Origin: Leptolyngbya sp. SIOISBB
Lineage (GTDB): Bacteria > Cyanobacteriota > Cyanobacteriia > Phormidesmidales > Phormidesmidaceae
DNA length: 64,000 nucleotides
Assembly: GCA_010671905.1 (NCBI GenBank)
Contig: JAAHII010000001.1
Location: 7,650,026 to 7,714,025, forward strand
Direction: 5' to 3'
The position numbers and the translations under genes were made by a program. Shown one piece after another: positions 1-64,000 of this stretch (the stretch's first letter is position 1; each line of letters opens with the position of its first letter). Under the pieces are notes generated by a model. The model had not been told where the DNA came from and made no database searches. It saw only the letters and a program-made list of their open reading frames with translations.

Positions 1-273
1 TATTCTAGGTGAGTTGTCAGTTTGGCCGCACAGCTGACTTTTTGCCGCCGATCCTTGGGCAATTCTTGTCAGGATAGAATCAGAACAGCTGGTGAAAGAA
101 CTTCTCATATTTAGGTTTTGACATAAATATGATCAGAGGCATGAATTTTCTTTAACAATAAAAAATATTCTTGTGTTCGAAAAGATACTTCTTAATTACG
201 TGTTTTTGTTTAGAAAACGATAACTAAAGACGGTGCGAGATCGATCCTGAAAGCTGAGCTATAACCTTTGCAG
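1..273. other. AT-rich region downstream of recF, no gene seen
   Basis: This stretch lies past the 3' end of recF and runs to the window edge. It is richer in A/T than the rest of the window. I see no convincing open reading frame, RNA gene or strong hairpin. A TTGACA hexamer at 117-122 has no good -10 partner. Confidence 0.4.
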
Positions 274-1386
274 TTAGTTTGGTGAAATGATTTGACCGGC
301 TTTTACGGTATAAACCTGCGATCGCTCTAGCCAATCGGCATCAAATGCGCCTAAATGGGTTGTGGTAATTAGGGTTTGAAAGCGATCGCCGATCGCCTCT
401 AATAATTGGTTTTGCCGCCTCAAATCTAATTCGGCTAGAACATCATCTAGCAGTAAGAGAGGTGGTTCACCAATGACGGTTTCAATCAATTCGAGTTCGG
501 CTAGTTTGAGGGCTAAGACAAGGGTGCGCTGCTGTCCTTGAGAACCGTATTGCCGCGCGGGCGTCTCGTTGATCGTAAAATCAACATCGTCGCGGTGGGG
601 GCCGACGAGGCTCGTGTGCTGGTGCTTTTCAGCGATCGCTCGCTGCTGAATTTTCTCTAAAAAGGCGGCCTGAATCGTGGGGGGATCGTCTGCTGTGAGG
701 GGCACGTTGGGTGCATAGGTCAGACATAAGTCTTCGGTTTTGCCGCTGATCGCGCTGTGCCAATATTGCGCAATGGGAACGAGGCGAGCCAGCCCCCGCG
801 ATCGCCGCCGGATGACCCGGGTGCCTAAGGCTGCAAGTTGGGCATCCCAGAGCGCCATTTGAGTCGCATCAGGTTGAGCTTCATCCTGTTTGAGCAGGGA
901 GTTGCGCTGCTTTAAGGCTTGCTGATATTGGCCCAAAATATAGGCGTAAACTGGCTCTAGTTGCATCAGCAAGGTATCGAGCCAATCTCGGCGGACGCCT
1001 GGACCACCGCGCACCAAATCGAGATCGAGGCTAGAGAACTGAACCGCGTTGAGCGCCCCCAGAAAGTCCATCTGTCGGCGCAGTTTTTCGCCACTCCGAA
1101 TCACGGTGCGGCGACCTTTATCGCGCAGCACGATGGCTAAATCGGCGTAGCCGACGTCTCGACTAACCTCAGCACTGACTTGAGCTGAGGCAAAACCATC
1201 TTGAATGAGGTCGCGATCGCGACTCGTCCGGTGAGATTTCAGCGTGGCGAGCAGTTCCACCGATTCCAGCAAGTTCGACTTGCCCTGGGCATTTTCACCC
1301 AGCAGGATAGTTTTGGGGGCAGTGAACGCTACCCGCTGCGTTTCGTAATTGCGGAAATGCCTCAGCTCTAACGTTTTGAGGAACAT
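274..1386 (-). CDS. recF: DNA replication and repair protein RecF
   Basis: RecF is a cytoplasmic SMC-like ATPase that helps load RecA on gapped DNA with RecO and RecR. The 370-residue product has the usual length. The N-terminus matches the family, with the Walker A loop GENAQGKSN at residues 30-38. A Walker B/D-loop stretch [12 protein letters not shown] lies near residues 311-323. The ATG at 1386 is the natural start because the RecF fold begins within the first few residues ([12 protein letters not shown]). It is followed on the same strand by mnmH without an obvious operon link (about 70 bases apart). Neither dnaN nor gyrB is nearby, as is common in cyanobacteria. Confidence 0.96.
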
Positions 1387-1455
1387 GGATGCTGTTAGCT
1401 ATCGTTAACCACCCTCGCACCAGGGTAAGCGAATCTGTCGATTTTGCTCACGCGT

Positions 1456-2496
1456 TTATGTCAACGGCACGCTGGCCGATACCAGAAACGGGGCTTTGGC
1501 GATGAGTAAGGCCGCTGCTGCTGGGGCATCATGGCCGGTAACATCAATCTGAGGAATGACCTGCTGACGGCGTTCTAGGTCATAGCGGTAGGTGCGATCG
1601 TAGTAGTCCAAGACAATTTTGCCGACTTCGCGGGGCGACTCTTGGCGAATCATGTCAACAGCGCTTTGAGTGCGCTGACCGCCCAACCGTTTGCGAATGC
1701 GTTCGGTGGCAGCAATGAGTTCTTCTCGGTTGGTTTCACCATAAACCTGGACCAGAATATCGAGTCGTTCTTCGAGGGGACGTACAATTTCGAGCGTTGG
1801 AGCAACCTCCATTTGCTGGAACAGTTCACTCGGAACCCGACAGGTACCCACTCGCTTACTTTCCGCCTCGATCCAAACGGGCTGCCTGGGATCAAGCTGA
1901 GCAAGGCGATCGCAAATCAGGTTCTCAAAGTGTTCGGTACTGGGTTGCGGCGGCATGTCTAAACTGCCAAAGCTACTACCGCGATGGTTTGCCAGTCCTT
2001 CCAGATCCAGCACTTGCTCTCCTTGGGCCGCGAGGGCGTGGAGAATCTGGGTCTTGCCTGTGCCCGTCATGCCTCCGAGCACAATGATTTGGCGGGGTGT
2101 GCTGAAAACCTCACGAGCGAGTCGGCGATAGGCTTTGTAACCGCCGCTCAAGGTCGTGACCTGAAAGCCCGCCATCTCAAGGCCCCAAGCCATACCCCCG
2201 CTACGCATGCCCCCCCGCCAGCAGTGAACTCTGAGGGTACGGTCAGGGGCGATCGCTTTCGCCTGTCTCACCAAATCTCCTAGCTTTGGCCCCAGCAAGT
2301 CAAAGCCCAATTCCACTGCGACCTCACGGCCCTGCTGCTTGTAACAAGTGCCGACCTGAGCTCGTTCTGCATTGGTGAACAAAGGGTAGCTAATGGCCCC
2401 AGGAATATGCCCCTGCTCATACTCACCAGGACTCCGAACATCCACCAGGGGGCCAGCCGCCGCCAAAAAATCGTGAATTGCCAAACGCTTTACCAT
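1456..2496 (-). CDS. mnmH: tRNA 2-selenouridine synthase (rhodanese-P-loop protein)
   Basis: MnmH (SelU/YbbB) replaces the sulfur of 2-thiouridine at the tRNA wobble position with selenium, using selenophosphate and a geranylated intermediate. The 346-residue product shows an N-terminal rhodanese domain with catalytic Cys92 in CWRGGMRS. A P-loop GGMTGTGKT follows at about residues 141-149. Its ATG overlaps the stop of the upstream selD fusion by seven bases (ATGGTAA), so the two are probably translationally coupled. That coupling fits the pathway: SelD makes the selenophosphate that MnmH uses. No selA, selB or selC is seen here, suggesting tRNA modification is the use of selenium in this organism, although the rest of the genome is not visible. 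Confidence 0.93.
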   Translation of the reverse strand: MVKRLAIHDFLAAAGPLVDVRSPGEYEQGHIPGAISYPLFTNAERAQVGTCYKQQGREVAVELGFDLLGPKLGDLVRQAKAIAPDRTLRVHCWRGGMRSGGMAWGLEMAGFQVTTLSGGYKAYRRLAREVFSTPRQIIVLGGMTGTGKTQILHALAAQGEQVLDLEGLANHRGSSFGSLDMPPQPSTEHFENLICDRLAQLDPRQPVWIEAESKRVGTCRVPSELFQQMEVAPTLEIVRPLEERLDILVQVYGETNREELIAATERIRKRLGGQRTQSAVDMIRQESPREVGKIVLDYYDRTYRYDLERRQQVIPQIDVTGHDAPAAAALLIAKAPFLVSASVPLT

Positions 2497-4822
2497 GCCT
2501 TAATTGTAATGGGCGGTTGGGAAGGGCGGAACGGTTGCACGGTGCCGATACCGGTGGCGGCCTCGTAACCCTGGTCGCGGAGGTGGGCTACGCAGTCATC
2601 AGCGTGATCGCTCGGCACCGTGGCCAACAAGCCCCCCGCCGTCTGTGGGTCAAACAGAATGGGATAGTCCGGTCGATTGGCATAGGATGAGGCATGCTGC
2701 AGCGCTTGAGCCGCCTGTAAGTTCTGCGGTTGTAGGGAACTCACAAGCCCCATTTGCAGAGTCTCTCTTGCCCCCTCCAGCAGGGGCAAGTCTTGTAAAG
2801 CTAGCTCCACAGATACCTGGGATGCTGTCACCATTTCGCGCAAATGGCCCAACAGCCCAAAGCCGGTCACATCGGTGCAAGCAGTCACCCCATGCTGACG
2901 AAAACACGCCATCGCCAGCGCACTGGGGTAAATCATGTGGGCGATCGCGTTTTCAATCCATCGACCTTTGGCCTTTTTCTGCATATCGGCGGCGAACAGC
3001 GTGCCCGTACCCAACGGCTGCGTCAAAATCAGCGCGTCTCCCGGCTGCATACCACCTTTGGGCAAAATGGCGTTTTCTTGCACTAAACCATTGCCAGCCA
3101 AGCCCAGCGCCAGTTCCTCCCCGGCTGTGGTGTGGCCACCGACTAAGGACGCCGTTGTCCCCATGAGCGATTTTTGGACGCCAGAGAGCAGGTGAAAGAG
3201 GGTTTCCGTTTGTTTGTCGGGGGTGGCGTGGGGCAAGGTGGCGATCGCTAACACCGTCTGCGGCGTGGCCCCCATCGCGTACAAATCGTTAAGACAGTGT
3301 TTTACGACAATTTGACCAAAGACAAACGGGTCGCTCACGAGGGCGTTGAAGAAATCGACAGAGTGTACCATCAGCTGCCCCGGTGGGACCCGCACCACTG
3401 CCGCATCATCCGGCGACGATAACCCAATCAGCACATTTTCTGGATCGGTCTCCATCGTTAACTCACTGCCCCCTGGTTGCCGCGAGCTTGGGGGGATGCC
3501 GCCCACTCCCATCGCCGTCTTTTGCAGCCGCTCCAGAGCACGACCCAAAACCTCACTGCCGACCTTAGAGCCACAACCGGCACAATACATCTTCGGCATG
3601 GGTTCATTCGCCACTATCCCGGCGCTTTGCACTGGCGGCTTTTGTCCCATCGTCGGAAAGTCGCTAAACAGGCTCATAAACTGGTGATCGATGCGATCCT
3701 TCCAGGCCCGCATGAGCTTGGACTCAAAGGTAAAAGGCCCCCGCGAAGCGATCGCACTGCCATCGCCGGTATCAATGATGTTGAGATACTGCTTTTGGGG
3801 AGTGAAGCGCTGCAGCGGTTGCCCTCGCAGGTACGCCTGCAAATTGTGAAACAGCGGTGGCCCTTGGCGCACGGCAAACACCCCGGCCTTGGGTCGCGCA
3901 TGATTTTTCATAGTTGCCACGTCCCCAGCAGCAAAGATATTCGGCTGTGAACAGCTTTGGAGCGTGTCTTCTACCAGCAGAAATCCCTGGTCATCCGTCG
4001 CTAGCCCCGACCCTTGAACCCAGCTGGGGGCGGCAGCGTTGGTCACCCAGAAGACGCGATCGCACATCACCGTCAAACCGGACTCACATTGGACCTGCCG
4101 TTGGTCATCCTCGACCGCAATTTCACAGACCGATTCTGGTAGATGCAACTTTACTCCGCGTTCGATAAAGCGGCGATGCAACCGCTGACGGGTGCTGCGG
4201 TTGCGGCCATTGGCAATCTCATCACCCCGGTGAAAGAGATGAATCGTGAGGTCATCCCGCGATCGCCCCAACTCATCCAGCAGTTGCCAGAGGCGCATTT
4301 GCATATTTAGGGTCAATTCCACGCCGCCCACGCCGCCGCCCACGACTGCTAGCGAAATCGGCCTAGAGGGGGCGTGTCTAACCTCATTGAGAAACCGCTC
4401 CCAAGCCTTGAGCAAATCGGGCACAGGCTTAGCGGGAATGGCGTACTCCTTAGCCCCTGGCACATGCACCGTGGCCGGGGTACTGCCTGTGTCAACAGAC
4501 AGCACGTCGAAAGCCACGGGGGGATGATGGGCACAGAGCACCTGCTGATTTGGCCCATCGATCGCCACGGCCCGATCCATCATGAGTTGGCAGTTGGCAA
4601 ACCGACTCAGCGGACGCAGGTCAATGTGCGATTCGTCAAAGTCATAAAGCCCGGAAATGTGGCAGGGCAGCATTCCGGAATAGGGCGTATCCACCAGGTT
4701 CGTAATCAGGGTCAGGCGCACGCCGGGCAGGGGGTGCATCCCAAATTTACGCAGCACGATCGCGTGGGTATGGCCACCCCCACAAAAACTAAATCCTTCA
4801 CAATGGGCTGTGCCGCTTGCAT
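2490..4822 (-). CDS. selD: Fused NADH dehydrogenase-like / selenide, water dikinase (SelD), frameshifted near N-terminus
   Basis: The first half (about 400 residues) is a pyridine nucleotide-disulfide oxidoreductase domain, with motifs such as FAAGDVATM. The second half is selenide, water dikinase, which makes selenophosphate from selenide and ATP. SelD begins around MYCAGCGSKV and has Cys at the position that is Sec in some homologues. The frame open through most of the gene lacks a good start; only a GTG at 4757 fits, and it cuts off the Rossmann GGGH motif. An ATG at 4822-4820 opens another frame reading MQAAQPIVKDLVFVG, and this joins perfectly to GGHTHAIVLRKFGM if the G run (plus-strand C run 4777-4781, five bases) had six bases. 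I therefore read one gene of about 777 residues with a one-base deletion. It is coupled to mnmH. Confidence 0.9.
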
Positions 4823-5205
4823 CTTCTACAGTCGCGTCAGAGAACCCTTTCAGGATATCGACTTTTACTGAGGACTCTGTGAGTGACCGCTAAGAGACGC
4901 CCATGCCATCAGGACTACACTTCCCGAGTGACCCCGACGATGGCGGGAACAATCATGCCTCAGACTCATGGCTGCCTGAGACCAATGCCTTCTCAAGCGC
5001 CGCGATCGCGCTTTACCGCTATCTGCAATATTATGTTGAGCTTAAGTAGACACTAAGTAAACTCTTTATGATGGTTAAGGACTTTCCCTGAGCCTTAAAG
5101 GGCCATGTTAATGGCGGTCTGACGCTGTGCCTGTCGCTTTCCTAGCACCCCGGTCTGCGCGCACCCTGCTCATTAGCAAACCTGTCGCCATCGCCGCTTA
5201 GGGTC
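4823..5205. other. Intergenic region between divergent genes, no feature recognised
   Basis: About 380 bases separate the selD fusion from a divergently transcribed membrane protein gene. Promoters for both must lie here, but I see no hexamer pair that I would defend, and no strong hairpin or repeat. Confidence 0.3.
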
Positions 5206-5982
5206 GTGATGGCTGAGGGAGTCGATGAGCCGCAGTGCTTTAGCCTGCACCCTGAGATGAATGTGAGTAGTATGAGTCCGAAGCGTGCGACGTTTTACGT
5301 CTTATTGGTCAATGCCATCGCGATCACCCTGGCCATTGTGATTGCTCATCACGGCGGTCGAGATCACTTTGGGGAACGGGGATTCATCACGTTTTTCTCC
5401 ACGTTTCAACTGCTCGCGATCGCCTGGATAGCGGACAAAATTCGCCAAGTCAAGACGCGCCAACCCAGCCTTGGTGCGCATACCGGACTGTGGCTGATGC
5501 TCTCCTACAGCTTTATCTTTTTGGCCGCAGATGAGTTTCTGGCGATCCACGAAGTGACGGATCTGCTAATTCACGATCTATTGAATCTGCAAGAGACGCC
5601 CCTCACCGATCGCATTGATGACCTGATCGTGTCGCTGTACGCGATATTTGGGAGTTGGATTTTGTGGCGCTATCGCCGAGAATTTCGTGCTGACCCGCGG
5701 ACGATCCCGTTTCTATTACGAGCCATCGTGCTGATGGCCATCATGGTTGGCGTTGAAGCGATCGCCGGTTCTGAACATGTTTGGTCAACGTGGTTGATGC
5801 CGGATGCCGCTGAAATGCTAGAACTCCGCTTGTATCAGCTAGAAGAGTCGCTCAAAATCTTGATTGAAGCGTGTGTCCTACTGGCGTTTTATCCCCTACT
5901 CAAAACCCAACAGGCCAAACTACAAAAGCTGGAGCAACCGACCGTGGCGCCCCAGCTTGAACAACATTCGCTCACCCGTTGA
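5206..5982 (+). CDS. Hypothetical multi-pass membrane protein with acidic-histidine motif
   Basis: I do not recognise the family. The product, up to 258 residues, shows about five or six hydrophobic stretches (roughly residues 30-46, 62-78, 92-112, 138-158, 172-190 and 225-245 of the longest form). A conserved-looking cluster DEFLAIHEVTD follows the third segment, and acidic residues plus His next to a membrane helix could bind a metal. The first 22 residues are poorly hydrophobic, so the ATG at 5272 (MSPKRATF) or 5257 may be the true start instead of the GTG at 5206. It stands alone, convergent with pgk. Confidence 0.7.
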   Translation: MMAEGVDEPQCFSLHPEMNVSSMSPKRATFYVLLVNAIAITLAIVIAHHGGRDHFGERGFITFFSTFQLLAIAWIADKIRQVKTRQPSLGAHTGLWLMLSYSFIFLAADEFLAIHEVTDLLIHDLLNLQETPLTDRIDDLIVSLYAIFGSWILWRYRREFRADPRTIPFLLRAIVLMAIMVGVEAIAGSEHVWSTWLMPDAAEMLELRLYQLEESLKILIEACVLLAFYPLLKTQQAKLQKLEQPTVAPQLEQHSLTR

Positions 5983-5998
5983 ACGCGGGCGGCAGTGT

Positions 5999-7205
5999 TT
6001 AGTTATCGTCGAGGGCCGCAATCCCTGGTAGAGTCTTGCCTTCAAGCAATTCTAGGCTGGCCCCGCCACCGGTAGAAATATGGCTCATTTGCTCCGCTAC
6101 ACCGACCTTTTCAACGGCAGCGACAGAGTCGCCACCCCCAATGATGGTGGTCACGCCAGAGGGGGTGAGCTCGGCGAGGGTGTGGGCGATCGCCTCGGTG
6201 CCCGTGGCAAACTTGTCAAACTCAAACACGCCCATGGGGCCGTTCCAAATGGCCGACTTGCACTGCTTCAGCGCTTCTTGGAATACTTTGACCGCATCGG
6301 GGCCAATATCGAGCCCCATCCAGCCCTCAGGAATGGCTTCAATGCTGACGGTCTGAGCATTGGCATCGGGGGCAAAGTTGTCAGCCACGACCACATCGGT
6401 GGGCAACAACAGCTCAACACCTTTTTCCTTCGCTTTGACTTCTAACGTCTTCGCTAGTTCCAGTTTGTCCTCTTCTACCAGAGACTTACCGACGCTGAGA
6501 CCGCGAGCCTTGTAAAAGGTAAAGATCATGCCGCCGCCGATCAGTAGCTTGTCCACTTTGTCCAACAGCGTTTCAATGACGCCAATCTTGCTGGAAACTT
6601 TGGAACCCCCGATGATCGCCGCGAGGGGACGCTGGGGATTTTCGATCGCCGCCTGCAAATACTCCAGTTCTTTTTCAATCAAGAAGCCGCCGACCGACGG
6701 ACTCAAATACTTCGTGACCCCTTCGGTCGAAGCGTGTGCCCGGTGCGCTGTCCCAAAGGCATCGTTGACGTACAGGTCAGCATTGGCTGCGAGTTGCTTG
6801 GCAAACTCAGGATCGTTGGCCTCTTCGCCTGCGTGGAAGCGAACATTTTCTAAGAGGGCGACCTGACCATCTGCCAACCCACTGATCGCCGTTGCCACCG
6901 CCGGACCGACACAGTCATCACATTTCACGACGTCCTGTCCCAACAGTTCTGACAGGCGCTTGGCGACAGGCGTGAGCCGCATCGACTCGACTACCTTGCC
7001 CTTGGGACGCCCAAAGTGACTACACAAAACAACTTTAGCGCCCTTGCCCGTGAGGGTCTTGAATGGTCGGCAGCGCAGCCCGAATCCGGGTGTCGTCGGT
7101 AATGGCGCCCGCATCATCTAAGGGCACATTGAAATCTGCCCGCACCAGTACTCGCTTACCCGATACGTCAGCGGCAGTGAGCGTTGCTACTGTCTTCTTT
7201 GCCAC
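5999..7205 (-). CDS. pgk: Phosphoglycerate kinase, frameshifted near N-terminus
   Basis: Pgk catalyses 1,3-bisphosphoglycerate + ADP to 3-phosphoglycerate + ATP and works in both glycolysis and the Calvin cycle. Most of the protein is intact: [23 protein letters not shown], the [11 protein letters not shown] hinge and the C-terminal [11 protein letters not shown] nucleotide site. The first 48 or so residues ([20 protein letters not shown], then RADFNVPL) are in a different frame, starting at GTG 7205 with GGGAGG nine bases upstream. The two frames join at plus-strand 7062-7063, where AA should be A: ACC ATC AAG has become ACCATTCAAG. Corrected length is about 401 residues, normal for Pgk. An essential single-copy enzyme is unlikely to be truly broken, so I read this as sequence error. 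Confidence 0.93.
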
Positions 7206-7394
7206 AGGCTTGAACCTCCCAAGTTGCGATTATTACGTTTCTGCATGGCTGTGACCGAGAAAACCCCAACGGTGAACTACTCTAAGATTGAGGTTGTGCA
7301 TGACAGCGCTCAAGCGAGTCACGATTCTGTTGTCAGTGCTACAGCCATGTCCGAGACTCATTCTACCGGAGTCTGTGTATTCGTCTGAGGAGCC

Positions 7395-7796
7395 ATGTTC
7401 AAGACGATTCTGTTTCCTATCGATATGAGCCCAGAGGCCCAGCAGGCGGCTAGTATGGCGATTGATTTAGTTAAACAACACCAAAGTCAACTGGTTTTGT
7501 TGTCGGTGGTGGAAACCCAAGAAAATCCTGACCATCCTGAGCAGGCCTCAACTGAGGCGGTCGCGGCCCTGTTAACCCAAGCGCAAACTCTATTTGAACA
7601 ACAAGGTGTACAGAGCAAAACGATCGAACGCTCAGGTCAACCGGCCTTTGTGATTTGTGATGTGGCGGATGAGATTGAAGCCGATCTGATCGTTATGGGC
7701 TGTCGTGGCGTCGGTTTGATCGAAGAATCGATGCAGGAAAGCGTGACCAATCGCGTCATTAATCTTGCCCCTTGTCCGGTGCTGATTGTGCCCTAG
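7395..7796 (+). CDS. Universal stress protein (UspA family)
   Basis: The 133-residue single-domain Usp starts MFKTILFPIDMSPEAQQAA, the usual first strand and helix. It ends with the nucleotide-binding pattern MGCRGVGLIEESMQESVTN followed by APCPVLIVP. Usp proteins bind ATP or AMP and act in stress tolerance, but the exact role of this one cannot be told from sequence. It is the first of three Usp genes in the window and is not closely similar to the pair at 53-54 kb. It reads away from pgk and is followed by a palindrome and a repeat element. Confidence 0.9.
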   Translation: MFKTILFPIDMSPEAQQAASMAIDLVKQHQSQLVLLSVVETQENPDHPEQASTEAVAALLTQAQTLFEQQGVQSKTIERSGQPAFVICDVADEIEADLIVMGCRGVGLIEESMQESVTNRVINLAPCPVLIVP

Positions 7797-7837
7797 GGGA
7801 CGCGGATCAATTAATGTATCGTTTTGGTTTTTCGGAG

Positions 7838-7857
7838 GGGCGCACGGCCGTGCGCCC
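7838..7857. repeat. Perfect 20-bp palindrome downstream of usp
   Basis: GGGCGCACGGCCGTGCGCCC is a perfect GC-rich palindrome about 40 bases after the usp stop codon. It could form a strong cruciform or hairpin and end transcription. It lacks a T run, so it may instead be a dispersed palindromic repeat. Confidence 0.6.
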
Positions 7858-7881
7858 GTAACAAAATGGGAGATTTTATTA

Positions 7882-8100
7882 AATCCTGATTCCTGAAGGG
7901 GCGATCGCCCGTATGTGTTTAGCGTCCAGCTACTGGCGATACCCCTCAATCCCCCTAAAGCCCTCCGGGCATGGCTGCGCTAGAAAAAGGGGGACTTCTA
8001 GGCCTGTGCGTTACTAGCCACCTTTCTAAGGGGGCGGCGACAGCGGGGGATCTTACGAACACGCTAAACAGATACGATCGCCCCTTCAGGAGTCAGGATT
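7882..8100. mobile_element. MITE-like element with ~40-bp imperfect terminal inverted repeats
   Basis: The left end at 7882-7925 (beginning AATCCTGATTCCTGAAGGGG) is matched in inverted orientation by the right end at 8061-8100 (ending CCTTCAGGAGTCAGGATT), differing at only a few positions. The approximately 219-bp element carries no gene. Inside it lies a second inverted-repeat unit (7949-8052) of a family found twice more in the window. I see no clear target-site duplication. It is probably a non-autonomous element mobilised by a transposase encoded elsewhere, or a nested pair of such elements. Confidence 0.6.
7949..8052. repeat. Dispersed ATCCCCC...GGGGGATC repeat, copy 1
   Basis: The unit opens with ATCCCCCTAAAG and closes with GCGGCGACAGCGGGGGATC, and the ends are inverted copies of each other. 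Copies 2 and 3 (15930-16015, 17066-17156) share the identical closing 19-mer. Similar palindromic repeats are common in cyanobacteria. Confidence 0.75.
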
Positions 8101-8153
8101 GCGCTCGTACGGCTGCCCCGCATGGGGAAACGCTTAGGGGTGACAACATGGCT

Positions 8154-8429
8154 CTAGACTGTGTGTCGGACCGCCGCTACGGGCTCCGAGGGGGGTGTCG
8201 TGCCCTGGGCACCTTTGCCTAGCCATTCGTAAACCTCTAGGGTGCCTTGATCGCAGCAGGTACATCCACTGCACTTGACCGCATCCCGCCGTTGCCGAAT
8301 CCGGCCTTTGCGACAGAGTTTGTCCAGCATGGGCTGCAGCGTAGTGGGCTGAGTCCGAAAGTGGAGCGCCAGGTCAGCCACGGAAACGGTGCCGTGTTGA
8401 GCCATGTAAGTTTGAATATCGTGCAGCAT
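8154..8429 (-). CDS. feoC: FeoC-like winged-helix regulator with Cys cluster
   Basis: The 91-residue product begins MLHDIQTYMAQHGTVSVADL, the winged-helix start of the FeoC family. Its wing carries four cysteines in CSGCTCCD (about residues 53-60), as expected for a [4Fe-4S] ligand set. FeoC-type proteins bind to or stabilise FeoB and are proposed to sense iron or oxygen. It lies about 100 bases downstream of feoB on the same strand, which supports the call. The C-terminal 25 residues are unremarkable. Confidence 0.8.
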   Translation of the reverse strand: MLHDIQTYMAQHGTVSVADLALHFRTQPTTLQPMLDKLCRKGRIRQRRDAVKCSGCTCCDQGTLEVYEWLGKGAQGTTPPSEPVAAVRHTV

Positions 8430-8536
8430 GTTGAGCCAAGGGGATGAGGGCGAGTCAGCCGTGAGGGTGCAAGGCTTGAGAGTGAGGAGGACACGATTTC
8501 TGCCACCTTAGCTCGATCAACCTTGCACCGAATTGT

Positions 8537-10870
8537 CTAATGTCCTTCTAGCGTGAGGGCGCGGCGCTTTTGGGCCGGGCGAGAGTAGCGCATGACCACT
8601 AAGGTCGCAATCGCGATCGCGATTAACCCGACAATCCAGGCGGTAGAACTAACCGGGTGCTGAGCCCAAGTCATCACTTGATAGAACAGCACGGCGCTCC
8701 AATAGGCTAAGCCAGTGGTCCAAAGACCCACAAAAGCTGTCCAGCCAGCATTGGTTTCGCGATAAACCGCGCCCATAGCTGCCACACAGGGAAAGTACAT
8801 CAACACAAACAGCAAGTACGCCAAGGCCGCTACCCGCGTCTCAAAGCGAAAAGCCATTTGACCAAAAGTCGTATAAGCCACGGCTTGCGCTTCGGCAGCG
8901 GTTGCTAAATTGCTCACGTCACCGACGGCCAGCCCGAGCGGATCGAGGACTGTGCCCCCCAGATCCGCCAGGTTAGCTGGAATGGTGGCAAAGGCAGCTT
9001 GAATGTTGCCGAAGAAATCAAACTCAGCTGCATCCAATTCCACCCCAGCGGCGAGAGCTTCATCCTGACCCAGCTGAGTATAGAGCGAGTCGAGGGTGCC
9101 GACGACCGCCTCTTTCGCAAAGACGCCGGTAAAAATGCCCACGGTCGCTGGCCAATTATCTTGAGTTACCCCCATCGGCGCAAAGACTGGCGTCACCGTT
9201 TGACTAATAGCGCTGAGAATTGAGTTGTCACTGTCTTCATTACCAATGGAACCGTCGGTGCCGATCGAGTTCAACAGACTCAGCACCATGACCATGGCGA
9301 CGATCACTTTACCCGCCCGCAGGATGAATGACTTGAGGCGTTCCCAAGTGCGGATCAAAACGCCTTTGAGCGTGGGTAGGTGATACGTGGGCAACTCCAT
9401 CACAAACGGAGCCGCTTCCCCCTGGAGGAGGGTGTTTTTCATGATCAGGCCGGTGACGATCGCCATGCCCATACCGATTAAGTACAGGGAGAACACGACG
9501 TTTTGTCCCGCCTGGGGAAAGAAGGCGGCGGCAAAGAGCGCATACACGGGCAGCCGTGCCCCACAAGACATGAAGGGATTCATGAGAATCGTGAGAATGC
9601 GATCGCGACGACTCTCTAGCGTCCGGGTTGCCATAATCGCCGGAACATTGCAACCAAAGCCCACCAGCATCGGCACAAACGATTTGCCCGGCAGGCCCAC
9701 AAAGCGCATAAAGCGATCCATCACGAAGGCGGCCCGGGCCATATAGCCGCTGTCTTCCAAAAAGGCCATGAATAAAAACAGACAGCCGATGACCGGAATG
9801 AAGGTAGCTACGGTTTGAAGGCCGCCGCCCATGCCACCCGCCAACACCACCTGCACAATATCGGGCAGGCCGAGCGCGGCGAGCAAGTGGCCCAAGCCGT
9901 CGACAAAAAGGGTGCCAAACAGACTGTCAAAAAAGTCGATAAAGGCGCTACCTACATTGATGGCAAACATGAACAGCAGATACATCACCCCGAGGAAAAT
10001 GGGAATGCCCAGCCAGCGGTTTAGCACGATTTGGTCAATCTTGTCGGAGGCCGTAATGGCGACCTCTCGGGGACGAGTTGCGACATCATTGACCAGGCGA
10101 TGGGCATAGCCATAACGACTATCGGCGACCACGATATCGATATCTTCGCCCAGCACCTGATGAATGCGGTGGCGCTGTTCAGCGACTTGCTGCAAAACCT
10201 CATGGGAGACATTGGGGGCCGTTGCGTCGTCGTACTCCAGCAGTTTCAGGGCAGTCCAGCGATCGCGCGCAGTCGGATGGGTCGCCGCGATCGCGGGCGT
10301 CAAGGCCGTGAGCGCCGCTTCAATCAGCGACGGATAAACCACCTGAGTGACGGGCTGCTGAAGGGCATCCAAAACCGCGTCCACACTCGCGCGTAGGGCC
10401 TCAATGCCAACGCCTCGGCTCGCCACCATGGGCACCACGGGCACGCCCAAACGTTGGGCCAATACTTCAGCATTAATCCGTGTGCCTTGCGCTTGCGCCA
10501 CATCGATCATGTTCAGCGCGACGACGAGCGGTACCCCCATCTCCAAAATTTGAGTCGTGAGGTAAAGGTTTCGTTCCAGATTTGAGGCATCGAGAATGTC
10601 GACGACCACTTGTGCTTCACCAGACAACAAATAGTCACGGGCGATCGCCTCATCTAGAGAACTGTCAGCGGCCTCAGCGTCGATCGCGTAAATGCCTGGC
10701 AGGTCGACCACCTTGATGGTTTTATCGTCATAACGATACTGACCTTCTTTGCGATCGACGGTGACCCCAGGCCAATTGCCGACCCGCTGATTAGCACCGG
10801 TCAAAGCATTGAAGAGCGTGGTTTTACCGCAGTTAGGATTGCCCAACAGGGCAATGGTCTGGTTTGTCAT
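8537..10870 (-). CDS. feoB: Ferrous iron transporter B (GTPase permease)
   Basis: FeoB imports Fe2+ across the inner membrane. The N-terminal G domain shows G1 GNPNCGKTT, G3 DLPG and G4 NMID, followed by a helical domain. The C-terminal membrane part carries the two Gate-type regions (GCNVPAIMATRTL near the first, FPCVAAMGAV near the second), whose Cys residues are typical. I prefer the ATG at 10870 (MTNQTIALLGNP) over one eight codons upstream because FeoB proteins begin right before the G domain. The product is about 777 residues. It sits between feoA (about 150 bases upstream) and feoC, a classic feoABC order. Iron-Fur control is likely by family knowledge, but no clear Fur box was identified. 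Confidence 0.96.
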   Translation of the reverse strand: MTNQTIALLGNPNCGKTTLFNALTGANQRVGNWPGVTVDRKEGQYRYDDKTIKVVDLPGIYAIDAEAADSSLDEAIARDYLLSGEAQVVVDILDASNLERNLYLTTQILEMGVPLVVALNMIDVAQAQGTRINAEVLAQRLGVPVVPMVASRGVGIEALRASVDAVLDALQQPVTQVVYPSLIEAALTALTPAIAATHPTARDRWTALKLLEYDDATAPNVSHEVLQQVAEQRHRIHQVLGEDIDIVVADSRYGYAHRLVNDVATRPREVAITASDKIDQIVLNRWLGIPIFLGVMYLLFMFAINVGSAFIDFFDSLFGTLFVDGLGHLLAALGLPDIVQVVLAGGMGGGLQTVATFIPVIGCLFLFMAFLEDSGYMARAAFVMDRFMRFVGLPGKSFVPMLVGFGCNVPAIMATRTLESRRDRILTILMNPFMSCGARLPVYALFAAAFFPQAGQNVVFSLYLIGMGMAIVTGLIMKNTLLQGEAAPFVMELPTYHLPTLKGVLIRTWERLKSFILRAGKVIVAMVMVLSLLNSIGTDGSIGNEDSDNSILSAISQTVTPVFAPMGVTQDNWPATVGIFTGVFAKEAVVGTLDSLYTQLGQDEALAAGVELDAAEFDFFGNIQAAFATIPANLADLGGTVLDPLGLAVGDVSNLATAAEAQAVAYTTFGQMAFRFETRVAALAYLLFVLMYFPCVAAMGAVYRETNAGWTAFVGLWTTGLAYWSAVLFYQVMTWAQHPVSSTAWIVGLIAIAIATLVVMRYSRPAQKRRALTLEGH

Positions 10871-11024
10871 GATTCGCTTCGGATTAAGGGTCAAAAGAAC
10901 GAGAGTGGCAGTGACAGCGGACGCAGACCCGAGCGGCTTTGGAGCGTGTGAAGTTAGATGAGAACGTGATCGCCCTCACCGCCCTAGCCCGCTAGACAGG
11001 CCGCTTATTCACCCACCGACGCCC

Positions 11025-11687
11025 CTAGCTATTCAGCATCTCGACTTGTAATGTGGCGGCTTCGCCTTTCCGCAGGCTGAGCTTAAAACCTCGGACTTCG
11101 ATTTCGACGGGGTCGCCTAAGGGCGCTTGGCGGGTCACGGTAAACCGCGTCCCTGGGGTTAATCCCATCGAGAGCAATTTGCTGCGATAAGCTCGTCCAC
11201 CAGGTTCGTAGCCCAGAATGCGGCCCGATTGGCCCACGTCAAAACCTCCCAGAGTGGCAGTTGTAGTGGTCATGTGAGGGTCTCCTATTACCGGTAATTG
11301 GGGCTCTGTCAACGGTGCCTGAGCGGGGTTCTCCGACTGCCCTGCGGTCACGATGACCCGATGAGCCATACCCGCACCGAGACCAATGCGGCACCCTTGC
11401 AGCGCCACGACGACAGAACCGCTGTGGGTACGACTCACCAACGTGATCTCACACCCCGGCATCACCCCTAAATCGGCGAGGCGACGCACCATCCGGTGTC
11501 CCCCTGTGATGTCAACGACCCAAACGCGATCGCCGACAGTCATCATGGCTAGTGGCAGTCGCCCTGGAGAGGGGTTGATCGGCTTACTGAGCGTCGATGC
11601 AGGCGACTCGACATCGTCGGCGCTACCGCCAATAAAGGTCATGGTCCATGTCGGCTGACCAAAAGCGATATCAGACGTTGATTTCAT
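11025..11687 (-). CDS. feoA: FeoA protein with two fused FeoA domains
   Basis: FeoA is a small SH3-like protein required for FeoB-dependent Fe2+ uptake and is usually about 75-90 residues. This one is 220 residues and contains two FeoA domains. The first lies at about 48-118 (MTVGDRVWVVDITGG, GCRIGLGAGMAHRVIV). The second lies at about 147-220 (GGFDVGQSGRILGYEPGG, GFKLSLRKGEAATLQVEML). The start at 11687 is supported by an AGGAGG seven bases upstream, with an alternative TTG one codon before it. Double FeoA fusions are known in cyanobacteria. It leads the feo cluster. Confidence 0.93.
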   Translation of the reverse strand: MKSTSDIAFGQPTWTMTFIGGSADDVESPASTLSKPINPSPGRLPLAMMTVGDRVWVVDITGGHRMVRRLADLGVMPGCEITLVSRTHSGSVVVALQGCRIGLGAGMAHRVIVTAGQSENPAQAPLTEPQLPVIGDPHMTTTTATLGGFDVGQSGRILGYEPGGRAYRSKLLSMGLTPGTRFTVTRQAPLGDPVEIEVRGFKLSLRKGEAATLQVEMLNS

Positions 11688-13346
11688 CAATCCTCCTAGG
11701 ATGAATGCCGATTGATAGGAAGCATTCCTGTTTCTGAAATAAATTTAGGAGCTGCAATCGCAATATCTGTGTTCAATTAAGTGAATTAATGGGATTAGAT
11801 AATTGCGATCAGGTCAGCAATCTACTCATCAGTAACGGCTTATTTAAAGACTGCCGCCTGAGTAAAACTTAGGCTATGACAGCGAGACAACTCAGGATTC
11901 AACAGTAAAAACAGTCTACACTGCTTATTGCGAAATAGTATCTTTAAAGACACAGTTTTCTTTAGGTGAGAGCACAGATGAGAATCCAAAGCTTTGCCAT
12001 GAGACAGTTTCAGCTTTTAAGATCGAATTCTAAAAAGTTTTAAAAGGCACTGGCAGTTTTTACGAACCCTAATTCTCGCAACCTTTTGCTTGAACAATGA
12101 AATATTCATTCTCAACCTTTTTGACATTTGTGTTTTTTGGCTTAGCTGTTAACTTCAGAAGGTTTGAAATGAGCTGATACCGCCAAAATCTTTCTTAGTC
12201 TTCTTATACTTTCTGTAAGTAAAAAATAGCTCTCTTAGTGAAATTGAGATTTAACCTGTTGAGAGGACTGCCAATTAATGCCACCGTGGGTGCCTGGGCT
12301 GCCTTGTATAACGAGGTGAAAGAGTCCGAGTGCAGAATTGAAATCCTGGCTGCATCGCAGTTTCAACAATCTCAAGCAGTCTCGACTAACGGTAGCTGGC
12401 CATCTGGCAGATTGCCCAGAGTTATAGAAGCAGAGGGATTTGGGGAGAAAACCGCGATGGTTGACCCGCGAGGAGTATATGTCACCTTTGAGTCCATGCA
12501 GAGAGAAGCCACCCGGCGTTGCTCGAAAACAGAACTTCCAGCCTCTTGCCCTCGTTCTCCCAGAGTCTATCTGTTACCCACAAGTCGCTGTATGCCTTTT
12601 GTAATCAGCTTTCTAAAGATCGGTGGTGATCGTTTCACGGAGCATATAACCGCCCTTGTCCGTTGAGAGCGTGGCACTCTCCCCAATTTGGGAACGACCC
12701 AGAAGGCAGCGACAGCGAGGACTCTCCCCTCGGGAACGCGTCTTGGCCGCACGGGAATCAGACCTCAAACAGCCCCCCTCATCAGCCGAGCTGAGCCTGA
12801 CTCCCCCCTGGCCAATGCCCAGCTCTTGACCGCACTCTATTCCAGCCATTGACCCGTCACCCTAAGCATAACTACTCAAATCGGCCCAAAACAGCACATT
12901 TTCCTAAAAAAAGCCCGTTTCAGCGAGAATTTCGCGAATTCGTTTGGGCACATTATGGCCAGGTGTTACAAATTTGACCATTGACGCGAAGACTCTACCC
13001 CCCGATAGGGGCAGCGGGGCGACTCACTCCACATCCGTGGTTCATGATGATTGGCCCATCATGGCGTCCCCGAAATCCCTCCTGCTTGGGGGCTGTCTGT
13101 TCTCCACAAGTTGTTGTTTCCCGGCTTCGGGAAAGGATTGCGATCGGCTATGGCAGTTTTTCCATCGGTAGACCCGCACCTCGCCTGCCTCAGGCACCAG
13201 GATGAGATCACGGCCGCAATTGGGCCTAAGGCACAGCGGGAGCACCTTTCCCCTCTCTTGGGAGGGGCAGCGGGGAGGGTTTGCCCCATCGTCAGCATTA
13301 TGTCCACTACTAGTACGCCGCTACCGACGCGGAGGAGTAATTTCGA
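11688..13346. other. Long sparse region between feoA and the FG-GAP gene
   Basis: About 1.66 kb without a gene I can support. The first 500 bases are AT-rich and should hold the feo promoter. A GAATGC/GCATTC inverted pair at 11703-11727 lies in the probable feoA leader. Open frames exist (for example plus 12238-12666 and minus 12613-12849), but they match no family, lack good ribosome sites and overlap each other. The stretch 12660-12840 reads on the plus strand with a helix-like ERVLAARESDLKQP segment and could be a gene remnant. Nothing firm can be said. Confidence 0.4.
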
Positions 13347-14869
13347 ATGTCTTTTGGTGCAACGTTTGACCTGGCAAGTCTGGATGGCAGTAATGGCTTC
13401 GTTCTCAACGGCATCAATGCCGGGGATGAATCTGGGAGTTCCGTGAGCTACGCGGGGGATATCAACGGCGATGGTATCGATGACCTCATCATCGGCGCAT
13501 ACTTGGCCGACCCCAACGGCACCGTCGAGGCGGGTGCCAGCTATGTGGTGTTTGGGCGCAGCGGCGGCTGGGATGCGAGCCTCAACCTGAACACCCTCGA
13601 CGGCAGCGATGGCTTCGTTCTCAACGGCATCAATGCCGGGGACCGCTCTGGATGGTCCGTGAGTCACGCGGGGGATGTCAACGGCGACGGTGTCGATGAC
13701 CTCATCATCAGCGCCGACGAAGCTGACCCCAACGGCAACCCTGGTGCGGGCGCCAGCTATGTGGTGTTTGGGCGCAACGGCGGCTGGGGGGCGAGCCTCG
13801 ATCTGGACACCCTCGACGGCAGCAATGGCTTCGTCCTCAACGGCATCAATGCCGGGGATGAATCTGGGAGTTCCGTGAGCTACGTGGGGGATATCAACGG
13901 CGATGGCCTCGATGACCTGATCATCGGCGCCCTCGATGCCGACCCCAACGGCAACTTCAATGCGGGCGCCAGCTATGTGGTGTTTGGGCGCAACGGCGGC
14001 TGGGGGGCGAACTTCAACCTGAACACCCTCGACGGCAGCAATGGCTTCGTCCTCAACGGCAGCAATACCAATGACGACCTTGGGGTATCTGTGAGCGGTG
14101 CCGGGGATATCAACGGCGATGGCCTCGATGACCTCATCATCGGCGCACACCGTGCCTCACCCAACGGCACCGTCGAGGCGGGCGCCAGCTATGTGGTGTT
14201 TGGGCGCAACGGCGGCTGGGGGGCGAGCCTCGATCTGGACACCCTCAACGGCAGCGATGGCTTCGTCCTCAACGGCAGCGTGGCCTTTGACGAATCTGGG
14301 TGGTCCGTGAGCAGTGCCGGGGATGTCAACGGCGATGGCCTCGATGACCTCATCATCGGCGCCCGCTTGGCCAACCCCAACGGCAACGCCAATGCGGGCG
14401 CCAGCTATGTGGTGTTTGGGCGCAACGGCGGCTGGGGAGCGAGCCTCGATCTGGACACCCTCAACGGCAGCGATGGCTTTGTCCTCAACGGCGGCAATGC
14501 CGGGGACCGATCTGGGAGTTCCGTGAGCGGTGCCGGGGATGTCAACGGCGATGGTATCGATGACCTCATCATCGGCGCACACCGTGCCTCACCCAACGGC
14601 ACCGTCGAGGCGGGCGCCAGCTATGTGGTGTTTGGGCGCAACGGGGGTTGGGGGGCGAGCCTCGATCTGAACACCCTCAACGGCAGCGATGGCTTCGTCC
14701 TCAACGGCAGCGTGGCCTTTGACGAATCTGGGTGGTCCGTGAGCAGTGCCGGGGATGTCAACGGCGATGGCCTCGATGACCTCATCATCGGCGCCCGCTT
14801 GGCCAACCCCAACGGCAACGCCAATGCGGGTGCCAGTTATGTGGTGTTTGGGCAAGCTTCGTCGCCTCC
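13347..14869 (+). repeat. Seven tandem ~216-bp coding repeats
   Basis: The FG-GAP repeats are visible as DNA repeats with a period of 216 bases. Units 5 (about 14221-14437) and 7 (about 14653-14869) differ at only a few bases. Units 4 and 6 share the HRASPNGTVEAG segment. This indicates a recent duplication of a two-unit (432-bp) block. Confidence 0.85.
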
Positions 14870-15648
14870 CCACCCTCGCTAACGCGGCCAACCCTGTTTT
14901 TAACCTAGAGCAGTGGGTGTCTCTCGTAGCCATTCAAACCGGGCGGGTATATCAAAGTGCCCTGGTTGACTTCAACATTGAAGTGGGCGGCTTGCGCATC
15001 GCACCGTTGTTTGATGAAACGGATTACCTGAGCGACCATCCTGATGTCGCGGCGGCGGTGCAGCAGGGGGTCTTTAACTATGGCTTTGAGCACTTTGTCT
15101 TGTTTGGCATCAAGGAGGGGCGCGCTCCGTCTAACTGGTTTGATGCGGACTATTACCTGGCGCAAAATGCTGATGTGGCTGCCGTGGTGAGTAGCGGCCA
15201 GACAACGGCGATTGAGCATTTCTTGTGGTTTGGCCATCGGGAAAATCGTGACCCCAATGCCTGGTTTGACGCGGATGATTACCTGCTCAATCATCTCGAT
15301 GTCAAAGTGGCCGTTGATGTTGGAGACTTTGATAGTGCTTTTGAGCATTACATCGAGTTTGGAGCGGAAGAAGGTCGCCTCGATGGCCTACTGTTTGATG
15401 AATCGTTCTACCTCCAGCAGAATCCAGATGTGGCGGCGGCAGTGCAAAAGGGCGACTTTGCCCTGGGGCTCTATCATTTCCTCTCCTTCGGCCAAATCGA
15501 AGGGCGTGATCCATCGTCGTTATTTGACCAGAGTGCGTATCTTGAGCGCCATGGTGATGTGGCGGCGGCGGTGGCCAGTGGGGCCTTGGCCAGCGGTTTT
15601 GAGCATTTCCTCTTGTTTGGTCGAGCTGAGGGGCGAGTAGCGGGGTAG
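13347..15648 (+). CDS. FG-GAP beta-propeller repeat protein with C-terminal YLxxNPDV repeats (frameshifted)
   Basis: The first 504 residues are seven tandem 72-residue FG-GAP (integrin alpha-like) repeats, each with a calcium loop such as DINGDGIDDLIIG and the sequence GASYVVFG. At plus 14868-14871 a CCCC run breaks the frame. With three C's the reading continues SSPPTLANAANPVFNLEQW into about 250 more residues. These form five repeats of the pattern D.DYL..HPDVAAAV..G....FEHF..FG..EGR. Corrected length is about 766 residues. Seven FG-GAP repeats suit a closed Ca2+-binding propeller on the cell surface or secreted. No classical signal peptide is visible at MSFGATFDLASL, so a non-Sec route such as type I secretion is possible. 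The binding partner is unknown. Confidence 0.85.
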
Positions 15649-16074
15649 CCACTCACTGAGGTCGGTCAGCCGGTCGCGGCCAAACCCTTTCAGCAAAGGC
15701 ACGACAGCCCCTAGCCTATGGCGTGAATACGGGCGCGGCAATGCTTTACCTCAAAGGCTTCTGGGATCAATGGATGACGCGCTCTAAGGTCGATCAGTTG
15801 GTGTGAAGAGTTGCCCCATTCTGGCAAGGAGCGCTCCCGATCGGGACACCCTCGCGGTGCCAAAATATTTACCAGGATAGGGATGACTACACTGTCAAGT
15901 AAGTTTTCTACCGTTATCAACGGAGGCTTGATCCCCCAACCCCCTTAAAAAGGGGGCATCCCAATCCAGATACTGAATAGCCCCTTTTTCAAGGGGGCGG
16001 CGACAGCGGGGGATCGAGCGACGATCGCTGCCGTACGGCACAAAACTTAGTTTCCAGAGCATGATTTCAGCCGC
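15649..16074. other. Intergenic region with one dispersed repeat
   Basis: Apart from the repeat at 15930-16015 I see nothing that looks like a gene or RNA. It separates the FG-GAP gene from the convergent ubiA gene. Confidence 0.4.
15930..16015. repeat. Dispersed GATCCCCC...GGGGGATC repeat, copy 2
   Basis: The unit begins GATCCCCCAACCCCCTT and ends GCGGCGACAGCGGGGGATC. It contains two smaller nested inverted repeats (CCCCCTTAAAAAGGGGG and CCCCTTTTTCAAGGGG). It lies just downstream of ubiA and could act as a terminator for either neighbour. Confidence 0.75.
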
Positions 16075-16959
16075 CTAAACAAAGCTGCCTAAAATCATGC
16101 CCACCAGCAAGATGAAACCTAGTAGGACATTTTGCCGAAAGATTTGGCCATAGAGAGACGGGGGTGGATTGTAGAGTCCGAGTAGATAGCCCTCCCGGCA
16201 CCAAAGAGCGATCGCGCCGACTAGCGCCAACCAATAGGGCCACCCGAGGGCCATGACCAATCCCACGCCAGCCAGCAGTCCGGCCGTCGTCAGAAAAAAG
16301 ACGGTGACGGCCAATGGCGTCCGTTCACCAAAAAAGATAGCGCTGGAGTTGATGCCTAAGCCAGTGTCAAACTCCCGATCAGGAATCGCGTAGACGGTAT
16401 CGAAGCCCAGTGTCCAGATAATCACGGCGGCCCATAAGAGCCACGTGGCCAATTCTAAGGTGCCCGTGACGGCTGACCAGGGAATGAGGACGGCGAATCC
16501 CCAAGCGATCGCGAGCACCAACTGCGGGACGGGAAACACCCGCTTAGCTAAGGGATACAGCACAATCACGGGGACAGCGGCCACGCATAACGCAAAACTT
16601 AGTGGATTCAAATAAAACGTGAGGCCATAGGCACAGAGGAACATCACCAAGGCGAGGGCGATCGCCACCCGCACCGATAGTGCCTTAGCCGCCAAGGGAC
16701 GACTGCGGGTCCGCTGGACTTGAGGATCAATATCGCGATCCCATAAATCGTTAACCACACAACCAGCGGCACTGGTGACCAAACTACCGACGATAATCAC
16801 CAGCAATAGGCCCATTGGTGGGGTACCTCGGGCGGCTAAAAACAGTGACCACAGAGCGGGCACCATCAAGATCAGCCGTCCCGTTGGCTTATCCCACCGC
16901 ATCAAGCGCAGAACAGCTTTCCAAGTGGGTTCGGGGCGGGGTAGCTCGCGCGTTTCCAT
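16075..16959 (-). CDS. ubiA: 4-hydroxybenzoate polyprenyltransferase (UbiA family)
   Basis: This membrane enzyme attaches a polyprenyl (in cyanobacteria solanesyl) chain to 4-hydroxybenzoate in plastoquinone synthesis. It has the two Asp-rich, Mg-prenyl-diphosphate motifs: NDLWDRDID near residue 70-78 and the second motif DREFD near residue 195. About eight or nine hydrophobic helices are present. I chose the ATG at 16959 (METRELPRPEP) over the in-frame GTG two codons upstream. The 294-residue length is typical. The gene stands alone on the minus strand with dispersed repeats on both sides. The substrate assignment is from family knowledge. Confidence 0.92.
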   Translation of the reverse strand: METRELPRPEPTWKAVLRLMRWDKPTGRLILMVPALWSLFLAARGTPPMGLLLVIIVGSLVTSAAGCVVNDLWDRDIDPQVQRTRSRPLAAKALSVRVAIALALVMFLCAYGLTFYLNPLSFALCVAAVPVIVLYPLAKRVFPVPQLVLAIAWGFAVLIPWSAVTGTLELATWLLWAAVIIWTLGFDTVYAIPDREFDTGLGINSSAIFFGERTPLAVTVFFLTTAGLLAGVGLVMALGWPYWLALVGAIALWCREGYLLGLYNPPPSLYGQIFRQNVLLGFILLVGMILGSFV

Positions 16960-17065
16960 AGTCACAGCATCCAGTTTCCACCCTTCAGCATAGCCCTGTT
17001 AGGGAATCGGTTAGTGTCCTTAGTTTTTCGCCACCTGAAGTCTGTAGAGCAATCGACTAGCTTGA

Positions 17066-17156
17066 GATCCCCCCACCCCCCCTTGAAAAAGGGAGGCAGC
17101 TAAGTCTCTGGCGGTGAATAGCCCCTTTGATAAGGGGGCGGCGACAGCGGGGGATC
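17066..17156. repeat. Dispersed GATCCCCC...GGGGGATC repeat, copy 3
   Basis: It begins GATCCCCCCACCCCCC and ends GCGGCGACAGCGGGGGATC. The inner CCCCTTTGATAAGGGGG stem parallels copy 2. The closing 19-mer is identical in all three copies, suggesting recent spread or selection on that end. Confidence 0.75.
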
Positions 17157-17585
17157 CTCCCTTAGTGCTTCCTTTAGCGACGGTTTGTAGAGCGCAACTT
17201 AAGCTAAAACCCATCGACTTTGCGTATTTGGATAACAGGGAAAACTCGTTAGATAGGCGTCCTCGCCTGTCCCACCCCACCTAAAGGTGAGCAGTTGTGC
17301 AAATTAAAGGGCAAGCAGCTTATGGGCAGCAGAAGTGGCGAATAAATCGTGACACTAACGGGAATCGCTATCCCAGGGCAAATATTGAATTCCACCAAAA
17401 ATATCGGACTGACATTCACAACAAAAACAAATATTCAATCAACTTCCTTACAGCCAAAAATGCTAGTCTCTGATCAAACTTGCCCGACACCCTGTATAAA
17501 AGGCACCTGGCAATTCTTCGGAAAACGCTGAGGTTTTGAAGCTTTCATAAATCTCGCCAGCAGAGGACGAGACAGCTCGAATATT

Positions 17586-17604
17586 TATGGTTAAAATAAC
17601 CATA
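17586..17604. promoter_or_regulatory. Candidate operator palindrome at the head of the NAD cluster
   Basis: TATGGTTAAAATAACCATA has perfect 8-base arms around a 3-base centre and lies 16 bases before the likely pncB ATG at 17620. A related half-site TTTATGGGTA occurs at about 20527 just before nadE. Since an NrtR-like regulator is encoded in the same cluster, this is the obvious candidate NrtR binding site. The link is inference. Confidence 0.55.
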
Positions 17605-17619
17605 AGTCATCCAGGAATT

Positions 17620-18990
17620 ATGATGTCTCTCTCTCCTTTGCAGGTTTTGCCGGAAGACTACAGTTTGCTAACTGACCTCTACCAACTCACCATGAGTGCT
17701 TGCTATGTCGGTGAGGGGTTGGATCAGCGGCGCGCTAGCTTCGAATTATTCGCCCGGCGGTTGCCACCCAACTTTGGCTACCTCATTGCGATGGGATTGA
17801 CGCAGGCCATTGAGTATCTAGAGGCATTTACCTTTAGCGATCGCCATCTAGAGCAACTGCAAGCAACGGGCATCTTTGGTCAGGCACCGCCCGCTTTTTG
17901 GGAGACCCTGCGCCATGCTCGCTTCACGGGCGATGTCTGGGCCGTCCCCGAAGGCACGGCCATGTTTGCCAATGAGCCGTTGCTACGGATTGAAGCGCCG
18001 CTCTGGCAAGCCCAAATGGTAGAAACCTACCTGTTAAATGTGCTGAATTACCAAACGCTGATTGCGACTCGGGCCGCCCGCCTGCGAGATGTCGCTGGCC
18101 CTGATGCCAAGTTGCTAGAATTTGGCACCCGCCGGGCCTTTAGTCCCCAGGGGGCCGTATGGGCCGCCCGGGCAGCGTTGGCCGGTGGTCTCGACAGTAC
18201 CTCGAATGTCCTGGCCGCGCTGCAATTGGGTCGCCAGCCCACGGGGACGATGGCCCATGCTTTGGTCATGGCGATCGCCGCGCTGGAAGGCCGTGAGACC
18301 GATGCTTTCGAAGCGTTTCACCGTTACTTTCCCAGTGCTCCCTTATTGATTGACACCTTTGACACGGTGGCCGCCGCCCAGCAGTTGGCCGCACAACAAC
18401 AGCAGGGGCAAAGTGCTTTGGCCGGGGTGCGGTTGGATTCAGGCGACCTGGCAACGTTGTCTCAACAAGTGCGGGAACTGCTACCTGGGGTGCCGATTTT
18501 TGCCAGCGGTGACATTGATGAATATGAAATCGTCCGCCTCAATCAGGCCGGGGCAGCAATTGACGGCTATGGTTTGGGCACGCGGTTGGTGACCGGCTCT
18601 CCCGTTAACGGCGTGTATAAGCTCGTTGATATCGACGGCATTCCCGTCATGAAAGAGGCATCGAGTAAAGTCACGTATCCCGGACAAAAGCAGGTTTTTC
18701 GGCAGTATGAGGGTAGTAACGCCGTCAAAGATTGGCTGGGGCTGGCGATCGAAGCTCAGAATCATGGCGCTCAGTCGCTACTGCAACCCGTCATGCAAAA
18801 CGGCCAACTCGTGCTCGAACTAGACTCGCTGACCGCGATCGCCAACCGCACGGCCCAATCAGTGGCGTCCCTGTCGCCAGCGGTACGGCGCGTCAACGCG
18901 CCCGCCCCCTACAATGTCGCCATTACCCCTGAGTTAGCTAAGCTGACCCAAGCCACTCGACACCAAACCCCGTCAGAATCAAGCCCTTAG
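17620..18990 (+). CDS. pncB: Nicotinate phosphoribosyltransferase
   Basis: PncB converts nicotinate and PRPP to nicotinate mononucleotide, the salvage entry to NAD. The N-terminal signature LTDLYQLTMSACY, the substrate-site LEFGTRRA and the later RLDSGDLATLS match the family. An upstream ATG at 17587 lies inside the palindromic operator and adds residues the family lacks. The tandem ATGs at 17620 and 17623, preceded by AGGA, are the better starts, giving about 456 residues. It is the first gene of pncB-nadD-nrtR-like-nadE, all on the plus strand, so transcription with nadD (about 100 bases downstream) is plausible. Confidence 0.93.
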   Translation: MMSLSPLQVLPEDYSLLTDLYQLTMSACYVGEGLDQRRASFELFARRLPPNFGYLIAMGLTQAIEYLEAFTFSDRHLEQLQATGIFGQAPPAFWETLRHARFTGDVWAVPEGTAMFANEPLLRIEAPLWQAQMVETYLLNVLNYQTLIATRAARLRDVAGPDAKLLEFGTRRAFSPQGAVWAARAALAGGLDSTSNVLAALQLGRQPTGTMAHALVMAIAALEGRETDAFEAFHRYFPSAPLLIDTFDTVAAAQQLAAQQQQGQSALAGVRLDSGDLATLSQQVRELLPGVPIFASGDIDEYEIVRLNQAGAAIDGYGLGTRLVTGSPVNGVYKLVDIDGIPVMKEASSKVTYPGQKQVFRQYEGSNAVKDWLGLAIEAQNHGAQSLLQPVMQNGQLVLELDSLTAIANRTAQSVASLSPAVRRVNAPAPYNVAITPELAKLTQATRHQTPSESSP

Positions 18991-19086
18991 CATTTGAGAT
19001 AATCCACCCAAAAGGGCTCACCCCGCCGGCATTTGTCGTCCAGTCATATCCCCTATCTTCGCTCTATGCCACTCCATCAACCCCCC

Positions 19087-19686
19087 ATGCGAATTGCTTT
19101 ATTTGGTATGAGTGCCGATCCGCCCCATCGAGAGCACGGCAAAATCTTATGGTGGCTGGCCCAGCAGTTTGACCATGTCGCGGTGTGGGCTGCGGATAAC
19201 CCTTTTAAGGAGCATCAGTGCCCGCTCAGCGATCGCTTTACCATGCTCAATCTCATGATTCATGATTTAGCGATACCGGAAACGGCGGTGGGTTTATATG
19301 AAGACCTAAGTCATCGCCGCAGTTGGGTCAGCGCCCAGCGAGCCCAAGCCAAATGGCCCCAAGCCGAACTGACCTTGGTGATTGGGGCCGACTTGGTAGA
19401 GCAGTTGCCGCGTTGGTACAAAGCCACGGAACTGTTTCAGATCGTCAACATTCTGGTCATTCCGCGACCGGGATACCACCCTTCAGAGGATGCTTTGACA
19501 AAAATTCGTCAACAGGGGGGCCGGATTGCGATCGCCGATACCCTGAAAACGGTGCCAATTTCCTCTTCTTACTACCGCCAAACCGAAGATCCCAACGCCT
19601 TGCCCCCTGCTGTCAGCGCTTATATTAACCAGAGAAACTTGTATCCATGCACGGAAAGCTCCAAAGAAAAGCAGCCGATCTCCTAA
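19087..19686 (+). CDS. nadD: Nicotinate-nucleotide adenylyltransferase
   Basis: NadD joins nicotinate mononucleotide to AMP to give deamido-NAD. The product begins MRIALFGMSADPPHREHGK, a variant of the nucleotidyltransferase GxFxPxHxGH site. It carries the second signature as VPISSSYYR near the C-terminus. A TTG at 19033 and an ATG at 19066 are in frame upstream, but the fold starts at the ATG 19087, giving 199 residues. The last 40 bases overlap the start of the next gene, which indicates tight coupling. Confidence 0.85.
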   Translation: MRIALFGMSADPPHREHGKILWWLAQQFDHVAVWAADNPFKEHQCPLSDRFTMLNLMIHDLAIPETAVGLYEDLSHRRSWVSAQRAQAKWPQAELTLVIGADLVEQLPRWYKATELFQIVNILVIPRPGYHPSEDALTKIRQQGGRIAIADTLKTVPISSSYYRQTEDPNALPPAVSAYINQRNLYPCTESSKEKQPIS

Positions 19687-20393
19687 AATCTGAGGCCCTG
19701 GCGGACTTTAAGGTCGGCGTCGATAACGTCATTTTCTCTGTCGATACCCACCAAAACCGCCTACTCGTCCTGCTGGTCATGCGCCATGACGACCCCTACA
19801 GCGGTTGCTGGAGTTTGCCTGGCACCCTTGTGCGCCAAGGCGAATCGTTAGAAGACGCCGCCTACCGAGTACTGTCCGAAAAAATTCGCGTCGAAAATCT
19901 CTACCTCGAACAGCTGTATACCTTTGGCGGGCCAGATCGCGATCCGCGAGAGGACGAAGATGCCTACGGGGTGCGCTACCTCTCCGTGAGCTATTTTGCC
20001 CTGGTGCGGTTTGCCGAAGCGGCACTGATTGCCGATGGCGTCAGCGGTATTGCCTGGTATCCCCTTGCTCAGGTGCCCTCCCTCGCCTTTGACCATACCG
20101 AAATCCTGGCCTATGGCTACCAACGTCTCAAAAACAAGCTGGAATATAGCCCCATTGCTTTTGAGGTGCTGCCCGATATTTTCACCTTGGGCGATCTCTA
20201 TCAGCTCTACATCACAGTTCTGGGCGAAGGCTTTTCCGACTATTCCAACTTTCGCGCGCGCCTGTTGAAATTGGGATTTTTAGAAGACACGGGCCACAAA
20301 ACCTCACGGGGGGCCGGACGCCCGGCCAGCCTCTATCGTTTCGATGCCGATGCGTTCGATGATTTGAAGGATAAGCCGATGGTCTTCATTTAA
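19647..20393 (+). CDS. nrtR: NrtR-like NUDIX transcriptional regulator of NAD metabolism
   Basis: The 248-residue protein has an N-terminal NUDIX domain (about 20-145) and a C-terminal winged helix. The latter shows the sequence FTLGDLYQLYITVLGEGF, then NFRARLLKLGFL and the GAGRPASLYRF ending typical of NrtR. The NUDIX box is degenerate: RVLSEK replaces the catalytic REUxEE, losing two acidic metal ligands. It therefore probably binds an ADP-ribose-type effector without hydrolysis and acts as a repressor of NAD genes. It sits between nadD and nadE, exactly the targets expected. A less likely alternative is an active ADP-ribose pyrophosphatase. Confidence 0.85.
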   Translation: MHGKLQRKAADLLKSEALADFKVGVDNVIFSVDTHQNRLLVLLVMRHDDPYSGCWSLPGTLVRQGESLEDAAYRVLSEKIRVENLYLEQLYTFGGPDRDPREDEDAYGVRYLSVSYFALVRFAEAALIADGVSGIAWYPLAQVPSLAFDHTEILAYGYQRLKNKLEYSPIAFEVLPDIFTLGDLYQLYITVLGEGFSDYSNFRARLLKLGFLEDTGHKTSRGAGRPASLYRFDADAFDDLKDKPMVFI

Positions 20394-20540
20394 TCCGGTT
20401 TGATGGCCCAAGCTGCCTTATTGACGGCCATTTGAAGTGAGTTCTAGCAACGGTGCTCAGGAAAATCGAAAAGCTTGAGTCTCCTGGTTCCACAAGTCGT
20501 GCTGTGGAGCCTGTTCTGATTACATTTATGGGTAACCTTT

Positions 20541-22310
20541 ATGAAAATTGCGATCGCTCAACTGAATCCCATCATTGGCGACTTAGCCCACAACACTGAC
20601 CAGATTTTGGCGGCAGTGCAGCAAGCGGCAGCAGGGGGAGCCAGGCTGGTGTTAACGCCGGAACTCTCACTCTGTGGGTATCCTCCCCGTGACTTACTCC
20701 TACGTCCCGGCTTGATTGCCGCGATGCGTCAGACGGTGGAAGCTCTGGCTACGCAAATACCGCCCGAAGTGGCGGTGCTGGTGGGCTTTGCCGAACCGAA
20801 TGCCGGTGCCCGCGATCGCGGCGAAAAGCCCCTCTATAACAGCATCGCCTGGCTCGAAAATGGCCAGGTGCAGCAGGTATTCCATAAGCAATTATTGCCC
20901 ACCTACGACGTGTTCGACGAAGACCGCTACTTTGAGCCGGGGCAGGCGATCAACTCCTTGCACCTACCTTTGCCCAATGGCCAGCAAATCCACATTGGGG
21001 TCACCATCTGTGAGGACCTGTGGAACGACGAGCAATTTTGGGGCCAGCGCAAATATCCCAATAACCCCATCGCGCAACTCAAGGAGGCGGGGGTTGACTT
21101 AATTGTGAATCTGTCAGCCTCACCGTTTACGGCGCAAAAGCAACCGATCCGCGAGGCGATGTTAGCTCACAGTGCCCAACGGTTTCAGGTCCCCATTGTG
21201 TATGCCAATCAGATTGGCGCAAATGACGATTTAATTTTTGATGGCCGCAGCGTGGCCGTCAATCGTCAAGGGGCGTTGATGACTCGGGCAACCGCCTTCC
21301 ACGATGATCTTGTGTGGCTGACTTATGACCCCCAAGCGGCAGACTTGCAGGCGGGACTAATCGCCCCCGCGATCGCTGATATCAACGCAGAAATTTGGGC
21401 GGCTTTAGTGCTCGGGGTAGCAGATTATGCCCGTAAATGTGGCTTTAGTCAGGCCGTGATTGGCCTGAGTGGGGGCGTGGATTCCGCTCTGGTCGCGGCC
21501 ATTGCCGCCGCTGCTCTTGGGCCAGACAATGTGCTAGGCGTGCTCATGCCCTCCCCCTACAGTTCTGAGCACTCCATCAGTGATGCAGAGGAATTGGTGC
21601 AGAATCTGGGGATTCGCAGTGAAAAACTAGCGATCGGCCCCCTGATGTCGGGGTATGACGAGACGCTTGCAGCACTATTTGAGGGCACTGAGTTTGGCGT
21701 GGCGGAAGAAAACATTCAGTCACGCATTCGGGGAAATCTGCTGATGGCGATCGCCAACAAGTTTGGCCATCTACTGTTATCGACCGGCAACAAATCGGAA
21801 ATGGCCGTCGGTTACTGCACCCTCTACGGCGATATGAACGGGGGTCTCGCGGTCATCGCTGACGTACCAAAAACTCGGGTCTACCGCATCTGTGAATGGC
21901 TAAATCAGCATCCTGAAGTCATCTTGAACCAGGTCCAGGCGGCGGCTAAAGCCGATTCCATCATTCCCCGCAATATTTTGACCAAGGCCCCCAGCGCCGA
22001 ACTTAAACCTGGGCAAGTCGATCAGGATTCTCTGCCGAGCTATGAAGTGCTGGACGATATTTTGGAACGACTGGTGCAACGCCACGAAGCGGTTGAAGAT
22101 ATTGTGGCCGCAGGCCATGACCTGACCGTGGTGAACAAAGTCGTGCGCTTGTTAAGTCGGGCCGAATTCAAACGTCGCCAAGCCCCGCCGGTACTAAAAG
22201 TGACTGATCGCGCTTTTGGGTCGGAATGGCGCATGCCGATCGCTAGCCGCTGGACGGGTAACCTCGTGCCTCAAGCAGCGATCGCGTTGACGCCTTCTAC
22301 CGCTGCTTAA
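20541..22310 (+). CDS. nadE: Glutamine-dependent NAD+ synthetase
   Basis: NadE amidates deamido-NAD using ATP and ammonia from glutamine. The 589-residue protein has an N-terminal nitrilase-like glutaminase domain: Glu in TPELSLCGYPPRD, Lys in FHKQLLPTYD and the Cys nucleophile in GVTICEDLWND. A channel links it to the C-terminal synthetase with the PP-loop GLSGGVDSAL near residue 310. GNKSEMAVGYCTLYGD is also diagnostic. The gene follows the NrtR-like gene after 147 bases that carry a half-copy of the pncB operator, so it may have its own regulated promoter. Confidence 0.96.
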   Translation: MKIAIAQLNPIIGDLAHNTDQILAAVQQAAAGGARLVLTPELSLCGYPPRDLLLRPGLIAAMRQTVEALATQIPPEVAVLVGFAEPNAGARDRGEKPLYNSIAWLENGQVQQVFHKQLLPTYDVFDEDRYFEPGQAINSLHLPLPNGQQIHIGVTICEDLWNDEQFWGQRKYPNNPIAQLKEAGVDLIVNLSASPFTAQKQPIREAMLAHSAQRFQVPIVYANQIGANDDLIFDGRSVAVNRQGALMTRATAFHDDLVWLTYDPQAADLQAGLIAPAIADINAEIWAALVLGVADYARKCGFSQAVIGLSGGVDSALVAAIAAAALGPDNVLGVLMPSPYSSEHSISDAEELVQNLGIRSEKLAIGPLMSGYDETLAALFEGTEFGVAEENIQSRIRGNLLMAIANKFGHLLLSTGNKSEMAVGYCTLYGDMNGGLAVIADVPKTRVYRICEWLNQHPEVILNQVQAAAKADSIIPRNILTKAPSAELKPGQVDQDSLPSYEVLDDILERLVQRHEAVEDIVAAGHDLTVVNKVVRLLSRAEFKRRQAPPVLKVTDRAFGSEWRMPIASRWTGNLVPQAAIALTPSTAA

Positions 22311-22718
22311 GTAGAAGAGTACGAGTTGGGGCTGCCAGCAAGCGTCATATGCACGGAGTGGTGGGGATATCCTCTTGGCAAGAGCACCGGTCAGCGAGCA
22401 ATCCATCGGATATCAATTAATTGAAAACCAATCTCAGAAAGAATGCAGTCACTTTAGCGGTGTTTCCTTAGGGTGCGTCATCAATTAATCCCAGAAACCT
22501 TTAGGAATCAGCATTATCGCGCCCGCATTCACTCTATAGGCTAGGGGCTGTTGCTCTCTCACTGCAAGGATTTGACCGTTAAATGATGACAGGCCCTAGT
22601 AAAAACAAATTATGATTGACCGCCTTCAAGGTTTTCAAGATCACTTCTTGCAGGCTAAATAGACTTTGAATACGACGGTTCTGAATTGTCAGAGCCGTCC
22701 TCCACTCACCAAAGGCTA

Positions 22719-22746
22719 TTGACACTAGCTTTCAATAAGCTAGAAT
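22719..22746 (+). promoter_or_regulatory. Consensus-like sigma70 promoter of the sRNA candidate
   Basis: TTGACA at 22719-22724 and TAGAAT at 22741-22746 are separated by 16 bases, one of the best -35/-10 pairs in the window. Transcription would start near 22753. Confidence 0.65.
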
Positions 22747-22752
22747 ATTCTT

Positions 22753-22834
22753 AACTTGAAGGCTCACATGTTGAGCATTCCTGTTCTCCTCTCAATAATG
22801 ATTTAGGTGTTTCTGCGGAGGCACCTATTTTTGT
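22753..22834 (+). ncRNA. Candidate small regulatory RNA (Yfr2-like), ~80 nt
   Basis: A strong promoter is followed after about 50 bases by a perfect 9-bp stem with a TGCG loop and a T-rich tail. The transcript would be about 80 nt with no open frame. Its unpaired centre has CCTGTTCTCCTCTC, and the 3' hairpin has TTTCTGCGGAGGCACCT. From memory this resembles the abundant cyanobacterial Yfr2 RNA family, but I cannot verify that without a covariance search. It lies alone between nadE and a sensor kinase. Confidence 0.6.
22805..22834 (+). terminator. Rho-independent terminator of the sRNA candidate
   Basis: AGGTGTTTC pairs with GAGGCACCT (including two G-U pairs) around a TGCG loop, followed by ATTTTTGTG. 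Confidence 0.7.
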
Positions 22835-23256
22835 GTTTACAGACCATCCTTGGCAATACGGACCTTTGCCCAAAAAGGCGATCGCCGCTGAGTGTTTTTT
22901 CCAAAATCCGGGAATAGTGAACGTGTGGATTTGGTAAAGATTATCTAGAAAATATCAGCAGCATTTTCGCCAGTCATCCGCACTCCGTACTTTTACCGGG
23001 TTACCTCAACAGCTTGTTGACCCGACTCCGATTCGCCGGTTGCCAATGGTGAATCGGACTTCTGGTAATCGGTGGTTAAGCAAGGCTGAGTAAAGGGTGT
23101 GATTGCGGCAACTTGAATATTTGTCAGGTATTCGAGCTGATGCGATTAGCCACATTCTCGATAGTGTTAACGGGTGTTTGATGGCTGTGACCGCCACACC
23201 GGTTGGCTTGCCACCCACTGCTCGGGCTGATTGTTGTCTTAGTGTCCTGATTGGAT

Positions 23257-25497
23257 ATGACTGAAGAGTTATTTACCCTCAACCCCCTTTCTACCAGTCG
23301 AAAAGTGACCGATACTCTCCCTGCTATTCCTGCCATCTTAGATACCATCGCCGACCCCATCTTTTTGACGGCTCCAGATGGCCAGTGGGTGTATGTCAAT
23401 CAAGCTTGCTGCGACTTGTTTGGGTTGCCTCAATCAACTTTGCTGGGGCGACCAGATACGGTTTGGCTGACCCATGTAGGCTTGGATATCTTGCAGGGAT
23501 CGCAGCACAAGGCGTTGACGACCCAAGCTACGCAAGAACGGGAAATTGCGCTCCGCGATCGCGATGACGATATTCGCATTCTGGCCGTCAAAATCAGCGT
23601 GATGACGACGGTTGAGTCGGCGGTTTTTCTAGTCCATACTCTACGGGATATTACGTACCGAGTTGAAGCCGAGCAACGCCTGCAGCGAGACTCTCGCCGC
23701 GAGCGGCTGTTAGGGGCGATCGCCAAACATTTGCTCCAATCCATGCGGCCTGCCACTTTACTGGAACGCAGTATGGAAGAGGTGCGGCGCTTTTTAGAAG
23801 CGGATCGGGTTTTGTTCTATAACTTGCGGCCCGATCATATTGGCGTCATTGCTGAGGCCGTGGTGCCTGACCAATGCTCGCTTAAAGAAATTTTGCTAGA
23901 GCATACTGGCTTTGAGCAGTCAGAACTCGACCAGTACCAAAATGGCGAGGCTCAGGTGATTGAGAACGTGGATGAAGCCAATTTGTCTGTCGAGTTCAAG
24001 AGTCATTTACAAGCCTTTGGGATTCAGTCCCATGTGGCCATTCCCGTGATGCAGGGAGACGGCCTGTTGGGCCTGATTTGTGTGCATGATTGTTGCCATC
24101 CCCGACCTTGGCTACCGTGGGAAATTGAGGCGCTGAAAGATGTGGCCACGCAAGTGGGACGAGCGCTCGCCCAAGCGGATTTGTATACCGAGGTCAGCAA
24201 ACTCAACACCGAACTCGAAACCCAGGTCGAACAGCGCACCCGCCAGTTGCGGCAAGCCTTAGACTTTGAGGCGACCCTCAAGCGTATTGCTGATCGCGTG
24301 CGAGACAGCTTGGATGAGTCACAAATTTTGCAAACAGCGGTTGAAGAGTTAACGAGTGTGCTGGGAGCAAAAGGCTCTAACACGGCTCTGTACGATCTAG
24401 AGCAAGGCACTTCGACCATCTATTACGAGTACAACGAGTCCTTGCCACCCTATCAGGGACGGGTCGCTCAGATGGAAGCCTTTCCTGAGGTTTATCATCA
24501 GCTGCTCGATGGCCAATACTTTCAGTTTTGCTCTAAAGAGCCGAACCCAGTGCGGGGGCATGTGGCGATGTTTGCTTGCCCAATTCGCGACGATCGCGGG
24601 GTACTGGGAGACCTTTGGTTAATTAACGAAAAAAATTACGAGTTTGAAGATCAAGAAATTCGTCTGGTGCAGCAAGTCGCTAACCAGTGTGCGATCGCGA
24701 TTCGCCAAGCGCGACTTTATCAAGCTTCTCAAGCGCAAGTTAAAGAACTAGAGCGACTTAACCAACTGAAGGATGACTTTCTCAGTACGGTGTCCCACGA
24801 ACTGCGGACGCCAGTGACCAGTATGCGAGTTGCCCTACAGCTCTTGGGCGTCACCCTCAACCAAGAACTCAACCTCAACGAAGAACTGCAGAAGCCCAAA
24901 ACCAGTCAACACCGCGTGGCTCGTTACTACACAGTGTTGAAAGAAGAGTGCGAGCGCGAAATTAGTCTGATTAACGATTTACTGGACCTGCAACGGCTTG
25001 ACGGCGGCAATCATCCGATTACGCCTCAGCAAATCAATTTGTCCAGTTGGTTGACGGGCATCACAAACAGTTTTTACGAGCGCGCCCAAAGCCGTGAGCA
25101 AGCGATTAAGACTGATTTGCCCGCCACTCTGTCGCCGATTGTGAGTGACCAGGCCAGTTTAGAGCGGGTGTTTGCCGAACTGTTGAATAACGCTTGCAAG
25201 TACACGCCACCCGGCGAGACGATCTCGATTTCTGCGATCGCTGACACGGATGATCAGATCCTGGTAACCATCGCGAATACAGGAGTCGAAATTCCGGCGG
25301 CGGAGCTGCCCCGTATCTTTGATAAGTTCTACCGAGTACCGAGTTCTGATCCCTGGAAACAGGGCGGGACTGGCCTTGGTTTGGCGCTCGTACAAAAGCT
25401 GTTGGTACATATCGGGGGCGATATCCAAGTCACGAGCGATCGCTCCGGTACCGCCTTTAAGATCACCCTCCCGTTGGATATGACCCTCGCGGTTTAG
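23257..25497 (+). CDS. Sensor histidine kinase (PAS-GAF-GAF-HisKA-HATPase)
   Basis: A soluble-looking sensor kinase of about 746 residues with no transmembrane segment. An N-terminal PAS domain (about 25-135) is followed by a GAF domain (about 155-300), a coiled coil, and a second GAF (about 335-490). Next come the phospho-acceptor helix DDFLSTVSHELRTPV (His near 514) and a catalytic domain with ELLNNACKYTPPGE and GGTGLGLALV. I prefer the ATG at 23257 to the in-frame TTG two codons upstream. No chromophore cysteine in a canonical cyanobacteriochrome context is obvious. No response regulator is adjacent, so it is an orphan kinase. Confidence 0.88.
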   Translation: MTEELFTLNPLSTSRKVTDTLPAIPAILDTIADPIFLTAPDGQWVYVNQACCDLFGLPQSTLLGRPDTVWLTHVGLDILQGSQHKALTTQATQEREIALRDRDDDIRILAVKISVMTTVESAVFLVHTLRDITYRVEAEQRLQRDSRRERLLGAIAKHLLQSMRPATLLERSMEEVRRFLEADRVLFYNLRPDHIGVIAEAVVPDQCSLKEILLEHTGFEQSELDQYQNGEAQVIENVDEANLSVEFKSHLQAFGIQSHVAIPVMQGDGLLGLICVHDCCHPRPWLPWEIEALKDVATQVGRALAQADLYTEVSKLNTELETQVEQRTRQLRQALDFEATLKRIADRVRDSLDESQILQTAVEELTSVLGAKGSNTALYDLEQGTSTIYYEYNESLPPYQGRVAQMEAFPEVYHQLLDGQYFQFCSKEPNPVRGHVAMFACPIRDDRGVLGDLWLINEKNYEFEDQEIRLVQQVANQCAIAIRQARLYQASQAQVKELERLNQLKDDFLSTVSHELRTPVTSMRVALQLLGVTLNQELNLNEELQKPKTSQHRVARYYTVLKEECEREISLINDLLDLQRLDGGNHPITPQQINLSSWLTGITNSFYERAQSREQAIKTDLPATLSPIVSDQASLERVFAELLNNACKYTPPGETISISAIADTDDQILVTIANTGVEIPAAELPRIFDKFYRVPSSDPWKQGGTGLGLALVQKLLVHIGGDIQVTSDRSGTAFKITLPLDMTLAV

Positions 25498-25573
25498 GGG
25501 CGTTGCGCTAAACCCATGGTGGACTCAGCGGCAATCTTCGGGGTACCCATTGGGGGGTGGTCCAAGGTTATCG

Positions 25574-27166
25574 CTACAGCTGAGAGCCGTCTGACAAACT
25601 AGGCGGGAACTCGCCACTGCGAATATGTAAATCCCGCTGAGGAAAGGGAATTTCAATATTGTGCTGGCGTAATGTCGCTTCGATCTCAAAGTATAAGTCG
25701 CTTTTGATGACCAACTGCTTAGGTGGATCGGCAATCCAAACAAGCAGCTCAAAATTGAGGGCACTATCGCCAAACCCTTTGAAGAAAACCAGGGGCGGTG
25801 GTTTGGATAACACTTGGGGATGTTGGTAACTCGCTTCAATGAGAACCTGTTTGACCTCTTTAGGGTCAGAGTTGTAAGACACGCTCACAGGCAAACGGAT
25901 GCGGGAAACCGGATTCCGATGACTCCAGTTGATGACTTCTTGCTCTAAAAACCGAGAATTGGGCACGATGATGGAAATCTGATCGAGAGTTTTGATTTCG
26001 GTGCTTCTAGCGCCAATGTGCTCGACCGTTCCCTGAAACTCGCCAAACGCGACAAAATCGCCGACCTGAATGGGGCGCTCAAACACCAGGATGAAACCGC
26101 TGCCAAAATCCTTCACAATATTTTGTAACCCTAAACCAACCCCGACGCCCAGGGCACTGGCAATGAGGGCGAGAGAACTGAGATCTAAGCCCCAAATTTG
26201 CAGCACAACGACAGTGCCGACAAAAATCATGCTGTACTTGGCCACGACAGAGATCGCTGCCTGTAAGCCGCGGTCAATGCTCGTGAGTCGCAGGATCCGC
26301 GATCGCAAGAAGTTGGCAAATATGCCAGAAATAACGACCACCCCGAGCAGAATTCCGACCAGCAACAGCAAGCTAAAAATTGAGAGCTCGGTTTGCCCCA
26401 GCCGCAGATTCGGTCTTAAGAAACCTTCCAGCACCTGACGGCGAAAAAAGTAGCTCCAGCGACGGGTCAGGGGAAACAGGGTCGTGATGTAAGTGACGAC
26501 ACTTAGCCATAGAACAAACCGAATCAAGCTGAGCAGCAACGACAACATTAAGTTGAGACCAGCAGGCGGTGCTTGTCCTTCGTCGTTGGGCGTAGTGAGG
26601 CTTTGCAGTAAAGGACGTAGCCAGCGCTGCCATAAATAGCCAATGAGCCGATGAGCGACTACCGTCAGCAGCAACAACACCAGGGAGAATAGCAGTCGTC
26701 GCTGCAAAACGGCTTCGCTCCGCTCAGCTTGGGCGACCTGTAGTTCTTGAGCAATCTGCTCAGTCCAGGTATTGGCGAGAGCACGGGGCGAATCCGCATT
26801 GTTCAGCTCCGCATCCTCTTGGGTTACGGTCATCAAATAACGGTTGTTGACTAAAATTACCGGCGCTTTATTCCGAACTTCTGTAGTCACAACCGGCTCG
26901 TCGTTAGTCTCCGCGACTTCTTCTAGTTCCTGACTAATTGTCTCCGCCCGCTCGTCCGCATTCACCTGACTCGTTGCCGCAACCTCAAACAGGGGCCGAC
27001 CATCCAACACCACAGGGGCACTGTTCAGTCCCAAAGGCTGGGCCAAGCTCGCACCAGTTAAGATCAACCCCAGAGTGATGGCTAACAGCACAACCTGGAA
27101 TGGTCGCCAGAACGATTTTGACCAACGCCAATTTTGCCCCATCTTTTGCTGCCTTTGTTTATCCAT
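25574..27166 (-). CDS. MscS-family mechanosensitive ion channel
   Basis: The 530-residue protein begins with a probable signal peptide (hydrophobic VVLLAITLGLILTGASLAQP). A periplasmic region follows, then several membrane helices and the MscS core. The pore-lining helix reads LALIASALGVGVGLGLQNIVKDFGSG, and after it comes the beta domain with ERPIQVGDFVAFGEFQGTVE. It is larger than E. coli MscS (286 residues), fitting the MscS-like or YnaI-type channels with extra helices. It likely releases osmolytes on hypo-osmotic shock. It converges with the sensor kinase gene upstream and shows no operon partner. Confidence 0.92.
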   Translation of the reverse strand: MDKQRQQKMGQNWRWSKSFWRPFQVVLLAITLGLILTGASLAQPLGLNSAPVVLDGRPLFEVAATSQVNADERAETISQELEEVAETNDEPVVTTEVRNKAPVILVNNRYLMTVTQEDAELNNADSPRALANTWTEQIAQELQVAQAERSEAVLQRRLLFSLVLLLLTVVAHRLIGYLWQRWLRPLLQSLTTPNDEGQAPPAGLNLMLSLLLSLIRFVLWLSVVTYITTLFPLTRRWSYFFRRQVLEGFLRPNLRLGQTELSIFSLLLLVGILLGVVVISGIFANFLRSRILRLTSIDRGLQAAISVVAKYSMIFVGTVVVLQIWGLDLSSLALIASALGVGVGLGLQNIVKDFGSGFILVFERPIQVGDFVAFGEFQGTVEHIGARSTEIKTLDQISIIVPNSRFLEQEVINWSHRNPVSRIRLPVSVSYNSDPKEVKQVLIEASYQHPQVLSKPPPLVFFKGFGDSALNFELLVWIADPPKQLVIKSDLYFEIEATLRQHNIEIPFPQRDLHIRSGEFPPSLSDGSQL

Positions 27167-27776
27167 GGCGCTGCAGCAATCTCCCAGATCCTAGTAATCG
27201 TGATGTTTGACTTACGTTACCCAGCTCGATGGGTTGAATAATCTTTTGCAGAGGACGATTACGCTACAACGATCTGTCTCTAGTCGTCCCAAATGATCGG
27301 TTTTGTCTCTGGAAATCAGTTCTCCGCTGGTTATTGATACATCGCTGTATCTTACTGACGATTTCAATAGGGGCAATGGGTCCGGTTGCATCAACAATGT
27401 TTGCCAAACTGCGGTGAGAGACTAGTGGTCTGTCAACGCTAAATTTTCGGTTTAGTTCTTTTCAGAAGCCTTAATTGGCAAGCACTGTAAGAACTGCCTA
27501 CCCTACCCTTTAGTCTTGACGCTGCACTAGTACTGCTCGGCGTAAATTTGCCAACCATTAGCCCGCTCTGCGAGAAGCCGCTTTGCGTCTACACCCCCAG
27601 CCCCTCTCCCAAGTTTTGGAGAAGGGCTGGGGGCTGGGGGATCAGTACCGAGACTTATGCTGTCAAGTACTAGGGGCGATCGCTCACTCCAGAGAGCGCT
27701 AACTGATTGGCGGGCAGACTCCGCGAAAATCCCACAACCAATCGCCTAAACCTCTGCACCGATCGGTCAGCGGCGG
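27167..27776. other. Intergenic region with a GC-rich inverted repeat
   Basis: About 610 bases between the mscS-like gene and trxA. Apart from the hairpin at 27592-27642 no feature is supported. Confidence 0.4.
27592..27642. repeat. Palindromic CCCCCAGCCCC repeat
   Basis: CCCCCAGCCCCTCTCC at 27594-27609 pairs with GGAGAAGGGCTGGGGG at 27618-27633 with one mismatch. The pattern 'CCCCCAGCCCCTCTCC...' is a familiar dispersed palindrome in cyanobacteria and may be a mobile repeat or transcription end. Confidence 0.6.
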
Positions 27777-28109
27777 CTAAAGCAGACCGCTAATTTTTTC
27801 AGCGATCGCCGCCTGCGCAATCACCCCTTCAGTACGCTCTACGAGATTGCCCGCTTTAAAGAACAGGAGCGTGGGTACACCCATGATGTGATATTGACTA
27901 GCGAGGTTTTCGTAATCGTCGATATTGATTTTGGCAAGCTTGGCTTGGCCATCAAATTCTTCTGCCAAGCGATCGATAATAGGGTTCATTAACTTACAAG
28001 GACCACACCAAGCTGCCCAGAAGTCCACGACTACGGGCACATCGCTCTGCAGCACTTCGACCTCAAAGTTTTCATCGGTCAAGGTGACATATTTTGTTGC
28101 TTCGGTCAC
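27777..28109 (-). CDS. trxA: Thioredoxin (m-type)
   Basis: The 110-residue protein has the active site WAAWCGPCKLMNP and the cis-Pro loop MGVPTLLFF. It reduces target disulfides and in cyanobacteria receives electrons from ferredoxin- or NADPH-dependent reductase. The start is an ATG reading MTEATKYVTLTDENF. It is a full-length, single-domain thioredoxin and stands alone. Confidence 0.96.
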   Translation of the reverse strand: MTEATKYVTLTDENFEVEVLQSDVPVVVDFWAAWCGPCKLMNPIIDRLAEEFDGQAKLAKINIDDYENLASQYHIMGVPTLLFFKAGNLVERTEGVIAQAAIAEKISGLL

Positions 28110-28458
28110 GGTCCTGATCTCCTAATGAAGGCTGGCATCGGCTTAGGGGCTTTGACAAGGTGGCCTATGGCGGCAACGACTCGTCGTCATTCTTACCTAA
28201 GATAGTCGATTCATTAGGATATCTGACAGCTGTATCCTTTTGTCGCCAGTTAGCTGACATTTGCCGAACCAAAGCGCGGCCAAAAATGACCTATCGGCAA
28301 GCCATGCCCAATTTTGTAGCGAGAGCAAGACTGAATCGATGACTGTAAAGATATCTCCCAGGCGCGATACGTCACACCTGGGAGATACCTGCAGCCACTG
28401 TGGCAACGCATCAGCGGTTGAGGAAAGTTGTTAGTGAAATTGTTGCCCAACTAGATCC
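28110..28458. other. Intergenic region upstream of trxA with an inverted repeat
   Basis: About 350 bases between trxA and the end of the nucleotidyltransferase gene, containing the inverted repeat at 28352-28387. No gene is supported. Confidence 0.4.
28352..28387. repeat. Inverted repeat with 11-bp perfect arms
   Basis: TATCTCCCAGG and CCTGGGAGATA are separated by 14 bases. On the minus strand it lies downstream of the nucleotidyltransferase gene and may end its transcript, although there is no clear T run. Confidence 0.5.
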
Positions 28459-29622
28459 TCAGGATTGCTGCCCCAACAACTCAGCAATTTCATGATGCTC
28501 AATGGGCGGTTTAGCGAGTTCGGCCTGACGAGTATCCGTAATCAACCAGTTGAGAGCAGCAGCCTGCATATCGATGGAAGCCCCGGTCTTATCGACGCAG
28601 TAACGACCAAACACGAGCTTGTCCACTAGCCGGACACCAGGCCCAATTCGAGAATACTCAAAAATGACGCTGCGATCGACGATCGCGTTGCGACAAATAG
28701 CACAGTTAGGCCCGATCATGGTTGGCCCAACGATGGTTGCCCCATCTTCGATATGGGCTCTGGCACCGATATAAACTGGCCCTTGAATATCCACTTTATC
28801 CCAGTTCACTTTGACGTTGAGTCCGGTATAAATCCCTGGCTTCACTTCTTCACCGGGGATGTCAATGAGTTTGACCTGTCCAGTCATCACATCTTGGATG
28901 GCTTGCCAATAGTCAGGCACTTTCCCGATATCAACCCATTCAAAGTCCATGCGAATGCCGTAAAACGGTGCCCCTGCCGCGACCAATTTCGGGAACAGAT
29001 CGCCACCGATGTCATATTCCATACCAGCGGGAATATAGTTGAAAATTTCTGGCTCAAAAATATAAATGCCCGTGTTGATGTCCGTGCTCAGCGCTTCTTC
29101 AACTTTGGGCTTTTCCTGAAAGGACTTGATGCGGCCCTCGTCATCGGTCACCACAACGCCATAGCTGGGTACCTGTTTGATGGGGACTGATTTCATGATG
29201 ACGGTAGCGATCGCCCCTTTTTCCTTATGTTGACGAACCGCTTCGGTCAAGTCGAGATCAATCAGGGCATCCCCACAAAGCACCACAAAAGTGTCATCAA
29301 AAAAGGGGGAAAACTCTTGAATCTTTTTCATGCCGCCAGCAGAACCGAGGGCATCGCCGACCAGTTGGCCCTCTTCGATGCGCCCTTCAAAGGAATAGGC
29401 GAGTTCAACGCCAAAGCGTTGACCATCGCGAAAATAACCTTCAATTTCGTTGGCGAGGTGACTCACGTTCACCATAATTTGGTCGAAACCATGATGCTTG
29501 AGGAGATCAAGCAAAAACTCCATTACGGGTTTTTGCAAAATCGGAATCATGGGTTTCGGAATTGTGTAGGTGATGGGCCGAACCCGTGTTCCCTTACCAG
29601 CTGCCAAAATCATGGCTTTCAT
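28459..29622 (-). CDS. Sugar-1-phosphate nucleotidylyltransferase (mannose-1-phosphate guanylyltransferase-like)
   Basis: The N-terminal domain begins MKAMILAAGKGTRVRPIT with PKPMIPI, the nucleotide-binding signature of NDP-sugar pyrophosphorylases. DALIDLDL and GGDLFPKL follow. From about residue 255 the protein has left-handed beta-helix hexapeptide repeats (VYIGARAHIEDGATIVGPTM). This two-domain form of 387 residues is usually annotated as GDP-mannose pyrophosphorylase/GCD1-like in cyanobacteria. It would supply an activated sugar for glycans or exopolysaccharide. The exact sugar and nucleotide cannot be read from sequence. It is monocistronic as far as visible. Confidence 0.88.
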   Translation of the reverse strand: MKAMILAAGKGTRVRPITYTIPKPMIPILQKPVMEFLLDLLKHHGFDQIMVNVSHLANEIEGYFRDGQRFGVELAYSFEGRIEEGQLVGDALGSAGGMKKIQEFSPFFDDTFVVLCGDALIDLDLTEAVRQHKEKGAIATVIMKSVPIKQVPSYGVVVTDDEGRIKSFQEKPKVEEALSTDINTGIYIFEPEIFNYIPAGMEYDIGGDLFPKLVAAGAPFYGIRMDFEWVDIGKVPDYWQAIQDVMTGQVKLIDIPGEEVKPGIYTGLNVKVNWDKVDIQGPVYIGARAHIEDGATIVGPTMIGPNCAICRNAIVDRSVIFEYSRIGPGVRLVDKLVFGRYCVDKTGASIDMQAAALNWLITDTRQAELAKPPIEHHEIAELLGQQS

Positions 29623-30019
29623 AGGGCATCCTTGTGAACTTAAAAATACAACCTAAAAAGAAATACACGTCTGAGAGTCAATTTCCGTTGGACTGCCGAG
29701 CCAAATTTGAGCACGATATCGCTCACTCATCTAAATTAAGGTCGTTGTGTCCTTGAGTGGGTGGTTCATAACCCAGCGTGCCTCAGACAAGCACATGCTA
29801 TCAGAGGATACCCGCAGGGATAGAGAAGTTCACGCGCGGGAGCTACAACTGCTTTGCCAAGCTTCTGTAAAGGCTGCTCAAATTCACGGAACCGGTTTGG
29901 AGAAAGCTGGAAACGGCTGGCTTGACCTGTTCAGAACGACAGTTATGTTAAACCACTAGCCATTGAACCCATAGCTGATGATAATGTCCACTGCTGCTGA
30001 CGAGGATTTGATGCCAGCA
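29623..30019. other. Intergenic region, no feature recognised
   Basis: About 400 bases upstream of the nucleotidyltransferase gene. A short plus-strand open frame (29747-29959) lacks a ribosome site and any recognisable motif, so I leave it out. Confidence 0.3.
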
Positions 30020-31087
30020 TTAGATCGATTCGGTGAGATAGTCGATGTAGCGCTTAACTCGGTCAAAGTCACCTTGAGCAATGCAGGCCATCTTGAGGCT
30101 AGATAGAGCTTGCCGTTGGAGTGGCAGATCTTGTAGTCGCATGGCGACTTTGAGGCGTTCTTCGCGAGCTTGTAGTGCTTTGGCAGTGTCGCCCAAGATG
30201 TCATAGCTAATGGCTAAGCTTTCAAGGGTTTGGGTTTCGCCACGATCGTCTTGCAGTTGCCGTACGAGTTGCAAGCGCTCTTGCAGATAAACCACGGCGC
30301 GGCTGTAATCGCCGATCGCATAACAAGCGCTGTGTAGGTTGCGGAGAATTTTGTTGACTACACTGAGTTCCATGCGCTCGCGACTGAGCCGGAGCAGGCG
30401 ATCGTAATACTCGATCGTTTTTGGAGAATTGCCTAAAGCGTGATGAGCATTGCCGAGATTGCGCAAAATCTGTTCGAGAGACAGGGTGTCATTTTGCGCT
30501 TCAGCGATCTGCAAACTCTGCTCATAAAGGGTTACAGCTTCTTCCGATTCACCCTGTACCCGATAAATCAACGCCAGATTGCCGAGGGCCCGCATTTCCG
30601 CTTCTTGATCGCCCACTGCTTGAGTGAGACGTAAGCTCTGCGACATACAAGTTGCCGCATGGTCTAATTCACCCAGGTGACGATAGCTATTGCCCAGACA
30701 GCTGAGTGCTTGATGCTGCAGTGACTCATCCGATAAGTGCTGAGCTAAGGCGAGCCCTTGTCGAGCATAGTCAGCAGCCCACAAGTAGTCCGCCAGGGTG
30801 TAGCAGAGGTGCGCCATCACCAGCACTACCTTGGCCTCCGATCGCTGCTGCGATAGAGTTTGAAAGGCTTGAAGCGCTTTTTGGAAATCGGCTAGTGCCG
30901 CCACGGTATTTCCCCGGCGTTGATGAGCGGCCCCCTGCTTCAGCGCCTGTTTGGCTTCTGCGGCCAGGCATTTTTGCTGTTCGAGTGTCAGCACCTGTTG
31001 AGTGAGGCCTTCACGGGAAGCCACCAGGGTCTCTTCTAACAGGAGTCTTTCTACTACTTTGCTCGGAGTCTGCTGCATTACGGTCAT
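30020..31087 (-). CDS. Tetratricopeptide repeat protein
   Basis: The 355-residue product is built mainly of TPR helices, for example ALSCLGNSYRHLGELDHAAT, then ALGNLALIYRVQGESEEAVT and ILRNLGNAHHALGNSPKTIE, running from about residue 60 to the end. No signal peptide or catalytic domain is visible. TPR proteins are scaffolds for protein-protein contacts, and the partner here is unknown. The ATG at 31087 gives a sensible N-terminus. It is divergent from the radical SAM gene with a 417-base gap. Confidence 0.85.
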   Translation of the reverse strand: MTVMQQTPSKVVERLLLEETLVASREGLTQQVLTLEQQKCLAAEAKQALKQGAAHQRRGNTVAALADFQKALQAFQTLSQQRSEAKVVLVMAHLCYTLADYLWAADYARQGLALAQHLSDESLQHQALSCLGNSYRHLGELDHAATCMSQSLRLTQAVGDQEAEMRALGNLALIYRVQGESEEAVTLYEQSLQIAEAQNDTLSLEQILRNLGNAHHALGNSPKTIEYYDRLLRLSRERMELSVVNKILRNLHSACYAIGDYSRAVVYLQERLQLVRQLQDDRGETQTLESLAISYDILGDTAKALQAREERLKVAMRLQDLPLQRQALSSLKMACIAQGDFDRVKRYIDYLTESI

Positions 31088-31504
31088 GCTACCTTTCCAA
31101 ACAGAAAAACTGCTCAGAATATCTATTAAAGGGGCTTTATAAAGACGGAAACATTTAGAGTCTTGTAGTCCAACTTATCGTCAAGAAGGGACTCTAAGAT
31201 GAGGACAATATGTCTGTGATGTCATCCTAGTTAAAGTGTTTATGAAGCGTAACCGTGCATATAACCAGAACCTAGCGTGCACAGTTGGGCGATCGCTCCG
31301 CGTATTTCCGTGGTTACAGCAGGTTATGCGCGAGTATCAATCCACTATCTGATACTTAAGTAACGAGTACATGACCTCAGCTCTTGGCCCTTTAGTTTCG
31401 CAGCGGGTGATCGATGGCGGAGTTAAGGTGCCAGCATGGTAACTCATGTAATGATGTCTGAGATCGCGAATTAGAGTGAGTAGAACAGAGGAGATGATTA
31501 TCGT
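31088..31504. other. Divergent intergenic region, no feature recognised
   Basis: Promoters for the TPR gene and the radical SAM gene should be here. I see no strong promoter, hairpin or repeat. Confidence 0.3.
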
Positions 31505-33142
31505 TTGACTGCGCCATTTGCTTCAGAAAAAATCCTTTTTACCCCTGCTACCCCTACTGATCAGGCGGCATCGGTCGTTTTTGCCTTTCCGAATGAGTAC
31601 ACCATTGGCATCACGAGCCTGGGATATCAGATCATCTGGGCGATGCTGGCGCAGCGATCGGATTTGGCCGTCGCGCGGTTGTTTACAGACGGGCATGAAC
31701 CGTTGCCCACCCAGGTTGATCTGCTGGGCTTTTCGATGTCATGGGAATTGGACTACGCCAATATCCTCACGATGCTGGAGTCACTGGATATTCCGATTCT
31801 GGCCGCCGATCGCGGCAACGAGCATCCCCTCGTGTTTGGCGGTGGTCCGGTGCTCACGGCGAATCCCGAACCTTTTGCCGCCTTTTTTGATGTGGTGCTG
31901 CTGGGTGACGGGGAGGTAGTGCTCGACGCTTTTATCGATGCTTATCAAACCGTGCGGGACTGCGATCGCCCGACGCAACTGCGTCAGCTGGCTCAGGTGC
32001 CGGGGGTCTACATTCCCATGCTGTACGACCCCACCTATGAAAGCACTACTGGCCCCATCGCCTCGATCCAACCGGTGGATGCCGACATTCCCCCGGTGGT
32101 AGAAAAGCAAACCTATCGGGGCAACACTCTCTCGACCTCGTCCGTTGTCACCGCCAAAGCCGCCTGGGAAAACATTTATATGGTGGAGGTGGTGCGGAGT
32201 TGTCCAGAAATGTGCCGGTTCTGTTTGGCCAGTTATCTGACGTTGCCCTTTCGGACGCCCCCAGTGGCGGGTGGTCTGATTCCCGCTGTGGAAAAAGGCA
32301 TGGCCGTGACTAACCGTTTGGGGCTACTCGGCGCTTCGGTCACCCAACATCCCGAATTTGACGATCTGCTGGACTACTTAAACCAGCCACAGTTCGATGA
32401 TATGCGGCTAAGCATTGCCTCAGTCCGCACGAATACGGTGAATCAAAAACTGACAGAAACCCTGACTCGCCACGATACTAAGTCCATCACGATCGCGATC
32501 GAAAGCGGGTCTGAACGAGTGCGGCAAATTGTCAATAAAAAGTTGGCGACAGATGACATTGTGGCGGCTGCCGTCAACGCTAAGGTGGGCGGCTTGAGTG
32601 CGCTAAAACTCTACGGTATGGCTGGTATTCCGGGAGAACGGCTCGAAGATTTGGAAATGACTGCCGAGCTGATGCTGCAGCTCAAAAAAGCCGCCCCTGG
32701 CTTACGCTTAACGCTTGGCTGCAGCACATTTGTGCCCAAAGCCCATACGCCGTTTCAGTGGTATGGGGTCAATCCCCAAGCTGAGAAGCGACTAAAGTTG
32801 CTACAAAAGCGCCTGCGCCCTAAGGGCATTGACTTTCGCCCTGAGAGCTATAACTGGTCCATCATTCAAGCCATGATTTCCCGAGGTGATCGCCGCTTGA
32901 CGCCGCTGCTCCTACAAGCGCGGGAGTTTGGCGATTCCCTGGGCAGTTATAAACGAGCGTTCAAAGCGTTGAAGGGCCAAATCCCTCCACTAGATTTTTA
33001 TGTCCATGAGCATTGGGGAGGTGATCAGCCCCTACCGTGGGATCACTTGCACGGGCCATTGCCCAAAGCCACGCTGCTGAAACACTTAGACAGTGCAACG
33101 GCTCATTTTGCCGCAGATGCTCAAACGCCTGTATTGGCTTAG
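31505..33142 (+). CDS. B12-binding-domain radical SAM protein
   Basis: The N-terminal part has a cobalamin-binding-type fold: GITSLGYQIIWAMLAQ, LLGFSMSWELDYANIL and LVFGGGPVLTANPEPFA. The radical SAM core begins near residue 225 with EVVRSCPEMCRFC, the CxxxCxxC motif binding the [4Fe-4S] cluster that cleaves S-adenosylmethionine. The 545-residue length suits the family of cyanobacterial radical SAM proteins with unknown substrate. The start is TTG at 31505, supported by GAGGAG about ten bases upstream and a good N-terminus (MTAPFASEKILFTPA). Function beyond radical SAM chemistry is not known. Confidence 0.88.
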   Translation: MTAPFASEKILFTPATPTDQAASVVFAFPNEYTIGITSLGYQIIWAMLAQRSDLAVARLFTDGHEPLPTQVDLLGFSMSWELDYANILTMLESLDIPILAADRGNEHPLVFGGGPVLTANPEPFAAFFDVVLLGDGEVVLDAFIDAYQTVRDCDRPTQLRQLAQVPGVYIPMLYDPTYESTTGPIASIQPVDADIPPVVEKQTYRGNTLSTSSVVTAKAAWENIYMVEVVRSCPEMCRFCLASYLTLPFRTPPVAGGLIPAVEKGMAVTNRLGLLGASVTQHPEFDDLLDYLNQPQFDDMRLSIASVRTNTVNQKLTETLTRHDTKSITIAIESGSERVRQIVNKKLATDDIVAAAVNAKVGGLSALKLYGMAGIPGERLEDLEMTAELMLQLKKAAPGLRLTLGCSTFVPKAHTPFQWYGVNPQAEKRLKLLQKRLRPKGIDFRPESYNWSIIQAMISRGDRRLTPLLLQAREFGDSLGSYKRAFKALKGQIPPLDFYVHEHWGGDQPLPWDHLHGPLPKATLLKHLDSATAHFAADAQTPVLA

Positions 33143-33189
33143 TCGTGAACCCTGAGGATGGCAGTTAAACGGAGCGGGGCAACCCCATA

Positions 33190-33939
33190 ATGAAAGCTAG
33201 CGATCGCGAGATAAATATGACATTGCCGACGGTGATTATTCCCGGATATTTGGCCGGGGCGGCTCCCTATCGGGGCTTAGAAGCCGACTTAAATCAGCGG
33301 GGTCTCTGGACTACAGTAGTGCCACTGACTCAAGCAAGTTGGTTGCCAACCTTTGGCGGTCGATCCGTACAGCCCATTTTGCAGGAGATCGCGGCTACCG
33401 TCGAGCAAGCGATGGCCGCCACGGGGAGCGATCGCGTCAATCTCGTCGGCCATTCTGCGGGGGGCTGGATTGCCCGAATTTACCTCGGTGATGTGCCCTA
33501 TGACGTGCATCCAGCGGATCGCGATCGGCCCAACTGTTGGTCAGGTCACCATCACGTCCAAACGCTGATCACCCTGGGCACACCCCATACCAGCCAAGAA
33601 CGCTGGACACGTCGCAACCTTGACTTTGTAAACCAGACGTATCCCGGTGCCTATCAAGAAACCGTACGGTATGTCTGCTTTGCGGGTAAGGCCGTCTTTG
33701 GCCAGCGCTGGCGCACCTGGTTTACCTACAACAGTTATCAGCTCACCGGGGGCGAAGGGGCTTGCTGGGGCGATGGCATTACCCCGATCACGGCGGCGCA
33801 TTTAGAGGGGGCAAACAATCTAGTGCTCGACGAAGTCTTCCATTCGCCCAAGCCAGGAATTGCTTGGTACGGCACCCCGAAGATTGTGGATCAGTGGGCC
33901 ACACATTTGACAGTTACAGGCAGGTCATCAGTTAGTTGA
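33190..33939 (+). CDS. Alpha/beta hydrolase, lipase-like
   Basis: The product has the lipase-type start VIIPGYLAGAAPYRGLEADL and the nucleophile elbow GHSAGGW (Ser near residue 90). Downstream acidic and His residues could complete the triad. It resembles esterases and PGAP1-like lipases, and no signal peptide is visible. The ATG at 33190 adds nine residues before the likelier start at 33217 (MTLPTVIIPGY). It follows the radical SAM gene by about 50 bases on the same strand, so co-transcription is possible. The substrate is unknown. Confidence 0.8.
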   Translation: MKASDREINMTLPTVIIPGYLAGAAPYRGLEADLNQRGLWTTVVPLTQASWLPTFGGRSVQPILQEIAATVEQAMAATGSDRVNLVGHSAGGWIARIYLGDVPYDVHPADRDRPNCWSGHHHVQTLITLGTPHTSQERWTRRNLDFVNQTYPGAYQETVRYVCFAGKAVFGQRWRTWFTYNSYQLTGGEGACWGDGITPITAAHLEGANNLVLDEVFHSPKPGIAWYGTPKIVDQWATHLTVTGRSSVS

Positions 33940-34778
33940 CCGTCACTGTGTACTCAGAATACTCAGGCAGAATTAGCGTCAACCGAAGGGGTTGGAACTG
34001 AGGTGATTTTATAAATGTTTGGCTACTTGCGAATAAGCAGCCCCCGAACAATTTAATCAAACATCTCAATCAGTTGTGTGATCGCACTGATGTCGCGGTC
34101 ATCTGTGGGCAGCGTCATGAGCACCCACGTTGTCATCACCAGATTGATTCAAGCTGGCTGAAAAGGCTGTTTGGGCATGGGCCAGCACCTAAGCATTGAA
34201 TGAAAAATCTAAGGGGATAAAACTGAGACTGACCAGAGATCATCAACGTATTACCGATGTCCAAGTACCAGTTTATTGATTACTTAATTGCTCTGAAAAT
34301 AGCGCTAACAAAAGTCAAAGTTCTACCCAATCAGCGAATTTTTATCCTTGGGGGTGTCGCACCAGCATCATGGATGATTGGTATTACTTGTTCGACTTGA
34401 TCTTCCTTAGAAACCGATAGTTCTCACGATGATCAACGAGTATTGAGAGTTGCCTCTTAGTACAACAGTCCGGACAGTTTTGCTAACGAAGCCATAAGGC
34501 TTACGGGGTAATCATCCCAGCAACTGGCCATTTAAATCAAAGTTAGCTTTCAGGCTGACATTGGTTTAAACACTTCTAGCAATGAAGGCTTTAGATTACA
34601 GGCAATGTAAGGAGCAGATTTTTGTCCGGAGTATTGTTAGTATTTTCACTGAAAAATAGACAATTAGTTTTTAATTGTTAACATTGGTAGATCTTTGGGA
34701 AATTTGAACTAGGTCGGCCGGAGTTTCTCTTCATTCAAAGATTCGGTTACTCTTTCGCAGTCTTCCAGAGGTCATGAT
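33940..34778. other. Long AT-rich leader region upstream of the PhnD-like genes
   Basis: About 840 bases with no supported gene. An inverted repeat at 34660-34678 is listed separately. The last bases include AGAGG eight bases before the next ATG. Confidence 0.4.
34660..34678. promoter_or_regulatory. Inverted repeat, possible operator upstream of binding-protein genes
   Basis: ACAATTA and TAATTGT are perfect 7-base arms around GTTTT, about 100 bases before the first PhnD-like gene. It could bind a dimeric regulator. There is no further support. Confidence 0.3.
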
Positions 34779-35675
34779 ATGAAGCGACGTCACTTTCTTT
34801 GGTATTCATTGCTCCTCGCCGCTGGCTGTACTGCAGCCACTAGCGAGACTAATCCTCAAAGTGATACTCCTCTGTTGCAGCCCTTATCAAAACTGCGGTT
34901 TGCGGTTACTGATGCCGAAGGGTTAGAAGACCTAGAACGAGATTATGAACCCTTTCGGGCTGCTTTGGAAGAAGTCTTAGAGTTACCCGTCGAGTTTTTT
35001 CCGGTTGAAGATTACTTTGCCGCGGCTGCAGCATTACAGTCCAATACCGTTGACTTGGTATGGGCGGGCCCATCGGAATACGTGGTGATCAAAGCCAGAA
35101 CGAAGGCTGTGCCCATCGTAGAATTACCGCGCCCTGAGTATTACACAGTGCTGTGGGTGCGAGCCGATAGTGGCATCCAATCCATTGCTGACTTGAAGGG
35201 CAAAACCCTTGATGTCCGAAAAGATGGCTCTACGTCTAGTCATCTGGGAGCCGTTAAATTGCTATTGGATGCGGGCTTAGATCCCCAAACGGATGTCACG
35301 CTGATCAAGTCGGAGGAATATAGCCTCAAACCCCTAGAGACAGGTGTGGCCGATGCCATGACTCGTGCCCCCTTTCGCTATCAAAACGCCTTGACGGAAG
35401 CCGAGGCCTCGGAGAGTGAGTACCCGGTAATTGCTCAAAGCCAGCAGTTACCCGGCGATATTTTCATTCTGGGTAGTCATTTAGAACCGACCCGACAAGC
35501 CGATATTCAGGCGCGCATGTTGGCAAACCAAGAGGATTTAATGGCCGCGATCGCGGCTGTTGAAAACTTAAAATTCCGCTTCCAGGGATCCACGTTAGTG
35601 GAGGCCGATGATGCTGTCTATGACGTGATTCGCGAAGTTTATACCGCGATTGGCCAAGGCGATTTCATTCAATAG
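34779..35675 (+). CDS. PhnD-like periplasmic substrate-binding lipoprotein 1
   Basis: The 298-residue protein starts MKRRHFLWYSLLLAAGCTAA: twin-Arg-like basic residues, a hydrophobic stretch and a lipobox LAAGC with Cys near residue 17. The body matches phosphate/phosphite/phosphonate ABC-type binding proteins, with LRFAVTDAEG near the start, LVWAGPSEYVV and SIADLKGKTLDVRKDGSTSSHLG. No ABC permease or ATPase is nearby. Instead a paralogue and two signalling proteins follow, so it may present a ligand to a sensor. A strong hairpin terminator follows the stop codon. Confidence 0.85.
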   Translation: MKRRHFLWYSLLLAAGCTAATSETNPQSDTPLLQPLSKLRFAVTDAEGLEDLERDYEPFRAALEEVLELPVEFFPVEDYFAAAAALQSNTVDLVWAGPSEYVVIKARTKAVPIVELPRPEYYTVLWVRADSGIQSIADLKGKTLDVRKDGSTSSHLGAVKLLLDAGLDPQTDVTLIKSEEYSLKPLETGVADAMTRAPFRYQNALTEAEASESEYPVIAQSQQLPGDIFILGSHLEPTRQADIQARMLANQEDLMAAIAAVENLKFRFQGSTLVEADDAVYDVIREVYTAIGQGDFIQ

Positions 35676-35713
35676 CCTTACATGTATCTGACATGTAAGG
35701 CCGAGATTTTTTA
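35675..35713 (+). terminator. Rho-independent terminator after the first PhnD-like gene
   Basis: GCCTTACATGT pairs perfectly with ACATGTAAGGC around a 5-base loop and is followed by CGAGATTTTTT. The stem begins in the stop codon. It would limit read-through and make the first gene more expressed than those downstream. Confidence 0.8.
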
Positions 35714-35787
35714 AATCAATAAGTCACCAAGGAAACGGTGACAAACTCCAAGTACCCCGTAGCAGAGCTGGTTGGCCAAAGTTCATG

Positions 35788-36672
35788 ATGAAGCGACGCA
35801 ATTTTTTAACTTACTCTTTACTGTTTGCTGTGGGTTGCTCAAGCCCCAAGTTGACCGATGCCACCGCTGGAGAAGCCTCAGTTAAGCGTCCTGAAAACCT
35901 GCGGCTGGCAGTTACTGACGTGCAAGGATTGGCAACTCTGGAAGCCGATTATGGCCCTTTCAAACAGGTGCTGGAAGAAGTCCTAGAGTTGCCAATTGAG
36001 TTTTTTCCCGTAGAGAATCTGGTTGCGGCTGGTCCAGCATTATTGGCTAGCGAAGTTGACTTGGTATTTGCTGGCCCCTCAGAGTATTTGATTTTGCGAG
36101 CCCGGGCCGAGGCAGAACCCGTCATTGCGGTCACCCGTCCTGACTACTATTCCGTTATTGCTGTGAGGGCAGACAGCGAGATCCAATCCTTAACTGACCT
36201 GAAAGGCAAAACGATCGCCATGCGAACTGAGGGAGCAACAGCTGCCCATATCTGGCCGACGAAGCTGCTGTTAGATGCCGGGCTCAAGATTGAGGATTTT
36301 CAAACCACCATGCTTGACGATGATGGAGTAAATGCACTCGTAGCGCGAGAAGTGGATGCCTGGGCTGATTCTAACTCTCGCCATGCGCGATTTGTGGAAG
36401 CAGCGGGTGCGACTGAGCAGGTGCGGATTATCGTCGAGGGGGCCAGTCTGCCTAACGATATCTTTGTCGCCAGAAGTACGCTAGATCCGTTATTTATTCA
36501 AGATCTGCAAAAACGCATGGTCGATAACCAGACAAAACTGTTAGAGGCCATGGCATCGACTCCAGCGAATGGCAAGTACCAGCTATCAACTTTTATCTCT
36601 GCCGCTGACGATCAGTACGATGAACTGCGCGCTGTGTATCAAGCCATTGGTCAAGAAGCGGTGATCCAATAA
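35788..36672 (+). CDS. PhnD-like periplasmic substrate-binding lipoprotein 2
   Basis: A 294-residue paralogue of the preceding gene, with the same layout: MKRRNFLTYSLLFAVGCSSP with a lipobox Cys, LRLAVTDVQGL, LVFAGPSEYLI and SLTDLKGKTIAMRTEGATAAH. Residues around the binding cleft differ (for example DVRKDGS against AMRTEGA), so the ligand may differ. An ATG one codon earlier (35785) is also possible. It precedes a membrane hybrid kinase by about 140 bases on the same strand. Confidence 0.85.
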   Translation: MKRRNFLTYSLLFAVGCSSPKLTDATAGEASVKRPENLRLAVTDVQGLATLEADYGPFKQVLEEVLELPIEFFPVENLVAAGPALLASEVDLVFAGPSEYLILRARAEAEPVIAVTRPDYYSVIAVRADSEIQSLTDLKGKTIAMRTEGATAAHIWPTKLLLDAGLKIEDFQTTMLDDDGVNALVAREVDAWADSNSRHARFVEAAGATEQVRIIVEGASLPNDIFVARSTLDPLFIQDLQKRMVDNQTKLLEAMASTPANGKYQLSTFISAADDQYDELRAVYQAIGQEAVIQ

Positions 36673-36815
36673 CCAGCTGAGCCTCCTGAGCCCCAGCAGA
36701 TGGGAATGGCACAATGGCCAACGGTTTTCTGGGGAAATGTTCAGTGCTCTCAGGGACTACAAAGATCGACTGACATAAGTAGCTGCCCTGCCCTGCCCAA
36801 ATTTTTTACTGAGTC

Positions 36816-39206
36816 ATGAGTTTTTGGGGATTTATTCAAAAATGGGTTATGCCCCGCAAGAGCATTGCCCACGAAATTGGGAAAGGCTATGTCTTTGCCA
36901 TTGGCATCGCTATCCTAGGGACTGGTGCCGGACTGGTGCTCGGTGACTATTTCCAAAATAAGGCGAGAGCGCAAGCTGCCATTATCCGCCAGGAAGAGAA
37001 ACTCCTGAAGGATTGGGAAAGTCAGGTCTTGATTCTGCAAGCCCATCCCCAAAGGCTTTTATCAGTGACGCAAGACTCCATCTGGTTTCAATATGAAACT
37101 AGCAAGTTTTCTAACGATCTCGTGTTGTTGGAGACTGCACTCGCTGATGTTGAGTCATTCATCCAACAGCCCCAAACTGCGGCTGTTATCGACAATCATC
37201 AGGAGATTTTTGACTTAGCTCAAGGCACGTCAACTACCTTTGAAAATTACGCGACGTTTATTCGAGCGTTGTGGTCAACGATTAATCCCCAAGGCATTGC
37301 TGTCTCAGAACAAAGTAGTTCCCCCCAGCGATTGGCTCAGGCGCTAACCGGACAAGAAGCAAAACAATTCCAGCTTGAATTTGATAATCTGCTGGAAACG
37401 CTGGCGCGACTAGAGCAAATGAGTGACATCTCGCGCCAGGAAGCCGAAGCAGCGCTGGCGGATGCTAACCGGCTACGCCTCAACATCATTGTGATCAGTA
37501 TGCTGCTGTCGATCGCGATCGCCGTGGTGCTGGCAACGCTCACTAGTCGCGCGATCGCGCGACCGCTGCAAACCGTTACCGGCATTGCTCAGCGCGTCAC
37601 TCAAGACTCCAACTTTGATTTACAGGCACCCATTACCACCGAAAACGAAGTCGGCATCCTGACCCAGTCGCTCAACCAACTCATTAGCCGGGTTAAAAAA
37701 CTCTTAGAAGAGCAGGCTGCTCGCACGGTTGAGCTAGAGCAGGCAACCGCCGCTGCAGAGGCCGCCAATCAAGCCAAGAGTCAGTTCTTGGCCAACATGA
37801 GCCATGAGTTACGGACTCCCCTCAACGGCATCTTAGGCTACGCCCAAATCTTGAGGCAATCTCCAACCGTGCAAGGGCGCGATCGCAAAGGGATTGAGGT
37901 AATTCACCAATCGGGTTCTCACCTGTTGACCCTGATCAACGACGTGCTGGATATCTCAAAAATTGAAGCTGGCAAACTCGAGCTACACCCTAAAGCAGTC
38001 CAGCTATCGACCTTGCTAGAAAGTACGGTGGAAATTTGCCGCATCAAGGCCGAGCAAAAAGCTGTTGCTTTTTCTTACCACAGTCCTTCTCAGTTACCAA
38101 CCTGCGTGATTGTGGATGACAAGCGGCTGCGCCAAGTGTTATTGAACCTGTTGGGCAATGCCATCAAGTTTACTGACCAGGGGCAAGTGAACCTCACGAT
38201 TGAAGTTCTGAATCCTGATCTTGTCCCCGCTAACCCTGATAGAAATTCCGGTGACAGGCTGGCCGAGCTTCGCTTCCGCATTCAGGATACGGGCGTCGGG
38301 ATGTCCCCCAAGCAACTGGAGAAAATTTTCTTGCCCTTTGAGCAGGTGGGTGATGTCAAGCGGCGTTCTGAAGGGACAGGACTTGGGCTGTCGATCACAC
38401 AAAAACTCTTGATGGCAATGGACAGTACGCTCACGGTTACCAGTGACTATGGTCAGGGGAGTATGTTCGAATTTGAGTTAGCCCTGCCCATCGCGCAGCA
38501 ATCTGTCCTGGTAGACGTACAGCAAGCCATTGTGGGATATCGGGGAGCCCGTCGCACCCTTTTAGTCATTGATGACAGTGAGCAAAATCGGGCTGTTGTG
38601 CTTAATCTACTTGAGCCCCTCGGCTTTCAGTTGGCATTAGCAGAGGACGGCCACAGTGGCTTGGCACAGGCCCAAAACCTCCATCCCGATCTGATTATTA
38701 CGGATATTAAATTGCCCGACATCGATGGGATATCGGTAATTGAGCAGTTGCGTCAGCAGGCTGACTTTCAAGACACCCCAATTATTGCGTCCTCAGCAAA
38801 CGTCTTTTCAGGAAATTGTCAAGATTGCGAAACCGCCGGGGCTGATGCCTTTTTGCCGAAGCCCATTGACGTTGCCGACTTGTTCAACACCTTGGAAAAA
38901 CTGTTGAGCTTGGAGTGGCAATATCAGTCTGACACGACTGTTGCTGACACTATCAGCACTCAGCCAATCCCCAACTGCAGCCCGGAAGTCGCTCAGGAAA
39001 CACCCTTGGTTGCCCCGGCACCAGCGATTCTGGAGCGGCTGTATGACCTGGCGATGCGTGGCCATATTAAGGGCATTCTAAAAGAGGCTGAACTGCTGCG
39101 ACAAGACAGTACGTTGATTCCCTTTGCGGATCGAATTCAGGCGATCGCGCAATCATTTCGTGAACAGGAATTGCTAGCATTCATCTCTCAACATAAGGGC
39201 TCTTAA
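36816..39206 (+). CDS. Membrane hybrid sensor histidine kinase with receiver domain
   Basis: The 796-residue protein has an N-terminal membrane helix (about 25-48) and a periplasmic sensor region (about 50-220). A second helix (about 222-245) leads to a HAMP linker. HisKA follows with FLANMSHELRTPLNGILGYAQIL (His near 330), then HATPase_c (RLRQVLLNLLGNAIKFT, GTGLGLSI). A receiver domain carries phospho-acceptor Asp near 630 in TDIKLPDIDG. A short C-terminal helical region (about 720-796) may be an Hpt remnant or linker. It lies after two PhnD-like genes and four bases before another receiver-kinase gene, which suggests one signalling unit. Confidence 0.9.
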   Translation: MSFWGFIQKWVMPRKSIAHEIGKGYVFAIGIAILGTGAGLVLGDYFQNKARAQAAIIRQEEKLLKDWESQVLILQAHPQRLLSVTQDSIWFQYETSKFSNDLVLLETALADVESFIQQPQTAAVIDNHQEIFDLAQGTSTTFENYATFIRALWSTINPQGIAVSEQSSSPQRLAQALTGQEAKQFQLEFDNLLETLARLEQMSDISRQEAEAALADANRLRLNIIVISMLLSIAIAVVLATLTSRAIARPLQTVTGIAQRVTQDSNFDLQAPITTENEVGILTQSLNQLISRVKKLLEEQAARTVELEQATAAAEAANQAKSQFLANMSHELRTPLNGILGYAQILRQSPTVQGRDRKGIEVIHQSGSHLLTLINDVLDISKIEAGKLELHPKAVQLSTLLESTVEICRIKAEQKAVAFSYHSPSQLPTCVIVDDKRLRQVLLNLLGNAIKFTDQGQVNLTIEVLNPDLVPANPDRNSGDRLAELRFRIQDTGVGMSPKQLEKIFLPFEQVGDVKRRSEGTGLGLSITQKLLMAMDSTLTVTSDYGQGSMFEFELALPIAQQSVLVDVQQAIVGYRGARRTLLVIDDSEQNRAVVLNLLEPLGFQLALAEDGHSGLAQAQNLHPDLIITDIKLPDIDGISVIEQLRQQADFQDTPIIASSANVFSGNCQDCETAGADAFLPKPIDVADLFNTLEKLLSLEWQYQSDTTVADTISTQPIPNCSPEVAQETPLVAPAPAILERLYDLAMRGHIKGILKEAELLRQDSTLIPFADRIQAIAQSFREQELLAFISQHKGS

Positions 39207-39210
39207 ATTC

Positions 39211-40564
39211 ATGTCACTCGTTGGCTCTATCCAATCAAATCCGGCACCTCTTAATGATGCTAATGGTGGCACCGTTCTGGTGGTAGATGATACCCCCGCC
39301 AATTTGAGTGTCCTATTTGATCTATTGGATGACGCTGGCTTTCAAGTGCTCGTTGCTCAAGACGGGTTGAGTGCTTTGCAAAAGGTGGCGTATGCCCGGC
39401 CAGACTTGATATTGCTGGATATCATGATGCCAGGGATTGATGGGTTTGAAACCTGTCGTCGCCTCAAGGCCAACCCAGAAACCCAAGATATTCCGATCTT
39501 ATTTATTACAGCGCTATCAGAAGCAGAGTATAAAGTACGCGGCTTTGAATTAGGGGCGGTTGATTACCTTACCAAACCCTTTCAAAAAGAGGAAGTCATT
39601 GCCCGTGTACAAACTCACATCAAACTGTCACGTCTCACGCAAACGTTAGAAGCTCAGGTCACTCATCGGACCCAAGAATTGTCTCAATCTTTAGATGATT
39701 TACACCAAATGCAGGTGCAGCTGGTGCAGAGTGAAAAAATGTCTAGCCTAGGGCAATTAGTCGCTGGAGTTGCCCATGAAATTAATAATCCAGTCAACTT
39801 CATTCATGGCAACTTATCCCACGTCAAAAATTACGTTCAAGAGATCCTGGATTTTGTAGAACTCTATCAAGCTCACTATCCTGAGCCAGTGGCAGACATT
39901 CGAATAGCCGCTGAAGAGATTGATTTGGAGTTTCTACAAGAAGATTTAGACAAAATCATTGATTCGATGCAGCTAGGAACGGATCGTATTCGCCAAATCG
40001 TGTTGTCGCTGCGTAATTTCTCTCGTGGCGATGCCTCTGAATTCAAGGCCGTAGACATTCACGATGGTATTGACAGTACCTTGATGATCTTGCAGCATCG
40101 CCTAAAGGCCCGACCTGAACACCCTGAGATCGAACTCATCAGAGATTATGGGGAATTACCGCTGGTGGAATGCTGTTCTGGTCCCCTAAACCAGGTATTT
40201 ATGAATATTTTGGCAAATGCGATTGATGCCTTAGAAGAATGGAATACCCAACGGACTTGGGAAGAGAGCAAGGCTAATCCGAGTCAGCTGACGGTTCGTA
40301 CTTCCGTTATCGAGAATCAGTGGATTCAAATTACGATTGCTGATAATGGCTTGGGAATCTCTGAAACAATCAGGCAAAAGATTTTTTCAGCCTTTCTTTA
40401 CTACCAAGTCAATTGGCAAAGGGACTGGTATGGGACTGTCGATCAGTTACCAAATTATTGTAGAAAAGCATGGTGGTAAGCTCGATTGTTTCTCACAGCC
40501 GGGTCAGGGAGCCGAGTTTCTGATTCAGCTTCCAGTACGTCAAAAAGAACAGATGGGCACTTAG
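39211..40564 (+). CDS. Response regulator-histidine kinase fusion, frameshifted near C-terminus
   Basis: The N-terminal receiver has [14 protein letters not shown] and [13 protein letters not shown], with the acceptor Asp near 70. A coiled coil links it to HisKA with [20 protein letters not shown] (His near 189) and a HATPase domain whose N box is [11 protein letters not shown]. At plus 40382-40387 a run of six T's throws the frame, giving a stop at 40479. With five T's it reads [20 protein letters not shown], the expected F and G2 boxes, and ends at 40564 after [12 protein letters not shown]. Corrected length is about 450 residues. It starts four bases after the hybrid kinase gene, so the two are co-expressed partners. 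Confidence 0.88.
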
Positions 40565-40708
40565 GCTTGGCGAATGCCGGCCCTTTCACGCAGCAGGGAC
40601 AATTTACTGTTGGTGAAGAATCTCTTAGAGAATCATCAATACTCTGGGTTTACAGTAAGGGTTTTCAGCAAGTAACTGCCGTTCACACAACTGCTGAGTC
40701 AGAACATA

Positions 40709-41569
40709 CTAGGTCAGTGGATCGAGACCTTTGCGAGCATATTCGTAGCGCAGCTTTAAGCCTAAAGTCACCTGCTTCATCAACCAGTAAAACACCGTCA
40801 AGATCACAAACGTGACGACAATGACTGCGACTGGTCGTTTAGACGTCAGAGTGTTTAGGGTGATAGCCAACACACTCGTCGGGTCAATGACGACATCCCA
40901 ACTGTTGAGCCGGATAAACCGTCCTAAGTAAATACCAAAGGCACAAAGGGCATGCAGGGCTAATTCTGTCGGCAAAATCAGTGAACCGAGATCCCGCTGT
41001 TTCAAAAAATAATTGATGTTGACGAGTGCCACTACGTAAGCTTCAAAACCCAACAGCATGGCAAATAAATGCAGGGGCACAAAGATTAGGGCCACTACCC
41101 AAACTCGAATATCCCCATAGCTGGTGGCTCGAATTAGATGGATCACATCGGTCAAGATATAAGGAGCATTGGGCAAAAAGGCAATGAAAGTTGCCAAGCC
41201 TAGCCACCACAGGCCAGTTTTTGATAAAGTCGCTTGGCGAGACAGCCACACGCTAGCTCCCAGCGCAACCAAACCGACAATCCCCAACCACAGCAATTGC
41301 AGCTTGACCTCGGGGCTGCCAATTTGCACCGCCTGCCAACTACCTGCGAAGGAATCTTGAATGCGTCCTAATCGGGAGCTGATCCCGACAGCACCGATTA
41401 CCCCCGTCAAGACCCAAGCTCCCGCTAAAAATTGAGGGGAGATGGCTTTAGGGCGAAAAAGTTGAAAACTCAATAGCGTGGGGACAAAGGCCAGAAACAG
41501 ATTCCAGGCGATCCAGCCGTTATAGACATTATTTAGGCCAGCATAGATATCAAATAGTAGCGATCTCAT
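40709..41569 (-). CDS. DUF1361 family membrane protein
   Basis: The 286-residue protein has about seven hydrophobic helices and the family signature FIAFLPNAPYILTDVIHL near residue 135. DUF1361 proteins are integral membrane proteins of unknown function found in cyanobacteria and Gram-positives. The N-terminal 60-80 residues include an extra helical region. It converges with the signalling operon and is divergent from corA. I cannot give a function. Confidence 0.82.
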   Translation of the reverse strand: MRSLLFDIYAGLNNVYNGWIAWNLFLAFVPTLLSFQLFRPKAISPQFLAGAWVLTGVIGAVGISSRLGRIQDSFAGSWQAVQIGSPEVKLQLLWLGIVGLVALGASVWLSRQATLSKTGLWWLGLATFIAFLPNAPYILTDVIHLIRATSYGDIRVWVVALIFVPLHLFAMLLGFEAYVVALVNINYFLKQRDLGSLILPTELALHALCAFGIYLGRFIRLNSWDVVIDPTSVLAITLNTLTSKRPVAVIVVTFVILTVFYWLMKQVTLGLKLRYEYARKGLDPLT

Positions 41570-41825
41570 GGGAGTTTTGTATAACTAGACGAAAATTCTC
41601 TCCCAGTCTAGTCAACGTCAGTTGGCAATGAGATCTCTTCCAACAAATTCAGACGATTACCGACATACCCATTGCCAAGCACTTTATTCTGGCTTGATCA
41701 TTTTGGTGGGAGAAAATCTGAAACAACATGGTCCTCTTTTGAAACGCAGCCTAATATCGGTCTAAAAAAGGAGGACGATCGCGGCAATACCTTTTATGCT
41801 CAAAGCGGCGATCGCAGGTAACCGC

Positions 41826-43043
41826 ATGGGCAAAAAGCGTAAACAGGGCCAGTCCCAACCACTCGATCAGGCTGCTCAGACCGTCCTGACGAAGCGCCCC
41901 TTCATGCCAGCAGCAATCGAGGAAGCAGAGATTGACCTGCTGGACTACAACTACGATTTACCCGGCAGTCTCCCAGGGACTCTCAACATCCCCGATGATG
42001 CTGAACCGACCGAACTTGTCTTGATTAGCTACAACCCTGAGCAATCTATTCAAAAAACGCTGCACACCCCTGAAGAATGTATCCCTTATCTAGAAGAGAA
42101 AATGGTGTGCTGGCTCGATGTCCGAGGGTTAGGGACAGAACCCATACTCCGTCAAGTTGGCGGCATTTTTAGCTTGCATCCATTGTTGCTAGAAGATGTG
42201 GTGAATGTGCCCCATCGGCCCAAGTTGGAATTTTATGACGACCATTTGCTCATGATTGTGCACATGGTGCACCCCTCTCAGCGCGGACATGGATTCGTCG
42301 CTGAGCAAGTGAGTTTTATTTTGCGGCATCATGTCCTGCTCACCATGCAGGAAGAAAATCGTTGGGATTGCTTTGATCCAGTGCGCGATCGCCTCAGACG
42401 GAGTTTAGGATTGTTGCGCCAACGCGGCGCGGGCTACCTGGCTTATACACTGCTGGATACTCTGGTGGATGGTTATTTCCCCGTGTTAGAGCAGTATGGC
42501 GAATATATTGAAACGCTAGAAGACGAAGTGGTGATGCGTCCCACCCGTAAGACGTTGCAAAAGATTCATACCTTGCGACGAGAGCTACTGATGTTGCGGC
42601 GGTATATCTGGCCTCAACGCACCGTGGTCAACAGCTTAATTCGCGATGGCAGTGACTTTCTCACCCAAGAAAATCGCATCTATCTACAGGATGTGTACGA
42701 CCACATCATTCAAATCTTGGACATTTTGGAAACTTATCGCGAAGTCTCGTCGAGTTTGATGGATGTATATTTGTCGTCCGTGAGCAATCGCATGAATGAT
42801 GTGATGAAGCTGCTGACAGTAATTTCAACCATCTTCATACCCCTGACTTTTATTGCCGGGGTATATGGCATGAACTTTAATCCGGCAGCCTCACCGGTCA
42901 ACATGCCGGAACTGAATTGGTATTGGGGCTACCCGCTCTGTTTGGGCGTCATGGGAGCGCTCGCCATCACCCTCATCACCTTCTTTTGGCAGCAGGGATG
43001 GTTTGAAAATTTCTCAGCCCCGCCACCCGAGGGCGATCGCTAA
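41826..43043 (+). CDS. corA: Magnesium/cobalt transporter CorA
   Basis: CorA is a pentameric divalent cation channel. The cytoplasmic N-terminal domain (to about residue 330) contains [15 protein letters not shown] and [13 protein letters not shown]. The two C-terminal helices carry the selectivity loop YGMNF followed by [12 protein letters not shown] prefer the ATG at 41826 ([12 protein letters not shown]), which starts the basic N-terminus, although an ATG ten codons earlier is in frame. The length of about 405 residues is normal for the CorA-II or cyanobacterial type. apt follows on the same strand. Confidence 0.93.
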
Positions 43044-43116
43044 CGCGGGCAGTGGTACGATGACGATGTTTTTGCCTGCGACGTTTGTTTGTTCCCTCAG
43101 CCAAGTCATTGTCACT

Positions 43117-43629
43117 ATGGATCTCAAGTCGGTCATTCGAGAAATTCCTGACTTTCCAAAACCGGGCATTTCGTTCAAGGACATCACCACTCTGTTAGGG
43201 AATCCTGCCGCTCTGAAGCATGCGATCGATTTACTAGAGGCGAAATGCAGTGAACTGCAGCCCGACTATGTCGTCGGCATCGAGTCACGGGGATTCATTT
43301 TTGGGATGCCTTTAGCGGATCGCCTCAATGTCGGGTTTGCCCCCGTACGTAAACCCGGTAAACTGCCTGGCCCCATCCACAGTGCCGACTATGAATTAGA
43401 GTATGGTGCTGATTGTTTGGAACTCCACCAAGATGCCTTTGCCCCTGGCAGTCGCGTGATTGTCGTGGATGACCTGATCGCGACCGGGGGCACCGCGATC
43501 GCCACCGCCGAATTAATTGCCAAAACCGACTGTGAACTGGCCGGTTTTGGGTTTGTCGTGGAGCTTTCTGACCTTGGTGGTCGCAAAAAGTTACCGCAAG
43601 TACCTATCATCAGCTTGGTGCAGTATTAA
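43117..43629 (+). CDS. apt: Adenine phosphoribosyltransferase
   Basis: Apt salvages adenine with PRPP to AMP. The product reads [27 protein letters not shown] and has the PRPP-binding signature [13 protein letters not shown], with flanking [10 protein letters not shown]. The frame is open back to 43003, overlapping corA, but homologues begin at the ATG 43117, giving 170 residues. It lies 73 bases after corA and 31 bases before a permease gene. Confidence 0.95.
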
Positions 43630-43659
43630 CATGGACAACATTACGCGTTTTCTGGCTGT

Positions 43660-44721
43660 ATGACCCCGTCTCAACCCTCTCGTCCTCAGCGATCGTCGGT
43701 CGAAGTTTGGTATCTTGCGCAAAACTTTTTTACCAGCGAAACTAGCCTCTATATTTTTAAGCGCATCTTGCAGGCGCTGTTAACGCTGTTTTTGGCTTCC
43801 ATCTTCAGCTTTTTTATCATCCAGCTATCGCCGGGAGATTTTTTAGATCTCTACCGCCAAAATCCGCAAGTTTCGCCCGAGACGATTCAGCAGCTAGAAC
43901 AGCAATTTGGGCTTGATCGCCCCGTGTGGGAGCAATACTTTCTCTGGTTGTGGCAAGTAGTCAGCAGCTTTAATTTTGGCACCAGTTTTGCTTATCAGCG
44001 TCCCGTCTCAGAAGTCCTGTGGGAACGCATTCCCAATACCTTGTTGCTGTCACTGTCTTCAATTTTGGTGACCTGGTCGATCGCGATTCCGCTGGGCATT
44101 GTGGGGGCGGTCAGACAAAACCAGTTCATCGATCAATTTTTACGGGTCATTAGTTACGTGGGCCAAGGCATTCCCACGATTATTACGGGATTGCTGCTCC
44201 TCTTCTTTGCCCAAATCACCGCTCCCTTATTTCCCATTGGCGGCATCACCAGCATCAACCATGAAGACCTTACCTGGTTTGGCAAAATCTTGGATGTCGC
44301 CTGGCATTTGGTGTTACCAACGTTAGCGCTCAGCATTACCAGTTATGCGGGCCTGCAGCGAATCATGCGAGGCCAACTACTTGATGTGCTGCGGCAAGAT
44401 TACATCCGCACGGCTCGCGCCAAGGGCATGCCAGAAGAACGCGTCATTTATGTGCACGCGCTACGGAACGCGATCAATCCGATGATCACGCTGCTGGGGT
44501 TTGAGTTTGCCAATATCTTGGCAGGGGCGTTTATTACCGAAAACTACTTCAATTGGCCCGGTTTAGGACGGTTGATTCTACAGGCTGTGCAGGCGCAAGA
44601 TTTGTACCTAGTGATGGCTAGTCTGATGATGGGGGCTGTCATCTTGATCATCGGCAATTTATTAGCAGACATTGCCCTGACCTTTGTTGACCCCCGCATC
44701 AAGCTTTCGGAAATGAGCTAA
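43660..44721 (+). CDS. DppB-type ABC transporter permease
   Basis: The 353-residue protein has six predicted helices and the EAA-loop region RTARAKGMPEERVIYVHALRNA typical of dipeptide, oligopeptide or nickel permeases. The N-terminus FKRILQALLTLFLASIFSFFIIQLSPGD is classic for DppB after a 35-residue leader. No DppA, DppC, DppD or DppF genes are next to it. Scattered single components are usual in cyanobacteria. The substrate cannot be determined. Confidence 0.9.
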   Translation: MTPSQPSRPQRSSVEVWYLAQNFFTSETSLYIFKRILQALLTLFLASIFSFFIIQLSPGDFLDLYRQNPQVSPETIQQLEQQFGLDRPVWEQYFLWLWQVVSSFNFGTSFAYQRPVSEVLWERIPNTLLLSLSSILVTWSIAIPLGIVGAVRQNQFIDQFLRVISYVGQGIPTIITGLLLLFFAQITAPLFPIGGITSINHEDLTWFGKILDVAWHLVLPTLALSITSYAGLQRIMRGQLLDVLRQDYIRTARAKGMPEERVIYVHALRNAINPMITLLGFEFANILAGAFITENYFNWPGLGRLILQAVQAQDLYLVMASLMMGAVILIIGNLLADIALTFVDPRIKLSEMS

Positions 44722-45433
44722 GGGGAGCGGCAAAGCAATAAAGTACCTGTGGTACGAGTTTCGACTCCGCTCAACTCTCGGGATGCGTAGGTTGAGCGGA
44801 GTCGAAACCGGGTTTATCCGACATTTCGCAGGTCCTCTCACCAAACCACATGATTTTCAAAGCCCTTTCCACTAAGGCTTTCAGCAATAGGGACTGGAAT
44901 TGAGTCATCTTGGTTCGCTGCGTTCTGCATCAATTGAGTGGTCTTTATGAACGCTGGTTGGGTTTTCTGAGCGATATCGCGGTCGACAGGTCGGACTGAA
45001 AGGTCAGCGTTACTGGCGTTGATGCCGGCAGCTCTGCTGCAATGTGAGTCTGCTTTTCAGCGGTTAAGAATTGAACATCCTCAAAATGGTAAAATGCTTA
45101 CACGGTAAGCGTTTCAGAGTATTCAGTAAAATACCTTTTTCTGTCTTTCAACCTGCGAAATGTGGGATGAACCGGGATCAGCTGAACCGGGCTTTGGCCA
45201 GTTTTGTGCTTGCCATGCCCCTCAAGGCATTCGTTTTGGGTTACACCAGTTACCTAAAAATTGACAGCCATTGTGTAACACCACAGAGTTAAGCTGCTTC
45301 ACCTAATCCCATTGCACACTGATTGTATCGATTTGGTTGATTAAGTCTGAGCGTTTACTGCAGCGGGTGAACGGAAGCGATCGCGAACCTTTTCACGATG
45401 ACAATAGCGATGCGGGGATAGTGAAAAGCCCCC
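44722..45433. other. Intergenic region with one large inverted repeat
   Basis: About 710 bases. An 18-bp-arm inverted repeat lies near the permease stop (listed separately). A smaller AATGCTTAC/GTAAGCGTT pair occurs near 45091-45113. The open frame at 45071-45292 has no family or codon support. Confidence 0.4.
44758..44808. repeat. Inverted repeat with 18-bp perfect arms
   Basis: GTTTCGACTCCGCTCAAC and GTTGAGCGGAGTCGAAAC are exact inverted copies separated by 15 bases, placed 37 bases after the permease stop. The same 'GACTCCGCTCAAC' word is a widespread cyanobacterial repeat. It may act as a terminator. Confidence 0.75.
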
Positions 45434-46087
45434 TTACTCGGACTCGTCTGGCACTTCTAAAGGTTGAGTAGGCGTTTCCAAAGACTCTGACGGCAATTCT
45501 TCCAAGCGATCGGGGGATGGGGTATTGTCAAAGCCTGGATCTAACGGGTCGATGGGGGATGGAAAAGGGCTAGGACTAAGCAAGTCATCTTCAGGCAGAG
45601 ATTGCCCTGGTAAGGGTTGTTCTAAACCGGGGATTTGAGAATCCAAGGATTCACCTGGGAGAGTGGCCAGCGCAACGCGATCGCCCCCTACCGAGCGCAA
45701 CAAATCCAAGACTTGAATCACATCTTCGTAACGAGCATCGCGTGAGGCGTATAGCACAATCAGCCCATCGGGCGACACCTGCTGATGTTGCAGCAGCACG
45801 TCGTACAGCAAATTGAGCGTAACGGGCTGTTGATCAATATAAACCTGACCGATCGCATCCACACTGACGTATAACCGCTCTCGTTGCAGGGCTTGAGCGC
45901 CAATGCCTTGGGGCGGTAGCGGATCCCCCGTACTCGCATTTGGCAAATCGAGATCAATAGCCTGCTGGCGCGTTAGGCCCACCGCCGCCAGGATAAAGAA
46001 TGTCAAAATGCAGAAAATGACATCGATCAGCGGAATAATCTCAATCCTGACATCTTCTGACGGAGAGTCTAGTAGATCAATTTTCAT
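45434..46087 (-). CDS. exbD: ExbD/TolR-family biopolymer transport protein
   Basis: The protein of about 217 residues starts MKIDLLDSPSEDVRIEI, has one membrane helix IIPLIDVIFCILTFFILAAVG with the essential Asp, and a periplasmic domain. The last 60 residues are rich in Pro, Asp and Ser (PLPGQSLPEDDLLSPSPFPS), which is unusual for ExbD. The ATG at 46087 overlaps the end of exbB by 11 bases, so the longer upstream frame is not real. With ExbB it forms a proton-driven motor for TonB-type or Tol-type energy coupling. No tonB gene is present here. Confidence 0.88.
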   Translation of the reverse strand: MKIDLLDSPSEDVRIEIIPLIDVIFCILTFFILAAVGLTRQQAIDLDLPNASTGDPLPPQGIGAQALQRERLYVSVDAIGQVYIDQQPVTLNLLYDVLLQHQQVSPDGLIVLYASRDARYEDVIQVLDLLRSVGGDRVALATLPGESLDSQIPGLEQPLPGQSLPEDDLLSPSPFPSPIDPLDPGFDNTPSPDRLEELPSESLETPTQPLEVPDESE

Positions 46088-46763
46088 GGGAGGTGGCCAT
46101 CTCTGCTGACTGACTTTCGACCGGTTCGCTGGCGCGCTCTTGAGCTGACCAAGCCTGACGATATAGCAACTCAAGCTCGCTGCCCGACTGCCGAAAGACT
46201 TTGGCCTGGCCAAAGACAAACCCTTGGAACAAGCGGTAAAACGCCAAGCTCACGATCGCGATGACTAGCCCCGCCGCTGTACTAATCAACGCTTCACCAA
46301 TGCCTAGCACGGTGCCACTTGTGCTATCGCTAGCGAGATCAGACAGCTCGATTGAGCCCAGAGAATTAATCAGACCGACGACGGTGCCGAGCAGGCCCAG
46401 CATGGGAGACAGGGCAATCACCGCTTCCAGGATCTTCTCGCCCTTGCGCATGACCGTCAGTTCTTCATCCGCTGAGGTTTCTAACGCCAGGCGAAAGACT
46501 TCTGGATCAGGAGTTTCTAGCGACAGCGCCGAGTATAAAAAACGTCCCATGGGCAACTTGTTGGCCCGTTGGGCGATTTCACTCGCTGCCGCCCATTCCC
46601 GCCGTGCCGCTTCTAATACGCGCCCCGACACCTCGCGCTCCTTCGTCAAAATGCGTGACCAAAACCAAATCCGGTCGATGATGGTGCCCAATGCCAGAAC
46701 CGATAAAAACAGTAGTGGCCACATGGCAATACCGCCACGGGCAAACAGTTCTGTAATATTCAC
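46077..46763 (-). CDS. exbB: ExbB/TolQ/MotA-family proton channel protein
   Basis: The 228-residue product has an N-terminal helix (IAMWPLLFLSVLALGTIIDRIWFW) and the conserved pair LGLLGTVVGLINSL and GEALISTAAGLVIAIVSLAFYRLF. These form the proton path together with the ExbD Asp. It is the first gene of a two-gene operon with exbD and overlaps it by 11 bases. The start ATG at 46763 is preceded on the sense strand by a GAGGAGG-like ribosome site. Confidence 0.92.
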   Translation of the reverse strand: MNITELFARGGIAMWPLLFLSVLALGTIIDRIWFWSRILTKEREVSGRVLEAARREWAAASEIAQRANKLPMGRFLYSALSLETPDPEVFRLALETSADEELTVMRKGEKILEAVIALSPMLGLLGTVVGLINSLGSIELSDLASDSTSGTVLGIGEALISTAAGLVIAIVSLAFYRLFQGFVFGQAKVFRQSGSELELLYRQAWSAQERASEPVESQSAEMATSHEN

Positions 46764-47086
46764 AAAAGCACCTCCTCACTCATGCCATCGACTCTAGGGG
46801 AGCAATTCTATTGTTTGTTCTAGGGGGGCCTGCTAGCGATCGCCTCTCCCGAGAAAAACTGACCCAAGCAGGGCACTCCAATTTTAGAGAGTCATGCGAC
46901 ATTTTAAGGGCTGCGGCCAGAAATTGCGTCAATTGTTTGGGGACCGCTGGGTTCTTGAGCCCGGACTGAACGCTTCAGAACACCGCTGCGTACGGCTTTC
47001 CCCATGCATTAGTTGGATTTCTGCACTGTTAGACAAATGAATTTGTCGAGAGAATAGAACCGAACTTTGAGGGGAATCACAAGCAC
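46764..47086. other. Divergent intergenic region, no feature recognised
   Basis: About 320 bases between exbB and the DUF1232 gene. No repeat or hairpin is strong enough to report. Confidence 0.3.
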
Positions 47087-47380
47087 ATGGAAAACTTAGT
47101 TCAGTCTTTTTACAACTGGTATCAGCAAACTATCCGTCATCCCAAGTATCGGTGGGTACTCATCGGCGGCACGCTACTTTATCTGATTTCACCGATCGAC
47201 ATTGCGCCTGACTTTATTCCCATCATTGGCTGGATTGACGATGCCGCGATCGCGACATTACTCGTCGCTGAATTGGGCCAAGTCTTCTTAGAAGCGATGA
47301 GCAAGCGCAATCAATCCGCCAAAACGAATCGTCCCCGGACCCAAGATGCTGGTTTCAGAACGATTGATATCGAGTCGTAA
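47087..47380 (+). CDS. DUF1232 (YkvA-like) small membrane protein
   Basis: The 97-residue protein contains the hallmark LLYLISPIDIAPDFIPIIGWIDDAAIATLL (about residues 31-60), with the Asp/Pro pattern of DUF1232. The hydrophobic part suggests membrane association. The role of the family is not established. It starts MENLVQSFYNWYQQT and is followed by the convergent carA gene. Confidence 0.88.
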   Translation: MENLVQSFYNWYQQTIRHPKYRWVLIGGTLLYLISPIDIAPDFIPIIGWIDDAAIATLLVAELGQVFLEAMSKRNQSAKTNRPRTQDAGFRTIDIES

Positions 47381-47492
47381 GTGAAGCCCAAGATTCCAAA
47401 CTCAGTCCCAGCTGTCAAATTGTGTCTGCAGGCCGGAGCTGAGTTCAACAGTTTAAATGCAGAGAATGGGCGATCGCCGAGAGCATCGGGCT

Positions 47493-48638
47493 CTAAAGAG
47501 CGGCATTTTCACGCATCAAGGCAACAAAATCGCGAAACAGATAATCTGCATCGTGGGGACCAGGACTGGCTTCAGGGTGGTACTGCACGGAGAACAAAGG
47601 CAGAGTCTTATGACGCAGTCCGGCAATGGTGCGATCGTTGAGGTTGAGGTGGCTAATTTCCACATCGGCTGCCGCGATGGAATCGGCACTGATGGCAAAA
47701 CCGTGATTCTGGCTAGTAATTTCCACTTGCTGTGACAACCCGCAGGGATGATTGAGCCCCCGATGGCCAAATTTGAGCTTAAACGTCTCACCGCCGAGCG
47801 ATCGCCCTAAAATTTGATGCCCCATGCAGATGCCAAAGGTAGGTAACTCTTGATCAAGCAGTGCTTGCACTGTTTTGGGCGCTTCTGTGACGGCTGCTGG
47901 GTCACCCGGCCCGTTAGAGAGAAAAATGCCGTCGGGTTGATAACTGAGAATGGTTTCGGGGGAGGCGTCAGCGGGCACGACAATTACGCGGCATCCATAC
48001 CGAGTCAGTCGCCGCAAAATGTTGCGCTTAATGCCAAAATCGATCGCCACCACGGTTAGCGTTGATTCGCCTGTCACACCCTCTGGATAACATTCCCAAG
48101 GAGTATCTGTCGGCTCAGTCCACTCGTAGGGCTCAGCGGTGGTTACTTCTTTGACGAGGTTCAGCCCAGCCATGCTGGGAGCGGCTTGAAGCTGTCGCAA
48201 GAGCTCGTCTACATCCAAGACTTCTGTAGAGATGGCCCCGTTCATCGCGCCCGTCGTCCGTAGGTTACGGGTGAGCGATCGCGTATCGATCCCAAAAATG
48301 CCAGGAATGTTGTGCTGCTTTAGATAGTCTGGCAATGACTGAGTCGACCGCCAGTTACTGGGAATCTCGCAAATATTGCGAGCGATCGCACCGCAAATAT
48401 GGGGGCGGGCAGACTCTTCATCTTCTGGATTGACCCCAGTGTTGCCCAATTCTGGGTAAGTAAACGTTACGATCTGACCACAGTAGCTCGGGTCGGTTAA
48501 GACTTCTTGGTATCCAGTCATCCCCGTGTTGAAGACAACCTCTCCCATCACGGTACCGGATGCCCCAAAGCTCCAGCCCTGAAAGCTCGAACCATCAGCG
48601 AGAACCAGCAAGGCTGGCGCATAGTTGTCTGAAAACAT
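47493..48638 (-). CDS. carA: Carbamoyl phosphate synthase small subunit
   Basis: CarA is the glutaminase subunit that feeds ammonia to CarB for arginine and pyrimidine synthesis. The N-terminal domain has [15 protein letters not shown] and [27 protein letters not shown]. The class I amidotransferase domain has the nucleophile [11 protein letters not shown] and the His-Glu pair in [12 protein letters not shown] place the start at the ATG 48638 ([11 protein letters not shown]), as a longer frame to 48665 overlaps the divergent gene. The length of about 381 residues is normal. carB is not adjacent. Confidence 0.95.
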
Positions 48639-48750
48639 AAGCTTGAAATGGGTCGTTGTGACCATGAACTACCGTAAGGGCATTCTTAAGAATAGCGGAC
48701 AGCGCTTTGTCCGTCGCAAGGTTCTGCAGGTTTCTTTGTCGAAAAGAATT

Positions 48751-49608
48751 ATGGCTCGTTCACTCCATTGGTTGGCTTGGCTCAGTAGTTACTGCGTGCT
48801 GTCTAGCTGCGCACTGCTGCCATTGCCGTCATCCGAAACTGCTTCCACCCCTGAAGAAGCCGCCACAGAAATTGCCCCGACACCAGCGGGTACAGCTGAC
48901 GCTCCAGCAGCTGAAACTGTCTCCGCTGCGCCCTCAACACCGAACGCCGCCGAACCCCCACCAGAGTCTCGTCCTAATTATTTCAGTGAAGCCATCACGC
49001 GAGCTGAGAGTGCCGTCACCATCGGTCAATCAGCCCAATCATCCGATGATTGGCAACTCGCGGCGGGGCGTTGGCAACAAGCCCTGCAGTATATGCAGCA
49101 AGTGCCGACTGACGACCCTAACCACGCCACTGCTCAGCAAAAGGTGCAAGAGTATGGCCAAAACTTGGCGATGGCCGAAAAGCGAGCCGCCGGTGAAGTG
49201 GCTTCCCAAGCCCTACCCACGGCCCCAGATCGCCCTGCTGGACTCGTGGCCAGTATTCCCATCGTCGATAGTCTGGGAGGGATTCCCGTCGTCCCGGTGA
49301 CGCTGGAAGGCGATCGCAGTACTCAGCAATTCACAATGTTGTTTGATACGGGGGCCTCTGGCACGTTGATCACGCCAGCGATGGCGGATGCAGTCGGGGT
49401 CATTATAACTGGCAGCGCGATGGTCACAGTTGCCGATGGTCGACAGGTCGAAATTCCCATTGGTTATGTCAATAGTCTCAAGGTGGGTGACCTCGTTGTG
49501 CAGAACCTTTGGGTCGGCATTGGCGGCGACGTCGCCCTTTTAGGTCAAGATGTCTACGGTGAATATGGCATCTCGATCGGCAGTAATCAAATCAATCTTT
49601 ACGAATAA
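48751..49608 (+). CDS. Retropepsin-like aspartic protease lipoprotein
   Basis: The mature start is MARSLHWLAWLSSYCVLSSCALL with a lipobox (LSSC), so it is probably a lipoprotein. A Pro/Ala/Thr-rich linker follows (about 30-75). A helical region precedes the C-terminal retropepsin-like fold, which has the catalytic motif MLFDTGASGTLITPAMADAVGV. One Asp motif is present, so it would work as a dimer like retroviral and clan AA proteases. In-frame ATGs upstream (48625, 48664) overlap carA and add non-hydrophobic residues. I favour 48751. The target is unknown. Confidence 0.75.
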   Translation: MARSLHWLAWLSSYCVLSSCALLPLPSSETASTPEEAATEIAPTPAGTADAPAAETVSAAPSTPNAAEPPPESRPNYFSEAITRAESAVTIGQSAQSSDDWQLAAGRWQQALQYMQQVPTDDPNHATAQQKVQEYGQNLAMAEKRAAGEVASQALPTAPDRPAGLVASIPIVDSLGGIPVVPVTLEGDRSTQQFTMLFDTGASGTLITPAMADAVGVIITGSAMVTVADGRQVEIPIGYVNSLKVGDLVVQNLWVGIGGDVALLGQDVYGEYGISIGSNQINLYE

Positions 49609-49792
49609 ATCGCCTCCTCGTTGCAGCGCTCTCTGACATCTGGAATCACACGGCGTTGCTGATTCAAAGCATGAATTGATAGCTAGAAGATACCAAGCCT
49701 CATTCGTCAATTGACCAATTCATATCGCTATTCAGCAACGCCCGAAATTCGCCAAGCACTGTGCAAAGTCACATTGAGTTTCAAAACGGTGC

Positions 49793-50134
49793 TTAACCAA
49801 AGCGGGCACCGCTATATTGCGCACCATAAGACTGGCGGGGGAAATATTTAAGCGCATCCGCTTCTTGAAGGATGGGAACAATGGAATTATTGATCAAACG
49901 CTCGATGCGCTTTTGTTCATGCTCAGACAAGAGTTTATTGACATCAGTCGAGTTCATGTAGCCGCTGTCAGACAACATGTAATGAGGTTGAAGTTGATTC
50001 AGTATGCAAACGACAAGCTTTTTTCGTAAGTTGAGATTAAAAAGTGCTGAGTGATAGGGATGGTAGGATTTTCGGACAATTTCACTGATTTTCTGATCGA
50101 CAAAGGTTTGAGTTAAATTAATGATCTCAGACAT
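49793..50134 (-). CDS. ComFB-like small protein
   Basis: The product, 113 residues from the ATG at 50134 (MSEIINLTQTFVDQ), has a pattern like late-competence ComFB proteins. N-terminal helices precede VVCILNQLQPHYMLSDSGYM, which compares to the ALNxLPPxYV core. It ends in charged helices. ComFB-domain proteins in cyanobacteria have been linked to cyclic-di-GMP binding. The match is by eye only. A longer frame to 50188 lacks a good ribosome site, while GAGG precedes the chosen start. Confidence 0.55.
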   Translation of the reverse strand: MSEIINLTQTFVDQKISEIVRKSYHPYHSALFNLNLRKKLVVCILNQLQPHYMLSDSGYMNSTDVNKLLSEHEQKRIERLINNSIVPILQEADALKYFPRQSYGAQYSGARFG

Positions 50135-50564
50135 GGGAAACCTCAAAGGAAAAAGACGATATTCAAAACAATCTTGGCATTGCTGCATCGAAGTATGAAT
50201 CCGGTGTTTGAGACCGCGGGCAAGATGCCCGCTCGCCGCTATCGATGATGAGTTAACTCGTGTCGTTCTGCTGTTCAGTGATTCAATTCATACCTAAAAT
50301 CAGTAACGCCGAAATTTTAAAATAGTTGCACTACACAGACTCAAGCAACGAAAACGATCAAAACGTCAATGCCTTGCTAGGGACGCTAATCAGATTAGAG
50401 TTAGATTTAAAACCGGCAGTCAAAAAGCTTTTAGTAACACTGTCATCACAGGTGTGATTAACCTTTAATTTCTCTGTCTCAACTGTCTGTATTGCTGATG
50501 CAGGGATGTGCTTTACTGACAAAACACACCCCTGCGGCTTAGGAACTCAATTGATTGAGAACCG
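50135..50564. other. Intergenic region downstream of hsp20, no feature recognised
   Basis: About 430 bases. The 3' side of hsp20 has GGGATGTG and CACACCCC as weak inverted words at about 50503-50533, possibly a terminator. Nothing else is clear. Confidence 0.3.
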
Positions 50565-51038
50565 CTAAACAGCAGCCACTTTGACCTTCACGGACTGTTC
50601 TTGCTGCTCTCTAGACTTCGGCAGGGTCAAACTCAAAATGCCGTCCTTGTACTCAGCCACCACGCTGTCTCGCTCAATCGGGTTTGGTAAGGGGATATGG
50701 CGCTCAAATTTTCCATAATAGAATTCCGAGCGTCGGGTACCCCCTTCCTCAGATTTAGTCTCAGACTTGCGTTCACCTGTGACTGAAACGGCGGCGTCGC
50801 TGACTTCAATGTCTAAATCGTCGGCGCTCATCCCCGGAATTTCGAGTTTGAGGTGAAATTCCGTATCGGTTTCCTCGATTTCGGCTGAGGGGACAAAGAC
50901 TGCCCCATCCAAGCTGCGACCAAAGTCAGGAATAAAGCGTTCTAGCAGATTGTCCATTTCCTTTCTCAGCGTATCGACTTCGCCAAACGGTTCCCAATGC
51001 TTGAGATCATGAAACGGTTGCCAACGAATCAGTGGCAT
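50565..51038 (-). CDS. hspA: Small heat-shock protein (Hsp20/alpha-crystallin)
   Basis: Small ATP-independent chaperone of about 157 residues, starting MPLIRWQPFHDLKHWEPFGEVD. The alpha-crystallin domain contains FHLKLEIPGMSADDLDIEVSD and RSEFYYGKFERHIPLP, with the C-terminal YKDGILSLTLPKS. The ATG at 51038 has GGAGG at a good distance, and the longer open frame to 51095 is not used. It resembles HspA of Synechococcus. No CIRCE element was seen upstream. Confidence 0.94.
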   Translation of the reverse strand: MPLIRWQPFHDLKHWEPFGEVDTLRKEMDNLLERFIPDFGRSLDGAVFVPSAEIEETDTEFHLKLEIPGMSADDLDIEVSDAAVSVTGERKSETKSEEGGTRRSEFYYGKFERHIPLPNPIERDSVVAEYKDGILSLTLPKSREQQEQSVKVKVAAV

Positions 51039-51325
51039 CTTTCTACCTCCGTACAGCAGATCGCAAAACGACAGAGTGGTTCTTAAGTCAGCCATTGAGG
51101 AATGGATTGAGGCTGAGGATCAAGAACCCTTATGGCTACCCTAAAACAACACTTTGAGGAAAGTATGAGGATCTATGATATTTGCCAAGTTTACAGAGTT
51201 TCTAGGCTTTTGGATGTCTACATACTGTGGAGCTTGCCTGGTGAGCCATCATCATGACCTCACAAGTTCCTCATAGTTTTCTATGTAGGCTTGAGAGTGT
51301 TATTCAATCCCAAAGGATGATGGTG

Positions 51326-51553
51326 ATGCGATTTTTTTCTCTAAATTCTCATGTCCCCTGTTGGCTCAAAGTACATACAAAAACTCCGCAATGCGTCTAC
51401 TTCTTTGGTCCTTTCAACAATTCCCATGAAGCCCGTGATTACCAAGATGGCTACATTGCTGACCTGATTCAGGAGGGAGCGCAGGGCATTCGAGTCACCC
51501 TGCAAAAAACAGAACCCAAAGTATTGACGATTGCTAAAGAATTTGATCATTAG
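51326..51553 (+). CDS. DUF1816 domain protein
   Basis: The short protein (75 residues from the ATG at 51326) reads CWLKVHTKTPQCVYFFGPF and then HEARDYQDGYIADLIQEGAQ, the pattern of cyanobacterial DUF1816 proteins. These are of unknown function and sometimes lie near phycobilisome or light-responsive genes. Starts at 51317 or further upstream (51254) are also open. It is convergent with the hoxF gene. Confidence 0.75.
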   Translation: MRFFSLNSHVPCWLKVHTKTPQCVYFFGPFNNSHEARDYQDGYIADLIQEGAQGIRVTLQKTEPKVLTIAKEFDH

Positions 51554-51634
51554 TTCTGCTAATGTTTGTGGCGACGAGCCTCAAAGCAGCTCGTTAACCC
51601 CAAGGGCGATCGCGGTCTGACTGATCGGTGATTG

Positions 51635-53298
51635 TCAAGCTTGAGAGGATGCTGGGGAAGAGGGCGCGATCGCGGCCAAATATTCCTGGCGAAAATGGCG
51701 CAGGGTGCTCAGTACCGGATTGGGGGCAGCCTGCCCAAGGCCGCAAAGACTCGTGTATTTGACCATCTCGCAGAGGGTTTCGAGCTGGGCCAGATCAGCA
51801 GGCGTCGCTTGATGATGTTTGAACTTAGTCAAGAGTTGATACAGCTGAACTGTACCGGCTCGGCAGGGAACGCACTTGCCGCAAGATTCATCCCGGAAGA
51901 ACTCCATGAAAAACTGGGCGATATCAATCATGGAGGTGTGCTCATCCATCACAATTAGGCCGCCAGACCCCATCGTCGAGCCGAGTTGTTTCAAAGATTC
52001 GTAGTCCACAGGGGTGTCAAAGGCATTAGCAGGAACGCATCCCCCCTGATGGGCCACCCGTTTGCACGGCTTTTACCGTTGTCCCGTCAGGCGTTCCCTG
52101 GCCGATGTCTTCCACAATTTCGCGTAGGGTGATCCCCATGGGTACCTCAATTAGGCCCGCGTTCTGGACCTTGCCCGTCAGGGAAAAGACTTTGGTACCC
52201 TTACTGTGCTCAGTCCCGATCGCGGCAAACCAATCGGCCCCCTGACGAATGATCGGGGCAATGTTAGCAAAGGTTTCGACATTGTTGATCAACGTCGGGC
52301 AACCCCACAACCCGGCCTCAGCTGGATAGGGTGGGCGCGGGCGCGGATTTCCCCGCCTCCCCTCAATGGAGGCCATCAAGGCAGTCTCTTCGCCGCAGAC
52401 AAAGGCCCCTGCCCCAATGCGGAGATCAACCCGAAAGTCGAAAGGGGAGTCAAAAATCTGGCTGCCCAACACCCCGTGGCGCTTAGCCTGACGGATGGCC
52501 GTCTGGAGGTGGCTAATGGCTAACGGATATTCGCCTCTGACGTAAATGTAGCCCTGGTTGGCCCCCACTGCATAAGCGGCGATCGCCATGCCTTCCAGCA
52601 CTCGGTGGGGGTCACTTTCTAGCACGCTGCGATCCATGTAAGCACCCGGATCTCCCTCATCGGCATTACACACGACGACCTTCCGACCCGGCGGCATTTT
52701 TGGCCACGGTGGCCCATTTCAGCCCCGTCGGATAGCCAGCCCCACCGCGTCCTCGTAGTCCACTGCGAGTAATGACCTCAACCACCTCTGCTGGGGGTAA
52801 TTCTCTGAGGCATTGGTGCAACGCGTCGTAGCCCCGAGCCGCAAGGTAGTCGTCAATTTGCTCCGGGTCAATGCGACCACAGTTTTCGAGGACAATGCGG
52901 TGTTGGCGAGTGAAGAAAGGGAGAATTGAGTAGAGGGGCGTGGGGAGAGGGGGGGATGGGGAGAGCGAGGGTGTTGGCGGAGCCTGCCCGAAGGGCTTTG
53001 GAGAAGATGAGGGGATGGGGAGGGTGGAGAGAATTTGGGGGACTTGCCCAGGAGTAACGTTGGTGTAGAGGTCACCGGAGGGATCAATTTGCACGAGGGG
53101 ACCTTGGCTACAGAGACCCAGGCAACCAACGCTAGAGACGGTGATTTGAGCGTCCATTCCGGCATCGGTTACAGCCGTTTCAAACTGGTTTTTGACAGCA
53201 AGACCGTGGGCTGAGAGACAACCGCCAACGGTACAGCATCGGATGCGGCAGGGCTTTTGCGTTGACGTTGGTGGTGGGTGGGGACGTTGCAGGGGCAT
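51635..53298 (-). CDS. hoxF: HoxF/NuoF-type NADH dehydrogenase subunit (diaphorase), twice frameshifted
   Basis: Three overlapping frames together give one HoxF of about 553 residues. The N-terminal [2Fe-2S] thioredoxin-like domain has C22, C27, C59 and C63. Next come the NADH/FMN site [14 protein letters not shown] and [18 protein letters not shown], then the region near [20 protein letters not shown]. The C-terminal [4Fe-4S] site is [11 protein letters not shown]. The frame is broken at plus 52697-52701 (five T, expected four) and 52041-52046 (six C, expected five). Residues about 93-122 are a Pro/Ser-rich insert encoded by a simple repeat. No hoxE, hoxU, hoxY or hoxH is adjacent, so its role as bidirectional hydrogenase diaphorase is uncertain. 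Confidence 0.87.
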
Positions 53299-53349
53299 GG
53301 CTTAGTGGCGACAGATAGGCCGGTGTAGCAGCGATCGCGAACCAATATC

Positions 53350-53389
53350 GATCGCAAAGGCGCAGCTAGTTGGTTGCGCCTTTGCGATC
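53350..53389. repeat. Inverted repeat with 15-bp perfect arms
   Basis: GATCGCAAAGGCGCA and TGCGCCTTTGCGATC flank a 10-base loop between the usp gene and hoxF. It may terminate usp transcription and insulate hoxF. No T run is present. Confidence 0.65.
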
Positions 53390-53409
53390 ACCGTGGGCAA
53401 CAGTAGGCA

Positions 53410-53946
53410 TTAACCTTCTACTGCGGCTAATTCAGCTGTTTCAACAGTGGCTTGAGGCCTCGTTGGCCGGTTAATCACCAGCACCGAACAGGGCGCATGA
53501 TGTAAGACATAGTTGCTAACGCTGCCCATCACCCACTCGCTCAATCCAGTGCGCTGATGGCTGCCGACCATAATGAGATCCGCTGACCAGGTGCGCGCTA
53601 AATCGCAGATCACCCGTTCTGGACTGCCAAAACTCTGAGTAAATTCCGCCTGTAAGCCTAGAGAGGCGACTTCTTCACTCAAGCTGCGGAGCCGTTTCAG
53701 AGCTTGTTCTTCGTATCCTCGCAAATTCTTCTGATAGGCCTCCCAAATCGCTTCACTGGCACTGGGGGAACAGTGAGCTAAGCCCGAGGAGACTGGTATC
53801 GTGAGTCCTTCTTCGCCTTGTGGGGTAATGACACTCAGCAACATCAGCCCGGCACCAGTTACTTGAGCGAGCTTAACCGCTTCTCTGAATAGGGGGACGC
53901 AGGTATCTCCCTGGTCGAGCGCCACGAGAATTTTGCTGAACATCAT
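53410..53946 (-). CDS. Universal stress protein
   Basis: A single-domain Usp of about 178 residues, start MMFSKILVALDQGDTCVPLF. It has the ATP-type motif GSHQRTGLSEWVMGSVSNYVLHHAPCSVLVI near the end. The frame is open upstream to 54045, but family members start at the ATG 53946 or 53943. It is followed by a second Usp on the same strand about 150 bases upstream; the two share the C-terminal motif and probably arose by duplication. Confidence 0.9.
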   Translation of the reverse strand: MMFSKILVALDQGDTCVPLFREAVKLAQVTGAGLMLLSVITPQGEEGLTIPVSSGLAHCSPSASEAIWEAYQKNLRGYEEQALKRLRSLSEEVASLGLQAEFTQSFGSPERVICDLARTWSADLIMVGSHQRTGLSEWVMGSVSNYVLHHAPCSVLVINRPTRPQATVETAELAAVEG

Positions 53947-54098
53947 GATTTCCTCAATTAAAGATTGCGGTGCATCAGAAAGGGGTAAATGCAGCGGGAG
54001 AGGGTCTCTATCGTCAAGACTGCAGGCAGCCTCTCGCTCGCTCATCTATAGACGGGGACTGCAGACGGGGACTGCTTGCCTTAAAGGACGTGTCTGCG

Positions 54099-54641
54099 TT
54101 AGATGACTGACCCAGCCGCCATCATCGCTGCCGATTCCCGAGTTGAGCCTGCATTACGAGAACTCTCAGGATGAATGACCATCACCGAGCAAGGGGCATG
54201 GTGGGTAATGTAGTTACTGACGCTGCCTAACAGCATTTCACTCAAACCTCTACGGGCATGACTGCCCACCAAGATCACATCCGCCTGACAGTCTCTAGCC
54301 ACTCGGCAAAGGGTAGACCCAGGCGGGCCGTAGGGCTGTTGAGAATCACAGGCAATGCCCATCGCCTTGGCTTGCTGCTGTTGCTGTTTGAGCAGAGCAT
54401 CGTAATGTTGAACGAACTCGGCCCATTGCCGCTCATAGTTTTCTCGCAGGAGCTTATCCAGATCTAAGGAGTAGCTGTTAGCAGAGGGGTGTGGGCGCTG
54501 CGGGCTAGCCGGATCAAAGATATCCAGGACATGCACCAGAGTAAGCTTCGCTTCCAATGCTTGGGCTAGTTCTAAAGCCGTGTTAAACGCTTGATGACTG
54601 GCAACTGATTTATCGATCGCAACCAAAATATGTCTCAGCAT
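54099..54641 (-). CDS. Universal stress protein
   Basis: A single-domain Usp of about 180 residues starting MLRHILVAIDKSVASHQAF, with GSHARRGLSEMLLGSVSNYITHHAPCSVMVI. It has a Gln-rich helix (LLKQQQQQAKAMG) near the middle. The ATG at 54641 has GGAGG upstream. It is the first gene of the tandem Usp pair, with the other at 53410-53946. The role is stress-related by family only. Confidence 0.9.
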   Translation of the reverse strand: MLRHILVAIDKSVASHQAFNTALELAQALEAKLTLVHVLDIFDPASPQRPHPSANSYSLDLDKLLRENYERQWAEFVQHYDALLKQQQQQAKAMGIACDSQQPYGPPGSTLCRVARDCQADVILVGSHARRGLSEMLLGSVSNYITHHAPCSVMVIHPESSRNAGSTRESAAMMAAGSVI

Positions 54642-55309
54642 GGGAACTCCTCCTGCAACTTTGGTCAGACTCTGGGCCACTGCCGCGACTAAAGGGTGGT
54701 TTGAATGATTGAGTCGGGAGGCAGGTGAATAGCATCAATGCCAGACCAAACGATCAACCGAGCAAAGGTGGGGCGATCGCTAGGAGCTGCACGCAATGTC
54801 GATTTCTCGCTGACCAGCCTTGATCCATTTACCAACTTTATAGATCAATAACGTGAGGAACTTATGAGGAAAAGGAGTCGGGTTTCGTTTAATTAATTTG
54901 GCTGCTAAAACTATTCAGGAAACTGCCATTTATGCCATGATCAAGTTAGGAAAAAAGCTGATAATCAGCTTTTTTCTCAGTGCAACTCGAGGTTTTGATC
55001 AAGGTATCATTCTAGCATCACCGCCCTGAACGCTCTGTATTCTGAATCGTGTTAAATGAGGCTTTTGGCAAGTCAGAGAAAATATGAATCCTAGGGTGAG
55101 ATTTATCCCACATCATGAAAAAGCAATTATTTTCTCGTGAAACCAATTTGGAATACTGTCATTGACCTCAATCAATTACCCTGACTTTATCTTAAAAAAG
55201 GTCGGAATAGAGGCACTGCTGAGAGCCACCGTCGACATCTCAGTCTGATACTTGAAACCTTGAATATTACCTTAATGCGTGATCACGGTTGTGACCAAAG
55301 GAGACTGCT
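54642..55309. other. Divergent intergenic region with a terminator-like palindrome
   Basis: About 670 bases between the usp pair and the pentapeptide gene. The palindrome at 54951-54975 is listed separately. The remainder is AT-rich and shows no gene. Confidence 0.4.
54951..54975. terminator. Bidirectional terminator-like palindrome
   Basis: A6, GCTGAT, one A, ATCAGC, T6: a near-perfect 25-base palindrome with a T run on either strand. There is no gene immediately before it on either side, which could mean an unannotated short transcript ends here. Confidence 0.6.
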
Positions 55310-56017
55310 ATGAGACGTTGTCACTTAGTCATATTTCCGGTGATGGCAACTTTGTGTTTGGCAGGCTCGGTCCTAGCCGAAAGTCCACTCCCGGAAGAGC
55401 CTCATCTGCTCAATGTGCAGCAGTTACTGTCTACTCATCTCTGTCCTGGGTGCGATTTGGCGGACGCGGATCTCAGAGGTGCCCATCTGATCGGCGCGGA
55501 TTTGCGCGATGCCAATCTGACTGGAGCTGACCTCTCGTGGGTTAATCTCGAAGGGGCCGATCTGACTGGGGCAGACCTCACGGGAGCCAATTTAACCGGC
55601 GCGTTTTTGACGAACGCAACCCTGATTAACGCTGACTTGGACAACGCCAATTTTTCCCAAGCGCAACTTTACTTTGTCGATGTCACGGGCGCATCCCTGG
55701 ACAATGTGAATTTGGCCGGAGCGACCATTGTCGGTACTCCTATTAGCATTGGCAATGGCGTCGACCCAGAGTTAGAAGAAGAGCCGATCATCAGCCCGCC
55801 AGAGTTGTGGCAACTTGATCCGCCGAGTGATGTGCATCCTGGGTCCAGCGAACGCATCGACGTTCCCGAGCCCGTGATGCCCAGCCTACACCGGCATCGC
55901 GGCCCCAGGAGGCGACCCAGAAGGGGGCCGTGTCACCCGCGATACGGACCTAGCGTCCTGCAGACTCATGGGCCAGAGCCTCAAAGCCCGACACAATATC
56001 AAGGAGTTCTGCCGTAA
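55310..56017 (+). CDS. Exported pentapeptide-repeat protein
   Basis: The product begins MRRCHLVIFPVMATLCLAGSVLAES, a Sec signal peptide cleaved after VLA. Pentapeptide repeats of the A(D/N)LxX type run from about residue 48 to 145 (DLADADLRGAHLIGADLRDA), forming a right-handed beta-helix. The last 70 residues are rich in Arg, Pro and rare AGG/AGA/CGA codons, unlike the rest. Reading one fewer C at plus 55880-55882 gives a more natural PAYTGIAAPGGDPEGGRVTR, so a frameshift is possible. It converges with and overlaps atpG by about 68 bases. The function is unknown. Confidence 0.78.
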   Translation: MRRCHLVIFPVMATLCLAGSVLAESPLPEEPHLLNVQQLLSTHLCPGCDLADADLRGAHLIGADLRDANLTGADLSWVNLEGADLTGADLTGANLTGAFLTNATLINADLDNANFSQAQLYFVDVTGASLDNVNLAGATIVGTPISIGNGVDPELEEEPIISPPELWQLDPPSDVHPGSSERIDVPEPVMPSLHRHRGPRRRPRRGPCHPRYGPSVLQTHGPEPQSPTQYQGVLP

Positions 56018-56867
56018 TGGTGTCTTGACGCTGCTGCTGAAACGTGACTTTCAAGTCAAAGAGGCGCTCGGCAATATTTTTCTCGGCCACCTGCATAGCG
56101 GCTAAGCGGCTAGCGTTTTCGCTGGCGAGTGATTCGGCACAGGCGCGGTAGAGGCCGAGGAAAAAATGCTGCTGAAATAGGGCCGAAAATAGGCGCTCTG
56201 ATTCCATCGTCATTTGGGGGCGACAGCGGGAAGGCCAGGGCTGCTGCTGGAGCTTCTGCAAGTAGAGGTAGCTGAAGGGAAAGAGCGGTAGCAACGTGGG
56301 GGCAAAGGCGACCTCTCGCGTGGGTCGATTGTGAAAGACCCAAATGTGATCCACCTGGCCAGATTGACGCCAAGCTTCTAGTTGCAGTACGACGCTTTGC
56401 ACCAGCGCGGTGATACCGCCCAGGGAGCCCGGTACCGACAAAGACTGCTCGACAGCTTGATCGATCGCCAGAAATTCGTCCGCCATCCGGGCCCCCACGG
56501 TCAGCACTGTGGGCGGCGGCATGGCTGTGCCCTGAGTGCGATTGGCCTGTTCTAATCGGGCGAGGCGATCGGTCACAAACTCGACGAGCTGTTGATTGAA
56601 GCGACCACACATGCCCTGATCGGTACCAAACACCACCAGACCGACCCGGCGCGGCAGGCTGGGACGCTGGGCTGGCAACACCTCGGGATTGTGAATCGCC
56701 AATATCTGTAGCCCCAGGTCTAAGACGCGACTGTGTTCTGACAGGGAGAACACGGCACTCTCATACTGCCGAATGTTGACCGCCGCCAGCGCCTTCATGG
56801 TCTTGACGATGGATTGGAGTTCCTCAGCGGTTTTGATTTTGCGTTTTAAGGCTTCGGGAGTGGGCAT
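55950..56867 (-). CDS. atpG: N-ATPase gamma subunit
   Basis: AtpG is the central stalk of the F-type rotor. The N-terminal helix MPTPEALKRKIKTAEELQSI and MKALAAVNIRQYE and the C-terminal FQQQRQDTITAELLDIVSGFEAL match gamma chains. At 305 residues it is of normal length. It is the last gene of the atpDCQRBEFAG operon. The sense DNA just before its ATG is a C/T-rich repeat tract with no Shine-Dalgarno. Its 3' end overlaps the convergent pentapeptide gene. Confidence 0.93.
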   Translation of the reverse strand: MPTPEALKRKIKTAEELQSIVKTMKALAAVNIRQYESAVFSLSEHSRVLDLGLQILAIHNPEVLPAQRPSLPRRVGLVVFGTDQGMCGRFNQQLVEFVTDRLARLEQANRTQGTAMPPPTVLTVGARMADEFLAIDQAVEQSLSVPGSLGGITALVQSVVLQLEAWRQSGQVDHIWVFHNRPTREVAFAPTLLPLFPFSYLYLQKLQQQPWPSRCRPQMTMESERLFSALFQQHFFLGLYRACAESLASENASRLAAMQVAEKNIAERLFDLKVTFQQQRQDTITAELLDIVSGFEALAHESAGR

Positions 56868-57241
56868 GGGGGGATGAGGGGATGAGGGGAGATGGGGATA
56901 GGGGGAGATGGGGAGATGGGGAAGTAAGTGGGATGGGGGGAGTGGGGGAGATGGGGATAGGGGGAGATGGGTGAGGTGAGGTAAGTGGAGTGGGTGAGGT
57001 GATTGCGTTTTGAATTTTGAATTCCGTGTTACTGATTACCCATTACAAAGCACTAAAGACCAAGAACCAAGAACTAAGAACTAAGAACTAAGAACTAAGA
57101 ACTAAGAACTAAGAACTAAGAACTAAGAACTAAGAACTAAGAACTAAGAACTAAGAACTAAGAACTAAGAACTATTCCCTGTTCCCTATTCCCTATTCCC
57201 TATTCCCTATTCCCTATTCCCTATTCCCTATTCCCTATTCC
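56868..57241. repeat. Composite repeat module between atpA and atpG
   Basis: On the plus strand this reads: G-rich GGGGATGGGGAGA tract (about 56868-57000), AT-rich core TTTTGAATTTTGAATTCCGT and TGATTACCCATTAC (about 57005-57048), an (AAGAACT)n array, and an (ATTCCCT)n array up to the atpA stop. The same order occurs at 62065-62390 and in inverted order at 60025-60180. It has no gene. It is unlike normal operon spacers, which are short. Confidence 0.85.
57068..57172. repeat. Heptanucleotide tandem array (AAGAACT)n
   Basis: About 15 near-perfect copies of AAGAACT. This type of seven-base tandem repeat (STRR) is known in cyanobacteria. Confidence 0.9.
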
Positions 57242-57250
57242 CTATTCCCT
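57173..57250. repeat. Heptanucleotide tandem array (ATTCCCT)n running into atpA
   Basis: About 11 copies of ATTCCCT. The last copies encode the final Arg, Glu and stop of atpA on the minus strand (AGG GAA TAG). Confidence 0.9.
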
Positions 57251-58762
57251 CTTTGCCACAACAATCGCAGCCAAATCCAACAGCGCCTTACGATCGCCCT
57301 CCGACAATTTCTCGCCAAACTCGATGCGCTGACAGATATCGGGCAGTTGAGTTTCGACGGCATTTGCCAGAGCTGATTCAAACTGGGGAATCTGATCCAG
57401 CGGTAGGGCATCCAAGAGCCCTTGACTGGCGGCTAGGAGGAGGGCAATTTGTTGGGTAATTGTCAGCAGATGGTACTGGGGTTGGCTCAGGACGGCGCGG
57501 ATGCGACGCCCCCGCACCAGCAGTTGCTGCGTCGCGTCATCCAGGCGGGTGCTGAACCGGGCGAAGGATTCGAGTTCTTGGAATTGGGAGTAGGCCAGCC
57601 GCAGATCGCCAGCAACGGCTCGGTAGGCCGGGAGTTGGGCGTTGCCCCCCACCCGAGAAACGGAACGGCCCACATCCACAGCGGGCAGAATGCCTTTTTG
57701 AAAGAGGGCGGGCGTCAGATAAATTTGGCCATCGGTAATCGATACCAGGTTGGTGGGAATGTAGGCCGATAAGTTACCCGCTTCCGTTTCCACAATGGGG
57801 AGGGCCGTGAGGGAGCCCCCGCCCAGTTCTGGCCGCAGACAGGTGGCCCGCTCTAGCAGGCGTGCATGGATGTAGAAAATATCACCGGGGAAGGCTTCCC
57901 GACCGGGGGGGCGACGCAGCAGCAGCGACAGTTCTCGGTAGGCGCGGGCATGGTGGATCAAGTCATCGTAGACAATCAGTACGTCGCGACCCTGCTCCAT
58001 AAAGTATTCGGCCATGGTGGTCGCCGCATAGGGGGTGATGTACTGCAAACCAGGGGTATCTTCGCCGTTGGCCACGACGACGACGCAGTAATCCATGGCC
58101 CCTTGTCGGCGCAAATCGGCAATCAGTTTGGCCACCGCATCGCTGCGCTGACCGATCGCGCAGTAGATGCAAATAACGTCTTTGTCTTTTTGGTTGAGGA
58201 TCGTGTCGAAGGCGATCGCGGTTTTACCCGTCTGGCGATCGCCTAGAATCAACTGTCGCTGGCCGCGACCAATGGGCACTAGGGCATCAATGACTTTAAT
58301 GCCCGTTTGCAGGGGCACGGTCACCGGCACCCGATCCATAATGGCTGGGGCTGGCCGTTCAATGGGTCGCCGTTCGAGCACGGGGATGGGCTCTTCGGTA
58401 TCCAAAGGTCGTCCCGTAGCGTCAATGACGCGGCCTAATAAGCCTTCACCTACGGGCGCATCCAGGACCCGACCGGTGCGTTGCACTTCACTGCCCGCCT
58501 TGAGTTCGGCCTGATTATTGAGGAGTACCAGACCCACCTCATCGACATCCAGGTTAAAGGCTAAACCCGTAGACCCATCCGCAAACCGAACGCATTCTTG
58601 CGATCGCACATGGGGGAGTCCCGTGGCTCGGGCAATACCATTACCGACAAAGGTGAGGGTGCCGATCTCTTGGCAAGTGAGCGTGAGGGCGCTGTGCTGG
58701 ACGACTTGGTCAAAGCGCTCCAGGGTTTCGGTTAGTAACGGTGTGAGCAGGTTTGAGGACAT
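57242..58762 (-). CDS. atpA: N-ATPase alpha subunit
   Basis: The non-catalytic nucleotide-binding subunit of F1, about 506 residues, starting [17 protein letters not shown]. It has the P-loop [10 protein letters not shown] and the conserved [21 protein letters not shown]. The frame is open upstream to 58948, but that part is a translated repeat ([18 protein letters not shown]) overlapping atpF, so the ATG at 58762 is the start. No Shine-Dalgarno is visible before it. The final residues and stop (RE, TAG) come from the heptamer array. Confidence 0.95.
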
Positions 58763-58871
58763 GGGATGAGGGGGAATGGAGAGATGGGGGGATGGGGAGA
58801 TGGGGGGATGGGGAGATGGGGGGGATGGGGAGATGGGGGGGATGGGGGAGATGGGGAGATGGGGAGAGGTC
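58763..58871. repeat. GGGGAGATGG minisatellite between atpF and atpA
   Basis: About ten degenerate copies of GATGGGGAGATGGGGG fill the spacer. On the sense (minus) strand it is a C/T-rich leader directly before the atpA ATG. Confidence 0.85.
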
Positions 58872-59708
58872 CTAAACTGCCTGATCTCCCCCCTGCTCCC
58901 TGGCTCCCCTAGCGCTCTGATCCTTGACAAGGCCATCCGAACTGGCACTACTGTTCTCTAGCGTGAGGGCGAGGGTCTGCTCCAGGTTGTTCAGGTAGGC
59001 GGCCAAGTTCCAGTCGAGCTTGTAACCAGGGATGCGTAACTCGATACCACAGCCGAGGTCAGGATTGGTCTCAAAGGTCAGGGTGAGAGGATGGGGCGCG
59101 GCAGCCTGCACGGCATCGGCGATCGCTCGTTGCAGGTTTTCTGATAAGGGCAAGCTGCTGCACATGACGACGGGGGCACCATCGGTCAGTATCAGGGCTT
59201 GTTGTAGTCCCTGTTGCTCTGATTCTGGAAGCTGCTGCAGGCGAGTCAAGAACTGTTTGACCACCTGCTGCTCTAAGTCAGCATCGGCTAAGTCAGTGAG
59301 TACTTGGCGGACGGTCTGGGCGAGCTGATAGGCAGCCTGTTGACGAAACCGGCGCAAAACACCGGTTTTTTCTTGTTCTAACGCCTGATACCACCGATTT
59401 TTGGCCTGACTGACTTCGTCTTTGGCTTGGGCCAGCAGGGTCAGCCGTTCGTCTTGCAGGTGCGATCGCAACTCGGTCAATCGTTGGTCGCGGTGAGTAG
59501 CAAAATCCTGTTGCATTTGCTGTAGTCGGTCGGCTTCTTGCTGAGCCACCGCCTCTTGTTGGGCCGCTTGCTCTAGTTGGTGGGCGATCGTCTGCTCGCG
59601 TTGCGTCATCGCCCGGGTAATCGGGCCATAGAGAAAATGTTTCAGCAACGCCACCAAAATCAAAAAGTTGACAATCTGCGCCAGCACCGTAAACGGATCG
59701 ATCAGCAT
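58872..59708 (-). CDS. atpF: N-ATPase b subunit with delta-like C-terminal part
   Basis: The 278-residue protein has one N-terminal membrane helix ([22 protein letters not shown]) and a long coiled coil rich in Gln and Glu. A C-terminal region ([28 protein letters not shown]) resembles the delta subunit. N-type ATPases lack a separate atpH, and the fusion explains this. A Shine-Dalgarno AGGAGG lies at the end of atpE ten bases before the ATG. The C-terminal tail [13 protein letters not shown] looks repeat-derived. Confidence 0.9.
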
Positions 59709-59714
59709 CGGTGA

Positions 59715-59993
59715 CTACCCTCCTGCCTGAGCGGTGATGTAAGCCCAAAACGGGTTCGCGAAAATCAAAATTAGGGTGATGACGAAACAGTAAATCGCCG
59801 TTGATTCCACCAGAGCCATGCCCACAAATAAAGTGCGGGTGATGGTGTTGGCTTCATCGGGTTGTTGGGCTAGGGCGCTAAGCGCTTGGGCTAAGGCGCG
59901 TCCTTCTCCCAATGCTGGCCCAATCGAACCGATGGCAATGGTGAGGCCCGCGATCGCGATTGAAACCATACCAATAAGTGCCACATTATCCAT
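59715..59993 (-). CDS. atpE: N-ATPase c subunit (rotor ring), Na+-type motif
   Basis: The 92-residue hairpin protein has helix 1 with GPALGEGRALAQAL (Glu30) and helix 2 with GMALVESTAIYCFV (Glu63, Ser64, Thr65, Tyr68). In Na+-translocating rings such as Ilyobacter the ligands are Gln32, Glu65, Ser66, Thr67 and Tyr70. The matching spacing, with a second carboxylate (Glu30), is the known N-ATPase pattern. It points to Na+ coupling and possibly to export. A Shine-Dalgarno GGAGG is present. Confidence 0.95.
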   Translation of the reverse strand: MDNVALIGMVSIAIAGLTIAIGSIGPALGEGRALAQALSALAQQPDEANTITRTLFVGMALVESTAIYCFVITLILIFANPFWAYITAQAGG

Positions 59994-60024
59994 GGAAAAC
60001 CTCCGTAAAGTGCTCGGATTGAGT

Positions 60025-60180
60025 GAGAAGCGGGAATGGGGAATGGGGAATAGTTTTGAGTTCTTAGTTTTTAGTTCTTGTTCTTTAGTCCTCGGTCATG
60101 GGTAATCAGCAACACGGAATTCAAAACTCAGAATTCAAAACTCACTCACCTCCCCCACTCCCCACCACCTCCCACTCCTC
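60025..60180. repeat. Composite repeat module, inverted copy, between atpB and atpE
   Basis: The plus strand shows GGGAATGGGGAATAG, TTCTTAGTTTTTAGTTCTTG, GGGTAATCAGCAACACGGAA, TTCAAAACTCAGAATTCAAA and a C-rich tract. This is the reverse orientation of the modules at 56868-57241 and 62065-62390. Confidence 0.8.
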
Positions 60181-60189
60181 TCCTACCTG

Positions 60190-60891
60190 TCACGCCCCAT
60201 CACGCCCCCGCTCCCCTGCTCCCTCCGCAGTCTGCACCTCGGTGGCCGCCGCAATGAATACCATCGCCAACACCGCAAAAATGTAGGCTTGAATCAGTCC
60301 TGTTAGTAGGCCCAACATCTGCATCACCACGGGAAAAAGCAGTGGGGCAATGGAAAGCAGAATGGCCACAATCATAGTGCCGCTCATGACGTTGCCAAAC
60401 AGCCGCACCGCGAGGGAAATGATTCGGGAGACATCACTGATGAGATTAAACGGCAACATGATAGGCGTGGGCTCAACATATTGCTTTAAATACGATCGCC
60501 AGCCTTGCCGCCGAATGCCAAACAGCGGTACGGCCATGAACACGCAGATGGCTAAAGCTGCGGTGGTCGATAGGGAGCCCGTCGGCGGTTGGTAACCGGG
60601 CAAAATACTCAGCAGGTTGGAAGCGGCGATGAAAATGAATAGGGTGCCGACAAAGGGCAGATAGGGTTCGGGTTCCTGATGACTAATGTCACGAATTTGC
60701 TGACGAATGCCTAGCACGACCACCTCCAGCAGATTTTGTCCCGGCGAAATCTGAGTGGAGGCGGATAACTTGCGCGTTACCCACCAGGAAACAAGCGTCA
60801 GCAATCCCATCACAAACCAGGTGAAAACCAAGGTGGCATTAAGGGTCAGGGGGCCAAGTGGAATAGGGATTTGGTCGGGGGTGAGATTCAT
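60190..60891 (-). CDS. atpB: N-ATPase a subunit (membrane stator)
   Basis: The 233-residue protein has five or six membrane helices. The essential Arg sits in LAVRLFGNVMSGTMIVAILL and it contributes the ion half-channels facing the c ring. It also has LGPLTLNATLVFTWFVMGLL at the start. The last residues (AEGAGERGRDGA) are encoded by a G-rich repeat-like stretch not typical of the family. The leader is C/T-rich without a Shine-Dalgarno. Confidence 0.94.
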   Translation of the reverse strand: MNLTPDQIPIPLGPLTLNATLVFTWFVMGLLTLVSWWVTRKLSASTQISPGQNLLEVVVLGIRQQIRDISHQEPEPYLPFVGTLFIFIAASNLLSILPGYQPPTGSLSTTAALAICVFMAVPLFGIRRQGWRSYLKQYVEPTPIMLPFNLISDVSRIISLAVRLFGNVMSGTMIVAILLSIAPLLFPVVMQMLGLLTGLIQAYIFAVLAMVFIAAATEVQTAEGAGERGRDGA

Positions 60892-60955
60892 GCGAGGGAA
60901 ATGGGGAGGTGGGGGACAGGAGTTTTGAATTTCGAGTTTTGAATTTTGAATTCTT
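60892..60955. repeat. Partial composite module between atpR and atpB
   Basis: A short G-rich tract (GGGGAGGTGGGGG on the plus strand) and AT-rich words AGTTTTGAATTT and GAATTTTGAATTCTT, matching the core of the larger modules. Confidence 0.7.
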
Positions 60956-60962
60956 CTGGCTT

Positions 60963-61259
60963 CTAACTTCTGACGGTTAGCGATCGCTCGACGTTAGCCA
61001 GCAGAGACGTAATCAGGAGGGTGCGGCTGAGCCAAACACCGCAACTGATGAGCAGAAGGGTGGGTAACGGTGGCGCGAGGGAATTTTGCCAAAGCCAAGC
61101 GCCGCCGCCGAGTAAGATTTCTAGACGGATGAACCAGCTCAGACCCATGCTGAGAAAGGGGCGACGCCACCGAGGTAGCCGCCGGAGGGTGATCCACAGT
61201 CCACCAAAGTACAGGCCGCCGAGGCTGAGACCGGCCAGCAGCAACACAATCGCACTCAT
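60963..61259 (-). CDS. atpR: N-ATPase accessory membrane protein AtpR
   Basis: AtpR is a small membrane protein found only in N-ATPase operons. The product has about three helices (AIVLLLAGLSLGGLYFGGLW, FIRLEILLGGGAWLW, LLLISCGVWLSRTLLI) with basic residues in between. The second ATG at 61259 (MSAIVLLL) has GGAGG at a proper distance, so it is the likelier start over 61265; length 98 residues. It is thought to help c-ring or complex assembly, with function not certain. Confidence 0.85.
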   Translation of the reverse strand: MSAIVLLLAGLSLGGLYFGGLWITLRRLPRWRRPFLSMGLSWFIRLEILLGGGAWLWQNSLAPPLPTLLLISCGVWLSRTLLITSLLANVERSLTVRS

Positions 61260-61364
61260 GCCCATGGCCTCCGCATTGGCGCACGATTGAGTCGGAGCCG
61301 CAAACAGCGAGGGGCGATCGCGCCGGTCAATAATGACCTCATTACTATGGCCCCAAAGACATCT

Positions 61365-61671
61365 TCAATCACGCTGACTCTCCTTCGTGACCCAGTACCA
61401 AGCATTCCAACAGCCGAGGGCAACCCCTACAGCTAGTAGCATCAACGTCCAGGAATATTGGCTGGTGACTTGGCGATCGATCCACACGCCCAACGCCACC
61501 CCCCATGAGGGTCGGCAACGCGACGGCCCACCCCACCATGCCAAACATCCCCAAGGCAAACCACACTTGTTTGCGAGTCTGGCGCGCTTTAAGTTTGCGA
61601 CGGGTTTTTTCACTGATGTGGTCAATAAAAGAGTGAGGGTCGGGGGCATCAGGGGGACGCGGGGTTGACAT
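61365..61671 (-). CDS. atpQ: N-ATPase accessory membrane protein AtpQ, frameshifted
   Basis: AtpQ is an AtpI-like protein specific to N-ATPase operons. The reading MSTPRPPDAPDPHSFIDHIS and FGMVGWAVALPTLMG runs into a wrong frame. With five instead of six C's at plus 61499-61504 it continues VALGVWIDRQVTSQYSWTLM and LLAVGVALGCWNAWYWV, two normal helices, giving about 101 residues. The ATG follows directly on the atpC TAA, with GGAGG inside the end of atpC. One-base insertion, probably sequence error. Confidence 0.85.
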
Positions 61672-62064
61672 TTAATAACCCTCCGCAGATAGGGCTGTGA
61701 ACTGACGGGCCAGACTGGCTTCCATCCTGGTGATGGCGGTACGAGCCTGGCGTTCCTGCTCATCCAGGGCATAAAACTGCTGCTCAACTTCTTGCTTCAA
61801 TGCCTGCAATTGGCTCCCTTGAAAAGCATTGCGGGTCGAAATCAACACTTCTGCACCGCATTTGACCAAAATACCGCCGTCAATGGCGATGAAGATCTCG
61901 TCGCCTGCAGGTGTCTGCAAGGTCAAAATTCCCGGTACCAATGCGGTCAAAAAATCGATGTGGTGGGGCAGCAGGCAAAACGCGCCATTGGCTGCCTCGG
62001 CAATGACCTTGGTGACAGGCTGGTTTAGGAGAACGTGGGTGGGGAGGAGGAGTTTGAGATGCAT
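61672..62064 (-). CDS. atpC: N-ATPase epsilon subunit
   Basis: The 130-residue protein begins MHLKLLLPTHVLLNQPVTKV, with the beta-sandwich LPHHIDFLTALVPGIL and DGGILVKCGAEVLIST typical of epsilon. A C-terminal helical pair follows. The leader is a C/T-rich repeat with no Shine-Dalgarno. It is the second F1 gene after atpD, the order known for N-ATPases (atpDCQRBEFAG). Confidence 0.92.
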   Translation of the reverse strand: MHLKLLLPTHVLLNQPVTKVIAEAANGAFCLLPHHIDFLTALVPGILTLQTPAGDEIFIAIDGGILVKCGAEVLISTRNAFQGSQLQALKQEVEQQFYALDEQERQARTAITRMEASLARQFTALSAEGY

Positions 62065-63919
<1,855 letters not shown>

Positions 63920-64000
63920 GGTTTACCTTCCACTTGTTTGCAGTTGCAGAACTCCAACGTGTGCCTTCTCGCTGTCATCTAGGGACGGTCATCATTGAGT

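Follow-up and report, generated by a model that had tools for sequence, protein, structure and literature searches.

A small RNA gene with a Fur-type promoter in Leptolyngbya sp. SIOISBB is best read as an IsaR1-type gene with an added 5' domain

Small RNA genes with their own promoter and terminator raise the question of what regulates them and which messages they address. Such a gene was proposed by a sequence-only reading of the 64,000-nucleotide stretch of DNA analysed here (hereafter the window), which described a promoter followed by a hairpin delimiting an RNA of ~80 nt, perhaps of the Yfr2 type. The RNA gene (22753-22835) sits in the gap between the genes for NAD+ synthase (20541-22310) and a histidine kinase (23251-25497). 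Its parts and surroundings are as follows.

22753..22835, + strand: predicted small RNA of ~83-84 nt, its two ends placed by means of the promoter and the terminator
22719..22724, + strand: -35 element TTGACA, from a sequence scan, identical across 8 aligned loci
22741..22746, + strand: -10 element TAGAAT, from a sequence scan, its position conserved in the alignment
22716..22738, no strand assigned: Fur-box-like palindrome CTATTGACACTAGCTTTCAATAA covering the -35 element and the spacer, 16/20 against a generic Fur consensus
22753..22785, + strand: clade-specific 5' domain, a predicted hairpin closed by AAC...GUU, from the fold and a consensus structure with two-sided pair changes
22786..22798, + strand: putative target-pairing segment CUCCUCUCAAUAA, unpaired in the fold, with TGTTCTCCTCTCA invariant in 8 loci and complementarity to petF1 and sodB
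22804..22832, + strand: intrinsic terminator with a 10-pair stem, TGCG loop and T run, from a scan, with two-sided changes at 4 pairs across relatives
22418..22440, no strand assigned: possible second Fur-like site, weak (15/20), ~300 bp upstream of the RNA

The proposed promoter (TTGACA, a 16-nt spacer and TAGAAT) is indeed present; it agrees with the consensus at 11/12 positions and is the best promoter-like site within 21000-25000, where 7 such sites occur against 2.9 expected in shuffles. No plus-strand open reading frame of at least 40 aa overlaps the RNA locus, in agreement with the same reading. The predicted fold of 22753-22836 (-23.7 kcal/mol, z = -2.17) consists, in order, of the 5' hairpin with its AAC/GUU closing pairs, the open segment CUCCUCUCAAUAA and the terminator; CCTGTTCTCCTCTC occupies 22780-22793 of the window sequence. 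The TGCG loop and the T tail (TTTTTG) of the terminator were correctly described, but the stem (22804-22827) contains 10 pairs, two of them G-U, and not nine. Terminator-like sites alone are not above chance in the region (4 against 4.1 expected), and it is because of its conservation in relatives that we consider the locus to be more than a chance arrangement.

Of 95 related genomes, 8 (the window's own among them) were matched in a DNA search. In an alignment of 8 loci, TATTGACA and TGTTCTCCTCTCA are invariant, and 94.4% of cells pair as the consensus structure requires; changes on both sides affect 7 pairs. This pairing fraction was reached in 0/500 shuffles and this number of two-sided changes in 1/500, a control that is not to be taken as a probability because the sequences are related; slid versions paired in 39-51%. 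The promoter, the pyrimidine segment and the terminator are thus conserved as one unit in relatives, with covariation in the stems, and the ~80-nt RNA of the sequence-only reading, which had named covariance as a check, is supported.

In the class as a whole, an RNA-only model matched 23/388 genomes, some evidently by chance: when read, weak R1 matches (e.g. L022-L025, L027, L029, L031) resemble chance or tRNA/terminator matches. A promoter-blind pattern of seed, gap and terminator T run was found in 42/388 class genomes and its reversed version in none. The short form (AGTGTTCTCCTCTCAAAGGATCGGCAGGTGGGG...) lacks the 5' hairpin; modelled as sequence together with its promoter, it gave a candidate in 158/291 class genomes, and forms of several lengths occur within the window's family. 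Scanning named genomes with the pattern pointed to four contigs: that of Synechocystis salina LEGE 00031, two labelled as uncultured Halomicronema and, probably by chance, one from a goat-colon bacterium. The RNA is present in all 5 genomes of the genus to which S. salina LEGE 00031 and G251 belong. As side observations, members of genus g110 carry two copies of the RNA gene with different seed flanks (L108 and L109 in G255; also G226, G232, G250 and G261), and the seed AGTGTTCTCCTCT is doubled in tandem at L102 (G077).

Within the promoter lies a palindrome of 23 bp compatible with a Fur box; its TTATTGA-N9-TCAATAA spans the -35 element and the spacer. Scored over 20 positions against a generic Fur consensus, this putative binding site is the only one in the window to reach 16/20; 22418-22440 and one other site tie for second place with 15/20. 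The palindrome keeps the 7-1-7 Fur layout, a model described for Anabaena together with a FurA site of 19-23 bp ending in CTCAATAAAT (PMC4005646). Using a 23-position score on loci picked promoter-blind, a Fur-type score of at least 14 was obtained in the 90 nt upstream of 28/30 loci versus 0/473 control windows; the two loci without a Fur-like site (L033, L036), which look like chance matches, are counted among these 30. Many short forms have a second Fur-type site upstream, whereas the promoter of the window RNA has one.

In its own genome, the palindrome occurs at 11 sites with at most one mismatch, the RNA gene included, and 0 times in the reversed control. Not all of these sites front iron genes: two lie inside open reading frames and one precedes a BrnA-type antitoxin. 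For each of the eight palindromes outside open reading frames, the RNA gene's own aside, one neighbouring protein was scanned, plus one behind a related promoter. Matches beside palindromes were a TonB-dependent siderophore receptor, a flavodoxin (436 bp away), an AMP-binding enzyme, a class I aldolase, a Crp-type regulator and the BrnA antitoxin, and a FecCD gene stands behind the similar promoter (L133 1501-1539); two of the nine scanned neighbours had no protein family match. Further promoters of the TTGACA...CTCAATAAGCTTA type were seen in the genus (L132 1501-1540, L133 1501-1539, L131, L134). The one at L132, in a sister genome, precedes exbB-, exbD- and FecCD-like genes (names read from the sequence), and at L130 (G004) the seed-like GTGTTTCTTGCTCCTCTC comes after a similar promoter, perhaps within the leader of an exbB-like gene.

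The unpaired pyrimidine-rich segment had been suggested to pair with Shine-Dalgarno regions, and target prediction agrees with this proposal. Complementarity to CUCCUCUCAA is seen at the ribosome-binding sites of petF1, encoding ferredoxin (7/7 genomes), and sodB, encoding superoxide dismutase (5/5). Calculated with each genome's own RNA segment and leaving aside folding within either RNA, duplex energies ranged from -18.1 to -31.2 kcal/mol for petF1 and from -18.5 to -26.1 kcal/mol for sodB. Each of these start regions outscores all 45 background window ORFs, whose starts, set at the first ATG of long ORFs, are approximate. The weakest petF1 duplex of the seven is that of the window's genome (-18.1 kcal/mol, with 12/500 shuffles as good); its sodB site was equalled by 1/500. 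Other ferredoxin paralogs, scored without two loci at contig ends, gave -4.1 to -15.2 against the window RNA. A superoxide dismutase family search had no match in G003, G004 and G021, and G012 has another, longer dismutase, which scored -3.7. Among 12 distant genomes, 11 had petF1 duplexes of -22.9 to -30.4 kcal/mol and the twelfth (G187) only -16.7, with the site at an inconsistent place; across the 12, 0-23/500 shuffles were as good. For sufB, no strong site was found within 60 nt upstream of the start in any of 7 genomes (-5.4 to -13.6 kcal/mol).

The complement of the seed, allowing one mismatch, has few sites. The window's genome holds 5: the small RNA gene and four others, all of which lack a long-ORF start codon just behind them. 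In G004 the numbers were similar with a reversed control. Seed-complementary ribosome-binding sites close to a start (L167 and L165, near 1501) were also noticed in G005, at a Rieske-type gene, and in G001, at a GDT1-like transporter gene.

Four Synechocystis-type genomes carry CUUCUCAA in the RNA where most others carry CCUCUCAA. The petF1 sequence facing it is TTGAGAAG in three of the four and TTGCGAAG in G263, and the petF1 site reads TTGAGAGG in G079, G192, G230 and G302. The differences in RNA and petF1 of the Synechocystis-type genomes are two-sided changes that preserve the predicted pairing, and they hint at joint change of the RNA and the ferredoxin message across the phylum.

IsaR1 of PCC 6803, whose published transcription start site is 3164320, has petF among its targets. 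It is an RNA of 68 nt (PMC6202907), described as conserved in cyanobacteria and as a repressor of iron proteins (PMC6202907, PMC12090762, PMC6753628, PMC11126600); the published targets include sodB (PMC11126600) and, in the operon sufBCDS, sufB (PMC12090762). The Fur-type promoter and the predicted targets indicate IsaR1, and we are highly confident that the locus is an IsaR1-type, putatively Fur-repressed small RNA gene, a relative of IsaR1. On the features set out here, we class the locus with IsaR1 as an ortholog whose 5' domain is clade-specific: the best reading is a 5'-extended form of ~84 nt particular to this clade, identified by its features and not by alignment to the 6803 gene. The order of seed, promoter and terminator is common to the window RNA and the Synechocystis RNA, from which homology to the 6803 gene is inferred. 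Counted by eye, the Synechocystis-type homologs, that of S. salina among them, end ~66-68 nt after their presumed start. The S. salina homolog is flanked by crtH on one side and ldpA on the other; upp and crtH are named alongside IsaR1 in a review (PMC13414033). A ~70 nt RNA called NC-181 is strongly induced on iron loss according to a Northern blot (PMC3516471), and our guess is that it is IsaR1. The candidate ncr1600 was rejected as IsaR1, being Nc117, and a literature text search for the seed sequence matched only unrelated papers.

Orthology was weighed against an iron-responsive, Fur-controlled RNA analogous and not orthologous to IsaR1, which would have gained the same targets separately. 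The window RNA does differ from the short form in 5' domain, spacing and terminator, and sufB is not predicted; however, both forms share the promoter palindrome, the TGTTCTCCTCTCA core and the order up to the terminator, and several length forms coexist in the window's family, so that we regard separate origin as improbable. Slightly less probable still is an ortholog of PsrR1, the high-light RNA that RpaB frees on leaving HLR1 and that base-pairs to mRNAs of photosystem I and phycobilisomes. PsrR1, too, is cyanobacterial and pairs at ribosome-binding sites, and the window promoter matches HLR1, sites of which are described as repressing when located over -38 to +23 (PMC13421787), at 12/16 positions. 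That score is, however, reached by 49 sites in the window, and among 28 promoters (L033 and L036 omitted) the control maximum was exceeded by the HLR1 score in 0 and by the Fur score in 28. Compared by its published description, PsrR1 is moreover 131 nt long versus ~84 nt here (ends inferred), RpaB-controlled and devoted to the high-light response, while target prediction here yielded petF1 and sodB; PsrR1 had been our initial idea and was set aside when Fur outscored HLR1. Yfr2, one of the Rfam families and likewise a short RNA of cyanobacteria that has a promoter and a terminator to itself, is very improbable, since cmscan with 4227 Rfam families gave no match in the window at gathering score and, on 22650-22900, none credible and none to Yfr2 at E up to 10; with 0/4227 models matching, annotation that relies on Rfam would miss this RNA.

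Under the IsaR1 reading, Fe-Fur would occupy the palindrome across the -35 region and block transcription when iron is sufficient; the gene thus looks to be switched off by Fur under plentiful iron. When iron is scarce, Fur would leave and the ~84-nt RNA would be made. Its unpaired CUCCUCUCAA could then pair with the ribosome-binding sites of iron-protein mRNAs (petF1, sodB), block their translation and so spare iron. Under these conditions the RNA probably blocks the synthesis of iron-containing proteins such as ferredoxin. What in silico analysis reveals is the promoter, the conserved RNA, the Fur-type palindrome and a predicted target complementarity with clade-matched changes. More tentatively, and with the odds rather against it, the 5' hairpin domain may be a functional addition, in which pairing of AAC with the GUU of the seed would hide the conserved UGUU and shift recognition to CUCCUCUCAACAA and to iron-sparing targets of the lineage's own. 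Through this locus, an experimentally known iron-sparing RNA would extend to a lineage where its 5' architecture is different.

Compared with IsaR1 of PCC 6803, the window RNA has in common the Fur-type promoter, the unpaired pyrimidine seed, the terminator and, as predicted partners, the ribosome-binding sites of petF1 and sodB; moreover, the Synechocystis-type homolog matches IsaR1 in length. The window RNA differs by its ~84 nt with an extra 5' hairpin domain, by a seed that reads CUCCUCUCAA and not CUCUUCUCAA, and by the sufB site, which is not predicted for it. RyhB of enterobacteria and PrrF of pseudomonads are Fur-repressed RNAs that spare iron by lowering the synthesis of iron proteins, SodB included. 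The window RNA, read as IsaR1-type, would work alike, a resemblance of function for which, with no Rfam match, we claim no relation in sequence.
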